Origin: Leucosporidium creatinivorum
Taxonomy: Eukaryota > Basidiomycota > Microbotryomycetes > Leucosporidiales > Leucosporidiaceae
DNA: 64,000 bases
Direction of reading: 5' to 3'
Assembly: GCA_001600635.1 (NCBI GenBank)
Contig: BCKL01000001.1
Coordinates: 151,550-215,549 of the forward strand
The translations under genes and the position numbers were made by a program. Of this stretch, positions 1-64,000 are shown one piece after another (position 1 is the stretch's first letter; the number at the start of each line of letters is the position of its first letter). The notes beneath the pieces were generated by a model that did no database searches, was not told where the DNA came from, and saw nothing but the letters and a program-made list of their open reading frames with translations.

Positions 1-271
1 AGCTGACGGCGACGATCTGTTGACATGATGCAAACGCGGAGGGCACGCGAAGTCGACGTGAGATGAGGTAGAAAGGCGAAGAAAGTCAGCTTTGTCTGTC
101 GCCGAGCAGTCGGACTCGGAGAGAAGCAAGATTTACGGCACCGGCAGACTGGCAGCTGGCCTGCAGCTGAGCAAAGGTGGGAGCCATAGCAGCACGCTGA
201 ACGATGGGCTGAGGAGCGGCGTAGGCGACCGAGGCGGCGGCAAGAGCGGCGAAGGGGAGGGAGAAGTGCAT
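1..271 (-). CDS. Small secreted protein, 5' part only
   Basis: Exon 1 is 137..271 and starts at the ATG 271-269. It encodes 45 residues beginning with a clear signal peptide (MHFSLPFAALAAASVAYAAP), followed by a mature start around QPIVQRAAMAPTFAQLQASC. The frame then hits a stop unless an intron is removed. A GTAAAT donor at 136, a GCTGAC site and a CAG acceptor ending at 17 join exon 1 in phase 0 to exon 2 (1..16), giving the continuation QSAGAIVAVS. The rest lies outside the window. The family is not recognised. The alanine-rich leader and early cysteine suggest a small secreted or cell-wall protein, which is inference. Confidence 0.6.
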
Positions 272-1267
272 AATGTTCGGCGGAGGTTTTGAGGTGGTGA
301 AGGGAGTTGGTGAAGGTGTGTGAAGTGAGTAGAGTGAAGGAGAAAGAGCGGGAGCGCGACTTGAGCTCGATTTTGTATCCCAACGAGATCTGTAGGTGAG
401 GTCATGAGAAGGCCGACCCTTCCGACCAAGCCGGCAAAGGAGGTGCTGAGGGCAAACTAAGTTTGGGGATACAGTCGGGGCTGAAGGGAAGGCTTGATGA
501 AAGTCTGGACTCTGCCACAACACCTGGAAAGCGTTGAAAGGCTTTCCTACGCCTGCAGGAAGGTAGGCTCGGCGCATCGCTCAGCCCAGCTGCTCTGGGG
601 CTTGTGCTCCTTAGTGGTGCAGTCTGAAAGAGCGAGATGCGCGCCGAGGATTGTACTGCACCGCAGCGTGAGGTCATGCCCCCCTCTACACCAGAGCGAC
701 GAGGGCATCATCCTCGCGCGACCCTTCGCGACTCGAGCTGAGGGGGCGTTTAGCGCGAGCCTCCCCGCAGGATGAAGGAAGAAAGATTGTCGTGGTTGTC
801 GTAGCTACTTAAGAGCTCTGTAAGATGGTACAGACTTGCGAGAGAAGTGAGAGTTCTGTCTCGAGCTGTCTCGAGAAAGGAGGAGAGAGGCGTCGCGTCC
901 AACGAAAGCTTTCCACTTCTGCCACATCCTTGCTCGTCTCGCTGCTCGACTCGCTACGGACGACAAAGCTACAGAAAGACTCGCACTTGCTCTACTAAGC
1001 TCCACTACCGGACCAGCTCTCGCTCAGCTTTCGACGCCTTTCGTCGCGTGCTCTCAACTCGCCGGAAACGAGCTCAAAGGATTAGATCGAAGCTGCTCAG
1101 CGCTGGCTGAGCGGAAAAGTCATGACGCGTTCGAACGGCTGGAGAAGCCTGCAGAGCAGGTTCAAGGATGTCTGTGGCGCATCAGCATTATGTCTTGCAT
1201 ATAGAGCATATGAGCTGACTTTATCTCCTTTCCCCCCACCAGCAGCCTCAGAACACCAAGTTCGGCG
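272..1267. other. Divergent intergenic region with F-box-type leader remnant
   Basis: This stretch lies between a minus-strand start (271) and a plus-strand start (1268). No convincing ORF is seen. Around 940-1000 it carries a block (CTACAGAAAGACTCGCAC) that matches the duplicated leaders of the three F-box-like genes near 29-36 kb. A GAGCTGAC site near 1211 followed by a CACCAG acceptor near 1243 suggests a 5' UTR intron of the 1268 gene. Confidence 0.4.
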
Positions 1268-2537
1268 ATGTCTCGGTCCTCCTCGCCCGATGGGCTCTCG
1301 TCTTCCTCCGAGGTGAGCTACATCATTGCTCTGCTTGCTCAGGGAACATCAAATTGATTCTTCATACCCACAGAGCTCCGCCTCGTCGTATACCTCCTCT
1401 CGCGACCGCTTTGCCCTCCCGCCATCCGAAGCCGCCCGCCGTTTACCCCTCGAGCTGCTCGGAATGATCACCACAGAAGCTGCCAAAATTATGGACGACT
1501 CTCCCGGCGGCGGTTGGCGTGAGGCTGGCCTCTGCCTCGTTTCCAGGTCGCTCCTCCCCTTCGCGCGCGCCGGCCTTTACCACACCATCTGCGCCTACCA
1601 CTGCAGAGACTACGACAGCGAGGAGGTCGATGCGACGGAAGCGTTCGACCTTAATGACCCTTCTGCCGGGTTTTCGGACGACAGCAACGTCAGGCGGACG
1701 CTGAAGGAGAACCCTTCGCTCGGACGTCTCTGCCGAAAGCTCAGCGTCGACGTAGGATACTCGGACTACCAGGAGGACCTGGAAGACCATCCCGTGTGGA
1801 CGCGCGTCAAGGAGCTGCTGTACGCCTGTCCTGACGTCCAGAGCTTGTCTCTCTCCTCGGACGACAGCTACGCCGAGCTAGTCCTCGACACCATTTTCGC
1901 CGAGCTCGCACAGCAAGGATGGGGCTCGCAGCTCCGGTCCCTCACGGCAAGCTTCACGGGACCTGGACTCCTCTCCTTTCTCAGTAAACTTCCCCACTTG
2001 CAGCACCTTCGCCTTCTGCAGTCAGACCCCGGCGTCGACGACTCGCCGCCCCCGGCCCCTCTTCCTTCCTCTCTGGTCTCCTTCGATCCTAGTGATGGAG
2101 TCCCAGCTACTATCATCCTAAACCTCGTCGCTTTGTCCCACACCACGCTCCGCACCGTCAAACTCACATCCTCTCTCCTGCTCGCCCACCCGAAACTCCT
2201 CCCCAGCCTTGAGGTTCTTGAGGACCTTCGAGTGTACCTCTACGACTCGGACAACCTCTTCACCGCTACACCCAGTGACAACCAGCTTCGAGACCTATTC
2301 GCATTGCTCGGAAAGTGCACAACACTGCAGGCGCTGGCGCACAACCCCTCGGCTGAATCCTTCGGCCTCCGCCCTCCCCCTCTCAGCATTCTCCCACCGT
2401 CTCTAACCTCTCTCGACCTCGCCTTCCTCGGAATCACCTATTCCTCCATCTCTGAACTCCTCACTTCCGGATCTCATCCCCACCTTCGCAAGCTCACATG
2501 CGACAGACAAGATTGGTCAGCGGAGGACAAGAGTTGA
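1268..2537 (+). CDS. F-box/leucine-rich-like protein
   Basis: Two exons: 1268..1312 and 1374..2537, 402 residues. The first ATG gives MSRSSSPDGLSSSSE, and the GTGAGC donor and CACAG acceptor keep frame into SSASSYTSSRDRF. Residues about 35-90 (LPLELLGMITTEAAK, then LCLVSRSLLPFARAGLY) resemble a degenerate F-box helix pair of the kind common in basidiomycete F-box proteins. The rest is leucine-rich with LRR-like spacing (LPHLQHLRLL, LTSLDLAFLGI). Such proteins usually bind Skp1 in SCF ubiquitin ligases and use the C-terminal repeats for substrates, so a role in protein turnover is inferred. It belongs to the same family as the genes at 29705, 34145 and 36431. Confidence 0.75.
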
Positions 2538-2894
2538 TGGTGGAGGTGTGCGGGAGACTTGGCGTAGAGTTGCATGGCCAGGTGTTGCCTTATGAGGATT
2601 AGCGGGCGCTACGGAAGCGGATGAGTAGAGCATAGCAAGGCATGGACCTTTCGAGGAGGAGAATGCGAGTGGCGAGGTTCGGCGAAGGGTTCTGCTGCGA
2701 AGCAGGCGAGCTGGGACTGCAGTAAGAGACCTGCGAGTGCATAGATCGGGCTTGAGCTGCTGACTCCGCCCAAGAGCTGCACCTCTTAAGCGCCCTTCGC
2801 CGACATCGCCTTGACCTCGGGCGAAAGCGACGCTCGCCTCTCTAATCTTCTTCCTCCCACAACTCTCTCGAACTCGCCTCTTCTCACTTGAAGC
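2538..2894. other. Intergenic, 3' and promoter sequence
   Basis: No ORF is supported on either strand. It holds the 3' flank of the F-box-like gene and the promoter/5' UTR of the next gene. Nothing specific is recognised. Confidence 0.4.
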
Positions 2895-3553
2895 ATGTCC
2901 GACACCACCAAACAGAACAAGCAGGCTGCTGTCCAGTACGTCGAGCAAGTCTGGGGCAAGGGCGAGACGTCGTTGGTAAGCTGAACGTTGCCTTGCCTTC
3001 CTCGCTTCTTTGAGCTCGGCTCGGCGTGGGCTCACAGAGCTCGCGTTGTTTCCCTACAGATCGACAAGATCTTCAACGAGCAGTTCAAGTTCACCTGTAC
3101 TCTCGGCGGAACGATTGTACGTTGATGTCGCTCTCTCTCTCGCGCCAGAACGCTCGCTGCTCGCCGCTCTCGCCTTTCTCGACGCTCGCTGACCCTTATT
3201 TTGACACCGTCAACGCACCACTACAGACCTCGCGCGATGCTCTCAAGAGCAAGATTGACGAGCTCCGCGCCTCCTTCCGGGACTTGACCGCCAAGCTTCT
3301 CGCCGCCCCCATCGCCGAGAGCTCCTTCGTCGCCGTTCGCTACGCCGTGCAAGGGACCCACTCGGGCGCCGCTTACCTCGATGTACCCGAGGGCATCCCT
3401 CAGATCAAGGAGGAGAAGACGGGCAAGCAGATCGAGATGACGGGGTTGGGATGGTTCGAGTTTGACAAGGAGGCCAAGATTGTCGAGATTCGCTTCGAGG
3501 AGGGGGCGGTTGATGTGTTGAAGCAGCTTGGATTAGTCGAGATGAAGCAGTAG
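2895..3553 (+). CDS. NTF2-like (SnoaL-type) protein
   Basis: Three exons: 2895..2975, 3060..3116 and 3227..3553, 154 residues. Both introns are phase 0 with GTAAG or GTACG donors and CTACAG acceptors. The protein (MSDTTKQNKQAAVQYVEQVW start) has the order of an NTF2-fold ester cyclase or ketosteroid-isomerase-like protein: an N-terminal helix, FNEQFKFTCTLGGTITSRDA, a DELRASFRDL helix, then strands ending in GLGWFEFDKEAKIVEIRFE. Its substrate cannot be told from sequence. No signal peptide is seen, so it is probably cytosolic. The fold assignment is by pattern and not by search. Confidence 0.7.
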
Positions 3554-4136
3554 GCTCTCACTTGATACGGAGATGTGGGAGAATAGCTTGGCTTGCTCTG
3601 ATACGCCGTCCGTGTCTTCTCATCGCCGAGCTGGTGAGGCGAACTTGAGCTCCGACCCGCCGGCAAGACTAGAAAGCTGAGAGCGTGCGAAGTTTACAGT
3701 AACATGTCATTGGCCAGGCGACAGGGCCACCGCCTGCCAGGCTTCGGAGAAGAGGGCCAATGAGGGAGTGAACGAGCGCCGAGGGCCGTCCGAACTCGCT
3801 TTTTGTCGCTCTGTAGCGCTAAAGCAGGGCTCTGCTCACACGAGGATCTACCAAAAAAGGTCTCGAGTCGACCAGGTCTCCCCAGAACCTCGCCGGAAGA
3901 GCTCTGCAGGCCTCCTCGGTCTCTTCGGCGCTGACTTCGGAGCGCTTCTTCACCGAGCTACCGCTCAGGATTGACCGCCGAGGTGTGAGTGGCTGGTTCG
4001 ATGCATCAACTTCTGGCTCTGTACCACAACACTCGACTCAATACATGCGAGGCAAGGTCAAAGCGCGACTCAGCGCGTTGCGAAAAGGCGACTCTCGCTC
4101 TTGACCTTTATCCACACCTCGTCTTCACCAGCCGAC
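3554..4136. other. Intergenic region upstream of FAN1
   Basis: No ORF is supported. It holds the 3' flank of the NTF2-like gene and the FAN1 promoter. A CTTCGGCGCTGACTTCGG block near 3925-3945 looks like the branch-site context seen in introns here, so a 5' UTR intron of FAN1 is possible. Confidence 0.35.
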
Positions 4137-7100
4137 ATGCCATCCGACTCTCCTACAGCAGGAGAGAGCGGGGACGAACCGCCCATTAAGCTGGCGCGCA
4201 CGGACGACTCGCCTACAGTCTCTGAAGCTCGCGCTGCCTCGCCCTCACTGCCAAACTCGCCTGCAGCGACTGCACCGGACACGCCTCAGCTCAACACGGA
4301 CGACTCGCCTCCTCCGGCCGATCTGGAGGAAGCCACCGTCGAGAAGCGCGTGTCGTTCTATGTACAAGCAGCAGACGAGCTGTTGGAAGCGGTGCTCAAG
4401 CATGAGGCTTTCCTCTTCTCCGAGGCCGAGCAAGCAGCATTGAAGCGATTGCGAGGACTTGATTGTACGTGCTCCGACGCCCTGTAGCTTTCTAAGTCTA
4501 GCTGACCGACTTGCGCGGCCTGTTCGCGCGCATCGCAGACCAAGCTCGCTATCTCTTCGTTCGGCTCTACCTCCGCAAGAGCAGCTGGATTCGACTCCGA
4601 GGGATCACCTACGAGCGCGACATTGACGACCTCAACGCCGCCTGCGAGGTTCTCTGGGAGCGCGTCGACTTCGCTCCCCCGCGTCCGCCGACCCCACCGC
4701 CTGCTGCTGCTCGCGCCGACGTCAAGCCCGTCAAGGTGGAGGATCCAGGAGTGATCGATTTGACTGGAGACGACGATGATGAAGAGGACGAGCCGAAGCC
4801 GCTACCGGTGGTTGAGCAGGAGCCCGATTTGAGCTCGCTGGCGATGGGCCGGGACGAGCTTGCGACCGAGGATGCAGAGGTCATTCTCGGGCTCTTGAGC
4901 TTGGAGGAGCTAGTCGCGCTAGGGAAGAAGATGCGGGTCAATCCGGGCAAGGGATCGGTACGCTGCTCCCTGCGCTTCAGCTCGGCGCGCACTTCGCTGA
5001 CAACTCGGTCCTTCTCACAGCGCCGAGAATGGACGCAAGGCCTGCTCAAGACGTCCAACCAGTCAACACTCTCCTTCTTTGCCTCTCCTAGCTCGTCGAC
5101 TAAGGGCAAAGGCAAGGAGAACAGCGATATCAAGCCGCTCGGCTCCTTCGGCGTTGGCTACGACGCCAAAGGCAACAAGCTCAAGGCCTCCAACGTCGCC
5201 TCGAGTCACGCTTTGAAGACCATTGGTGCGTTTATGTATCAGCAGCTATCTCGCTCTTCCCCGCTGACCCGCCTCAACTCGCAGGCTCGGTGATTCGTCT
5301 CTCGCCAGCCTATCGCTCCCTCTTCGACCGCCTCTCCCTCGTCTTCCACCGAACCTCCTACACCGCCTCTTCCAGCACCACCTCCTTCACTGCCTCCCTC
5401 CTCGCTCGGTTCGGCAAGCGCCGTTATCCCGACTACGAGGTCTCTCGCACCTTCGCCATCTTCCCCTCCCGCTCCCTCTTACAGCAATACGAGCAAGGGC
5501 TGGAAGTCGAGCGACAGATCGAGGAGATCCTTGGCGAGACGGGATGGACCCCTATACCTGCGGGGACGGCGAGGAAGATCAAGAGCAAGGAGGAGAAGAT
5601 CAAGGAGAAGGAGGAGATGTGTAGAGCTGGTGTCGAGCTGTTTGAGAAGGTGGAGGGAACTTGGAGGAAATTGTGCAGGGAGGCGGAGAAGGAGATGAAG
5701 AAGGAGGAGGATGACGATGAGAAAAGGCTGCTTTACTATAGGAGGAGGTTCCATCCTGGTGAGCTCGGGCTGTCGTCGTCGTCGTCGCTCGATCTCGGTG
5801 CTGACTTGCTTCTCCCCTCGAAGGCTGGCCACTCACTCGCGTCGTCTACAAGGTCGCCAGCATCTTTGCCAAGCTGGTCCGTCCCGTCTTCCCCCCTCTT
5901 ACCTCCCCGCTGCTAACCCTTCCCACCGAGCAGGACGACCACTCGCGCGAAGTCTCACTCCTCCGCGCCCTCCTCGCACAGACCTCCTTCCGTCGCGGCA
6001 AACGAGGAGCATGGTACGACCGCCTTGCCCTCGTCATGATGCGCTACCCTCTCGACGAGGAGGCCCATCCCGACTGCAAGCCCAAGAAGAAGGAACGGTT
6101 GGCCAAGCAGAGGAAGTTGGATGCGTTGGAAGTGTGCTTGAAAGGGCTGGAGGATCCTTATACTCATCTGAGTGCGTCTACATCTCCTCTTCTCCTTCTC
6201 TTCGTTCTCTCGCTGACTTTTCGACTGACCTCGACCTCGAACAGTCTACCGCTCCTCCCTCCAACGCCGCATCCAGCGGATCGAATCCTCCCTCGACGTC
6301 CCGAAAGCCGAACGCAGGGTCTTTGATGCGCTGCTGGCCAAGTCGGAGCATCGGGTCATGGAAGGGGAGAGGCTGGATGAGCCGACGATTGGGAAGAAGA
6401 GCATTTGGAGGGCGAGCGATGGTGCGGAGTGTGGAGTGGAGGAGTTGGCTTTAGAGCAGTACGAGAGGGAGGGGTGGAAGGGGTGAGTCGAAGTAGCGAC
6501 GGTTTCTGATGCTCGAGCTCGAGCTAATTTATCCGCGTACAGCTTCCACTCGGAGAACGGCGTCTTGACGACAATCGTGAGCTCGGCTCTGCGTCTCGTC
6601 CCCAAGCTCGCCGCTGACCCTCCTCGTTCTCCACAGTTCACCCTAACCTTCTGGGACATTGTCTTTGCTCCCGTCAACGGCGTCTTCGAAACCAAGTACC
6701 AATCCGCGCCTCTCGACCTCTCGACCGACGCCTTCGCCATCGGTTCGCGCCCCTCCCTGCTCCTCTTCGTCGCGCTCGCTGACCTCTTCTCGCTCACACA
6801 GTCCGCCGACCACTCATCAACGACCGACTCGCCGCCATTCGGCGTGGAGAGGCAGCTTCCATCCTCGAGAAGCACGACGATCGCGAGAGGGAGCGAGGGA
6901 CTTGGGCGGTGGGAGTCAATTGGGACAAGTTTGCCAAGGAGGATTTGTTGGAGATTGTGCAGGTGAGTTCGCGCTCTTCTAACTCTTCTCCTCGCGGGTG
7001 TGAGGAAGCTGACGAGGGTCGAACGTACGATAGTGCATCGGCGGCGAGGCGCTCGCTACCATCTTGACCATGTTCTGCGAGGAGTACGGACATCGTACCG

Positions 7101-7434
7101 GCGGGATTCCTGATCTCTGGTGTGTCTTCCTTCTTTCCCACTTCCCTTAGTTGCTGACCTCCCCTCTCACTCTCGCAGCCTCTGGAACCCCTCCCTCTCC
7201 CGCTGCAAGTTCTCCGAAGTCAAAGGCCCTGGCGACCACCTCTCCGAGACGCAGAAGGTGTGGATTGATGTGCTGTTGGGAGCTGGAGTGGAGGTCGAGG
7301 TGTGTAGGGTTGTTACGAGTGAGGAGAAGGATGAGATGGATAGCAAGGAGAGGGAGAAGAGTAAGGGCAAGGGAGGAGGGAGGAAGAGAGGGAGGACGGT
7401 GGGGAGCGAGGACGCTGAAGAGGATGAGGAGTAG
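4137..7434 (+). CDS. FAN1: FAN1-type structure-specific nuclease
   Basis: Twelve exons: 4137..4464, 4539..4957, 5021..5225, 5285..5758, 5824..5876, 5934..6171, 6245..6482, 6543..6576, 6637..6742, 6802..6962, 7034..7119 and 7179..7434, 865 residues. Every join keeps frame. The C-terminal VRR-NUC domain shows the nuclease core: EEYGHRTGGIPDLCLWN followed by FSEVKGPGDHLSETQKVW, that is PD...EVK. Upstream are the FAN1-type segment YLFVRLYLRKSSWIRLRG, a SAP-like stretch (LLSLEELVALGKKMRV, about residues 225-245), and TPR-like helices. FAN1 cleaves 5' flaps and interstrand-crosslink intermediates in the nucleus. The N terminus (residues 1-80) is acidic and Ser/Pro-rich. Introns 5 and 9 use the unusual donors GTCCGT and GTTCGC. 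A Lys/Arg-rich acidic tail ends the protein. Confidence 0.95.
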
Positions 7435-7610
7435 TATTGCGGTGGTATGAGACGTGCTTGTTGCTTGTTCTGTGATTGGAAGGGAGAGGCTCGGCGAAGA
7501 CTGGCACCTGCTGCTCGGCGATCGCTCGCTCGTAGTCACGCTGTCGAGACGAGTTCTGATCTACGGGCGCTTATTCGGTCTTCCATCTCACCCTCCTGAG
7601 AATGGTAACC

Positions 7611-7847
7611 TTACCCTCCAGCATCGGCCAGCTTCTCGATTCCCCTCTGCGCTCGGGCCAGCTCAGGCTTCGAGCTTTGGTGCAAAGTAGCGACTGCTAT
7701 GAGCTGGTAAGGAGGAGGAAGAGCGACGGAATAGGGTGCCTTCATTGAATCTAGGGCGACAACGAGGGAAGCGAGAGCCTGCCCAAGCTTGGCGCCAGCC
7801 TCCTCGACTGCCTTCGGCGATGATTTGTGAGGTGTTGAGGCAGTCAT
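7611..7847 (-). CDS. Small hypothetical protein
   Basis: A single open frame from the ATG at 7847 gives 78 residues (MTASTPHKSSPKAVEEAGAK start, RGIEKLADAGG end). It is mildly amphipathic, without signal peptide, cysteines or a recognised domain. The end GGAGGGTAAGG could also be a splice donor, so the gene may continue. It is tail to tail with FAN1. Coding status rests only on the open frame and plausible composition. Confidence 0.3.
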   Translation of the reverse strand: MTASTPHKSSPKAVEEAGAKLGQALASLVVALDSMKAPYSVALPPPYQLIAVATLHQSSKPELARAQRGIEKLADAGG

Positions 7848-8389
7848 TTGCCTCGTTGCGGTGCTCAGGGGGTTTGTCTACGTAAAGAAATCATATGAGC
7901 GAGCAGCCGAACTCGTTGTGTAGGCGAGCAAGCGCTCACAGGACCCAGCAAGCCCAGCGCCGAGGGTCGCCGAAGCTGTACTCTGCTCAAGGAGGAGGAG
8001 GTCGGAGCTTTGCTGACGAGGTCCAGATCGAAGCGGTCGACCTACCGGACTTCCGTTTTTGGGTCAAATGCTAACTAGAGGCTTCCCTGGCTTCTTTCTC
8101 GCCTCCAACGCCCGCTTCAGGCCCTCCCCGCCGTTCCTTCCCTGGCGTACCTCTCTTCTTCGAACGACAACGAGCAAGAAGGAGGCAGCAAACGACTTGC
8201 TCAGCTACAGCCCAGCACCCGCTTCAACTTGAGCCACCGACTTTGACGAAGGAGACGACCCCCCTCGCCAAGCTCGCCACCTCTCTCTTCCTCCTGCCTC
8301 ACCTTCGCTTCGACCAGCCCACCTCCGCCCGCCGCTTCGCACGCCCAAGTCCGAGCTCAGTTTCAGAGGGGCAAAATCTGTAGGACAGC
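7848..8389. other. Intergenic, promoter of zinc-finger gene
   Basis: No supported ORF. CT-rich stretches (for example 8101-8200 and 8265-8330) precede the zinc-finger start and fit a fungal promoter and 5' UTR. Nothing else is seen. Confidence 0.35.
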
Positions 8390-10399
8390 ATGGCGTCCAC
8401 CGATTCCGTACCTCTGCTTGCAGGGGAACAGCAGCAGAGCAACAGCAACAAGCCTCAGCCGTCGCCTCCTCCAGTCCCAGCTGGCAGCGTTGGCGGCCCA
8501 CCTCCGAGGCGCAACAATCCCGTCATGTTTCGCTGCAACGGTTACGGCGATTGTGCCATGGTCTTCACCCGCTCAGAGCACCTCGCTCGCCATGTCCGGT
8601 CAGTCGACTACAGCTGCCAAACAGAGCGGTCAGCTGGCGCTTCCAGGCCTGCCCGCTCTCTTTCGCGCTTCTTGTAGCCTATCGCTGACGTTTGAATTCA
8701 CTTTTATCGTACTACGACTACAAACAGCAAGCACACTGGCGACAAGCCGTTCACCTGCCATTGCGGTCGCAACTTCTCTCGCCTCGATAACGTCCGCCAA
8801 CATGCGACGACGGTGCACGCCGAGGATACTGTAGCCAACCAGGAGATGATGACGCGGTTGATGCAGCTGCACAACTCGCTCTCGGCCAAGACGATTCAGA
8901 TGCAGATTGAGATGGGCATGGTCGTAAAGGACGGCGAGATTCCCAAGAAGGTCAACCCCCCCGGCGTTGGGCCCAATGGCGGCAAGACGGCCAAATCCAA
9001 GGGCACCAAGGCCAAGGGGAAGAAGAAGAAGGATGGTGAAGAGGAGGAGGAGGAGCAGACGGACGGCCGAGGGCAGTTTAGCGTACAGCGCAAGCGGAAC
9101 GACGGCGTCAAGATGGCCATGGCGCACCAGCAGCAGCAAGAGATGCACCAGCGGGCTCAACAGCTGCAGCAGCAACAACAGCAACAACAGCAGCAACAAC
9201 AACAACAGCAGCAGCAGCAGCAGTACCAACCGCCTCCGCCTGGACCGTACGGCCCGCCTCAGCAGCAAGCGCTCTACTACGCCCCGCCCTACTCGGCCGA
9301 CCCTCAAGCTTCCCCTCACTATCAACACGCCCTCCCTCCTCCACCTCCACACTACCCTCCCTACTCGTCTACCCCTCCTCCCGGCTCGGCCTCGCTCCAT
9401 TCGCAACAGGCGCCACAGCAAGGCGGCTCCCCCTCACCTCGGCGCCGACAGCCTCCTCCTCCCCCTCTCATTCCCGGCCAAGCTCGCTACGGCTACTCGC
9501 AAGCGCCTATGGGCTACTCGGCTTCCCCTCCCTACTCCCATCAACAACTCCAACAGCAGCAACAAGGCCCACCTCAGCAGCCTCCGACTCCTCCAGGCGG
9601 TCCCCTCACCCCCGGCGGAACGACGCAGCGCGGCGTTACCCTCCCTTCCATCTCTCAGCTCCTTCCTACTCGCTTCAATGGCCAACAACCTCAGCAGCAG
9701 GGCAGCGAGGACCCCAATTCCCCCGTCTACTACGCTCCGCAGGACGGCTCTCAAGTCGCCCAGCAGCCTCAGCAGCAGCAGGGGATGCGAGGCCCTCCTT
9801 CGAGTGGATCGGGCCATGGGAGGAATGGCAGTCTGGGGACGGGGTTCTTGCCTCCCAGCGGCGGCGGAGGAGGAGGAGGATACGGAAGCGAGATGCAGCA
9901 CCAGCAGCAGATGGCCATGCAGCAGCAGCAGCAGCAGTATTACCCTCCTCCGCCGAGCGCTTATGAGATGTACGGTCGTCCCAGTGCCGATGCGGAGCAG
10001 TATGTCCTTTTCGCTCCCTGTCTCTCGACCCCTCGGCGTTCGCTGACCTCGCTTCTCTCGAACAGCTCCTATGCCGACTCCCACTCTCCCTACCCACACC
10101 ACCCCGCTGCTCAACACCACTACGCCCCACCACCACCACAATACCACCCTCACTCCCACTCCCACCCCTTCCACCAGCAGCAGCAGCAGCAGCAGCAGCA
10201 GTCGATGGTCTACGGCAAACCTACGTACCAGCTCCCTTCTCCCGCCCTCACTCACAACCACAATATCCCCAGTCTGCCGCCTCTTCCGCCGTTGCCTGCA
10301 CTGCCGGATGAGAGGAGTAAGAGGGAGAGGGAGGAGGATTTGGAGCAGCAGCAGGGGCAGGGGAGGGGCAGTGGCGAGTGGAAGAGGGAGAGGATTTGA
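8390..10399 (+). CDS. C2H2 zinc-finger regulator with polyQ tracts
   Basis: Three exons: 8390..8598, 8728..9999 and 10066..10399, 604 residues. Two adjacent zinc fingers lie at about residues 47-100. The first is [20 protein letters not shown] then RHVRKH. The second is [20 protein letters not shown] then TVH, with a short C-x-C pair. Intron 1 splits the linker before KHTGDKPF. After the fingers come a basic stretch ([15 protein letters not shown]), long glutamine runs (codons around 9160-9225, 9545-9575, 9895-9940 and 10170-10200) and Pro/Tyr-rich low complexity typical of activation regions. The [20 protein letters not shown] segment is the one conserved-looking motif in the tail. It is likely a nuclear DNA-binding transcription factor. 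Its target is unknown. Confidence 0.85.
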
Positions 10400-11414
10400 G
10401 GGAGGCGGGAGGATGGGAGGACGACTTGCTTGATGGGATGACGAGGTTCACTTTTCTCGAGATACATATTGGTTTGAAGCTTTGAAGGCTTGGTTTTGCG
10501 CGCGCTCGGTTACTCGCTTGGATTTACTGTAATGCTCGGATTGCTGTTGATCATCTTTCCTCCGCTCGACGTTCGGTCGAGAGTTTACTGAACGGTTCTG
10601 CAAGCCAGCGGAAGGGGAACCGCCGTGTTACAAGCTGAGTCGAGAACGGTCAGCGGCTCGGCGAGGAGATAGAGCTAGCGCCGAACTCACTAGGACTCGG
10701 TTGCTCGGCCCGCCCAGAGCACAGCAAACTTTAGGTAGTCTAGAGCATCAGCGTGTATTACCCGTTTGATGCAGGTCGTTTGCCTCTTGCTTCGCCAGCT
10801 CGGCGCTCACTCGGCGATGAGTCGCGCTCTGAACTACCAGTTTCGGCTCTGCTGGGCCTCTCATCTCTCCCCTTATTCCTATGCTACCATCCCCAAGTCT
10901 CATCTCGCCCGCTGACCTCGAGCCGAGCAACCCCTCCCTCCGTTGATCAACGGCTGTCGAAGGGTTGTCGCGACGTTAAGATGGTTGTCGCAGCGTTGAG
11001 ATGGTGGCGGGAGGTCAGGAAACAAATTGGTGTGCGCTGAGATGTGGTGCAGGGCTGCTGGAAAACGGGCGAGACATATAACAGAGCATCGTAAGTGACT
11101 ACGCGAGAGTTGGAGGCCTCGGATGCTGTTGAACGGGCTGGAGAGGCGAAGCGAGCTGGAGGGTCGCCGAGCGCCGATGAGCTGTCGATGATCCGACCTT
11201 GGAGGCTTCGCTCGGACACCTGGTAGAATAGCACAGCCCCAATTATGTTGTAGCTGCTTTTGCTGCCTTGGAATTGACCTCAGTCGCGAAGGAGAGTCGT
11301 TCAACTTCTCCGCGCTCGCCGAGTCTGCGCCTTCGTCCTTCAAGTCTAATGCATCGAGTTGCGATTGCGCTCCGAAAACGAACAATACTTTAGAAATCTC
11401 GTAGCGAATGACCT
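10400..11414. other. Intergenic region with decayed glucanase fragment
   Basis: No intact gene is seen. The stretch holds the 3' flanks of the zinc-finger and glucanase genes, which converge here. It also holds a degenerate copy of one glucanase exon plus its flanking intron (listed separately). Confidence 0.4.
10636..10770 (-). repeat. Decayed copy of glucanase exon 5' to intron
   Basis: Aligned by eye, 10636-10770 matches 12982-13125 inside the exo-glucanase gene. Shared runs include GGTCAGCGGCTCGGCGAG, GCGCCGAACTCACTAGGACT and CTTTAGGTAGT, with scattered substitutions and small gaps; identity looks roughly three quarters. It covers an intron and the start of the exon that encodes LRVL. 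It is a partial duplication that no longer codes. Confidence 0.8.
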
Positions 11415-13837
<2,423 letters not shown>

Positions 13838-14461
13838 CGCTGCAGAGACGCGAGAGGCTGTAGCAAAGCAAAGAAACGAGCGCAGGAGAACAGGGAGATC
13901 AAGCTGGGCGCCAGGCAAAACAAGAACTGCCGCTCGGGGCCTGGGCCGAATCCCTTCTTTCGCTTCCCGACCAGCCGATTCACTAATGCTACACACCGGC
14001 GCGTGCTCGTATCGGATTCGCGCTGTAGCTTAACCTCTCTAGCTTCCTGTCGAGCTGTAGCGAGCGTCTCCTGGTGAGGTACAGCTCATCGCCGACCTCG
14101 TCGCGTGCGAAAGCTCGGTTGAGTGATCGCGGGAAGCAGGACAACGGCTGCTGGTGCAGGTCCTCTTCTCGCAGGAGACGCTGTATATCTCGCTTCGACA
14201 CATCACGTCAAAGCGAGCGCCACACCAAGCGTCTAGAGTGTCAAGCTGGCGAGCTCGGCGGCACCTTCGGCAATCGTTCTTAGCGCTCTTCGCCACCATG
14301 ACGACGGTTTAAGGGTCCAGGCTGACAAGTAGATAGCGGAGAGGAATACAGTAGCAGTAGACAGCACTGAGGGACGAAATACAGGCCAGCGGGAGCACTG
14401 CCGGCTGGGCAGGCGAAGTCAGCCATCGCCGACTGGAGAGACTAAGCAGAGGCGCGAGAGC
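13838..14461. other. Intergenic, glucanase promoter
   Basis: No supported ORF. It is the promoter of the glucanase and the 3' flank of the minus-strand gene upstream. A typical intron-like stretch with GCTGAC at 14417-14422 (read on the minus strand) suggests that the upstream gene may carry one more exon or a 3' UTR intron here. Confidence 0.35.
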
Positions 14462-15085
14462 TCACCGGCTACTACTTGCATTCAGTATCAATAAGTGCTG
14501 CGTCTTTGCGTGCTGCATCAGCGTTGGCGCCGTTTTGGAAGAGAGGCAGGAAGAAAGTTAGCGAGCGCCGAGCCAGTCGCGAAGGAGGCTCCCGCACCTG
14601 CTCTGCCTTCTCCCGCCAACGCCGCTGAGCGGAAGCATGAAGCTCAGGCATGCTCTCTCCCGGCTAGTGAGCATTACTTGATACCAGAACTTGATGTCCT
14701 CCCATGATTCGGCGATCTCTTTGGGGTGGTTCTGGATGTTAGTAGAGCTGTATGCTTATGCGTGGTCGTTAGCGGACGTTGAGGACTCTGTTGATCACTA
14801 CTCACTCCGATGAATGACCTTCACGCCCGAGTAGATGGCGAGGGCCGAGCACAAGCGGAGCACCGTTCTGAAGATGGATCGCAACTCAGCGCGGTCGAAT
14901 GCTCTCCAGTGCGCGAGCGGATGTCGAAGGTGATTCCTTGATCTGTAGGCTCTGCGCGCTTCGTTCGAGCTTGAGCTGGAGAAGCCTTGCGAGTGGAGAG
15001 CGGAGAGGATAGCCGGGCGGAGGCGAGGCGAAGAGACGAGGAGTCCCGGCCGAAGCTTGTGGAGCAGAGTACAGCGCGAGAGCAT
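14462..15085 (-). CDS. Small mitochondrial-type protein
   Basis: Proposed exons: 14806..15085, 14678..14718 and 14462..14497, about 118 residues. The start at 15085 gives MLSRCTLLHKLRPGLLVSSP, a basic, Ser/Leu-rich presequence, and then SRNHLRHPLAHWRAFDRAEL. A short hydrophobic stretch (VLRLCSALAIYSGVKVIHR) follows. Joining at an AAAG acceptor restores KIAESWEDIKFWYQ. The last exon is uncertain: a GTGAGC donor at 14466 could instead lead to a further exon beginning near 14406. An upstream in-frame ATG (15196) would add 37 Arg/Ser-rich residues. The family is not recognised. Mitochondrial location is inferred from the N terminus. Confidence 0.5.
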
Positions 15086-15595
15086 TTGCTGCCGGTTCTT
15101 CCAAGTCCGAGCGGATGCGAGACAAGACGAGCAGCAGGAATGAGTCGAAGCGAGAGATGCGAAGGCGCGCCGGCGCCGCTTCTTGACCTCTGCCAAATCG
15201 CTCGTTTCCAGCTCGACTCGTTTCTTGGACTATAGAGAGACTTTATATCGACCTACAGTAAGTTCCAACCCCCTGCATAGCACCACGATCCGCCGCTCTG
15301 CCTTTGGACGTTTTGCTCGCGACAGCTCGCTGATCTCGTTCTCTGCACAGGCTCTTCCTTCGACTACAAGGCAGCAGCACAATCACCTACAGCTCTACAT
15401 TACCTCCGAGTACACCTCCTAGCGACCTACAACTCTCTCCTCACCTCTCCGCCACCCCCACCCACGTTCTCCCGCTTCGCGCGCGCCGAGTCAGCTCGCC
15501 GCCAGCCCTAGAGACTCCGACTCGATCGACTAGAACCAGCGTATACTACTACAGCTGGCTCCAAGTCGACGCGTCCGACTCTCTCCCACTCGCTC
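15086..15595. other. Divergent promoter region
   Basis: It lies between the minus-strand gene and the large IBTK-like gene. A GGACTATAGAGAGAC...CTACAGTAAG stretch near 15227-15262 and a CACAG near 15350 are compatible with a 5' UTR intron. No coding frame is supported. Confidence 0.35.
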
Positions 15596-18500
15596 ATGAC
15601 CGTCGACCTCCACTCTCTCTATCGAGACCGCGCGATCCGTAAGGCGCGAGGCTTCCTCAGCCGAGGTGGTCAGAGCAATGGCGGAGGTGGTAGCTCGAAT
15701 GCCATGTCTCGGAGCCCCAGCGGCTACGGCGGAGGAGGTGGAGGAGGGATGGCCACCGCTCAGCTCAACGCAGAGGCAAATCGTCGCGATGATCTAGGGA
15801 GGACTGTGCTGCATCTTGCGGTTAGCGAGCTGGGAGAATGGGCGTTGGAGTGGGTAGAGCTGTTGCTCGGAGTCGCGGGATTGCAGGTCAATGCGGTGGA
15901 CAGGGAGAGCGGATGGTCGGCGCTGCATCGGTGAGTCTTGCTCAAGCTCTGTAGGTTTTCAAGACATCGCTGACTCTCCGATCTCGGTACAGTGCACTTT
16001 ACATCGGTGTAAACCTTCTTTCCTGACCGCTCACGTTCGACTACGAGCTCATCTCGGCTCTCATTTCGCAGAACGTCGCCGCCGCTCGGCTCCTTCTCAC
16101 TCGCGACGACGTGGACGCGCGTCTCAACGATCATGAAGGTGCGCGAGAGCCAACTTTGCACTTGATTATATGGCTGACTCCTTCACATCCACAGGCCTCT
16201 CCCCCTTCGACGTCTACAACTCTACCGTCGACGGTACCAACCCCTCCGATACCTCATCCACCTCCAACCCTGGCCGCCTCGAGCTCTATACCTGGGGCCA
16301 GAACCGCAACTTTGTCCTCGGCTTCTCGGGCGACGGTGATCGAGCTTACCCTGAGCGTGTGCAGCTCAAGAGGGAGGAAGGTGGCAAGGGATTCAGCGCG
16401 TTCGAGCCATTGAGGGTCAAGGATGTGTCGATGGCGAGGTTGCATACGGGAATTGTGACGGATGAGAGGAGGAATAATGTGCGGTTGTGTGGGTATGGTA
16501 CAGGTGGAAGGTGAGTTTGAGCCATGGCCGACTTGCCCTTTCGCTGGCTGACTCCCCCTCGCTTCGCAGGCTCGGTCGATCCAACCACACCCAATTCACC
16601 TTCGCCCCTCTCCTTGACTTCCCGCACCAAGCCTCCGCCGTCGTCCTCTCCCCAGATCACACCGTCGTAGTCACCACCTCCGGCGACGTCTTCACCTTCG
16701 GTCTCAACCGCTTCGGCCAACTCGGCTACACACTCGACGCTCCCACCCCTTCCTCCTCCTCTCGCCCATCCAACACCAGCGCCGACGAGCCCATCCAGTT
16801 TACACCTCGACGAGTCGTCGGCGCGCTCAAGAAGGAGGTCGTCCTCGGCGCCGCTGCCTCTCGGACCCACACCGCCGTCTTCACCGCCGATGGACTATTC
16901 ACTTGGGGCACCAACAAGGGACAACTCGGATACCCGGCGGCGGGAACGGCGGTGCAGGTGATGCCGAGGAAGGTCACCATCGTTTCGCAGCCGATCGTCA
17001 TGCTCACGGCGACTGAGAACGCGACGGCCTGCCTGCTCGAGTCGAAGGATGTCGTCGTGCTCTACCACGAGGGGTACATTAAGATCTCTTTCCCTCTCAC
17101 GCCTTTCCCGAGCAAGATGCAGGCCTACCGTCCGCCTCAGGTACGCCCGCCGTCGCTCTCTTCTCGGCGGCTTGCTGACTGTCTTCATCCTCGCAGGTCG
17201 GCGCCAAACCCTCCATCCGCAAGATCGCCTCCTGCGGCAACACCTTCGTCGCTCTCTCCTCCCTCGGCGACGTCTTCTCCTTCACCCTCGAGTCCTCCTC
17301 CTCCACCCCCGTCGACAGCCCTTCGACTCTCGCTCGCGTCGCGCCGAAACCTCAGCGCATTTGGTCACTGAGGCGCAAGTTTACCGCCGTGACGGACGTG
17401 GGCGTGGGGTTGGATGGGACGATCATCCTTTGCACTGTCTCCGGGCATGTGTTCGTCAGGTCGAAGAAGTTTGACGTCGCTTCGGTCGGAGCAGGGAAGG
17501 CGCCTACCACTCCCGTCGCTTCGGGATCCGGTTCGAGGAGCAACGGAGGAGGAGGAGGAGGGTGGAAGTTCTCTCGCGTCCCTCATCTACAGCGAGTCAT
17601 CAAAGTCGCAGCCAACTCGACGGGCGCGTTTGCCGCACTCCGAGCAGACGTGCCCCTTCGCTTCGTCGATATCGAGGGACCGACGCTGGCGCAGAACTTG
17701 TTGGGGATTCTGCCGCATTGGAGGAGGGTCGGGCCTTTGGGAGCGAGAGTGGGGAGTCATAGAGCAGCGGAAGAGGCGGGAGAGGAGGACGATGATGTCG
17801 AGAGGGAGAGGGAGGCGGATGCGAGTATTCAGAGAGATGTCGAGGTCGCTTTGAGGTTGTTGAAGGTGCTGGAGAAGTGGGAGGCAGAGTGGGAGGAGCA
17901 TGCAGCGGGGAGCGATGCTTACCTCGTCGCCGGCGACAAGCGATTCCCCGTCCATTCCCTCGTCCTCGCCGCCCGGTCGCCCGTCCTCGCCGAGCGACTC
18001 AGCACCCACCCTTCCGCCGACCTCACCCTCGACTGCACACCCTTCACCGCCCTCCTCCTACTCCACTACATCTACTCGGACGACCTACCGCCCATCTGGG
18101 ACTCGCGAGTCGGAGCCGCCCTCCACGAGCTCAAGGCGCTCAAGGGCATCAGCGTCGCTCAGACCAAGGCCGATCTTCGTCGACTCGGCGTCGAGCTCCG
18201 ACTACCAGCACTCGCCGATTCGCTCGAGTTCCAGGTCAAGACCGTCCCCTCTCCCACTCTCGCCTCACACCTCAGCGACCTCCTCCACCCTCCTTCGCCG
18301 CCTCGCCCATCCGCTCCTACCGCCGACATCATCCTCGAGCTCGAGGACCGCGAGGTACATTGCCATTCGGTCGTACTCCGCGCGCGGTGCTCCTTCTTCG
18401 AGACGTTCTACGAGGACGTCGACTGGACGGCGTTGAGGCGGGGAGGCGACGAGGGAGTCGTCCGAGTCGATTTGAGCCATATTGGGTGGGATGTCATGAG

Positions 18501-20507
18501 CTTGGTGCTGGAGCACATCTACCGCGATGCGGGGATGAGTCTGTTCCAGACTGTCGGTGAGTTGATTCGTTTCGTTCGACGGCAGAGAAAGCTCGAGCTG
18601 ACCTTGCTTCGTCTTCGCAGAACGAGCTACAGCCGACGAGTACATCGACTTTGTTACTCAAGTTCTCGCCGCTTCGAACGAGCTCCTGCTCGACAAGCTC
18701 AAGCAGGTCTGCTCGGCCGTACTTCGCAGCTTTGGTGAGTGAAGCGCCTCATCCGTCGCCGAGCCCAGCTGACCTCTCTCACTTCGCAGTCACCCTGCAC
18801 AACGTCTGCTCCATCCTCGTCGACGCCGCCTTCTACGAGGCCACCGACCTCGCTCGCGCCTGCATGTACTTCCTCGCTTCGTCGATGGAGACGGTCCTCG
18901 AAGGTCGACTACTGGACGACCTCCCGCCCGACCTCATCACCGCCCTCGCCGCCTTCTGTCAAGAGCGTCAAGGCGCCAAGTCGCCAATTTCACGTTCCGG
19001 CCTACTCGTGCAAGATCTCATGCTCAAACACGCGAGCTGGGTCGCCGAGCTCGACCTCGGAAGGCCTACCGGCGGGGCGCGCAAGTTCCGACCTCACATC
19101 CCCAGCACCGGCAACTCTCCTCGACCCTCTCCTTCCCTCCTCTCGCCTGGGCCATCGCCATCACTCCCTCCTCGCTCCTCGCCCCACCTCTCCCCGACCA
19201 TCAGCCCAGCTCTACAAGCCCTTCGCGAGGACGAGCCGTTCGCAATGGACGAGGATTTCTCGCTCGACGCTGCCTCGCCGTCGAGGTTATCCTTCACTGC
19301 AGCAGGCGCAGCAACGGCTTCGGGATCAACCATGCCCAGCACCCGCCGGAGACCGTCAGTCGCGATGGGCAGCTCGCCTTCCGCTCCTTCCTTCACTCAG
19401 CTCGGTTCACCACCGCCATCTCGCCTGCAACCGTGGTCGTCGGCTGCTCCGGAACAGGCGAAGTGAGTGGTAGCTTCTTTGATTCTTTGAGCCTGTGCTA
19501 ATCTCTTCTCGCACTATCGCAGGACGCCATTCGACCTTCGAGCAATCATGGCGACCGAGTCTGCGAGCGAGCGTCGACCACGCACGGCAGGCTCAGCAGA
19601 GCGCAACGACGCACGCCCTACGGCTAGCACCTCGTCTACACCTCTCTCGGCCGCGACCGGCTCCTGGCGACCTCTGCAGCCCTCTCGCGGACCCTCGCTC
19701 GCCGACATTCAGTCCGAGCAAGCGGCTCGAGCAGTCCGCGCTGAGCCACCTCGGCCCATCACTCGCCATCCGTCTGCACCGGCTGCTACCACTGCATCAC
19801 CTTCCACTCGGCCTCCTCCTCCTACGACTCCCATCTCTGCCGCCGCTCCCCTCTACACGCCGACTCGCCTAACTCCCACGCTTCGCACTCCTTCTGGCTC
19901 TCGCCCGACTCCCAAAGGAGGCTTTGGAGCCGCCGACGTTCCTTGGACCAACTACATAGTCGCACCCTCTACCCCTCCCCCAGCTCACGACCCCTTCGTC
20001 GCAACTTCCTCCACTCCTCCCACCGCCTCCTCGTCCTTCGCCGCCATTCAGAGTCAGCAAAAAGCCGAGGTCGCAGCCATCAAAGAAGTCAAGGCGCCTC
20101 GTTCCTTCGCCGAGGTGATGGCTCGCGAGCGGGAGGAAGCTCGAGAGCGAGTCGAGGAGCAGAAGCGGATCGAGGAGGAGTTGGAGTTTGCGAGGTGGTT
20201 TGAGGAGGAGTCGAGGAGGGTGCAGGGCATGGCTCAGGCTCCCGAGTTTGTACCGAGGGCGCCGACAACTGCCGAGCCGAGTCCTCGAGGCGGACGAGGA
20301 GGTGGCCGAGGGGGAGGAAGGGGAGGGCGAGGAGGGAGGAAGCCGAGCGGTGGTGCGCCTTTGGTACCGGTCGCTGGAGCAGAGGGATCAAGTGGCGCTG
20401 CTGGAGGTCAAGCGGGGTCGAAGGGCAAGTCGTCGAGGCGCGGCAAGGGTCGAGGAGGAAGCGCAGGAGGCGAGGGAGGCAGGGCGCCGAAGGGTGTTCA
20501 GACTTAG
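15596..20507 (+). CDS. Ankyrin-RCC1-BTB protein of IBTK type
   Basis: Nine exons: 15596..15930, 15993..16008, 16072..16138, 16195..16510, 16570..17140, 17197..18556, 18621..18734, 18790..19462 and 19523..20507, 1478 residues. In order: ankyrin repeats (about 60-145: RDDLGRTVLHLAVSELGEWA, GWSALHRALYIGNVAAARLL), RCC1 repeats (about 160-530: LELYTWGQN, VVTTSGDVFTFGLNRFGQLG, TADGLFTWGTNKGQLGY), two BTB domains (about 676-800: AGDKRFPVHSLVLAARSPV; about 811-930: EDREVHCHSVVLRARCSFFE), then a Ser/Pro-rich tail with PFDLRAIMA, PWTNYI, an EREEARERVEEQKRIEEELE helix and an RG-rich end. This order matches inhibitor-of-BTK proteins and fungal Btb3, which act as CUL3 ubiquitin-ligase adaptors. A 16-nt exon codes the ALYIG part of an ankyrin repeat. 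Confidence 0.93.
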
Positions 20508-20631
20508 CTAGATTATTAGAACGGTCGGATTGAAATCAGTGAGGCTGTTGTAAGATCTACAGGTGTGTTGCAAGAGAGTAGAGTTGAGCACGACCGCCCC
20601 CTCGGCGTCTGGCTCTTAAGCTCGGCGAAAG

Positions 20632-21423
20632 ATGCATCGCCGTCTCTTCCACATCTCCGTCCTCGCTCGCCGGCAGGCTCCACGCTTCCTCCATGGTCCT
20701 CTCGCATCTCGGCCGGAGGTTCTCCAGCCGTTCGCTCAGCCTCCAACTCCGTCGACCAACGACAAGCGCCCTATGAGCCGCAAGGAGTGTGACGAGGAGG
20801 TTCGGCGCATGAAGGACACGCTGGACTCGCTCGTGCAGCATGTCGGAGAGCTGAAAGCAATCCTGGTCAGCCCTACAGCAGCTGATCTGCCTACCACGGA
20901 GGTCAATCACGCTCGACAGCCGCAACTCAAGGTCGAGGAAGCCGCCGAAGTTCAGCCTGCCTCGAGCGCCGAGTTTGTGCCCGTCGAACAGGTCGTCGAA
21001 CACGCCGTCGTCGAAGAGGCTCCCATCGAACCTGTAGTATCCACTCCTCCTCCTCCTCCCGCCTTCGAATGCAAGATGGAGTGTCGCTCGCACTGCAACT
21101 ACCCCAAGAAGCTCGCCGACACCAAGCTGAGCAAGCTTGCGGCGCAAGAGCAGAGATGGAAGTGGTGGGAGGAGCACGATGGTTTAGTGTACGGTGTGTC
21201 ACTGTTGCTCATCGTTGGAGGTGTTCTTGGTCTCACGGGTGAGTAGTTTCGCCTCGGAGACCGGCGCCGAGCTGACCGCCTTCGACATGAACTAACAGCC
21301 GGACACATCCTTAGTAGACTAAGGAGCGGGAAAAGAAGAGGGCGAGGGAGGAGGTCGAGCAAGAGACGCAGAGACTGGAATGGGAGCAGTCGATCAAGAA
21401 GCAAAGGGAGGATCGCGAGTTGA
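20632..21423 (+). CDS. Mitochondrial-type membrane protein
   Basis: Exon 1 is 20632..21238. It starts MHRRLFHISVLARRQAPRFL, a good mitochondrial presequence. It continues with a short helix (CDEEVRRMKDTLDSLVQHVG), an acidic Pro/Val linker, a cysteine motif (FECKMECRSHC), and one membrane segment (VYGVSLLLIVGGVLGLT). A canonical intron 21239..21298 joins to exon 2 from 21299. In the spliced phase exon 2 reads an Arg/Ser-rich frame stopping at 21423. A different frame there, ending at 21457, encodes a regular charged helix (KEREKKRAREEVEQETQRLE) that looks more natural but is not reachable by splicing. A frame error or an indel is possible. Function unknown. Confidence 0.6.
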
Positions 21424-21768
21424 TTGAGGCGGTGAAGGCAGCTGCGAGGAGCCGGTGAGGTAGTGGAGGAGTGGCGGTCAGTGGGACGGAGGAAGTGAAA
21501 TCGATGGATGCTCTACAGCTCTGCCTCCGAGCCGCCTTGCGAACGCCGAAAGCCCAGCTCGGTCGCTCTCCTATTTGTCTCCTCGCTCGAACGGGCTCGA
21601 GTAGCTTGACGAGCGCTTAGCAATACAACAGCGATATGACCGTACCCCCTTCCACCCTCCCACGCCCTCATCTCCTCCCGTGCCCTCGCTCGGCGCTGTC
21701 CCTCCGCCGCTTCCGCCTACCATTTCCGCACCCTCCCATCTCGCTTCACACTCCTCCACCGCCTCAAA
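21424..21768. other. Convergent 3' flanks
   Basis: Space between the gene above and the PEX12 stop. It may include the real C-terminal codons of the upstream gene (to 21457). CT-rich sequence from 21636 to 21768 is on the PEX12 3' side. No further gene seen. Confidence 0.35.
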
Positions 21769-23448
21769 CTAACCCACCACCTTTCTCAGCCCCTCCAACC
21801 CGACCTTTACCCCCGTCACCGGGCAAGTTCCCTTCTCCTCCACCCAAGCATGCAAGCACTTATAGCACCCAACCCACCCGGTAGGCAGTGCCGTAGGGTT
21901 CACCATCGGCCCTTCGTGGACTGGGCAAACTCCCTTCTCCGGATGCTTCTTCTTTCCCACTCCCTCGCCCTTCCTCGGCGTCGGCGCTCGTAGCGCTGCC
22001 CCTCCCGAGCCCTTGCCGCCTGATTTCCCGCGAAGGCGGGACGACCCACCGTCGGGCGAGTACCACCATTCGAGGAAGCGGAAGAAGAAGATGGAGGTGG
22101 GGAGGAGGAATTTTAGGGCTTCGAAGGTGAGGAGGGGGGCTAGGGAGAGGGAACGGAGGGCGATTGTGGAGTAGCTGGGAGGGAGACCGCCCGGCATGCG
22201 GCGAAGGGGGGAGGAGAGGAGAGTGGTGGTTGTTTGGTGGGCGTTGTGCTGTGGTGGTGGAGAGGGCGAGGCGAAGAGTGGAGAGAAGAGGAGAGCGCCG
22301 AGGTGAGGTAGCGAGGGAAGGAGGGAAGAACCGCGGTCAGCAATGGTCTGCAGCCCGAGATCAACAGCGCAACTCACATAATCCTCAGCACTCATCCGTC
22401 GCACTTCAACTCCCATCCAATCGAGCCACGGCCGCCAGTACGGTGTCTTGTCGAAGAGGTAGCGAACGTTGTAGGAGAGGAGGTAGAGCTCGTAGGAGGT
22501 GTTGAGATAGGGGTAGAGTGTCTTGAATGCTCGTGCTGTGGTCTCCTTGACGCGGGTGGTGAGTGGCTGCGAGTGAGAGAGGAGAGGGTCAGCGATCGCC
22601 GAGCAGCGCCGAACTTGACGGCGAGAAGTCGAGGGTAGGGGGGAGGAGTGCGGGAAAGGATCTTGAACATACTCGTGGTTCTGAGAAGGCAGCATGCGCC
22701 GAAGCAGGCGTATCGCTGAAGAGGTCCGAATCGACTCCTCCTCCGAGCCGCTCGTAGAGATCCTGCGCTTTGCTCCGCAGATAAGGGACGAGGATCTGCA
22801 ACACCCAGCAAGGTCAGCGAGCTCTCCTGCAGGTCGGTCAGCGACCAAACGCACCAAGAAGACCAACGACATCCTAATCTCCCTCTTGCCCAGCTTCTCG
22901 CTCTGCCCTGTAAGCTCGACAGCAGCGCGAGTCTTATCCCCTCCAGTCCCCAGCACTCGCCGCCGTTTCAGGCCGTAGAAGTTCTCTGCGAAGGAAGCAC
23001 CTGTGGAGCCGAGTCGGCGGAGTGCGTTAGTAGCCGGTTCGCCCTCGCGCTGAGCTGGACCGAGAGAGACGTGGAGCGTACCCCATGCTTTGAGATAGTG
23101 CCTTTCTACGAAGAACATTACGAGGGCAAAGAACTCGTCATGCCGGTTGACGATGCGGAGGAGGTAGCGAGGATTGCGCTGGGCGAACACCTGAAAGCGG
23201 ATTGAGAGCGTTTAGCGGAGCTTCCGAGAAGCTGTAGAGCAGCAGCAGTGGCACAGAATACTCGCCGACAAGACGTAGCGGACTACCGGTGCTAGCAAGT
23301 CTCGTAGCTGCTCTGTGAGCGGCAGTCAGGCGGGTCAGCTCCCGTTGAAGCTGCAGCTGTAGCAGAGCAGCTCACCTTGTGCTGCAAGTTCAAAGAATGA
23401 AGGTCGATGATGATCTTGACCACCTCCTACGTCTGAAAGGAACTCCAT
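21769..23448 (-). CDS. PEX12: Peroxisome biogenesis RING protein
   Basis: Six exons in coding order: 23376..23448, 23266..23312, 22855..23190, 22673..22795, 22378..22566 and 21769..22248, 415 residues. The N terminus MEFLSDVGGGQDHHRPSFFE with LAAQEQLRDLLAPVVRYVLS and VFAQRNPRYLLRIVNRHDEF is diagnostic for PEX12. Later come SYELYLLSYNVRYLFDKTPY, LKFLLPTSIFFFRFLEWWYS (membrane) and a C-terminal RING (CPVHEGPMVNPTALPTGWVG, then CYKCLHAWV and CPVTG). PEX12 sits in the peroxisomal membrane with PEX2 and PEX10, and the complex ubiquitinates the import receptor PEX5. Intron 2 has a GC donor (GCGAGT), required by the YVLS/VFAQ join. The last intron's acceptor (CACCACCACAG) is less certain. The gene is divergent to the oxidoreductase at 23924. 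Confidence 0.95.
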
Positions 23449-23923
23449 GGCAATTTGAAGCAGCAGCGAGCGATGTGAGCGGAGGGCAAGCCTGGTCGGG
23501 CGCGCCGAGCCGGATTCGGTCAAGTCGTGAGACTCCTATCAGCTTTTCGGTCGAATCTGCTCGGCTTTAGGTTGCCCGACGAAAAGGACAATGCTGATTC
23601 AGCCCACTGCAAAAGGAGAGCTGTTTCTGTACAGCGCCGAGGAGGCGAACCCGGCGCCCAAACTCCTTCGCTCGGCGCAGGCTCTGAGAGGACCGAGAGC
23701 TGGCAAACGCTTTTCTGCTTCCTGGAAATCAGTCGTTGACAGTTTCTGCACCCGTCATGATCTACACACGCCCTGCCGTCGAAATCAGCGTTCCCGGAGA
23801 ACCACCAGCTGGTGAGCCGTGACGTCGACCCTTTGGCTGAAGACTTCGCTCTTGACTTCTTACGCTTCACTTCGTTTTTCTCGCTTCTCACCTCCACCAC
23901 ACCGTACCTACAACACTACAGAC
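23449..23923. promoter_or_regulatory. Divergent promoter, PEX12 and oxidoreductase
   Basis: Both genes start outward from this 475-bp stretch, so they share it as promoter. No convincing TATA box or ORF is seen. CT-rich sequence lies at 23860-23920 before the plus-strand start. Confidence 0.5.
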
Positions 23924-26367
23924 ATGTCCTCCACCGCCGACCGCCGCCGCTCCTCCGTCCGTCGCCCTTCCATCGCCGCCGACAAGTTGGGCGCAATGGT
24001 ACGTAGCCAACAGCTCAGCGCGTTCGAAAGCTGACCTTGCAGTACATTGCAGACCTTCTCCTCGATCCCCAAGGCCGGAGGAGAGTTCCGCATCTGCTTC
24101 ATCGGTGGTGGAGTGAGTCCTCTTGAGCTACAGCGACGAGTTTGGGCCAGCCGCGCCGCGAGCGTGGGGTGTTCGAAGGAGTTTGAGAGCTGCCTGCTAA
24201 CTTTTCTTGCATTGTTCTGCAGAACATCAACTTCGTGAGCTTCTTACACCTATCATACTGCTGTACCCCGGTGCAGAGCCAGCGCCCGACCGAGGGTCCG
24301 CGGTGGATGAGGATACCGAACGTTCAGCGATTTAGCCGAGATGGGGGAAGATCAAACGAGGTGGAGGGTTGTAGGATGATAGCTGACTGTGTACGGCTTC
24401 GCTCCTTATCAACGATCAATAGGGATCCGACCAGGGTACGTCACTTCATCATCCAAGCCGAGCCGACTCCAGCTCCCTCGCCGAGCCCTGTCGCTGACCT
24501 TGCTCTCGTACATCAGGACCTTGGGACCACTCCTTCCGCCTGGAGCACAAGCTCGGCCCCCGCCTCAAGGTCGTCTCCATCATCGAGCCCAACCGCGCGA
24601 CCGCCGAGGCCGTCCTCACTCGCAAGCGCGCTTCTTTCGTCGTCTCGGCCTACCAGGATACCGAGATCTTCGCCAGCTTTGACGAGTATGTCGAGAAGAT
24701 GAGCCCCGAGAAGAGGCCTCATGCTTTCATCATTGGATCGCCTCCTGCTTTCCGTGGATCGACCGCGCCTGGAAAGGATGTTGAGCTTGCCATCCTCAAG
24801 GCTTTCCCTAATGATACTCCTGCTGTGAGCTACCATCCCTGTGAAGCAGGACCCTTCCCGCTTCGCCTCTTCGCTTCAGAACCGAAGCTGACCCCTCGGC
24901 TTCCTTCGCAGCTCTTCATCGAGAAGCCCATCTCTACCGACACCGTCGAGAACGCCCTTACCGTCGGCAGGACCCTCGTGGACTCCAAGACCGTCGTCTC
25001 GGTGCGTTCACCTCTCCCTTCGCGGCGGCTTGCAATTTCGGCGCCGAAAGCTAACTTTCGCTCTCGCCCTCGCTCGAACAGGTCGGCTACTTCCTCCGTT
25101 ACCTCCGTGTCGTTCAGAAGATGCGCTCCATCCTCGAGGACAACGATCTCCACGTTATGGCCACCGTCGCCCGCTACGTCTGCGCGTTCGTCTCTTTCCT
25201 CTCCTCACCCTCTTCTCTTCGTCCGTCTCGCTCGATGCTAACATCTCTTCCTGCATTTCAATAGCTACCCCTCTATCCGCAAGCAGGCTTGGTGGATGAA
25301 GTCGCGCGACTGCGGACCCATCGTCGAGCAGGGAACCCACTTCTGCGATCTGTCGAGGTACTTTGGTGGTGACGTCGAGATGGAGAGTGTTCAGGCTCAT
25401 GCTCTTGGTGAGTTTCGCTTCTTCTCCTCCATCCTCAGTCGACTTGTTTGTCGAGCTGAGTGAGGAGCCGGGCGGAAGGAGGTTCGGCGCTAATCTCGCT
25501 GTTTGTCTTCCGCAGAGTGGTACGAGGAGGCTGGAGAGCTCACCAAGTGCCCCGTCGACGAGGAGAACACCGTCGAGGAGGACGACCGTATCCCCCGTGT
25601 CACTGCCGCTACCTGGTTCGTTTCTCTCGCTCGCGGCTGCGCTCGGCTCGACGCTGACTTTTTGCTTCATTCTTCCTTCGCTCTCCTTCAACGACAACAG
25701 GAAGTACAAGACCGGTGCCGTCGGATCCTTCACCCACGCCGTCGTCCTCCAGGGCGACAAGTACTCGACCGAGCTCGAGATCTACGCCGATGGATACCAG
25801 CTCCGTCTCGTCGACCCTTACAACGCTCCTTCGCTCGAGGTCCGGTGCGTCTACTCTCTCCTTCCTACTTTGCCTCTCCTCCTGCACCTGTGCCGTCGTT
25901 GGTCTTGAGCCCCCGGCTGACCGCTCTTCACTTCCTCGCTCGAACAGCTCCCCCGTCGGCGACGAGATTGAGCACCACACCTTCGCCCAGGACGACCCCT
26001 ACTTCAACCAAATGTCGGCCTTCATCGATGCGTCCGACAACGACGGCAACGCTGGAACTACCGCCGTCGCCGATGATGATGAGTTTGAGATTCTCAGTGA
26101 CTTTGACGATGCCGCCAAGTCATACGCTCTGTGAGTTGCCGCTTCTCTCTTCTCACTATGAGGCGTTCGGCGATACGGCGAGAACGAGCGCTGACCTCGC
26201 CTTCTCCCTCTCCCACTTTGCTCCCCTCTCCCTTCACTCCCTTCGCCCCTTCCCTTTCGCCCATCTCCCTCTCCCACCTCACCAGCTCGTGGGCCATCCG
26301 TGTCGCCTCCGAGAAGTCGCTCAAGACTGTTCGCCGCGCGCCCAGGAAGGACAAGGCCACCAAGTAG
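23924..26367 (+). CDS. Gfo/Idh/MocA-family oxidoreductase
   Basis: Twelve exons: 23924..23998, 24053..24112, 24223..24234, 24423..24435, 24517..24824, 24912..25001, 25082..25185, 25265..25407, 25516..25615, 25701..25844, 25948..26130 and 26286..26367, 437 residues. After a basic N terminus (MSSTADRRRSSVRRPSIAAD) a dinucleotide-binding start follows: GEFRICFIGGGNINFGSDQG. Then come VVSIIEPNRATAEAVLTRKR, FIIGSPPAFRG, LFIEKPISTDTV (the EKP motif of the family), VGYFLRYLR and GPIVEQGTHFCDLSRYFGGD. Substrate unknown; probably cytosolic and NAD(P)-dependent. Exons 3 and 4 are only 12 and 13 nt. They code NINF and GSDQ, and the family sequence around the glycine motif requires them. Two donors are GTTCGT. 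Confidence 0.88.
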
Positions 26368-26656
26368 ATTTACTCTTAGAGCTGGCTGGATCAGTAGGAG
26401 ACCCCCTTCAAAGCATTTAGTATGACCCACTCCTCGAACGAATGAAACATCAAGATCTTGATTTGTGCATAAAACTCTCTCGGGGCAGGGGAGAGAAGCA
26501 GCGAAGGCAGGGAAGAGCGAAGGACAAGGCGAGCTCGGCGATGGTTTGTCGCTTCTCAAGCCGAGCTTTGCCACAGTAGGAGCTAACCGGTCACTAAGTC
26601 TACGATTCTATCGGTCGACCCTTCGTCTGCAAATCAACAAGATCGGCAAAAGTCAG

Positions 26657-27035
26657 CTACAGGTGAAGCAGAACTCGCGAGCGAAAGCGACGCGCCGAGT
26701 TGGGCTCGGGACGTGGGAGAACACCGCCGTTGGCCTTGCGCAGAGCGTCCTCGGCTTGCAGCTGCTCCAAGGACTCCCTCGTAATCTGGCGAGTAGCGTT
26801 CACCTGCTTTTGACGGTCCCAGATGGTCTTAGCGACTGATCTCGGCAGGCGGAGAAGTCAGCTGGACTCAGTGATTCGATGGGGAGCTGCAGAGCGCACA
26901 GTAGAAGTCAGACCCCCAGCCAAAGAGTCCGCCGCCGTAGATCAAGAGCGTCTGCTGTTGCTGAGCCGTGAGTTTGCGAGGGGAGGGGAAACCGCTTCTA
27001 AAGCCGATGGCGCGTCTGCTGCTCGTGCCGAACAT
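26657..27035 (-). CDS. Small mitochondrial-type protein
   Basis: Exon 1 is 26900..27035: MFGTSSRRAIGFRSGFPSPR, then KLTAQQQQTLLIYGGGLFGWGS. That is a basic presequence followed by a short hydrophobic glycine-rich stretch. A GTGCGC donor and an ATCAG acceptor join exon 2 (to 26835) in phase, giving DFYFAKTIWDRQKQVNATRQ and ITRESLEQLQAEDALRKANG. Read straight on it stops at 26657. A GCTGAC...TTTGCAG arrangement near 26652-26631 suggests a possible further intron, starting at the GTGTTC after KANG, and a short last exon (DEGSTDRIVDLVTG). The 3' end is therefore unsure. Family not recognised. A small inner-membrane or matrix protein is inferred. Confidence 0.5.
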
Positions 27036-27819
27036 TCTGACCCAGCGCCATGGCTGTTGATGATTCGATAGCTGAGAAGTGCGAGACGACAGAGGCGGAA
27101 AGAGCTGCGGCGCGATGAGAGCGACGAAAGTGCTCCTGGAGCTTTCGCCCACGATGAGCATCACTCCCTGCGCCCAAGTTTGAAACGGAAGAGGCAGCGA
27201 GCAGAGTAGACTGTGCATGATCCGAAACGGCGGGCTGCAAAGAGAAGAAGCGAGACGGCGGAAAGCACGGCTCGGCGGCGAGCTCGGCGATCGTCTTTGG
27301 CCTTCCGCGCGGTGCTGATGGTGCAACCGCACTTTCACTAGTCGCAAGTACCTCCGTGAAACTGGTAGCCGAGCAAAGTTGATCGATTGCGGGACACAAT
27401 GAGCCTCCAAGGGAGAGTGCGAACGCCGCCAAGCGCTTTCCCAGGTCCTCTCAGAGCTGAGCTTTGCGACGAGCTTCTGGAGCGGCTCACGTCACTGCAA
27501 AGCATCGAGAAGTGGTCCGTAAGTGCTGGTCGCGCCCCTTACGAGTCCAGTCAGTCGTCTCGCTTCCAACAACCCAACGCCGAGCAGCGAAACAGCCCGA
27601 CAACGGCTTCGCTCGCTTTCTACGATGCCCTGCAGAACCCGAAGCGAGAGCCAGTTACATAACTGGATTCCGGACAAGATCTGACCCAACCAACGCTTCC
27701 GCATCGCTACTACCTCAGCCGCCTTGCTTCGCCCAGGTCGAGCTATCGCCGACGTGCTGCCGTTCCTCCTCCACCGCCTCCTCAAGAGCCAGACTAAGCT
27801 ATGTGACGATAACTCAGGA
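27036..27819. other. Intergenic, no gene recognised
   Basis: It holds the promoter of the minus-strand gene at 27035 and the 3' flank of the next minus-strand gene. Several open frames occur but have scrambled composition and no start/intron logic. Confidence 0.35.
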
Positions 27820-28408
27820 CTAGCCAGAGGTCGTCGTACGTTGTTCACGCTGCGATAGAAGCGAGACAAGGGTCAGCAGTGACCTCGCTCGGCGCAGAAG
27901 GACAACAGCTTACCGGGAAGAAGGACAAGTCCGGAGCGATCAAGATGTCCCTGACGGGTATCTTCAGCGGTATAGAAGCCGAGCTGAGCGAGCTCAAATC
28001 GTGAAAGCCAGCAGCAATCTCGGCTCGCGCTCCGGCTTCGTCTTGGCCGAGAGCGCCAGCACCGAACCGGGAATACATGGCTGTTGGTGAGAAGGGATCA
28101 GCTAGACCCCATGAGACGATCAGCGGGTGCTCGAGCCCACCAGAGTAGAGAACCGGTCCCCCAACGACGCCAAGAGTGAAGAGAGCGACGCCGAGCCTGG
28201 GGTCGACAAGGGAGCGCTGCAGCCTTCCCATGGGTCGATGATGGGGTAAAGCCGCTTTTCCAAGTTGGTGGAGGTGCAACGGACCTCTAATTCGACCGCG
28301 GTGAGCGAGAGAGATCTGGCGAAAGCGCATCGCGGGGCTCGAGGTGAGCAAGGTGGGGGGAGGGGCGGCGTGTATGAGGGGAGGGAGGAGAGGTCGAGTG
28401 GGTAGCAT
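27820..28408 (-). CDS. Mitochondrial-type single-pass protein
   Basis: Two exons in coding order: 27914..28408 and 27820..27849, 174 residues. The start at 28408 gives MLPTRPLLPPLIHAAPPPTL, then an Arg/His-rich region (MRFRQISLAHRGRIRG), consistent with mitochondrial targeting. One hydrophobic segment (PRLGVALFTLGVVGGPVLYS) lies near residue 75. The intron 27850..27913 is canonical (GTAAGC donor, CTGCTGACC branch site, ATCGCAG acceptor) and leads to a short last exon (REQRTTTSG). Family not recognised. Confidence 0.5.
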
Positions 28409-29103
28409 GCTGCTTTGGGGCGGTTGGGTCGAGTAGCGGGGATATGAGGGGCGAGAGGCGGGAGGAAGAGCGCAAAAGATGAGACGAAGGTCAGGTGGGG
28501 CGCCGGTCGCTGACAGCTTCCTCTTCTGGCGTCTTCCCTGGGTAGGCTGTAGGATAGCGAAGAGCGGGGATTTATAGTAGCAGGTGCATTCGCGCGTAAC
28601 GCGCCATTCGAGGACCCTCACCCCCGACAGGTCGAGCTCGACTCGAACGCCGAACGCCGAGCGCCGAGCACTCCCTCCTGCAGCTGCTCGCCCTCGAAGC
28701 CACCCTCGCAGAGCTCGGTGGAGCTCGAGTGATACTCGGAAGACGCGACTGAGCTGATAGAGCCCTTGCGATGGAGCGAGACGTGCTGATGGAAGTCTCG
28801 GAGCCCTTCGAAAGGGGAAGGCGATCAGCCCCGCTCCTGATTCAGCGAAGAGAGGGGGTCCAGAGATACAACCTACGTGTGTATAGCGTGCTACCGATCC
28901 GAGCGCCCTCCTCCGCAGCCACCAGAATCTCCTACACGGCGAGCAAGCACCTCGACGCTCAAGGACCGAAGGGGCGGGGATGTGTAGCTTGTGCGTCGAC
29001 CGGCTAGTTCTGAAAGTATCTATGTCGCTGTCGGAGGTGAGAGACGAGTTGTAGCGAGGTAGACGTCGAAGGGAGAGAGCGTGAATCGAGCTGCTCGCAG
29101 TTA
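28409..29103. other. Intergenic
   Basis: Promoter of the minus-strand gene at 28408 and far upstream sequence of the F-box-like gene. An open frame at 28771-29007 has no supporting features. Nothing else recognised. Confidence 0.35.
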
Positions 29104-29704
29104 ACAGTTCTTGCTCCGACTACATCCCGGCTCGTTACGCTTCTTCGACCGCGCTACGCCTCTTCGACCGCGCTACGCCTGCTAGAGTGCAGACAGACTC
29201 GCACGCGCGCTGTCGAGCTCATCAACTAGCCCTCGCTCAGCTACAGCCGTTGCTCGCCGCGCTCTCGTCGCCCCTCTCGTGTCGCTCACTTGGAAGCTGC
29301 TGGCTACCGACGTCGGAGCTCAAGATTCGCAGAGCTATATCGTGTAAGTTCAATCACCATCTCGCCGCGCTACTGCCGTCCAGACTGCGCGGAGACAGCG
29401 ATACTCTCGCTCACTCGACGTGCTGAGGGGGTCGCGTCGGTAAGAGAGGCTCCAAGCCTCGCTGAGCTACTCGAGAGGATCCTAGACAACTGGAGATGAC
29501 TACGGCACTGACTTGTGCTCCCTCACTTGTAGGCCTCGCTCTTACCGCCATCGAAAGCTAGGTGGTTGCTGCTCAGCTCTCGCAATCCCCTTCCTCGCCT
29601 TCAGGTGAGTGCTCGAGTATCTCGACTGAGCTTCACAGACAATGAGCTAACTTTCCGTCGCGTACAGCTCGACGCTCCACCTCCCCATCCCTTCTACCGC
29701 CGAC
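29104..29704 (+). repeat. Duplicated leader of F-box-like gene (copy 1)
   Basis: A leader block shared with 33555-34144 and 35855-36430. It ends with two probable 5' UTR introns: 29344..29532 (GTAAGT donor, TTGTAG acceptor) and 29605..29667 (GTGAGT donor, GAGCTAAC branch site, GTACAG acceptor). The segment CGCAATCCCCTTCCTCGCCT before the second intron and CTCGACGCT after it recur almost exactly in copy 3. Confidence 0.75.
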
Positions 29705-30835
29705 ATGCCCTCCGCCGAAGCTTCCCCCGCCGAATCGCCCACCCTCGCGGAGCTCTTCTCTCGCCTACCACTCGAGATCCTCGGCCTCATTCTCGAGCAA
29801 ACGGCCCAGATGATCTACTTTCGCAAGGACGTCGCCCCATTCTGCCTCGTGTCCAAGACCTTCTTGCCCCGCATACAGCGAGAGCTCTACCACAAGGCGT
29901 CGGTCAACTACAAGAGATGGGATATCGACGAGGACGAGCAACCTATCGACCCTCAACCAGAGCTTGAAGTCGAGGACGCCATCCGCCATACGCTCAAGCG
30001 AGCGCCCCATCTCCGACCGCTCGTTCGCCACCTCAACATCTTCGTCGAGTTCTGGAGCTATACCGAGGAGGACGAGCTAGGTGTCCTGCTGTCGATGCAG
30101 AAGGTGCTGAGGCTCTGCCCGCACCTCACAGAGCTCAGCGTGGATCACCATGCGGCGTGGGAGGCGACCGACGACGTCGCGGCCACCGTCGCCGAGCTCG
30201 AGCGCCTGCCACCAATCGAGACGCTCGAGATCTCACACGTCGGACCAGGTGTCATCGCGCTTCTCAAACAACTACCCCATCTGCGCAACCTTCATCTCAG
30301 CATCCCCGTCTTTCGAAACGACGACCCTCTCGATATTCCCCCCTCGTTCCCCTGCTCCCTTACCAGCCTCTCATGCGTCGACAGCCCGCTCCGACTCTTC
30401 TGTCCCCTCACCTCCCACTCCTTTGCAACTCTTGCAAACCTCACCGTCGGATCGGACGTACTGGCCGAGGAAGCCGTTCAAAAGTTTTTGCCCAACTTCG
30501 TCGCTCTGCACAGGCTCCACGTCGTCTACCGCTCCGAGGACCACGACCACTCCCAATCCACAGCCCTCGCCATCTCATTGCTGCCCCAACTCCAGCACCT
30601 CAGCGTCTATGCCCCAGAGACTCGTGCCCTCCATCCGAGTCGTCCCCACCCTTTTGCTACGGCCCTCCTCCTTCGACTTCCCCCGTCTCTCCGAGACCTC
30701 GACTTGCACTCGACCCACACTCACCCCGACAGTATTATACAACTCTTCCACCACCGCGACATCACGCCTCCACCGAAGCTCAAGATCATTCGCCTCGGTC
30801 GAGACGTGCAGCGGGCGCTAGAAAGGGACAGATGA
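29705..30835 (+). CDS. F-box/leucine-rich-like protein (paralogue 1)
   Basis: A single coding exon, 376 residues. It starts MPSAEASPAESPTLAELFSR, then LPLEILGLILEQTAQM and FCLVSKTFLPRIQRELYHKA, a degenerate F-box as in its paralogues. The body is leucine-rich (LPHLRNLHLSIPVF, LPQLQHLSVYAPE, LPPSLRDLDLHSTHTHPDSI). It is likely an SCF substrate adaptor, by family inference. Its nearest relatives are 34145 and 36431, which share the start sequence, the YxRWDxDE region and the leader upstream. It looks intact. Confidence 0.75.
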   Translation: MPSAEASPAESPTLAELFSRLPLEILGLILEQTAQMIYFRKDVAPFCLVSKTFLPRIQRELYHKASVNYKRWDIDEDEQPIDPQPELEVEDAIRHTLKRAPHLRPLVRHLNIFVEFWSYTEEDELGVLLSMQKVLRLCPHLTELSVDHHAAWEATDDVAATVAELERLPPIETLEISHVGPGVIALLKQLPHLRNLHLSIPVFRNDDPLDIPPSFPCSLTSLSCVDSPLRLFCPLTSHSFATLANLTVGSDVLAEEAVQKFLPNFVALHRLHVVYRSEDHDHSQSTALAISLLPQLQHLSVYAPETRALHPSRPHPFATALLLRLPPSLRDLDLHSTHTHPDSIIQLFHHRDITPPPKLKIIRLGRDVQRALERDR

Positions 30836-31307
30836 GGGTGAGCGAGTGTGGTGGGAGACGGTTGTGCAATGCTGTGCGGTAGCTGGCGTAGAGGTCAAGG
30901 TTGAAAGATATTGAGGTAGTCAGCTTGCAGCGAAAAGGCGTACTCGGCGAGAGGTCTCCGGGCTCCGCGACCTCAACTCTGGATGAGAGGGTCGAATAAG
31001 CATCGAGCTCACTCGGTTCTTCTGCGTAAAGCGACACGCTGACAAAAAAGAAGGCCTGGCGGGATCTATATCCGCGGCGAGACTCGCTTGCAAAGCTCGG
31101 CGCTGCTCGTTTCCGACCCGATCCGGCAGCTATCGTTCACTTGCAGCCAGCTATGAAGTATCAAGCTCTTCCACCGCTTCTCAACGTGTTGACTACCACG
31201 TCCAAGTGGAGCGAGGAAGCTACTGGGCCTGCGGAGCTCTGCAGGGCGAGGTATAAGGGTCAGCTCGGCGACGAAACGAGGAGGAGCAAGAGCACCAGGA
31301 CGCACAC
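30836..31307. other. Convergent 3' flanks
   Basis: Space between the stop of the F-box-like gene and the 3' end of the minus-strand BTB gene. No supported coding frame. Confidence 0.35.
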
Positions 31308-32295
31308 TTAGGCATCGCCCGAGGACCCAGTCCCCCCATGATGTCCCATGATCGCATCCAAAGCCTGCTGGCTCCTGTCCTTCTTGCCCTCGCCCGCCGC
31401 CTGCACCCCTTCGGCGAGAGCCTGACCCGCCGCCTCCCTTCTTAGCGAGCTCCTTCTTGACCTGCTCCTGCAGCCTGGAGAGCTGGTAGTACTCGAAAGT
31501 CTCAATGCTGATGTGACCGCAACCCGTGCAGCCAGCCGTTCTCGTAGGAGTGCCTTCTGCTGGTCGTCAAGTGCAGGACCCCGCTTCGCCCCCTCTCTGC
31601 GCGATCCTCTGCTCGAGCTTGATCATGATTTTTTGGCCTCTCTAGAGCCCCGACTTCACCCTGATAAACCTACTGCTACATTTCTGTCCGACTCCGAGCA
31701 GCATCCTTGGCCTTCCACCGCCTCGAGACCATCGCCGACGCTGAGCGAAGGGAAGAATCGGGCGACAGGTTAGCCCTGAGGATCTGCGGTCGTCACTAGA
31801 AAGACAGGAGAAGCACACCTAAAGAAAGCACGCCTCGTGCAGGGTGTACATACCCAGCTCCACCGCCAACTGCTTCTGAACCTCGTACGGCCGAGCGCCG
31901 ACATCCCTCATCGTATAGATGATGCCCTTCGCCAGGCTTCTCAGCTTATACGCCAGCGCATCGTCGAGGAGGTTGCTGTAGGTAACATCGAGTGCCGTGG
32001 CGAAGTAGTAAGGGTTGAGGGGAAAGATTCGGTAGCCGGAGAGGTGGTCGCGGATGGCTTAAAGAGCTCGGGGCTGCGGTCGAGGATGAGAGGGTGGGAG
32101 GATGGTGATTGGCTGAAGATGTTCGGTCCGTCCTTGGCTAGCTGTCGGGCGGAGAGCTTGAAGGTGACTCCTCCGACCTCGACCGTCAGGCCTCTCGGCT
32201 CGGCTTCGGCGGCGTCTGCGAAGGGGAGAGAGCGTTCATTGAAGGTTATAGGCTGAAGGCTTTGCTCCTCCGACCTCATGCTTACAGCTTAACAT
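31308..32295 (-). pseudogene. KCTD-like BTB gene, frame broken
   Basis: The start at 32295 gives a 10-nt exon (32286..32295). Spliced to 32215, it reads MLSYAAEAEPRGLTVEVGGV and then TFKLSARQLAKDGPNIFSQ and PLILDRSPELFK. This is a potassium-channel-tetramerisation type BTB domain. At about 32060 the natural continuation (AIRDHLSGYRIFPLNPYYFA, then TALDVTYSNLLDDALAYKLR) is in another frame, as if one base were missing. A possible second exon begins near 31735. The far end carries CTGCGHISIETFEYYQLSRL, then QEQVKKELAK, and then shifts frame again near 31440 into REAAGQALAEGVQAAGEG, stopping at 31308. A TGA also precedes the CTGCG segment. Whether both ends belong to one gene is inferred. Either a decaying gene or base-call errors in this stretch. 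Confidence 0.55.
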
Positions 32296-32542
32296 CACAC
32301 CGGCTTCAGCGACATGGAAAGAGCGAGTTGCACCTGATCAACACCGGTGGCCGTCCGTCGTCTCGCAGTTGAGCTCGGTCCACTTTTCGGCGCTGGGGTA
32401 TCCAGTTTCTTGCTGCTCTCCTTCGTAGTGAAGAATGGGACGAAGGGTTTGATGACATGGCTGCTCACCATCATCGGACTGCCTCGCCCTCATCTGTACT
32501 CGACCCGCCCGATCCCCTCGGCCCTCACTCCCTCGGCTCACT
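32296..32542. other. Short spacer
   Basis: 247 bp between the BTB gene start and the NTAQ1 stop, both on the minus strand. It serves as the BTB gene promoter. Nothing else recognised. Confidence 0.4.
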
Positions 32543-33460
32543 CTAGCCAGTCCACTCCAGCAGCTCTCCAACATCCTTCAACACCACTCCAAATCCTTGC
32601 ATGCGCTCTTCTCCCTCTTTCTCAGTTCCGATCCTCACATCCAGCCACTTCTTGAACAGGTTCATCCGCTCTCCTCGGGCGAGTGCTGCCGGACCGAGCA
32701 GAGGAGGATAGGCCGGTGGAGGGTAGATGTAGGTGGGTACAACAGGATGCGAAGGCCCTACGACAGGTGCCGAATTCGAGGAGGAGGAGCTTGCCGACGG
32801 TGGTGAGAGCTGTCGGTCAGGAGTAGGTCAGCGCCGAGCACGAGATGGAGCGAAGAAAGGCTAGACGGACCATATGAGATCGGTCAGAGGCAAAGTTGTT
32901 GAACAGGTCTTGAGCGGGGACATTGCGAAAGCGACTGTACGCGTGAACAGGGAGCGAGGTTCAGCTCGGTCGTCGACGAAGCGCAGAGCACGAGGGCTCA
33001 CCTTGCCATCGAAGCAGGGAAGACGCCCAGATCGAACAAGTCGGGTCGGAAGGTAGTTTCGAGGTATTCTGCTTGCAAAAAGCGAGGAGATTAGCGTCGA
33101 GCTGGGTGAAAGAGGGAGGAGAGCAGCGCCGAACTCACCTTGCAGCTCTACCGGGCAGCCTAGCCCCGAGTCCTGGTCCCACACCCATCTCGTACCATCC
33201 TCCTCTACCGTAACAGCGATCACATGGTAATCCCACACCACGTAGTGACCCTGATCCGCTCGCTCGGGCGGGGAGGCCTTTTGGTGGAAGAGAAGGGCGG
33301 CTCGGTCGAAGTTGGTGATGAAGAGGGCGTAGGCTTTTCATCGGGTGGTATTGAGCGACTGCAGAAGGAGATGGACGTTCTCCTCGCAGTAGTAGGGCGT
33401 GTGCAGCGAGGGAGGCGAGGGGAGCGCTGGCGGAGAGCGAAGCGCTGGCGAGAGGTGCAT
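32543..33460 (-). CDS. NTAQ1: N-terminal glutamine amidohydrolase, in-frame TGA
   Basis: Four exons in coding order: 33139..33460, 33002..33068, 32871..32934 and 32543..32809, 239 codons. NTAQ1 converts N-terminal Gln to Glu in the Arg/N-degron pathway. Diagnostic pieces: YYCEENVHLLL with the catalytic Cys, YVVWDYHVIAVTVEE with the catalytic His, VWDQDSGLGCPVEL with the catalytic Asp, EYLETTFRPDL, and FNNFASDRSHM near the C terminus. The last exon is a Pro/Ser-rich extension ending MNLFKKWLDVRIGTEK and VGELLEWTG. An in-frame TGA (33340-33338) lies between LLLQSLNTTR and KAYALFITNF, before the His and Asp. No intron can remove it without breaking conserved sequence. It is a nonsense allele, a recent pseudogene or a sequence error. 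Intron 3 uses a GTCCGT donor. Confidence 0.85.
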
Positions 33461-33554
33461 GCGAGGTAGAGCAGCTTTAGCGCGGCAGACAGTAGACGAG
33501 ACTAAAGAGCGAGAACCGAGACTGGAAGGCAAGAGCTACAGATTTGGCGGAGGG
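33461..33554. promoter_or_regulatory. NTAQ1 upstream spacer
   Basis: Short stretch between the NTAQ1 start and the F-box leader copy 2. It must serve as a divergent promoter. No motif recognised. Confidence 0.35.
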
Positions 33555-34144
33555 CAAGGGCCGCTCGCTTCGACTTCGAGGGTTTCGCTCCCGCTACAAC
33601 TCGGCTCGTCTCGCTTCTTCGACCTCGCTACAGTTGCTGGACTACAGAAGGACTCGCTCGTGCCGAGGAGCCCATCGCCTAGGACTCAGCTACACCCGTT
33701 GCTGGTCGCGCACTCGGCGGCCTCGCTTCTCGCTCAGATTCGAAGCTGCTGGTCGCTTGTACTGGTGCTCAAGCACCGTCGAGTCACGTCGAGTAAGTCT
33801 CTCTGCTGTCCCTCCACTCCATTGCCCCCAGAACGGCGTAAGAACAGCAAGATTATCGCTCAGTCGACGCGCTGAAGCAGTCGCGTCGTTAGGAGAGGGT
33901 CCGAGAGCTGCTCGAGAGAGTCCCCGACGACCGGAGATGACTGCAGTACTGACGCCCGGCACTCTCGCTAGTGAAGTGCGTTGATCGCTTCTCACAGCTC
34001 GGCCGTCGCTACTCAGCTCTGGCGACACTCTTGCCCGTCTTCAGGTCAGTAGTCGCGCTCGAGACAAGTTCTCGCCAAAGCTGAGCTGACCCCGTCAAAA
34101 GTACAGACCGACCCTGCACCTTCCCCGCCTCTTGCTTCGCCGCA
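33555..34144 (+). repeat. Duplicated leader of F-box-like gene (copy 2)
   Basis: Matches copy 3 over long runs, for example TGTCTCGCTT/GTCTCGCTTCTTCGACCTCG with GGACTACAGAAGGACTCGC and the AGCCCATC...TAGGACTC order. A GTAAGT donor at 33793 and a GTCAGT donor at 34045 with GAGCTGAC and GTACAG ending at 34106 mark the two 5' UTR introns. The second is 62 bp against 63 bp in copies 1 and 3. Confidence 0.75.
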
Positions 34145-35518
34145 ATGCCCTTCGCCGCCATGCCCTCTGCCGAAGCTCTGGCCTCCCCCTCCCCCGGCGA
34201 GACCCCTCACTCCTCGCCCGCCCCCGCCGAACAACAACTCCCCCGCTCGCCCTCACCTATCGAAGCTCGGTCTGGAACCTCCTCCGAAGCTCCGTCCTCG
34301 CCTTCCGGCTGCCACTCCTCCGACTACGACGGGGAGTCGGCACCTCTACCAGAGCTGCCCCTCGAGATCCTCGACATGATCATCGAGCAAGCAGCTCTAC
34401 ACCAGCCAAAACCCTACGCCGCGGGCCACTGTCTCGTCTCGAGAGCGCTACTCGACGCCGCGCGACGTGGGCTCTACCACTCCCACATGCTCTTCTACTA
34501 TCGCAGCGACGAGGACTCTGGCGATGAATGGACGGAAGCGGAGCACGGAAACCTACCTCCAGATTCCATCACGACGAACGATGCCGTCTTTCGCCGAACA
34601 CTTAGGACGTCGCCTCACCTCGGCGCTCCCCTACGCGAGCTCCGGCTCGATCTTCGCTTCGACCCCTTCAACAGCGACGACAATAGGGACATGTAGGAAT
34701 GGCTACCAAAGATGTTCTCCTCTTGTCCCAACATCCGCAAACTCGAGGTCATATGCAACGGCGACTCTGCACCGGCCGCTACGGTCGCCCGAATCATTGC
34801 CGAAGGTGGATGGTGTCAGCGGCTGGAGGAGCTGGTAATCGACTACGTGCCGGGTGTGACGCGCCTTCTGAGTCAATTTCCAGCTCTCAAGAAGCTCACA
34901 TTCGAATTCGAAGGCCATGGAGACGACTTCGGCGACGAGACCTTCCCCTCTTCCTTCCCCTTCTCCCTCACCCACTTCACCACGGAAGTTCCCTGCCCTG
35001 AGTTCTTCAAGCCCCTACTAGTCAGCTCCACCTTCTCGCTCGTTGACCTCGTAACGGGAGCCACCAACCTCGCCAGTGCCGAAGTAGGACACCTAGCTCC
35101 CTCCCTCGCCGCTCTCTCTCAACTCTACCTCAGCCTCTCGTCCGTCAACTCGCGTAACATCCAAGGGATCACAGCATTCATCGGCGCGCTCCCGAACCTC
35201 CAACGCTTCACCCCCATCGGCAGCTACGCCACCGAGCCCCAGCCTTTCGGCCCCGCCCTCCTCGCCCATCTTCGCCCCTCACTGCGGGTCCTCGACCTCG
35301 CTCGCATGCAAGTGCACTCGTCATCAATCTTCCGCCTCCTCGATGAGCGTAAAGCATCTCATGGTGCCGTTCTCCCCCACTTGGAGAAGCTCTGCCTTTC
35401 GTACGTGGTGGGAAACGCCGTCTCTCGCACAGGGAAGGAGGCGGAGCGGTGGCTTGAGCTGGACGCCCGATGCACGGCAGATGGTGTGATGATGCTTTTC
35501 GGCAGGATGCAGGATTAG
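34145..35518 (+). CDS. F-box/leucine-rich-like protein (paralogue 2), in-frame TAG
   Basis: One frame from 34145 to 35518 (458 codons), broken by a TAG at 34694-34696. The N-terminal part has the F-box-like helices (LPLEILDMIIEQAALH, then HCLVSRALLDAARRGLYHSH). The part after the stop continues EWLPKMFSSCPNIRKLEVI in the same frame and matches the corresponding regions of the paralogues (VFNACPRLPRLVL and VLRLCPHLTELSV). So the TAG interrupts one homologous protein. No GT-AG intron spans it sensibly. The alternatives are a young pseudogene, a polymorphic nonsense allele or a base-call error. A second ATG at 34160 aligns better with the MPSAEA start of the paralogues. Confidence 0.65.
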
Positions 35519-35854
35519 AGAGCTGCTGGAAAGGGAATGGAGCTGTCGGTTCGCATTGAACTTCGGCGAAGAGAGCCGGAGAGCCTAGCGGTGCTCTCTC
35601 CGACCAGCTGCTGCGCCTTCGACACACAGGAGAGCCACTTTCCGACTCAGCTCTCATGGTCGACTGATCCGGGGCATTGCCTGCAGCCCGGGTAGAGCTG
35701 GGCGCCGAGCTCAGCGCAAGTCCAAGGCTATGAGAGCTTGAAGATACTGCAGCCCTTCCGGCAATTCTCTCGCTCACATTTCTACCGCACGTGCCCAAAG
35801 CCGTGCTTTCCACGTGATTGCAAAGGGGATGAAGCTGCTCGCGCTCGAATTCGA
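35519..35854. other. Intergenic
   Basis: 3' flank of paralogue 2 and upstream sequence of paralogue 3. No coding frame supported. Confidence 0.35.
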
Positions 35855-36430
35855 CGGGTTCACTCCTGCTACATCTTGACTTGTCTCGCTTCGACCTCGC
35901 CACAACTACAGGACTACAGAAGGACTCGCACGCGCTACGGAGCCCATCAATTAGGACTCGCTAAGCTACACCCACTCCTCGTCGCTCGACGCGCGCTTGT
36001 CGACACTCGTTTCGTTCGGTTCGAAGCCGCTGGAGACTCGTTTTGGACCTCAGCGCCGATCGGAGTACTTTGCGTGAGCCTACTTACCCTCTCAGAGCTC
36101 CCTTGCCCTCTCGATCGCAAACGGCAAGGCGTGCCAAGTCGACGCGCAGAGGGAGCGGCGCTGGAAGGAAGGCTGGAGGAGCCGGCCTTGCTGCTGTGGA
36201 CAAAGGGACCAGAGTCTTAGGTATCTCAATACTGACTTCCTGTTTCTTGCTCTCCAGCTCGTGCCGCTACCACCTCTGTAAGCTCGGTCGCCGCTGCTCA
36301 GCTCGCGCAATCCCCTTCCTCGCCTGCAGGTGAGTGTTCGAGTGTCGAGACCGAGCTTCACACACCACGAGCTGACCTTTCAAATTGTACAGCTCGACGC
36401 TTCACCTCCCCCGCCTTCCCCACCGCCGAC
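35855..36430 (+). repeat. Duplicated leader of F-box-like gene (copy 3)
   Basis: Shares GGACTACAGAAGGACTCGC, GGAGCCCATC, TAGGACTC and CTACACCC blocks with copy 2, and the CGCAATCCCCTTCCTCGCCT and GTACAGCTCGACGCT ends with copy 1. Probable 5' UTR introns: 36074..36257 and 36330..36392. Confidence 0.75.
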
Positions 36431-37648
36431 ATGCCATCCGCCAAAGCTCTCTCCTCCGCCGAGTCGCCCTCCCTCGCCGAGCTCTTCGCTCGCCTGCCTC
36501 TCGAGGTCCTCAGGCTCATCATCGAGCAGGCAGCCAGAATGAGCACCTGCAAGAAGGAGGCAGCTCGATACTGCCTTGTCTCCAAGGTCTTCCTTCCTCG
36601 GGTCCAGAGGGAGCTGTACCGCTCGGTCACGATCCGCTACGAGCGATGGGACGTTGACGACGCCGAAAAATGGCTTGAGGATCCTCAAGGGCTGTTGATG
36701 AACGATGCGGCTTTCCTCCGGACCCTCACCCAGGCGCCTCACCTCAGCGCACATCTTCGTGAGCTCACCATCGAGTGCCACTTCTACGACTACGAGGACG
36801 ATGCGTTGGAAGTCCGAGATGCGCTCCAAGCCGTCTTCAACGCTTGCCCTCGCCTACCAAGACTCGTCCTGCGTGGAACAGGCGATTGGATCGCGGCTGA
36901 TGATGTCGCCTGGCTGCTCAGCGAACGCTCAGAGATCCCACCGTTGGAGGAACTCGACATCATGAGCCATCAGTTTAGTCTTGGGCTGCTGCTTCGTCAG
37001 CTGCCCCACCTTCGGAAGCTCCACGTCCGCCGTCACGACGACGAACCGGCGCTCGGCGGTCGCTCCTCCCCCTCGGCGCACCCTCCCTATCCCTTCTCCC
37101 TCATCGAGCTCGACTATGACATTCGTTCCTCCGAGGCCTTCCTGGATCTCGCGCCCAAATCACATTCGACTCTCCGCACCCTCCGCACCTCATCAGCCAT
37201 CTTCCAGGACGAGGAGGTTCGCAAGCTCCTTCCCAGCTTCACCGCCCTCCACTATCTGGAGGTCCTGCTGTACGATGGCGACCTCGCCCACCTTGAGCAG
37301 ACGGTCACTTCGATCAACTCTCTACCCTCGGTCCAACACCTCTCCCTCGTCGGCTGGGGCAACGGATCGACCACCCCTCACCTCGGCACCATTTTCCGTC
37401 GTCTACCCTTCTCGGTGCAGACGCTCAACCTCGAAAACCTCTTCATCAAACCCTCCGCCATCCTCCCACCCATCGACCGAACCGACCTCCCCCCACTGCC
37501 CAACCTTCAACTTATTCGCTTCAGCCGAGAAGTGGAGAGAGTATCGCAGGGACGCGGTGAGCCGTACTTGCAGCCAATGTGGCGGGAGGCGTTGGAAGCA
37601 TGTTCTGCGGCGGGTGTAGCTGTCGAGTTTGGGACATGCGATATTTGA
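36431..37648 (+). CDS. F-box/leucine-rich-like protein (paralogue 3)
   Basis: A single coding exon, 405 residues, intact. It starts MPSAKALSSAESPSLAELFA, then RLPLEVLRLIIEQAARM and YCLVSKVFLPRVQRELYRSV, the same F-box-like unit as paralogue 1. Leucine-rich repeats follow (LRQLPHLRKLHVRRHDDEP, LPSVQHLSLVGWGNGS, VQTLNLENLFI). It probably selects substrates for an SCF ligase, by family inference. The close match to 29705, including the leader introns, points to a recent local duplication. Confidence 0.75.
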   Translation: MPSAKALSSAESPSLAELFARLPLEVLRLIIEQAARMSTCKKEAARYCLVSKVFLPRVQRELYRSVTIRYERWDVDDAEKWLEDPQGLLMNDAAFLRTLTQAPHLSAHLRELTIECHFYDYEDDALEVRDALQAVFNACPRLPRLVLRGTGDWIAADDVAWLLSERSEIPPLEELDIMSHQFSLGLLLRQLPHLRKLHVRRHDDEPALGGRSSPSAHPPYPFSLIELDYDIRSSEAFLDLAPKSHSTLRTLRTSSAIFQDEEVRKLLPSFTALHYLEVLLYDGDLAHLEQTVTSINSLPSVQHLSLVGWGNGSTTPHLGTIFRRLPFSVQTLNLENLFIKPSAILPPIDRTDLPPLPNLQLIRFSREVERVSQGRGEPYLQPMWREALEACSAAGVAVEFGTCDI

Positions 37649-38194
37649 GTTGGCCGAGTCTTGAGGTCGACCGGCGACGGGCGAAGGGAAGAAGCGCCTC
37701 TCGGTCGCTCATGAGATCCGCTTTGGAACTACCTGCTTGAGCCCTCGCTACAGCTGATAGACCGGCCAGCAAACCTATGACTGTCGACACCCTCCGAGAA
37801 GCAGTGGCGAGATCAGAGGAAGCGCTTCACTCTCGCCGAAGTTCGGCGTTGCTGCCTCGTCCCTTGGAGCAGAGCTCGCGCACAGCGACGTGAGCTCGTG
37901 ACGCTCGGTATAACGCCATCAATCCTCAACGAACGCGATGTACCGTGCTCGCGCTCTCACGGGTCGTATCGAGAAACGGCGGCGAGCGAAGCGAGGGCGA
38001 CAAGAGAGGGCCCTGCTGAACGATAGCTTCGCAGGCGACCTGGCAGTAGGAGCAGAAGCTTGTAGCTTTATTCAGATAGCTTAAACTGCTCTCTTACTAC
38101 TTGCAACCCTCTCAACACCGAGCCAACTCCCCTCAAATCGCCCTCCGCGCCTTTCTCCCTCTCCCCATCACCTTGCCTCCCTCTCATCTCCCTC
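37649..38194. other. Intergenic, promoter of YL1 gene
   Basis: No supported ORF. Pyrimidine-rich sequence at 38105-38190 leads into the YL1 start. Confidence 0.35.
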
Positions 38195-40699
38195 ATGGCC
38201 CGCCCGCGCCGTTCCTCCCGCACCGTCGCTTCACCAGTCCCCTCTCTACCACCCTCTGCCACCTCCGACGCCTCAGAAGAAGAGGAGGAGGAGGAGAGCG
38301 ATGGGGAGCCCATCGTCCCCCTGCTGGCAGGACGCGAGAAGAGGTCCAACGCGGGTAATCGGATGAGGGCGCTATTGGAGGATGAGCAGGGATTGGGAGG
38401 AGGGGAAGAGGAGGAGATGTTCAAGGAGGAAGCTGATGATGTGGATTTTGAGACTAAGGGTGAGCTGGTGCAGCTGGAGACGCGTGTCGAGCGAGCGTAG
38501 GGGAGTTGGCAGAGCTGACGCAGGATGGGATCGTACTACAGAGGAGCAAGATGTCTTTGATTCGGATTTCGGCTCGACGGATTCGGGCTCGGGGGACGAG
38601 GAGGATGGGGATGGTGAGGATGCTGGCGAGAGGACGTTGCAGCGTGAAGCCAAGGAGGCTCGCAAGGTGCGTAGTCGTGCTCGCTCTATCCATGAAGCTC
38701 TGTCGCACTACTGAACCTCGCTGCTCTGCTACCACAGTCCGCCCGCGGCAAAGGCAAGAAGAAGGCCCTCCAGACGCCCTTCCTCCCCTCCTTCGCCCGG
38801 CAAACGAAAGCCCAACAAGCGCAAGCTCGGGCTTCTACGTCCGCTACTACTCTCGATGATGACGGAGAAGGGTCGCCTGCCCCGCCGCCGAAGAAGAGGA
38901 GAAAGAAAGAGACGGACCCGGCCTTCTTTGTGCCCCAGAGGGAGAGCTCGAGGAAGAGTGCGTTGGCGTTCAAGAAGACGGTGGAGGAGGGGTTGAAGGA
39001 GAGGGAGCAGAAGAGGGTGCGTTTAAGCCATCTCTCTCTCTCAGCTTCTCCCGCTCGAAGACGACCTCGCCGAACCGAGCCGAACTGATCTCGACGCCCT
39101 CTCTAACACAGGCCACCGCCCCCAAACCCAAGCTCAAGCCCACCTTACACCTCACTCAAGCGGACCTGATCTCCGAAGCGCTCGAAACGGAAGAGATCAA
39201 CCGCGCCTCGCTGCTCGCCTTCTACGCCGCCGAAGAGGATCGCCGGGAGCTCGAGCGCGCCGCTGGGATGCGGTATGAGATTATCGGGCCCAAGACGACT
39301 TGGTACTCCCGGTTGGAAGGGGTGCCGGTGGGGTATTTGAAAGGTGAGAATGAGGGAGGGAAGGGGAAGGAGAAGGAGGAAAGGACGGAGGAGGAGGAGA
39401 AGGATGCGATGGAGAGTGGGAGGAGGAGGTTGATTGAGGTTATTGGAGAGCAGGGGATGGTCGGGTGGAATGGAGGGCAAGAGGAGGGGAGGAAAGCGGC
39501 GCAGGAGGCGAGGGAGAAGGAGGAGGGTGTTGGCGCAGACGGATCGAGCAGCACCGCCGAGGCTGCACCGACTGCTTCTACCTCCTCCGCCAAACCCCCT
39601 CCAGCAGCAGCACCACCCAAGATCGACCTCTCCCACCCGCTCTCCCGTCTCGCCACCAGCACCACCACTGCCAAACCCAAAATCGCCCGTCCTCCAGCAG
39701 GCTCCATCCCCGGCTACTCGCGCAATTACCTGATTGTGGATATCGATGTAGACGAGTGGGGCGCAGAGATGGTTGTGGAGAAGAAGCCTAGTGAGGAGGA
39801 TTGGAGGGTCGCTGTACTTGGTGAGGGGGGACGGAGTAGGGAGGTGAAGGCTACTGGTGCGTTCGCTCGCTTTCGCTTCTCGCCTTCTCGCGCGTGCTGA
39901 CCTCGTCTGATAATGCCACACAGACCCCCGACACCCTCTCGACCCCCTCACCGGCCTCCCAGCACTCTACATCCACCCCACCCTCCTCGTTCCCTACTCC
40001 TCCGCCCACTCCTACACCACCCTCCAATCCATGCTCCCCTCCGGCCCTCCCCCGACGCCCCACCCTTACTTGCACATCGAGGACGATAGGACAGCAGGGC
40101 CGTGGGTGTGGAACGGCACGCTTGGAGCGTTTGTGGGGAGGGAGGAGGGGGGAGTGGTTGGTGAGGTATTGAGGGCGGCGAGTGGGGGAGCAGGAGGAGC
40201 GGGAGCAGCGGGAGGAAGGAGGGCGAGGGGAGCGTATGGCATGGGCAGGAGCGCGAGCGGCGTGGGGGAGGAAAGGCCTGCTAATCCGGTCGCGGCGGCG
40301 CTGTGGGAGGCCAAGAGGGAGCATGAGCGGGAGGTGGCTTCTTCCTCCTCTTCGATGGAAGCACCTCAGCAATCTTTTGCCCACGCTTTTGGTCAACAAC
40401 GCCAGCATCAGCATCAGCATCAGCCTTCCCCGAGCGCGACTTACGCTCTCCCCCACTCCACCGCCTCGACCTCGACGAGCGCTGGAGCAGGAGTAGCAGT
40501 CAACCCCTACGGCAGGGACTATTCTTCCACCTCGCTCTCGCGCCGTCAGTCGCAATCTGCGCCTCTCGCCCCCGACACACCCATCGCAGCAGGAGGAGAA
40601 TCGGCGCCGATGGAACCCACCCCGAGTAGCAGTGGGAGGAGCCAGAGGAAGAGGAAGAGCGTGGCGAGTGGGTGGGGGGAGGAGTGGGTCGCTGAATGA
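38195..40699 (+). CDS. SWC2: YL1/SWC2 subunit of the SWR1 remodeller
   Basis: Five exons: 38195..38459, 38542..38666, 38738..39016, 39112..39856 and 39924..40699, 729 residues. The N-terminal YL1 unit is clear: KRSNAGNRMRALLEDE, EEMFKEEADDVDF, then EEQDVFDSDFGSTDSGSGDE, which binds H2A.Z-H2B in the family. ATAPKPKLKPTLHLTQADLI and the SLLAFYAAEEDRRELERAAG helix follow. The YL1_C domain is DPRHPLDPLTGLPALYIHPT (exon 5). The protein is nuclear and helps SWR1 deposit H2A.Z. The C-terminal 200 residues (Gln/His/Ser-rich, ending in a KRKSVASGWGEEWV patch) are longer than in yeast. Confidence 0.93.
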
Positions 40700-41488
40700 G
40701 TAGTGTTGGTGTTTGGGAGGAGATGCTGAGGTGGTTGGAGGTTGGACATGCTAGGGCGAGGAGCGAGATGTATGGATGGTGCAGGAGGGGAGGAGGGATG
40801 GATGGTGCAGGAGGAGAGGGAGGGAGGGATAGTGGTGTGCAAGGAGCATAGGTTACGATACGTCTACGCTCCCGACTTTGCTTTGCTCGAAAAGGAGAGA
40901 GCGGAGCAGCGATAGGACCACTGCGAGCTGGATCGACGGCGAGCGAGCAGCTCGGCCGGGGCGCTGACTGTGCTCCTGAGGCTCTGAGTCTCTCGCGCTG
41001 CCAGGGGTGCTACGGCACAAGCACAATCACCAGCAAAGCTGGTAGACCATGATCTACGCTCGGCTGATCTCAGGAACGAACGAGCCAGCGGCTGGCTGAC
41101 GAGTCGACGAGTCTGGCAGCGAGCTCGGCGCTCTCCTCCTGCTCCCTCGCTCGCGACAGCTCAAGATCCCCGGTACCGCCCTTCTACAGTACGAGTCGAT
41201 GTGGAATGCTGAACGGGATGAGCTTCCTGCAGCACGCAGCGAGGGAACTGAGCTGACTGGGTGAGCTGAGCATGCTCGGGGCTCGGCGCTCCCCTCTTCG
41301 AGTCGCTCGCTGCTTCTGCTCGCACGCAGCTCACACACAGCCGATACATACTTCGGGGCCTTGAGAGATAAAATTTAACAGCAGCTTCAAGATTATGTAA
41401 TTCGTGTGTGATTTCCTCCTCCGAGTCCTTCCTTTCCTATCCGCCCCTCCTCTCCTCCTGGACCGAGCGCGCAACGCCGAGCCCCGGC
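40700..41488. other. Convergent 3' flanks with a short tandem repeat
   Basis: Between the YL1 gene and the minus-strand membrane protein gene. Two near-perfect copies of ATGGATGGTGCAGGAGG start about 27 bp apart (near 40772 and 40799). No coding frame supported. Confidence 0.4.
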
Positions 41489-41976
41489 TCAAGCGAGCTT
41501 CTTCCTCCCTCCCGCGTTGGTCTGGCTCTTGACAGCAGGTTGACGTTGGGTGTACATCATGTATCCCACGAAGGCGGCTGTATTCAATCCCGTTCGTCAG
41601 CTTGCGAAGAAGGAGCAGGAGGAAGGACGAGGGGGGGGGGGGGGACTGACCGCCGAGCAAGAGCAACGCCGGCAAATTGTCTGCGCGCGCACAAAGCGGG
41701 GAATTAGTGCTGCGCGAGGAGGAAGAGAGAGAGGAGGAGGCTGCATACGGAGCACAGATTCCACGGCCCCTTCGCTGATTTTGAACGTGTCGACCAAGAT
41801 GGTCCTCAGCAGGCCGAGCAGGTGGGAAGCGAGGGCGAGGGGGAGGGAGATGCTGCATACGCACAACCGTCGGTGTTAGTCAGTTCGAGGAGCATGGAGG
41901 GGAGAGAAGGATAGGTGGGAGAGAGGACGGACAAGCCTTGGAGGATTTGGAGGAGGGAGGAGAAGATGGAGGTCAT
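41489..41976 (-). CDS. Tiny two-segment membrane protein
   Basis: Four exons in coding order: 41933..41976, 41749..41852, 41651..41680 and 41489..41577, 88 residues. All phases close. The sequence runs MTSIFSSLLQILQGFISLPL, ALASHLLGLLRTILVDTF, a middle KISEGAVESVLHNLP, then a second hydrophobic part (ALLLLGAAFVGYMMY) and a basic tail (QPAVKSQTNAGGRKKLA). It looks like a small integral membrane protein of the endomembrane system or mitochondria. Family not recognised. Intron 1 uses a GTCCGT donor. Intron 3 holds a 14-base G run on the plus strand. The upstream ATG at 42116 is out of use because a canonical intron precedes this start. Confidence 0.65.
41631..41644. repeat. Homopolymer G14
   Basis: Fourteen consecutive G on the plus strand, that is a C14 pyrimidine run inside intron 3 of the minus-strand gene. 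Its length is likely unstable. Confidence 0.9.
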
Positions 41977-42593
41977 CTTGTGCTCGGCGAAGGGAAGGGA
42001 TTAGCTTGAGTTGGCTCTCGTCTGCTGCCCAACATCCAGATGCCTTACGTTTGGACTGTAAAAGTAGGAGCAGCGTGTGTCTGGCAGGAGCAAGAGAGGC
42101 GCAAGACGAAGTGGCGCTCATTTCTAGCAGTGACGTCCGAAGTTGAGCGCCGAACAAAGGGGGTCGACGGCTCAAGTCGGTTCTGCACCTCAGCGGGAGA
42201 TTGAGAGCAGCTCACAGGTATATCTGTACTGCTGTATCCTCTCCTAAGAGCAACTCTGCACCCCTGCAAGCTGCCTTCTCAACCTCTCCCTTTCATTCAA
42301 CTTGTCTCACCTTCCATCGCGTCTCTCTCTCTTCTCTCTCTCTCTCTTGCCTTCACCTCGTCTCTCTGCTCTGTACTGTAGCAGCAACAGCAACAGCAGC
42401 AACACTGGCGTCCTACCCACTCAGTTCCCTCCCCTTCCTCCTCGCCCCTTCCTCCCGCCCTTCCTCCCCTTCCTCCGACTCAGACTCAGCACATCGCATC
42501 CAACACCTCTCCGCCCACCTCTCGCAGCTCGACGGAGAGAGGAGGAGGACGGGCAGTCTAGCAGGGGGAAGGAAAGGATGGTTAGGGCCGTTG
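41977..42593. promoter_or_regulatory. Divergent promoter with an ATG-less open frame
   Basis: Shared upstream region of the membrane-protein gene and the plus-strand gene. Pyrimidine repeats (CTCTCTCTC) lie at 42320-42350. A frame open from 42201 runs into the plus-strand gene without any ATG. An intron-like TGTACTGTAG acceptor lies near 42390. Confidence 0.45.
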
Positions 42594-43913
42594 ATGTGTA
42601 CGAGGGTTGGAGGGGTTTATGAGGGAGCAAGTCCTTGGGCTGCTCATGCGGGCGGGCAGGAGGGAGCGGGAGAGGGGGAGAAGGAGTTGAGGGAAAGGAG
42701 GATGCAAAGGGGATTGCCGAGGGATGTACAAGAGGTGGAGCAGTGGAGGGAGGAGGATCGACGCTGGTTGGAGAGCAGGAAGGGCAAGAAGAGGCGCTTG
42801 GACCTCGAACCCGAGCAGCACGTCGAGGTCCTCGTCAAGGATGCACCGAAACAGCAGCAGCATCAGTCACTGCTAGGCAGTTTCGTCATGTCGACCAAAG
42901 CAGCTCTCTCCAACGGCAACGGAGGCGGCAAGAAACGGCCCTCCCCCTCCGCTGCACCTCAGTCGAACCACTCCAACTCCACCTCTGCATCAGCATCAGC
43001 TTTCCACTCGACCCCTCACGGCGACCGTCAGCCGCGACCCATCCCACTGACCTCGCGATCGCCGGGCCCTCACTGTCCAAAGCCCAAGCCTTCGCCGCCG
43101 CCCTTCCTCCCCGTGGACGCCGGGGATGGGTTGCATGGCATGAACGACGGCGGTGGAGAGGTAGGAGAGATGAGCTTTGAGCCCAGGGTTGGGGGAGCGG
43201 AGGATGGACTGGCCGAAGCCGAAGCCGAAGCCGAAGCCGAGCTGGGAGGAAGGAGTTTGGGCGAGGAGGAAGAGGTGTTGGGCGAGGGGGGCTGTACGCA
43301 GGTGAGTCTTTCATTTCCTGCCCCTCCCTTCCCTCCATCAGATCCTTCTTGCTGCTCCTGCCTGCCGTCCTCGTGACGCGAGGTCTCGGATGCAACGCTC
43401 GGCTCGGCTCGGCGCTGACTCTCCCTCTCTCCCTTTCGACGAACTGATGAACAAAAACGACGACCCAAGCAGATGGCCCACCCTCTCTCCTCCTCCTCGC
43501 CACAACCCTCTATCCACTCTCAGCACTCGCACCACTCGTCGCCCTTCCCTCCTCACTCCAACTCGCACTTGGACTCGCACTCCAACTCCAGGCCCAACTC
43601 TGGGCCGACCCCCAACTCCCCCCGACCTACCTCGAAACCCTCCTCCTCCTCCCGCCAGCAACAGCCCTCCCTCCCCCTCCCGCTCCAGACCTCAACGCCT
43701 CATCATCAGCAGGGGCCGTTGTTTCGCACTCGCTCGTCGACGACGACCGAGGGCCGCGGCGCTTCCGCTCCCAACGAGGATGATAGGGAACGAGGGCGAT
43801 TGACGGGTATGGAAGGGGAGGAGGGAGAGGCCGGAGGGAATGAAGAGAGCTTGGGACTGACGGCGGGGATCACGGATTTCCTCGCTGAGGATCTTGAGGG
43901 CGGGGGACGGTAG
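42594..43913 (+). CDS. Hypothetical Glu/Pro/Ser-rich protein
   Basis: Two exons: 42594..43301 and 43473..43913, 382 residues from the first in-frame ATG. The intron has GTGAGT, GCGCTGAC and CAAGCAG. The N-terminal part (MCTRVGGVYEGASPWAAHAG) is followed by a charged helix (RERRMQRGLPRDVQEVEQWR, EEDRRWLESRKGKKRRLDLE), then LLGSFVMSTKAALSNGNGGG, an acidic EAEAEAEAELGG tract, Ser/His/Pro-rich sequence and an ending LGLTAGITDFLAEDLEGGGR. No domain recognised. The open frame extends upstream to about 42201 with coding-like sequence (SAHRIQHLSAHLSQLDGE) but no ATG. The true start may be non-AUG or in an unseen exon. Confidence 0.55.
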
Positions 43914-44660
43914 TCGGCTTGCGAGGCGAGGCGTGGCGGAGAGAGGAGGGTGGCTTCGGCGCTGGGTCGTCGAGGCGGATGAGGGTGAGGGAGGAGGATA
44001 GGGTCTTTGTCAGGGTTTTGTTCAGGGTTGTGCAGTACTGCTGGGTTGTTTTTGCATCGCGCTGAGCTGTGTGGAGACGGGAGAAGGAAGAGAGCGAGCG
44101 AGCGAGCGAGCGAGCGCCGAGCTTCGTCGACGACTCCACGTCTCTTTGCCCTGCTCTCGCCACTCCTGCAGCAGCTCCCTAGCAGCCTAGCCATGCAGCG
44201 AATTGGAGCGCCAATCAAGCTGTAGGGAATGGGCACAAGAGCAGGAAAAGCTCGCGGCATGGACGTCGACCTGCTTGTCTTGACTCGGCCGGACGCTCGT
44301 TTGAGCTCGAGAAGAGCTGTCATTGCAACTTGAACTTGCTGGTTGCTGGCTGCTTAGTGATATGTGATAGATGAGTACACGATGTACAGGATTGAGAGAG
44401 AGTAGGCGTATGCGTTCGATCGAGGCGGCGCCGCCTGAAGTTCGGCTCTCGTTTGCACATGAATCTCTCTCTCTCGCTGCGGCGCCGAAGAAGAAGTCAT
44501 GCTGGGGTGGGGTATAGGCTCGATTCCCTTGCTCCTCATGATTATTAGTAAGCTCGACTTCCTCCGTCCTCGCACTCCCCCGCCCATGGCCAGCGCCTCC
44601 CTTCGACGCTGAAGCCCCCGACCTTGCTCGAGTGAAAGATGCAGGAGCGGGACTGGGGAC
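43914..44660. other. Convergent 3' flanks
   Basis: Between the hypothetical gene and the ERG2 stop. No coding frame supported. Contains a GAGC microsatellite. Confidence 0.4.
44092..44117. repeat. GAGC microsatellite
   Basis: About six tandem copies of the 4-bp unit GAGC, between the two convergent genes. Confidence 0.85.
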
Positions 44661-45932
44661 TTAGATCTTGCCGTGCAAAAGGTTCCTTCCCATCTCGCGT
44701 GCTGTTCGTAGCGCAACGTCACCGCATCGTCAGCTCGGTGCTCCCTCGCTCGCTCGCTCGACCACTCGCCCGCTCGGAGGAGAAACTCACCAGTCAACCG
44801 CGCAGTATGATAGAACGTCGGGATGTCGAGCGTGGAGAAGAGCGTGTCGGCGAGGCCCATGGGGAGCATTAGGGGGATCCAGCCTGTTGCGAGTCGGCGA
44901 GCGGGCGAGCAGCGAGGGGGGAGGGCAAGGCGAGAGTCAGCGCAGGTCCGTCCTCGCTCGCTATCGAGCTCGGTCGGATAGGGCGATGGAAGGGAAGGGC
45001 AGGGCAGGCGGTGGAGAACGAAGCTGCCGAGAAAGCGAAAAACAACGACCACTCCACTCACCCTGAGCCAACTCCAATGCGAACCCGCCGTGGTGGAATT
45101 TGTACTGCTTGACTTCGCCGCGGCGGAGGTGGTGCATCGAGCCGGGGAGGTAGACCTTCGGTGGCCGAGGGCGAGCGAGCCAGAGGGGAGAGCGACAGCG
45201 CCGAGCAGGGGAGAAAGAAGGAGAGCCAAGGGTCAGCGAGGCTGGAAAGACAGCAAGAGGAAGAGGGACTACACACCTCCATATCGAACGCTCCGGCTTT
45301 CGCCGCCCATTGCTCGCCCGAAAGGATGTGGAAGTAATCATCTGCCGTATGCCTTCCCGTGTGGCCCTCGGTGCCCGTAGCAGTCCCAAAGATGATGAGA
45401 TACTCGGTGATGGACGCATGAATGATGAACATGGTTCCCATAGCTCCTGCAGCATTGTTGAAGACCCATTCTCGGGGGTTTGGGGTGTAGGAGAGAGGGT
45501 CGACTGCGTTGGTTGAAGTGGTGAGTGTGGTAAGAGGGGAGGAGGAGAATGCCGTGTTGATGGTGCAGGATGGATGAGTGGAGGAGAGGTTGGAGACAAT
45601 GTGATTCATCATGGATAAAGTGTCGTTGGAGCCGTACAGGGCGATGGCTTCTTGGCAGAGAGAGTGGAGTGAGGGCGAGTCGAAGATGTACCATTGTGAC
45701 TGTCAGTCACAGAGCAGTCACAATTAGTACGAGAAACAGAGCTGTAAATAGTAATTCTACTCACTTTGATGCCCTCCAACCACCGACCAACCCCGCTGAG
45801 CAAGGCCAACGCGACTGTCCACCGTAGGATTCGCTGCAGGTTCCAGCGGGAGGAGGGTTGGCGGATCTTGATCGGTACAGCTGTAGTAGTAGCAGGTACG
45901 ATCCGCTTGGAACGAGGTGTTGAGGACGACAT
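44661..45932 (-). CDS. ERG2: C-8 sterol isomerase
   Basis: Five exons in coding order: 45765..45932, 45277..45699, 45062..45155, 44791..44883 and 44661..44701, 272 residues. The ERG2 hallmarks are complete: [95 protein letters not shown] and a C terminus [13 protein letters not shown]. It moves the sterol double bond from C-8 to C-7 in ergosterol synthesis in the ER. One membrane anchor ([20 protein letters not shown]) follows an N-terminal extension of about 35 residues ([20 protein letters not shown]) that is longer than in yeast. The last exon is short (41 nt) and restores the conserved tail. Confidence 0.96.
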
Positions 45933-46580
45933 GGTTGATGAGGTGCAGAAGAGCAAGAGACGGCGCAGGGAGAGCAAGCTAGGAAAGTTGATCAAGAGCT
46001 TGGGAGCTTGGGACGCGCCCGAGTCGAACAACCGAGCGGAGGGCGAGTCGAACCAGCGAGCGCCGACCAGCAGTAGGAGAGCAGCGAGAGGATGCTGCTG
46101 CTGCTTTGCTGAGGTCAGACGACCGTTGGTTTGGTACAGCTCGAGCGCAGAGAGAGCGGCCTCCTCTTCTCCCTGCGAAGCTCGGTCTGCTCGCTCTTGT
46201 CCTGGAGCTTCTGACGCTCCGTAGAGATGCAGAGCCACCTCAGATGGATAGAAGTGGACACAGCACTGCCCCGCTGCATCTCCAGTGCTCGATAACCCAC
46301 CCAAGACCGCCAACCCTTCCCTCGGCGCCGACTCCCTCGTCTGCACCTCTTCCCCTCCTCCCAATCCTCCCTCGTGCTCTTCATCTCATCTCCATGTCTC
46401 TGGACCCCTCCACAAGTCGGAGCCACTCCTCATCGTCACCAATTACGATCAAACACGCGAGCTCGGCGACTCTTTCGTGGCCGTCGCCGGAGGGGCAAAG
46501 GTGGGGCGAGCTAACTTCTCTCCGTCTTTCTGCGTCTGTGGTGCTTCTCCTTGGACTTGAACGACGACTACTCGACTGCA
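45933..46580. promoter_or_regulatory. Divergent promoter, ERG2 and lipase 1
   Basis: Both genes start outward from here. Nothing specific is recognised. A GCGAGCTAACTTC stretch near 46506 could belong to a 5' UTR intron of the lipase. No coding frame supported. Confidence 0.4.
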
Positions 46581-48127
46581 ATGCTGCATCTCACCACCCT
46601 CGCCCTCCTCCTCTCCTCCCTGACTCTCTCGGTCCAAGCGCTCGTTCGTCCCATCCCTCTCCCTCTCCCTCTCCTTCTCTCGCCATCGCTAACCTTCCAC
46701 CCCAGCCCCGTCGCTCAACCCCCACAGACGCACCCTACCCCATCTCATCCGCCACCGTCCAAAGTGCCATCACCTGTCCCAACGGCATCGCCGGCAAAAA
46801 AGGAGGAGTGGTCCTCCTTGTGCATGGGACTGGATCGACGGGAAGTGAGAGCTGGAAGAACGGGCCGTATGGAAAAGTGCTGCCGAGCGTGGGGAAGGGG
46901 TACGATGTCTGCTGGGTGGGTCTGCTTTCGTCTTCCTCGGCTCTGAGTCGGCGAAGGCTGCTCGGCGCGGCTCACTGACCCTCTCCTACCCTTGCCTCGC
47001 TCCACGCGCAGATCGACCTCCCTCAAAGAAGTTTAACCGACGCCCAACTCTCCGCCTCCTACGTCGCCCGCGCAATCTCCATCCTCGCTCCCCAATCCTC
47101 GACCGGCCGGATCTCAGCCATCGGTCACTCCCAAGGCGGCGGCCTGAACATTCAATGGGCTCTCATCTTCTACCCCTCCCTGATCCCTTTGGTACAGAAC
47201 TATATCGGCCTAGCCCCTGACTTCAGAGGGACAGCGGAGAGTCTCTTACTGTGTCAGAAGGGGTTGGGAGCGGCGGGTGTGAAGACTTGTGCTGAGAGCG
47301 TTTGGCAGCAGACTGTTGGGAGTAGGTATTTGAAGGCGCAGAATAGTATGCTTGCTGGAGGTGGAGGGAGGGCGCTGGTGCCCACGACGGCGATTCTGAC
47401 GGTGAGTTTCCAAGAGTCGGGGCTCGGCGATGGCTTTCCGTCGCAATTCTTGAGCAGAGGAGCTGACTTCTCGTTCGCTCGCTCGGCGCTACTGTAAATC
47501 GGGGTTTGAGGACCAAAGATCACAGACGACGTGATCCAACCCGAGTCGCCTCGCACCCTCGCTACCTCCAACCTCGCCGGCGCCTCGGTGCACGCCCTTC
47601 AGGATCTGGATTTCTGCGGGCCGTTCGTTCTTCTCCTCTCTCTCTCGTGCTCTCTATACTGATACTATCCTTCCCCTCTGATTGGCGGGAGACAGAGCAC
47701 ACGCAGCAGACCACTTCACCATGGTTATTGATTCCGCCGCGTTCGGTTTGGTCGTCGCCACTTTGGAGAACGGCGCACCAGTCCCAATGTCTGCGTTCGA
47801 TAAGGCCTACTGTCTCGTCAACAGTGCGCTTCCCCCTTCTCCCCCTCTCTCCCTCTCCAGGCTGAAGAGCTGACCAGAGAAATTGATGGACCGAGCAGAA
47901 AACGCCCCCATCGCCGACTTCTCGACCGTCCCCGCTCTCCTCGCTGGTGCTTTGGCGGATGTAGTGGCTATTAGTACGGGAGCGGACGCTACGGGGGAGC
48001 CGCCGCTGCAGGTGAGTTGATCTCTCTGCTTTCGAGCGAGCGCCGAGCCGAGCTGACGATTGTTGCTGGCGAATAGCCGTATGTCTGTGAGAGGGGGTTC
48101 GCTACGCAATGTGGGAAGGCGTTTTGA
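46581..48127 (+). CDS. CALB-like secreted lipase 1
   Basis: Seven exons: 46581..46643, 46706..46915, 47012..47401, 47519..47622, 47696..47823, 47899..48011 and 48077..48127, 352 residues. Exon 1 is exactly a signal peptide (MLHLTTLALLLSSLTLSVQA). The fold is that of Candida antarctica lipase B: oxyanion segment VVLLVHGTGSTGSESW, IDLPQRSLTDAQLSASYVAR, nucleophile Ser in AIGHSQGGGLNIQWAL (about 131), NYIGLAPDFRGTAE, SVWQQTVGSRYL, ALVPTTAILT, acid Asp in ITDDVIQPE (about 224) and His in AADHFTM (about 262). The Asp-His gap of about 37 matches CALB. It ends PYVCERGFATQC. The protein is likely an extracellular esterase or lipase. Exon 4 probably uses an AAAG acceptor. Introns 1 and 4 have GTTCGT donors. 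Its tandem partner starts at 48938. Confidence 0.9.
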
Positions 48128-48937
48128 AGTGCTGTGTAGAGCTGTACTGCTGAACAAAGCTTGTATTTTGATGCTGAAGACTGGACAGATTTCTGCGCTA
48201 CGGCGAGAGAAGCCAGCTCTGTCAGCGTGACCATGTCTTGGAGCACGCCTCGCTTGAGTGCTGTATTCTGCAGCAGCAGCAGACCAATTCTTCATACCAG
48301 CTTCTCCTTGCCTTCACCTCGAGCAAGGCGCTGAGTGCTCTGCCTTCGATGGTGGCACGTGCGGGCGAGCGCCGAGCCGAGCTGACCTTATCAGCGTTGA
48401 TGCAGCCTTGCGGCTGTGCGAGAGGAGTCGCCCTCAGTGATGGCACTTGTTTTCTGTGTCGTGTGAAGCTGCCTTGTGGAGCTGAGCGTGTATCCTGTTG
48501 AGCCAAGAGGGGATGAATTTGCTCGGCCGAGAGAAGGCAGCTCGTTTGCTTCTCCTCCTTCAACTCGAGGCCTCGCTGGATCTCTCTGCACTTGAGCCGC
48601 ACAGAGTTACTCCTTGAATGTCGACTTCTCTTTGCCTGTATCTTCTGCAACACCACCATCTGCGGCTCATCACCTCCTCCCTTCCTTCCATTCCAATCTT
48701 CTCATCTCCTGCCCGCCTTACTCCTCTCCTCCCACCGCTTCGTCACTCAACATTCCAGTAGACGATCGCTGTCGGCTGTCTCTGCGTTGAAACCCGGTCG
48801 ACCCCGCCCCCGAGCCGTGGTAGGCCGTGTTGAACCTTGCTTCGACTCTCTTTTGTTCTCCCTTTTCTTGCGCTCTTCCTCCTTCCTTCTCTCTTCGCTC
48901 ATCTTATTGTAGCGTTACGCTAGTCAAGCTACTAGTG
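48128..48937. other. Spacer between the lipase genes
   Basis: Promoter of lipase 2. A GAGCGCCGAGCCGAGCTGAC block near 48366 repeats the same string found in the last intron of lipase 1 (48034-48055). Otherwise no feature or ORF supported. Confidence 0.4.
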
Positions 48938-50455
48938 ATGCTGCCGCTCAACACCCTCGCCCTCCTCCTCTCGGCCACCGTCTCCCTCGTCTCGGCGCTT
49001 GTTCGTCCTCTCCCCCCTCCAGCAATTTTTTTGCGCTGACTTGTTGCTACTCAGCCGAAGCCCTCGGCCCCAGCAGACGCTCCCTACCCCGTCTCCGCCG
49101 CCACAGTACAGAATGCTATCACTTGCCCTCTCGGCGTCACGGGTGCGAAGGGAGGGATTGTCCTCCTCGTGCATGGGACTGGATCGAATGGAGTGGAGAG
49201 CTGGAAGGATGGACCCTATGCAACGGTTTTGCCTGCTGTAGGGAAGGGGTACGATGTTTGCTGGGTGAGTACAGAGACACTCTTGGTGATAGCGCGGCGC
49301 CGCTCGCTGACCCTCTCTCTCGGCTCGCTCACAGATTGATCTCCCCGGCCGCTCTTTGACCGATGCCCAACTCTCCGCGTCCTACGTCGCCCGCGCCATC
49401 TCCATCCTCGCTCCCCAATCCTCGACCTCTCGCATCTCTCTAATCGGTCACTCGCAAGGCGGCGGGCTCAACATCCAATGGGCGCTCATCTTCTACCCTT
49501 CCTTGATTCCCTTGGTACAGAACTACATAGGCCTCGCTCCCGACTTCCGCGGTACGGCCGAGGTAGCTCTACTTTGCTTGAAACTGGTAGGAGCGTTGGG
49601 AGTCCCTACTTGCTCGCAGAGTATTTGGCAGCAGACGGTGGGGAGTAGGTACCTTGCTGCGCAGAATAGTATGCTTGCTGGAGGTGGAGGGAGGGCGCTG
49701 GTGCCCACGACGGCGATTTTGACGGTGAGTTCGACTCGGAGGTTCGGCGTTGCTTCGGCGAGGGGTTGAGGGTAGGGAGCTGATTCGCTTCACGGTGGTG
49801 ATGGGTGATTGGACTTGTCAGATTTTCGACGACGTGATCCAGCCTGAGAGTCCCCGCTCACTGGCGACTAGCAACCTCGCCGGCGCCTCGGTGCACGCTC
49901 TGCAGGATCTCGACTACTGTGGCCCGTTCGTCTTTCTCCTCTCTCTATTTTTGCCCTCAGCAGCTGATCCCGCCCTCATCATCTACAGGCTCCACCTAGC
50001 CGACCACTTCAGCATGATCATCGACTCGGCTGCGTTTGGTCTCGTCGTCGCCACGCTTGAAAACGGCGCTCCCGTCCCGATGTCGGCATTCGACAAGACT
50101 TACTGTCTCTTCAACAGTCAGTCTTTTTCCTGGTCTTCTATTTCTTCTCCCCATATCCTTGCGCCGAGCTGATGCGCCGACTCGATCGAGCAGAAGCCAA
50201 CCCCTCGGCGACTTTCTCGGGCGTACCCGCTCTGCTGGCTGGTATCCTCCCCGATACGGTGGCAGTTGGTACCAACTTGGACTCAACACAAGAACCGCCT
50301 CTTCAGGTGAGCTAGGTCTCTGCCTGTCACTTCTGAAAGAGAGAGCCAACGCCGAGATCAACGCCGAGCTGACCGCTTCCGATTTTCTGCAGCCGTATGT
50401 GTGCGAAAGGGGCTTCGCAACAGAGTGCGGACAGGCCTACCCTGAGGTGATTTAG
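48938..50455 (+). CDS. CALB-like secreted lipase 2
   Basis: Seven exons: 48938..49000, 49055..49264, 49335..49724, 49822..49925, 49989..50116, 50194..50306 and 50393..50455, 356 residues. The first six exons have the same lengths as in lipase 1 (63, 210, 390, 104, 128, 113), so the two are tandem duplicates. Signal peptide MLPLNTLALLLSATVSLVSA; oxyanion IVLLVHGTGSNGVESW; nucleophile Ser in LIGHSQGGGLNIQWAL; Asp in IFDDVIQPE; His in LADHFSM; end PYVCERGFATECGQAYPEVI. Conserved cysteines pair as in CALB (DYCGP, YVCERGF). It is expected to be secreted and to act on esters or lipids outside the cell. The segment LCLKLVGALGVPTCSQSIWQ and the region before the last exon differ most from lipase 1, which may mean divergent substrate preference. 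Confidence 0.93.
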
Positions 50456-50655
50456 CTGTAATGTCCATTTTAGGCTCACTCGCGCATGACACCTCACTCG
50501 GCCGGCAACGAGAGCTAGAGAAGCGAGCGACGCTCCGCCAATGCTGTCGCTCAAGAGCTGACTCAAGCGCTCGCACAACCTCCAGCTCGTCGGGAGTATT
50601 CACTGATGCTTGCTGTTCATGCTGTTCGAACTATCCATCTACACCGGCTCATCGT

Positions 50656-51965
50656 CTACTGACCGAGCCACCACTTCTTCAGCGCGAAACCGCCGGCGGT
50701 AACGACGACCCAAGGGAGCACCTTCCACACCCTCTGCCTTCCCTTCCACGCCTGGAACTTGGCGCCCGCCTTGTCGAGCGTTTCGATCTCCTCGTCGCTG
50801 AGGTTGAGGTCGCCGGACTTGAGGTAGTCCTTGAGGCGGTCCTTTTGGCGGGAGGTGCTGTCGATGCAGAGCACGAGGTCAGCTTGAGTTTGCAGCAGAG
50901 ATAGAGAAGGAGAGAACATACGTGACAATGACAGCACCCTTCGCCCTCGCCCAAGCGAACAGCACTCCGGCCTCGCTCGCCTTGTGGTGCTTTGCGATCT
51001 TGGCGAGGGGCTTGTCGAGAGGTCCACCGGTCTCGTGCGTGAGAGGGTAGAGGGAGGAGTACGCCTCGGTCACGATGCCGTGCTCGGCGTGATAGGCGAG
51101 CAGGGGAGCGGTGTTGGCGTAGACGTAGGGGTGAAGGAGGATCTACGAGGGCGAGGCGGTCAGTCTTCGCCTTCGGCAAGCAGCCAAGTGCATATTTTGG
51201 TCGAGAAGAGAGGATTCAGCAGGGTGAAAGGCAGAACGAACCTGGTTGACAGCGGGAGTCGACAGGCCGGCCTCGCGGATCGACTCGAGGTCGTCAATCT
51301 GGAAGTTGGAGACTCCGATGGACTTGGCGAGTCCCTCCTTCTTAATCTCCTCAAATTGGCGCCAGCTAGCAGGAGCGTCTCCGATGACGAGACGAGGGGA
51401 GTGCTGTTCGAGGAGCGAGAGTGAGCCGAGTGAGCCGCCGAGTGATCGCCGGGTTCCGGGCGGTGGGGCTTACGATGAGGTACAAGTCGACGCTCTTGAC
51501 TCCAAGGTACTCGAGTGACTCTCCAAGACTCTGGCGAATGCCTTTGCTGTCCTTGCCAGACCTGCGAGGTGAGAAATGGCGAGCTTGGTCAGCTTCGCAC
51601 GCGACCAAATTCTGCCTCTGCAGAGGTCTACTTACCACTTGGTGGTGATCCAAGGCTTCTCCCCAGACGCCTTGATTCCCTTGCCAGTCTCGGACTCGTT
51701 GGAATAGTATTGGGCACTTCAAAGAAGCAAGAGGCAAGGTGGGGCATCAGTCGCCGGTCAGAGCGATTCTGCAATACTGCAGCGGAGTCGAGGATCAGCA
51801 GAGCAGCCAGAGAGCTAGAACATACGTGTCAATGTGATCGAAGCCCGTCTCGATTGCCTGCTCGACCTGATCCACCACAGTTTGGCCAGCGCCGGCGGTC
51901 CAAGTGCCAAAGCCGATCTCGGGCAGCTCGCGGCCATCGTTGAGTTTCCTAGTACCCCAGGTCAT
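50656..51965 (-). CDS. Aldo/keto reductase with hydrophobic tail
   Basis: Six exons in coding order: 51826..51965, 51636..51716, 51474..51561, 51242..51403, 50922..51142 and 50656..50857, 297 residues. The NADPH-dependent AKR tetrad is visible: Asp and Tyr in FDHIDTAQYYSNE, Lys in WITTKW, His in VDLYLIHSPR. Further family marks: GFGTWTAG, KSIGVSNFQIDDLESI, PAVNQILLHPY, SEAGVLFAWARAKGAVIVTT. The barrel is followed by WKGRQRVWKVLPWVV and VTAGGFALKKWWLGQ, a single hydrophobic segment with basic flanks at the extreme C terminus. It could be a tail anchor, unusual for this mostly cytosolic family. Substrate unknown. It is divergent to GTR1 with starts 182 bp apart. Confidence 0.9.
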
Positions 51966-52147
51966 TTTGTTTGTAGTCTGAGAGTGAGTTGAAGTTGTAG
52001 GTGAAGAGTCGAAGTCGAGACGAGGTGTTGGCAGGAGTTTGGCAGGTCGACAACCTGAGCTGCTCGCAGCCGCTCTTTAGGGTTGCCTCCGCGCTGCTCA
52101 CTCGTCTCGCTTCAACTCGCACCAGACGGCTCGCAAGAATCACCACC
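51966..52147. promoter_or_regulatory. Compact divergent promoter, AKR and GTR1
   Basis: Only 182 bp separate the two start codons, so regulation and 5' UTRs are shared or overlapping. No motif recognised. Confidence 0.6.
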
Positions 52148-53527
52148 ATGTCGAGCAAATCTCGGAAAAAGGTGCGCTGGTCTCCCTACAGCGCTACAGC
52201 TCTCGGAATGGCCCCACTGACGCAACTCTCTTGTTGGCTCATCTCCCCGTTTCTCTCGCTCCCTGCTGCTCGTTACGCTACTGTCTGCTCCTGTACATGA
52301 CTGCTGAATTTAGGTTTTGCTCATGGGAAAGTCCGGATCCGGCAAGACCTCAATGAGGAGCATAATCTTCCAATCGCGACTAGCAGCAGACACCCGACGG
52401 CTCGGAGCGACCATAGACGTGGAAAGCAGTCAGATCAAGTTTCTAGGAGGGCTACGACTTGATCTGTGGGATTGCGGAGGGCAAGACTGTGAGTAGCGCC
52501 GCTCGGCGAGCTGCAATCGCTGACCTTTCGCTTCGGACAGCCTTCATGGACTCGCATCTCACCTCGCAATCCTCCACCATCTTCCGCTCTGTTCACTCCC
52601 TCATCTACATCTTTGACGCCGAATCGCCCGAGCTCACGGGATCCGACACGCACTACTTTCTCAAATGCCTCGGCGCTCTTCGCGACCAGAATCCCATCGG
52701 CTCGGACACGGTCATTGAAGGTGCAGACAAGAGCAGCGAGGACTCGGAGTCGCAAGGTCCTACCGTCTTCATTTTGCTGCACAAGATGGATCTCGTGCCA
52801 GAGGCCCAGCAGGCGAGCAAGTTGGCCGAATTCGAGGCGGACGTGACCAAGAGGGCGACCGAGTCGGGCTGGAAGAGCGGTAACCTCAAGTTCTACGGCA
52901 CGAGTATCTGGAACGAGACGTTGTACAAGGTGAGCTCACTGTTCCTCCGTGAGTTCTACTCGGCTGACCAGCTTCTCGTCAACAGGCCTGGTCGATTGTC
53001 ATCGCCCACCTCATGCCCTCCCTCTCCTCTCTGCGATCTCACCTCACACACTTCCTCGAGCTCTCGTCCGCCTCAGAAGTCGTCCTCTTCGAACGGACGA
53101 CATTCCTAGTCATCTCGTCCGTCACAGCGCCGAACGAATTGGAGGACGCCGAGGATTGGGACAAGCGACGGTTCGAGCGTATCAGTACGATGGTCAAGGC
53201 GTTCAAGCTGGGTTGCACGTGAGTCGTACGGGCTGTGGAGGCTGGACGGAGCTGATCCGACCTTCGCTTCCAACAGCAAGATCCGCTCGCCCTTCTCGTC
53301 GCTCACTCTCTCCTCGCCGTACTACACCGCCGTGCTCGATACCCTTACACCCGAGACATACATTCTCGTCGTCGCTCGCAATACCATTCGTGCGTCTGGT
53401 CCCTCACTCGCTTTCGCCCGACCCTCTGCTGACCCTCTGATTCGCAGAACCCGCCGCGATTGAACTCAACATTCGCCTGGCCCGACCTCACTTCGGCAAG
53501 CTCGAGGCGATCGGGATGAGCAAGTGA
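52148..53527 (+). CDS. GTR1: Rag-family GTPase Gtr1
   Basis: Six exons: 52148..52171, 52314..52488, 52541..52929, 52986..53218, 53277..53389 and 53448..53527, 337 residues. G motifs: P-loop [32 protein letters not shown] (G3), [10 protein letters not shown] (G4). [12 protein letters not shown] and the roadblock-like C-terminal half ([43 protein letters not shown]) fit RagA/RagB/Gtr1. Gtr1 pairs with Gtr2 on the vacuole and activates TORC1 when amino acids are present. The first coding exon is 24 nt (MSSKSRKK). Confidence 0.95.
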
Positions 53528-53680
53528 ACATAGTTAAGACTCGATGTATAGAGGCCCTCGCTGTTCAGTTGTAACATCTCGCTGCATTTCTCGCCTCGAA
53601 TCTCAACTCGGCGCAGCTCTTCGAAGCGAGAGCGAGAACAAACCATGATGATGGCAACAGCAAAATGGTAACGAGGTGGA
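53528..53680. other. Convergent spacer
   Basis: 153 bp between the stops of GTR1 and the large minus-strand gene. Nothing recognised. Confidence 0.4.
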
Positions 53681-56600
53681 CTAATGCGGCAAACCCATCG
53701 ACCCCAGCATACTCAGCGCGACCTCCGACTCTTCTCGAGCAGCTGGCAAGCGAGCGCCGAGGCGGAAAGTCAGCTCGCGTCGAGCACCTCGAAGACGCGA
53801 AACAAGCTCACCAATCTTGACCAATCTCTCTGCTAGCTCTATTCCCTCCTCGGTGCCCTCACTAAGCGCCCTCATCCCCCTCTCGACGACGCCGAACTCG
53901 CCCTCGACGACCTCTCGCTTCAAGCTCAACGCCGCGCCGGCAGTGTCCCAGAAGACCTTGCCGAGGGCATGGTGGTCGAGTAAGGAGGAAGGAGTGAGAG
54001 AGGTGATGATCTGCAGGGATTGGAAAAGCGTGGGGAGGGAGGGTAGAGCGTGCAGGAAGAGGGATTCGAGCGTTGGGAGGAGGATGTCGGTCGTTAGTGG
54101 CGCTGGTGGTAAAGGGATGGTGCTTGCGAGTGGTGAGGTAGATGTCGAAGTAGAAGTAAAGTCGAGGAGAGAGGGAAGGAGGGAAGGGAGGTCCGAGCTG
54201 CTCGATGTGAGCGAAAGAGGACGAGAGGTCGACCGAGAGCGTCGATGAGGATGGTCGAAGAGCGAAGGGAACTTGTCCTCGCCGTTTGTCGAGTGTGTAG
54301 CGCCGAAGAGATCGGCGGTGAGGGTTGAGGGAGGCTCGTTCTCGACGGCGACGGTGATGGGTTTTCGCGAGAGACTGACCCGAGTCGTCCGATCTCGGGC
54401 GGGAACGAGGGAGGTGAGCTTGGCGAGGTATCCCTTGGTGCGTTCGGTCGGTGTCAGCGTGGTCGTCGATAAAGCGGAGGTAGATGGCGTGGTCTGCGCC
54501 GAATGCGGCGCACTCATCGTCGCCGAGAGCACCAACTCGAGCTCCAACAACGCCTGCATCTTGGCATGGGGCGAAGGGTGCATCGAGAACCGCTCGAGGA
54601 TCTTGATGAGGTAGGCTGGAGGCTTGGGCGTAGTCGGCAAGTAGGCCTTCGGGACGGGCTTGACTCCCTTCCGCAGCTCCCTCTCCTCAGGCCTCGGCAG
54701 CGGCGACAGCGGACTGGCGAACTCCTCGAACCAAGAGTCGCTGCCGCAGAGTCGGCCTTCGTGGTTTCGAGGGGAGATGAGCGTGCTCGAGAGATCGGAC
54801 CAGAGGTAGGCGGCGAGCTTGAGTTGAAGGCGGAGGAGGAACTCTTCGATCGAGGGGGGCGAGGGAGTGGGATGTTCGTGTGGCTTGAGAAGGGAGATGG
54901 AGCAGGCGCCGAAAGAGAGGATGATGAGGGGTTCTTCTGGTTGGGCGTCGGTGTTGGAGGTCGAAGAAGGGAGCGACGGCGACGAAGGAAGGGGCAGACC
55001 AGCGAGCGAGAGCGGCGCCGAGAGGATGGAAGATCCTGAAGCGAGTAACGACTCTGCAAAGCTCGGCCTTGCGCTCTGCTCCTCCGCTTGCTGCTCCCTC
55101 CCTTGCTGCTGCGAAGCGACCATCCTTGCCAAAACCTCCTTCTCCCTCGCCCAGACTTCCCGCTTGAACACCATCTCCGGCTGACACTCAATAGCCACAG
55201 CCGTCTCCACGAGCATCAACGCCTCGTCGAACGTCGTATCCCCCTCCTCTGGGCGAGTGAAAGAGTAGACGCCGAGCTCTTTCCCCCATGCTTCGAGGGC
55301 GGACTGGGCTTGCGAGCGTTCGAGAGGGGCTCGAGGGAGGTGTAGCTCGGCGAGGCGGGAGCGGAGTTGTAGGCCAAGCGGGCTGGATTGGACGGAGGAG
55401 TACCAGGAGCGGATGCGGAGGTCCTGTCTCGCGGTTAGGAGTGTTAGCTCGGCTCGGCGAAGGAGAACGACACAACTCACGTTCAAGATGCCTCTCTCCT
55501 CCCTCGTTCGATCAAGCAGCGCCATCCTCTGCTGCTCCACCTCCCCCAACCACCTCCTCAGCCTCCGCTCCTCCTCCTCCCGCCTGCTGAGCTCCCTCCT
55601 CAGCGGCTCGACAACCTTCTCGAGCAGTCGCTCCACTCCCACCCCTCGCTCCTCATAGTACCTCAAGACGCTCACCGTCTGCTCGTAAAGAATTTGCAAG
55701 AGGTAATCCTGCTCTGCTGCTGCTCGAGTCGACGCTGAGGCGAGTAGGCCGAGAATGTCGCCGCCCAGAAGGACTGTCCGAGCCCGAGCGAGTGCGAAGA
55801 GGCCACGGCGGAGAAGGTCCATCTCTTGCTGTGTTGGCTTGGCCTTCGTCGATGATGTCGAGTCGTCGAGCTCAGGTTGAGTGCCGGGGGAGTGGAAAGG
55901 GTCCTCCCTCAACGCCGAGCTAGGGCTGGGGCTCGAATGGGGAAAGCTCGGTCGATCCATGACGAGTCGAAGCGCTTCCTGTCGTGGCGAGTGGGGAGGA
56001 GAGATCCAACCGTTGGTTGAGGTGGCGGAAGTCGAGGGCGAGGACTGCGTACGAAGAGGCGGCGAAGGGCGAGGGTGCCGAGTGGGTTCCGGCGGTCTAG
56101 CTGCTCCATCCTCCTGCTGATCGCCGCTGCGGGCCAGCTCCTCGCATGTCGGTAGGCTATCCTTGATCTCGACCTCCCTCGCCGAGCGCGAGAAAGCGAA
56201 CAGCACCGCCTCTCCCCTCCTCTGAGCGGGATTCTCCTCGCGCTCGACCCAACTCAATCGCTCCAAGACCTCCTCGACTCGGTCTCCTAGACTCGTCGCG
56301 GATCCTTCGTCGCTGAGATGTCGTGGCGAGCTGCTCGTCGGGGCCTGCGCCGAGTTGGAAGCCGAGAGGGAAGGCGAGCCGAAAGCCGCCGAGCGTTTGA
56401 AGGACATGTTGATGCTCGAAGGGGAGGGGGAGGGGGAGGAGCTGGAGAAGTAGGAGGCAGAGGAGGACGAGGCGGTGTGCTGGCGTGTCGAAGGCGAGAA
56501 AGGGAACGACGTCCTTGAGGGAAGGATGAGCGCGCCGAACGAGTGAATGAGCGTCGTATACTCGGTCGAAGTGAGGGCGAAGGCGGTGAGCCTTGGTCCT

Positions 56601-58956
56601 CCCTCCTGCTTCTCTCCTCCTTCCCTCGTACTCGACCGACCACTCCCAATAATCCAGCCGTCAACGAACCCCCTCGCCGCCTTCTCCACCTCATCCCCCT
56701 CGCTTCCCACCCTTGCTCCTCGCTCACTCCCCGAGCTCGACCCAACACCCCCACAAGCCTCCACCACAGCGCGATAAACGACCCTCTGCACCCCCCTCCC
56801 CAACCTCGTCGCCTCCTCCTCCGGCAGCCACACCTCATCCAACAGCGCCGAGCTCCTCATCCTCGTCTCGGGTCCTCCTCCAGCATCGTCGACTGATCCA
56901 GCAGAAAGCCGAACACCCGAGAAGCCAGAGGCCGATTCGACACACCCGCCCGAGCTCAACCGACCGAGGCGCGAGCCGAGCCAGGCAAACGAGTACCACC
57001 GGACGAGGGCGAGGAGGAGGACCTTGTGGTGGCAGTGCGCTGCTGGGGACGAGGGGCCGGAGGAGGAGGAGGAGGGGGGGTTCGGCGCCGAGGGCGAAGG
57101 TCGGGCTGAGGCGTCCGCGTCGGAGGGAGAGGACGAGGCAGAAGAAGAAGGAGGGAAAGAGGTCGACAACAGCTGGGAAATCAGAGCTTGCACGAGCGGT
57201 ACCGCCACCGAGTCCCCTTGTCCGTCTGCGTTGCTCGGCCGCGGCGCAGGCGTCAAAGCCACGAGCAGCTCCGCCGACGCTCGTCGTAGGAGAGGGGGGA
57301 GGGGATCTTTCCCCAGGCCGAGGTCTTTGGGCGGTACGTCGGGCGAGGGAGGGAGGAGTTGGGAGGGGGAGAAGCGGGAGGGGGAGAAGCGCGAGTTGGA
57401 GGATGGAGAGGGTGAAGCGAAGGGGGAGGAACTTGAAGTGGTGGAAGGAGGTTTGGGCGGAAGAGGCGGTGGCGTGTCGTCCTCCTTCTCTTTCTCACCC
57501 CTGTTTGGGTTAGGCGACGCTCGAGGAGGTGGTGGGGTTGAGAGTGAAGAAGGATTGGGCGAGGGCGAGTAGAAAGCCGCAGGGATGGGCGAAGCTGGCA
57601 ACGATATCGGGGGGAGCATACTCCCCATGCTCGACAACCCAGCCAAGGGGTAGGCCGTTAGGCTGGAGAATGTGTCTGTAGCGCCGCGGGCGAGGGTGGT
57701 GGACCAGTGGCTGTTGTTTGAGGAGGGGGGTGATTTGGTGCTCGGCGTTGGCGAGGTGGGCGCTTGGGCTTGGGATTGAGGAGGACTGGGCGAGGGAGGA
57801 GGGGAAGGATGGAGAGCGCGCGAGGAGGAAATGAGAGTGAGGAGGATGGATTCGTGTGCTCTGTTGAGGTGGAGGGGGCCCGAGGAGGTTGCTCGTTGGG
57901 CTGAGAAGGGTTTGGCGCCGAGGGAGGAAGAATGAGCCGGGAGAAAGATGCCCATCCCCTCCAACACGCCCAGCATGCCCACCAGGAAATCCTCGAGCTC
58001 CTTCTCCCTCTGCCCTCGTCCTGATCCTGCTGCTGCTCTTTCCCTCGGCGCTCGTCTCGGCTCGGTTCCTCCTCCTCCTCCTCCGCCGAGTCCTAACCCC
58101 AGGCCCAACCCGACTCCTTGCCCCAATCCAAGCCCCACTCCACCTCCACTGGAGGAGCGCACACCACCGCCCTCCTCCTCCTCCTCCTGCGCCTCGCTCT
58201 CCTCCCTCCCCACAATCTCCCTCACCGCCATCTCCCAACATCCCACCACCATCTGCAACACTCCCTCGGCTCCTCGCGTGGCAAGTAGAAGCCTGACGAG
58301 TATCTCCAACGGCGTCTCCCCCCCCTTCCCTGCTGGAGAAAGCAGGGAGGACAGCGCCGAGCCCTCCAGCGTCGCTATCCCAGCGCCGAGCAAGCTCGGG
58401 TCGCCGTCGCCGTCGGCGAGAAGGAGGAGTTGTAGGGAGTGTAGGATGGTGCTGCTCGAGTGAGGGGGGAGGGAAGGGTGGGAGAGCCAGCTCTTTGTCG
58501 AGTAGTCGGAGGGCGCCGAGGGAGGGTCAGGGGAGGAGAAGGCGAAGGCGAGTTCGAACGAGGTCATGGCGCGGTGATAGGCCTGGGCGAAGGCTAGTTC
58601 GGTATCCTCCTCCTCCTTCTGAGTGCTTCCGGCCGTCGAACCCCTGCTCTTCGCCGCCCCCGCCCCCGCCCCCGCCCCCGCCGAAGCGAGAGCGTCAGGC
58701 TCGGAGCTGTGCATCTGTCGTCTTAGCAGGATTCCTAGCGTCTCCCTCGCGCGAGTCATGTTATTCAATGCCCGTTGTTGTCGTAGCAATCCGCCGAGTT
58801 GGGCGTGCAGGAGGGTAGAGAGGGAGAGGGAGGGAGCGGGCGTAGCGAGCTGAGCGAGGAGGAAGGTGAGGGATTCGGGGGCTGAAGCATGCACAGGGAC
58901 GAGGGGTATGTTAGCCGGATATTGGCCGAGTAGAAAAGAAGGGAGAGCGAACCCAT
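53681..58956 (-). CDS. Large protein with possible VPS9 domain
   Basis: Four exons in coding order: 58953..58956 (only ATGG), 55481..58881, 53812..55423 and 53681..53742, 1692 residues. It starts MAPESLTFLLAQLATPAPSL. Helical N-terminal part with LNNMTRARETLGILLRRQM and EILVRLLLATRGAEGVLQMV; then Ser/Pro and Gly/Leu low complexity (LGLGLGLGGG near 58100); a coiled coil around EPLRRELSRREEEERRLRRW (about residue 1110); and near the C terminus SPHAKMQALLELELVLSA, and after about 150 residues TTDILLPTLESLFLHALPSL and FQSLQIITSL. This DILLPTL...ALPSL...QII pattern resembles a VPS9 (Rab5 exchange) domain split by an insertion. That assignment is inference. An endosomal trafficking role would follow if true. 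Introns 2 and 3 are canonical; intron 1 has a GTTCGC donor. Confidence 0.7.
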
Positions 58957-60328
58957 CGCCAGCGGAGACGCCTGCTCGAGCTCGAGCTCGAGTCCCGTGC
59001 GTTTCAGCGTTCAGAGCCTCAGAGGCCTAGGGGAGCTGTAGGAGAGCAAAGCAGAGTCAGCGGGGGCTTCTAAGCGATGCAGGCTGTAGAGAGGTATAGC
59101 TTACTGATGTTGCTGCTCCGAGGAGCTGTACTGTAGTCGAGAGAAGCGGCAGAAAGGAAGAGGGAGGGACGCGCGAAGCATAGACGGTCAATTGAGCGCT
59201 GAGCGAGCGAGCGAGGAGGGGACTGTCTTACTGCACAAGCAAGACAAAGAATGGAACTGAAGATAACTCCACGCGAGTGATGTGCTACATCTCAGCTCTA
59301 AAAAAAGAGAAGTGCACCGAAGCCTTGTTAGCCGAGCGGATGAGCTACAGCTAGCTGGCTCCCAGCTCGTCGAGCATTAGAGCTCGTGCTGCAGCAGACG
59401 CGCATCAACGCGCTCCCCCCCTTGAGAGATGAAAGTCAGACTTGCCTTGTAGGGGATGAGGGCCAAGGGGGGAAGTTCGGCGATGGGGCCCCTATTGCTT
59501 CTGCAGCTTGATAGAAAGCTTTACAGCAGCGGGAGGCTTCGCTGTGGGATGCTCTGAGATATCTGCTGTACGCCTGCAGCCAAGAGACCAGCGGAAGCCG
59601 ACAATGGTGAAGTACAGAACCTCCCAGCCTTCGCTCTCTCCTTCCTCCCACTCGCTCGCCTTCATCTCACTCTCGTACAGCCCCAGCCCTCACTCTACAA
59701 CGACCTTCCTACTATCCTTACAACATCGCCTACAACTCCTCTCCCAGCACTCAAGCCCGAGCCAGCCCTCTCGACGAGTCAACCTTCCTGATGCGGCTCA
59801 AACGCGAGTGAGAGGTCTGGCCGTCCCGCTGGGCTGTACCTTTTGCGGGTCGCTGCTCCGCTTGCTTTCAAGTTGGAGGAAGCTGGCTGTTGCTGCTGCG
59901 GAGGGAGCTGTAGGCCATTAGAGCTGGGAGCTGCCCGCACCTCAACCGGGGAGACGGAGCAGCAGCGCCAGAGCAGCCAGCGAGGAAGTGAAGGGCTGCA
60001 GCTGGATTAGGGAGGGGAGCACTCAAGTGGTGAGGATCCTAGAGTCTCAGTGCCCGGCCAAGTGCGTCCTCTGCTCGGGAGCGAGGCTCTTTCGTCTCCG
60101 CTCTTTGTCCTCTCCCTCTCGCTTCATCTCCCGCTACGGTACAGCAGCAGCACTCGACCAAGTCGACCTACACCACTACAACACTACACAGGCCCGACGG
60201 TCCTCCCTTCCGTCCTTCTCGTCTCGCCCTCTCAGCTCAGTTCGGCCAGCCATCCCATCCCGCCTTGTCTCGCCTCTCCAACTCTCTCCCAGCAGCAGCA
60301 CCACCACTACCACGCTCGAGCAGCAAGC
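58957..60328. other. Long intergenic region, divergent
   Basis: Upstream of both flanking genes. A frame from an ATG at 59604 (about 106 codons, Ser/Leu/Arg-rich) has no supporting features and was not called. 60100-60190 looks like a 5' UTR (CTACACCACTACAACACTAC) of the plus-strand gene. Nothing else recognised. Confidence 0.35.
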
Positions 60329-62364
60329 ATGCGCTCCCTCCCCCTCTTCCTCCTCAGCACCACCCTCCTTCTCCTCTCCTCCTCTTCCCCAGCTCTCGCC
60401 GCCGCCGACGGTCGAATCCAACCTCGCGGCGTGAAAAGAGTAACGACCGTACCAGCAGAGTACAAAGCCAAGAGTGGGAATACTCATGTCGTAGCCAAGG
60501 GGGTGAAGAAGCCCAAGATTGGGGGTTTTAGCGATTCGAGTGAGTTGGGATTCGATTCGGCTTTGGGTTGAGCCGCGAGCATGGCAGCTGGCTGACCTAT
60601 CGCTCCCTTTCTCTCCTTGCTTTCCCTCACTCCCTACCGCCACCGCCACGAACTCGCCCCGCCATCGCCGAACCCCACCTCCTCGCAGCCCACCCCTCCC
60701 TCGACCCAACGATTCGCTCCCTCCCCTCTTCCTCCCACTCGCACCTCTCACAAATCAAGCGCTCCCTCCTCGCCCTCCTCGCCGGTTCAGCCGTGCAAGA
60801 TCCCTCCGTCTCCTCCTCCTCCTCCGCCGAGAAGAGGTCGGCCATGCCGGTTTTGGCTTTGCCCGCTGAGCACGAGCATGAAGCGGGAGTTAGGGAGGAG
60901 CGCGTGAGGAGGGGATTGGTGGCGATGATTATTGGGGGAGCGGTGGGGGATCCGAACGTCGTTAATTCTGGGTCGGGCTCGGGCTGGGCGGGGAGGGAGA
61001 AGCGAGGGGAGCAGGCCAAGAGGGGAGAGGCCAATGAGGAGAAACGATGGGTCTGGGATTCGGTCATCATTCAGGATGGGGATACGCGGTCGAATCTACC
61101 GCCGCCGGGGTCGAATGTCAACTATTTCTCGAGTACGTTCTCGCTCCTCGCTCCTCGGCTTCGGCGCTGACCTCCCTCCCTCTCTCTCCCTTCCCCTCCC
61201 CCAGACTCCGCCCCCGCCAACACCCCCTCCGGCACCCCTCCTCCTCCCATCCTTTCAGACCCCTTCCCCCCTCCCTCATCCACCCCTCCTCCCCTCGTCA
61301 TCAAACCCGCTCGCCAATCCCCACCTCCTCCTCCTCCTCCTCCTTCGACCACACCCGCCGAGCACGAGCATTCGACGGCCAAAGCGAGGAAGATGTGGAA
61401 TGACCCGAGTTTGCAGTCGAAGAAGGCTGCTCATATCGTTGGAGCCGTCTCGCCCGCTGCTGCTGCTAAACCGACGACGACGCCGGGAGGAGGAGGAGGC
61501 GCGCAGAGGACGCCTGCTGCAGCCGCCGAGGAGGAGCAGCAGCAGCAGAAGGTCGCCGCCGCCCCCGCCGCCCTCGTCGCCCAGGAGCAGCTCGCCGAGG
61601 GAGCAGAGCAAGAGCACGACCCTCACAAATTCCCGCGCCCGCGCCCTCCTTCTTCCCCTGCCTCTCCCTCACCCTCACCTTCTCCCTCACCCTCCACCGC
61701 CGAGCAGAAGGACCTGAAGAAGCGCGTCTACCGCGGCCCAATCCTCCAAGACGGCGTCCTCACCGAAGAAGTGCCCATCCAGGGAGGGGACGCTACGCCC
61801 TCGTCCATCCCTCAGGCGCCTGTGCTCACCTCCGTCTCGGTTGAGGTCGAGGTCGAGGGCACGGGGACGGCGAGCGCCGAGGAGCCGGTGCAGACGGAGC
61901 AGAGTTTGATGGGCGCGTTTGTGGGCGATTTGTTGGGAGAGATTGGGGAGGCGGTGGGCTTGGGATCGAGCTCGGGCGAGGACGAGGGCGAGGGCGAAGG
62001 CGAGGGCGAGGGCGAGGCGGCGAGCGACGTCGAACGGAGGGCTGGTATGTCGCTTCCTCTCTCTGTGCTCTCTCTTTCTTCCTTCTCTCCCTCTCTCTCT
62101 TCCCTCTTTGCTCGGTGCGAGGTGCGCTCGTTAAGCTGACATTATCTCTGCTCTGCCTGCTCTCGTACAGTGCACGCCCACGCCCACGCCCCCCACCACC
62201 AAGCGCGAGGATTGACTCGACAAGGCCACGCCCCTCGACTTGGGCTCGGCGCTGCTCCCAACTCGCCGAAGCAGGGGGAGAAGGAGAAGATGAGGGTCAA
62301 GAGGGTGTATAAGGCGAGGGAGGGGTTTGTGGAGAGGAGGAGGGGGGTGAAGCAGGTGGAGTAG
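60329..62364 (+). CDS. Secreted Lys-Arg-rich protein, possible Kex2 substrate
   Basis: Four exons: 60329..60539, 60689..61132, 61205..62044 and 62171..62364, 562 residues. A clear signal peptide (MRSLPLFLLSTTLLLLSSSS, then PALAAADG) is followed by many dibasic sites: RGVKR, SQIKR, SAEKR, EERVRR, GREKR, EQAKR, NEEKR, LKKR and RVKR. Between them lie short segments with repeat-like pairs: LLAGSAVQDPSV and IIGGAVGDPNVV; PAEHEHEAG and PAEHEHSTA; WDSVIIQDGDT and RGPILQDGVLT. Pro-, Ala- and Gly-Glu-rich low complexity fills the rest. Few cysteines. The pattern fits a secretory precursor cut by Kex2 into peptides, or a disordered cell-wall protein. No known family recognised. Confidence 0.75.
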
Positions 62365-62904
62365 GGAGGAGGGAGTAGGGGAGTCGGAAGTGGAGGGGAA
62401 GGAGGTCGAGCGCCGAGAAAGGGAAGGGAGGTGGATCAGCGATCATACGTCGGTCGTTCATGTAGCATAGCCTTCTGCTAACTTATCTTGTAGCTCACTG
62501 TGTCCCTCTGCGACTTTGCTCGCTCGCTCTCGCGTTCGAAAGCAAGCTCGGCGATGATGGCCAAGTTCGAGCTCGGCTGTACTTGATTTCGAGCGACTCG
62601 AAACATACATAGCGCCGAGATTCATTTTGTTTGCTCTTTCGCTTCCTCCGTCGGTCATTTTAACCTGCTCTGCACGCTCGGTCTCAGTCCCGCTCGACAC
62701 CTTCGACGCGTGAGTTGGGAGCTAGCTGGGCGAGCAGCGGAGGAAACGCCGAGCGAGCTATAGCTGGATCGAGCAAGCGCGAGCAGGGGGCAGATTACTC
62801 GTCTAAGTTAGCTAAGCTGCCCCGGAAGCGCTCTTGTACAGCATCGCACCCCTTTCGCTAGCTCAAACAGTTCGAAACGGTCGACGCGCCTTTCTTTCTT
62901 CCCG
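62365..62904. other. Intergenic
   Basis: 3' flank of the secreted protein gene and promoter of the gene at 62905. No ORF supported. Confidence 0.35.
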
Positions 62905-64000
62905 ATGCCTACCTCGCCCAAAATGACCACCGCCTCTTCAGGACTCGGACCTGCTTTCGAACAGAACTACAGAAGTCCACTCACCGCCTCCACCTCGTCC
63001 TCCTCCTCCGACTCGTCCTCCTCGTCTCTTTTCTCCCACCCGCCAAGGAGCTCGTCCGCGCCCTCGACGCCTTTCACACCAGCCGGCAGCAAGAAGGAGG
63101 AGAAGCAGATCAAGGCTATACTGTCTCCACCGGCACAGCCCATAATCGTTTACGACGCTGTAGCTCTTCAGGCGCTCGTCGACAAGCTCGAAAGCGAGCA
63201 CGCGCCAGGTCAGACCTACGTCGAGGCGCGCTTCGTGGGGAGGGGGGGCAGCCCGTTTGAGCAGCTCAGGACGCGCCTCCACGTTGAATACTTGAACTGC
63301 TACGGCATCATCACCTGCACGACTGCGGTGCATGATGCGGGGACTCGGTTCTTTGAGGGTTGGTTGCAATTCGCCCTTGGCCGTAACCTGTGGATGAAAG
63401 TTGTCAGTGTGTTGGGGAGCGCTAGTATGTCTCTTGATCGAGTCCAGCTCTCCGCTCTCATCGCTGACCACCTCGCAGGGGTACAGGTCGGCAAGGCTAA
63501 GCTCCAGCCCGACGGTAGCTTCTACTACGCCAAGGACGTTAGCAACCCAACAGCCTCACCTCGCGTCCTTTTTGAGGTCGCCTTCTCGCAAAGCTGGGAA
63601 AGCGCGCACACGAAAGTGGTGTGGTATTTTGACGCCTTTCCGATGGTGGGCCGTTTCGTCCGCTCGAGTGTCGCTTCACCCGCTGACTTCCTCAAAATGG
63701 TTTCCCTTCCGATTCAGCTCCGGCGCGCGTGGATCCTGAATATCGACGACACGAAATCCGACTTCAAGCTCAGCTTCAAGCAATACGTCCGAAACGCCGC
63801 CCGAGATGTTGTTCTCGTAGAAGGCAACTCTTCCTCCTTCGACTACGACACTGAGAACCCCCCGGAGGTCCTCCCCACTCTCGAGCTGCCTCGATCCATA
63901 TTCTACGACCCAATCGAGCTCAATGGGCTTCCCCCCACCATGCGATCCGCCGAGCTTCTCCTCGTCGACGAGCCGTTGGTTGCCGGCCCGGAGGACATGA
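62905..64000 (+). CDS. Hypothetical protein, possible PD-(D/E)XK-like fold, 3' truncated
   Basis: Exons 62905..63424, 63479..63645 and 63718 to the window end (partial), at least 323 residues. MPTSPKMTTASSGLGPAFEQ and a Ser-rich linker precede a folded part: IIVYDAVALQALVDKLESEH, RFFEGWLQFALGRNLWMKVV, then PDGSFYYAKDV, RVLFEVAFSQSWESAHTKVV, WYFDAFPMLRRAWILNIDD. The PDG...FEVAFSQSWE...WYF...W-ILNID order resembles fungal proteins with a restriction-endonuclease-like (Uma2 or PD-(D/E)XK) core, where this Glu lies on the catalytic strand. The usual Lys is replaced (E-V-A), so activity is doubtful. Both introns are canonical; the second has a GTGGGC donor. Family assignment is inference. Confidence 0.65.
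   Translation, partial: MPTSPKMTTASSGLGPAFEQNYRSPLTASTSSSSSDSSSSSLFSHPPRSSSAPSTPFTPAGSKKEEKQIKAILSPPAQPIIVYDAVALQALVDKLESEHAPGQTYVEARFVGRGGSPFEQLRTRLHVEYLNCYGIITCTTAVHDAGTRFFEGWLQFALGRNLWMKVVSVLGSASMSLDRVQLSALIADHLAGVQVGKAKLQPDGSFYYAKDVSNPTASPRVLFEVAFSQSWESAHTKVVWYFDAFPMVGRFVRSSVASPADFLKMVSLPIQLRRAWILNIDDTKSDFKLSFKQYVRNAARDVVLVEGNSSSFDYDTENPPEVLPTLELPRSIFYDPIELNGLPPTMRSAELLLVDEPLVAGPEDM

What the first reader, a model, noticed from the sequence alone, without database searches (positions are those of the whole stretch)
60329..62364. Secreted precursor with nine or more dibasic sites and repeat-like segments
A signal peptide is followed by segments bounded by KR, RR or KK. Several segments come in recognisable pairs (LLAGSAVQDP/IIGGAVGDP, PAEHEHE/PAEHEHS, VIIQDG/PILQDG). 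This is the organisation of Kex2-processed repeat proteins, which yield pheromones, surface peptides or cyclic peptides in fungi. No known family was recognised, so it is the best candidate here for an undescribed system.
Basis: inference. Interest (0 to 1): 0.72.

Follow-up and report, generated by a model that had tools for sequence, protein, structure and literature searches.

The report
Secreted Kex2-site-rich fungal polyprotein
A fungal gene appears to encode a secreted protein that the cell's own Kex2 protease would cut into a set of mostly different small peptides; the cutting sites are well above chance, but the repeats are few and old, and what the peptides do is not known.

Summary
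A four-exon gene (60329-62364, +) encodes a 562-residue protein with a signal-like leader and no cysteine. KR sites are far above chance: 8 against 1.8 expected (0 of 5000 shuffles), and 1.49 per 100 residues against 0.28 in 73 control frames. Order matters: KR:RK is 8:1 here and 57:56 in 70 control frames. The genome holds a kexin gene.

The three named motif pairs are real (each P<=5e-4, at most 0.033 after correction for 66 comparisons). They suggest one old block duplication (P=0.002, optimistic, with a weak middle match). But no motif reaches three clear copies, and segments after dibasic sites are not alike on average. So it fails the published three-copy test for Kex2-processed repeat proteins (KEPs) that I could re-implement.

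Best reading: a Kex2-cut polyprotein of mostly unlike peptides, laid out like Ustilago Rep1 or Candida Ece1. Cleavage is inferred. Function is a weak guess: surface-active or structural peptides. No relative was found, but no fungal collection beyond the own genome could be searched. New variant of a known kind; modest interest.

The parts
60329..60539 (+). exon 1: signal-like leader (residues 1-25), short pro-piece ending GVKR (KR at 36-37), then VTTVPAEYK...
   Evidence: coding score in frame 0.149, best of six frames
60329..60403 (+). signal-like leader MRSLPLFLLSTTLLLLSSSSPALAA (cut after residue 25 is a guess by the -3,-1 rule, recalled)
   Evidence: hydropathy; no signal-peptide program was available
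60540..60688 (+). intron 1, GTGAGT..GCAG, CTGAC motif 97 nt before the end, first AG after it is used
   Evidence: and reading
60689..61132 (+). exon 2: holds 5 of the 8 KR (94, 119, 175, 181, 189) and one RR (144)
   Evidence: in-frame coding score 0.168 against -0.173 and -0.064 on the same strand
60763..60831 (+). motif A, first copy: [27 protein letters not shown] (residues 96-118)
   Evidence: pair with 146-174: 10 of 20 aligned residues identical, P 5e-5
60838..60906 (+). motif B, first copy: KR|SAMPVLALPAEHEHEAGVREERV|RR (residues 121-143)
   Evidence: pair with the 269-275 region, P 5e-5
60913..60999 (+). motif A, second copy: RR|GLVAMIIGGAVGDPNVVNSGSGSGWAGRE|KR (residues 146-174)
61048..61080 (+). 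motif C, first copy: KR|WVWDSVIIQDG (residues 191-201)
   Evidence: pair with 393-402, P 5e-4
61133..61204 (+). intron 2, GTACGT..CCAG
   Evidence: note that this intron scores as high as the exons by codon usage
61205..62044 (+). exon 3: proline- and glutamate-rich spacers with second copies of B and C
   Evidence: coding score in frame 0.203, best of six frames
61354..61374 (+). motif B, second copy PAEHEHS (residues 269-275); not directly preceded by a dibasic site
61426..61455 (+). possible degenerate third copy of A after KK: AAHIVGAVSP (residues 293-302)
   Evidence: weak: P 0.12 alone; in order inside the block alignment
61726..61755 (+). motif C, second copy: KKR|VYRGPILQDG (residues 393-402)
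62045..62170 (+). intron 3, GTATGT..ACAG
62171..62364 (+). exon 4: His-rich piece AVHAHAHAPHH..., last KR (542-543), stop TAG
   Evidence: coding score in frame 0.087, below two reverse frames (0.119, 0.089)

Best explanation
A secreted prepro-polyprotein. Shown: an open reading frame across three consensus introns, a signal-like leader, and a specific excess of KR. Inferred: it enters the secretory path, the genome's kexin cuts it at most of its 11 KR/RR places, and a Kex1-type carboxypeptidase trims the ends. Full cutting would leave five pieces of 23-56 residues, five of 4-10 (the first being the pro-piece) and two long ones (200 and 103), mostly unlike one another. Two related pieces carry a hydrophobic head (SLLALLAGSAVQDP, GLVAMIIGGAVGDP) and a polar tail rich in Ser or Gly. 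My most likely function, weakly held (about 0.25), is a surface-active or structural role at the cell wall, in the manner of Rep1 peptides. The motif pairs would come from an old internal duplication.
For: KR 8 against 1.78 (0 of 5000 shuffles); density 5 times that of 73 control frames, the highest of the 27 control frames of 250 aa or more being 0.77 per 100 against 1.49; KR:RK 8:1 against 57:56 (Fisher P 0.026); kexin gene, best solved match Kexin 2id4 E 4e-91; no membrane-length hydrophobic stretch after the leader (top 19-residue mean 1.26), no Cys, no sequon; P1' and P2' free of K/R at 11 of 11 KR/RR places, acidic P2' at 2 of 11, in the direction of the preference in PMC2515848 (abstract and passages), though with about 11% K+R this alone is weak; motif pairs.
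Against: No orthologue, expression or peptide data, so selection on the sites is not shown. RR, KK and RK are not in excess, and the wider context [LIVAP]x[KR]R only reaches P 0.055. 359 of 537 residues lie in KR/RR-bounded pieces longer than 50 residues. The two hydrophobic-headed pieces have net charge -2 and -1 and low helical moments (0.99 and 1.16; the other pieces that were scored range 0.74-2.04), which does not suggest a membrane-lytic helix. The control frames run stop to stop and are not proven genes.
Confidence: 0.5

Rival explanations
1. An ordinary disordered secreted or wall-associated protein with one Kex2-cut pro-piece (GVKR at 34-37); the other dibasic pairs are not used or only help turnover.
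For: The first KR lies 10 residues after the guessed leader end, where pro-pieces end; 359 of 537 residues lie in long KR/RR-bounded pieces and 235 of 537 are low-complexity by my mask; PMC2515848 reports structural constraints that prevent cutting (abstract).
Against: Five of the 8 KR and one RR lie between residues 94 and 190, 6 to 31 residues apart, and KR but not RK is in excess.
Confidence: 0.3
2. A decayed or diverging Kex2-processed repeat protein: once three or more copies, now worn down to pairs.
For: Block of B, A-like and C seen twice in order (P 0.002, optimistic), with A once more in front.
Against: No motif has a third clear copy; the possible third A copy is not significant alone (P 0.12).
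Confidence: 0.12
3. Not a secreted protein, or the gene model is wrong in part.
For: No transcript. Exon 4 scores weakly (0.087, two reverse frames 0.119 and 0.089), and introns 2 and 3 score as high as exons in some frames (up to 0.363 and 0.257), so codon usage does not separate exons from introns here.
Against: All three introns fit GTRNGT..CTGAC..AG with the first AG after CTGAC used; exons 1-3 score best of six frames in the modelled frame, whole CDS 0.173 against -0.109 and -0.053; the leader is a clear hydrophobic run.
Confidence: 0.08

Closest known systems
Rep1 (repellent) of Ustilago maydis
   Same: Secreted basidiomycete precursor of similar size (652 aa there, 562 here), Kex2 sites, peptides of tens of residues and a long remainder (PMC4617103, passages)
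   Different: Rep1 has twelve amphipathic repeats; here motifs occur at most twice clearly and the hydrophobic heads are short. No sequence comparison with Rep1 was run.
Ece1 of Candida albicans
   Same: Signal peptide and a chain of KR-separated peptides, one of them a toxin among seven others (PMC12153327, passages)
   Different: 271 aa, an ascomycete, one member is a lytic toxin; nothing here suggests that activity. Compared by layout only.
Kex2-processed repeat proteins (KEPs, dikaritin precursors, alpha-pheromone precursors)
   Same: Leader plus several KR/RR-bounded segments
   Different: Fewer than three copies of any motif by my test
Kex2-processed pro-domain (K2PP) secreted proteins
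   Same: One KR shortly after the leader (PMC8528282, passages)
   Different: More KR sites downstream and no Pfam domain in the rest

Membership tests
KEP (Le Marquer 2019, PMC6339444) | signal peptide, no membrane helix | tested here: inconclusive
   hydrophobic leader by eye and hydropathy, no later 19-residue mean above 1.26; SignalP and TMHMM not available
KEP (Le Marquer 2019, PMC6339444) | at least four fragments after cutting at KR/RR | tested here: met
   11 fragments, the C-terminal one not counted
KEP (Le Marquer 2019, PMC6339444) | at least three fragments sharing one motif (FIMO) | tested here: not met
   own re-implementation at P<1e-4, not the authors' script: largest pattern 2 with KR/RR and with KR/RR/KK cutting, 1 with KK alone; a made-up four-copy control gave 4
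KEP (Umemura 2020, PMC7329392) | three or more tandem repeats of 8 aa or more between Kex2 sites | tested here: not met
   judged (pairs only, A pair 10 of 20 identical); the author's code was not run
KEP (Vogt 2022, PMC9769878) | one fragment similar to at least two others by BLAST | tested here: inconclusive
   no fragment with two partners, but the BLAST procedure with its short-fragment rule was not run
Dikaritin-type RiPP precursor | UstYa (DUF3328) gene nearby | tested here: inconclusive
   no hit in own genome, but the family rang in none of the 14 controls either
Kex2 substrate | cut by Kex2 in the Golgi | not testable with these tools
   kexin gene present; cutting needs an experiment
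Rep1-like repellent | amphipathic repeats forming amyloid-like fibrils | not tested
   no aggregation test and no comparison with Rep1 run; motifs at most two clear copies

The most novel reading that the evidence does not exclude
A lineage-specific Kex2 polyprotein that releases a mixture of unlike peptides (hydrophobic A type, His/Glu-rich B type, QDG C type) in fixed order from a duplicated block, so that the precursor sets the ratio of a multi-part peptide mixture. This would be a kind of precursor that copy-number screens for KEPs miss by design.
Probability: 0.15. Interest if true: 0.6.

Novelty: new variant of a known kind. Interest (0 to 1): 0.35.

Why it matters
The published KEP screens whose methods I saw ask for about three similar copies of one motif, so precursors of mostly unlike peptides, such as this one, are passed over. 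Excess of KR over RK, measured against the protein's own composition, may be a simple repeat-free way to find them. If peptides are really released, this fungus has a peptide mixture with no described function.

Tried and rejected
Known family: Pfam gave no match at E<=10 (HMMER's filters drop most matches above about 0.1).

Paralogues: the own-genome search gave 11 rows: 4 are the gene's exons, one is the gene's own reverse strand, and 6 are elsewhere (best E 0.007). I compared those 6 loci locally: L014 matched at 1e-4 without low-complexity filtering, but is read through a stop and falls to E 0.12 with it; L018 matched at E 0.42 unfiltered only; the other four gave nothing at E<=1. One search (residues 26-218) gave the gene itself and 3 other rows, best E 1.0. 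I take all of these for chance.

Relatives: viral contigs (4 stretches matched a pattern, none confirmed) and genome contigs (74 stretches, none confirmed). By their descriptions these hold viral and prokaryotic DNA, so this says nothing about conservation among fungi.

RiPP cluster: no UstYa hit (uninformative). Of 9 window frames scanned against Pfam, 4 had a match at E<=0.01 (BTB, Pex2_Pex12, YL1, and a sub-threshold LRR), none a peptide-tailoring enzyme. The other frames of the window were not scanned; the frames of L026 (10 kb downstream) were listed but not scanned. Organism: a phenylalanine ammonia-lyase piece matched best to 1y2m/1t6j (from Rhodosporidium toruloides as I recall). The 5.8S rRNA search found nothing.

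Structure prediction was not run: I judged that an orphan, low-complexity, spliced protein without an alignment would give no usable model.

Papers: searches. One search (kex2 + secreted peptides + Microbotryomycetes) found 0 papers.

Full report
What is there. The region holds a gene model on the + strand with four exons (60329-60539, 60689-61132, 61205-62044, 62171-62364) and a 562-residue product. All three introns begin GTRNGT, end in AG, carry CTGAC, and use the first AG after it. Against codon usage from six long frames of the window, exons 1-3 score best of six frames in the modelled frame; exon 4 is weak (0.087, two reverse frames at 0.119 and 0.089). Introns 2 and 3 score as high as exons in some frames (0.363, 0.257), so this measure supports the frame but not the exon borders. 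The product starts with a hydrophobic leader, has no cysteine, no N-glycosylation sequon and 17 histidines.

Are the sites more than chance? After residue 25 there are 16 dibasic pairs. KR occurs 8 times against 1.78 expected when the residues are shuffled (0 of 5000). RR (4), KK (3) and RK (1) are within chance. Controls came from the window plus 30 kb next to it and 5 kb of another contig: 76 longest non-overlapping stop-to-stop frames of at least 150 residues, of which 3 starting beyond 60300 were dropped (two of this gene and the neighbour from 62812). In the other 73, KR was seen 56 times against 50.3 expected, 0.28 per 100 residues against 1.49 here; the highest of the 27 frames of 250 residues or more was 0.77. 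KR plus RR together were 309 against 242 expected in the controls, so RR runs high in general and only KR is telling. In 70 such frames (L028 left out, only this gene's frames dropped) KR:RK is 57:56; here it is 8:1 (Fisher P 0.026). A bias for KR over RK is what a kexin substrate should show. The control frames are not proven genes.

Are the repeats more than chance? Partly. Ungapped self-comparison with low-complexity stretches masked (235 of 537 residues) is borderline: best score 35, P 0.06; second P 0.045; ranks 3-10 P 0.07-0.33. Segments that follow dibasic sites are not alike on average (P 0.83-0.99). The best pair stands out only at 14 residues with KR/RR sites (P 0.003 against random anchors, 0.0007 against shuffles); at 8 and 12 residues it is 0.07-0.20 against random anchors. 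Between dibasic-bounded fragments, 66 pairs were compared. Aligning residues 116-215 with 256-425 puts B, an A-like stretch and C in the same order twice, score 79.8 against 53.7 +/- 7.8 in 2000 shuffles within 25-residue windows (P 0.002). I chose these two stretches after seeing the pairs, so this P is optimistic, and the A-like match is weak by itself (P 0.12).

Family test. Le Marquer and co-workers require at least three fragments sharing a motif (PMC6339444, methods section seen). My re-implementation finds at most two. Umemura requires three or more tandem repeats (PMC7329392, methods section seen), and Vogt and co-workers a fragment similar to at least two others (PMC9769878, methods section seen). 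The protein therefore is not a KEP by the test I could run, although it may work like one.

Surroundings. The genome (27.7 Mb, 63 contigs) has one locus with kexin P-domain matches and an adjacent frame whose best solved match is Kexin. Kex1 and Ste13 genes were not looked for. The flanking frames (1781 aa on the - strand at 53681-59026; 396 aa from 62812) have no Pfam match at E<=0.01. Nothing seen suggests a modified-peptide cluster, but only 9 frames were scanned and the UstYa search had no working control.

How it most likely works. KR enrichment, order bias, leader and kexin together make multi-site Kex2 cutting the best reading (0.5). Full cutting at KR/RR would leave pieces of 10, 56, 23, 23, 29, 4, 6, 200, 103, 44, 10 and 6 residues. 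Rep1 of Ustilago is processed to ten peptides of 35-53 residues and one of 228 (PMC4617103, passages); Ece1 of Candida to eight peptides (PMC12153327, passages). The layout here lies between the two. A surface or structural role is a guess from the two hydrophobic-headed pieces; their net charge (-2, -1) and low helical moments argue against a lytic helix. No evidence bears on pheromone activity.

Limits. No fungal relative could be searched for, so selection on the sites is not shown; that is the main gap. Cleavage, secretion and expression are all inferred.

Noticed in passing
window 60329-62364, and 87 predicted introns in window, L026, L027, L029: Exons tend to run from C-rich to G-rich: in all four exons of this gene GC skew is -0.41 to -0.82 in the first quarter and +0.26 to +0.88 in the last, though not steadily in exons 2 and 3. 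Around 87 introns predicted by consensus (this gene left out), the 30 nt before the 5' splice site have skew +0.18 and the 150 nt after the 3' site -0.23 to -0.09; 1241 random GT..AG sites stay between -0.002 and +0.043.
   Followed up: partly
G000:C13:55022-55579 (-) and 60594-61151 (+): Two sugar-transporter matches with the same score and the same profile range lie about 5 kb apart in opposite orientation, possibly an inverted duplication.
   Followed up: no
window 53681-59026 (-): A 1781-codon open frame without Pfam match at E<=0.01 next to the gene.
   Followed up: partly
window 29651-30835 and 36236-37648 (+): Two frames whose translations share a very similar stretch (around AESP.LAELF.RLPLE) and look like F-box/leucine-rich paralogues by eye; only the first has a match, a sub-threshold LRR.
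   Followed up: no
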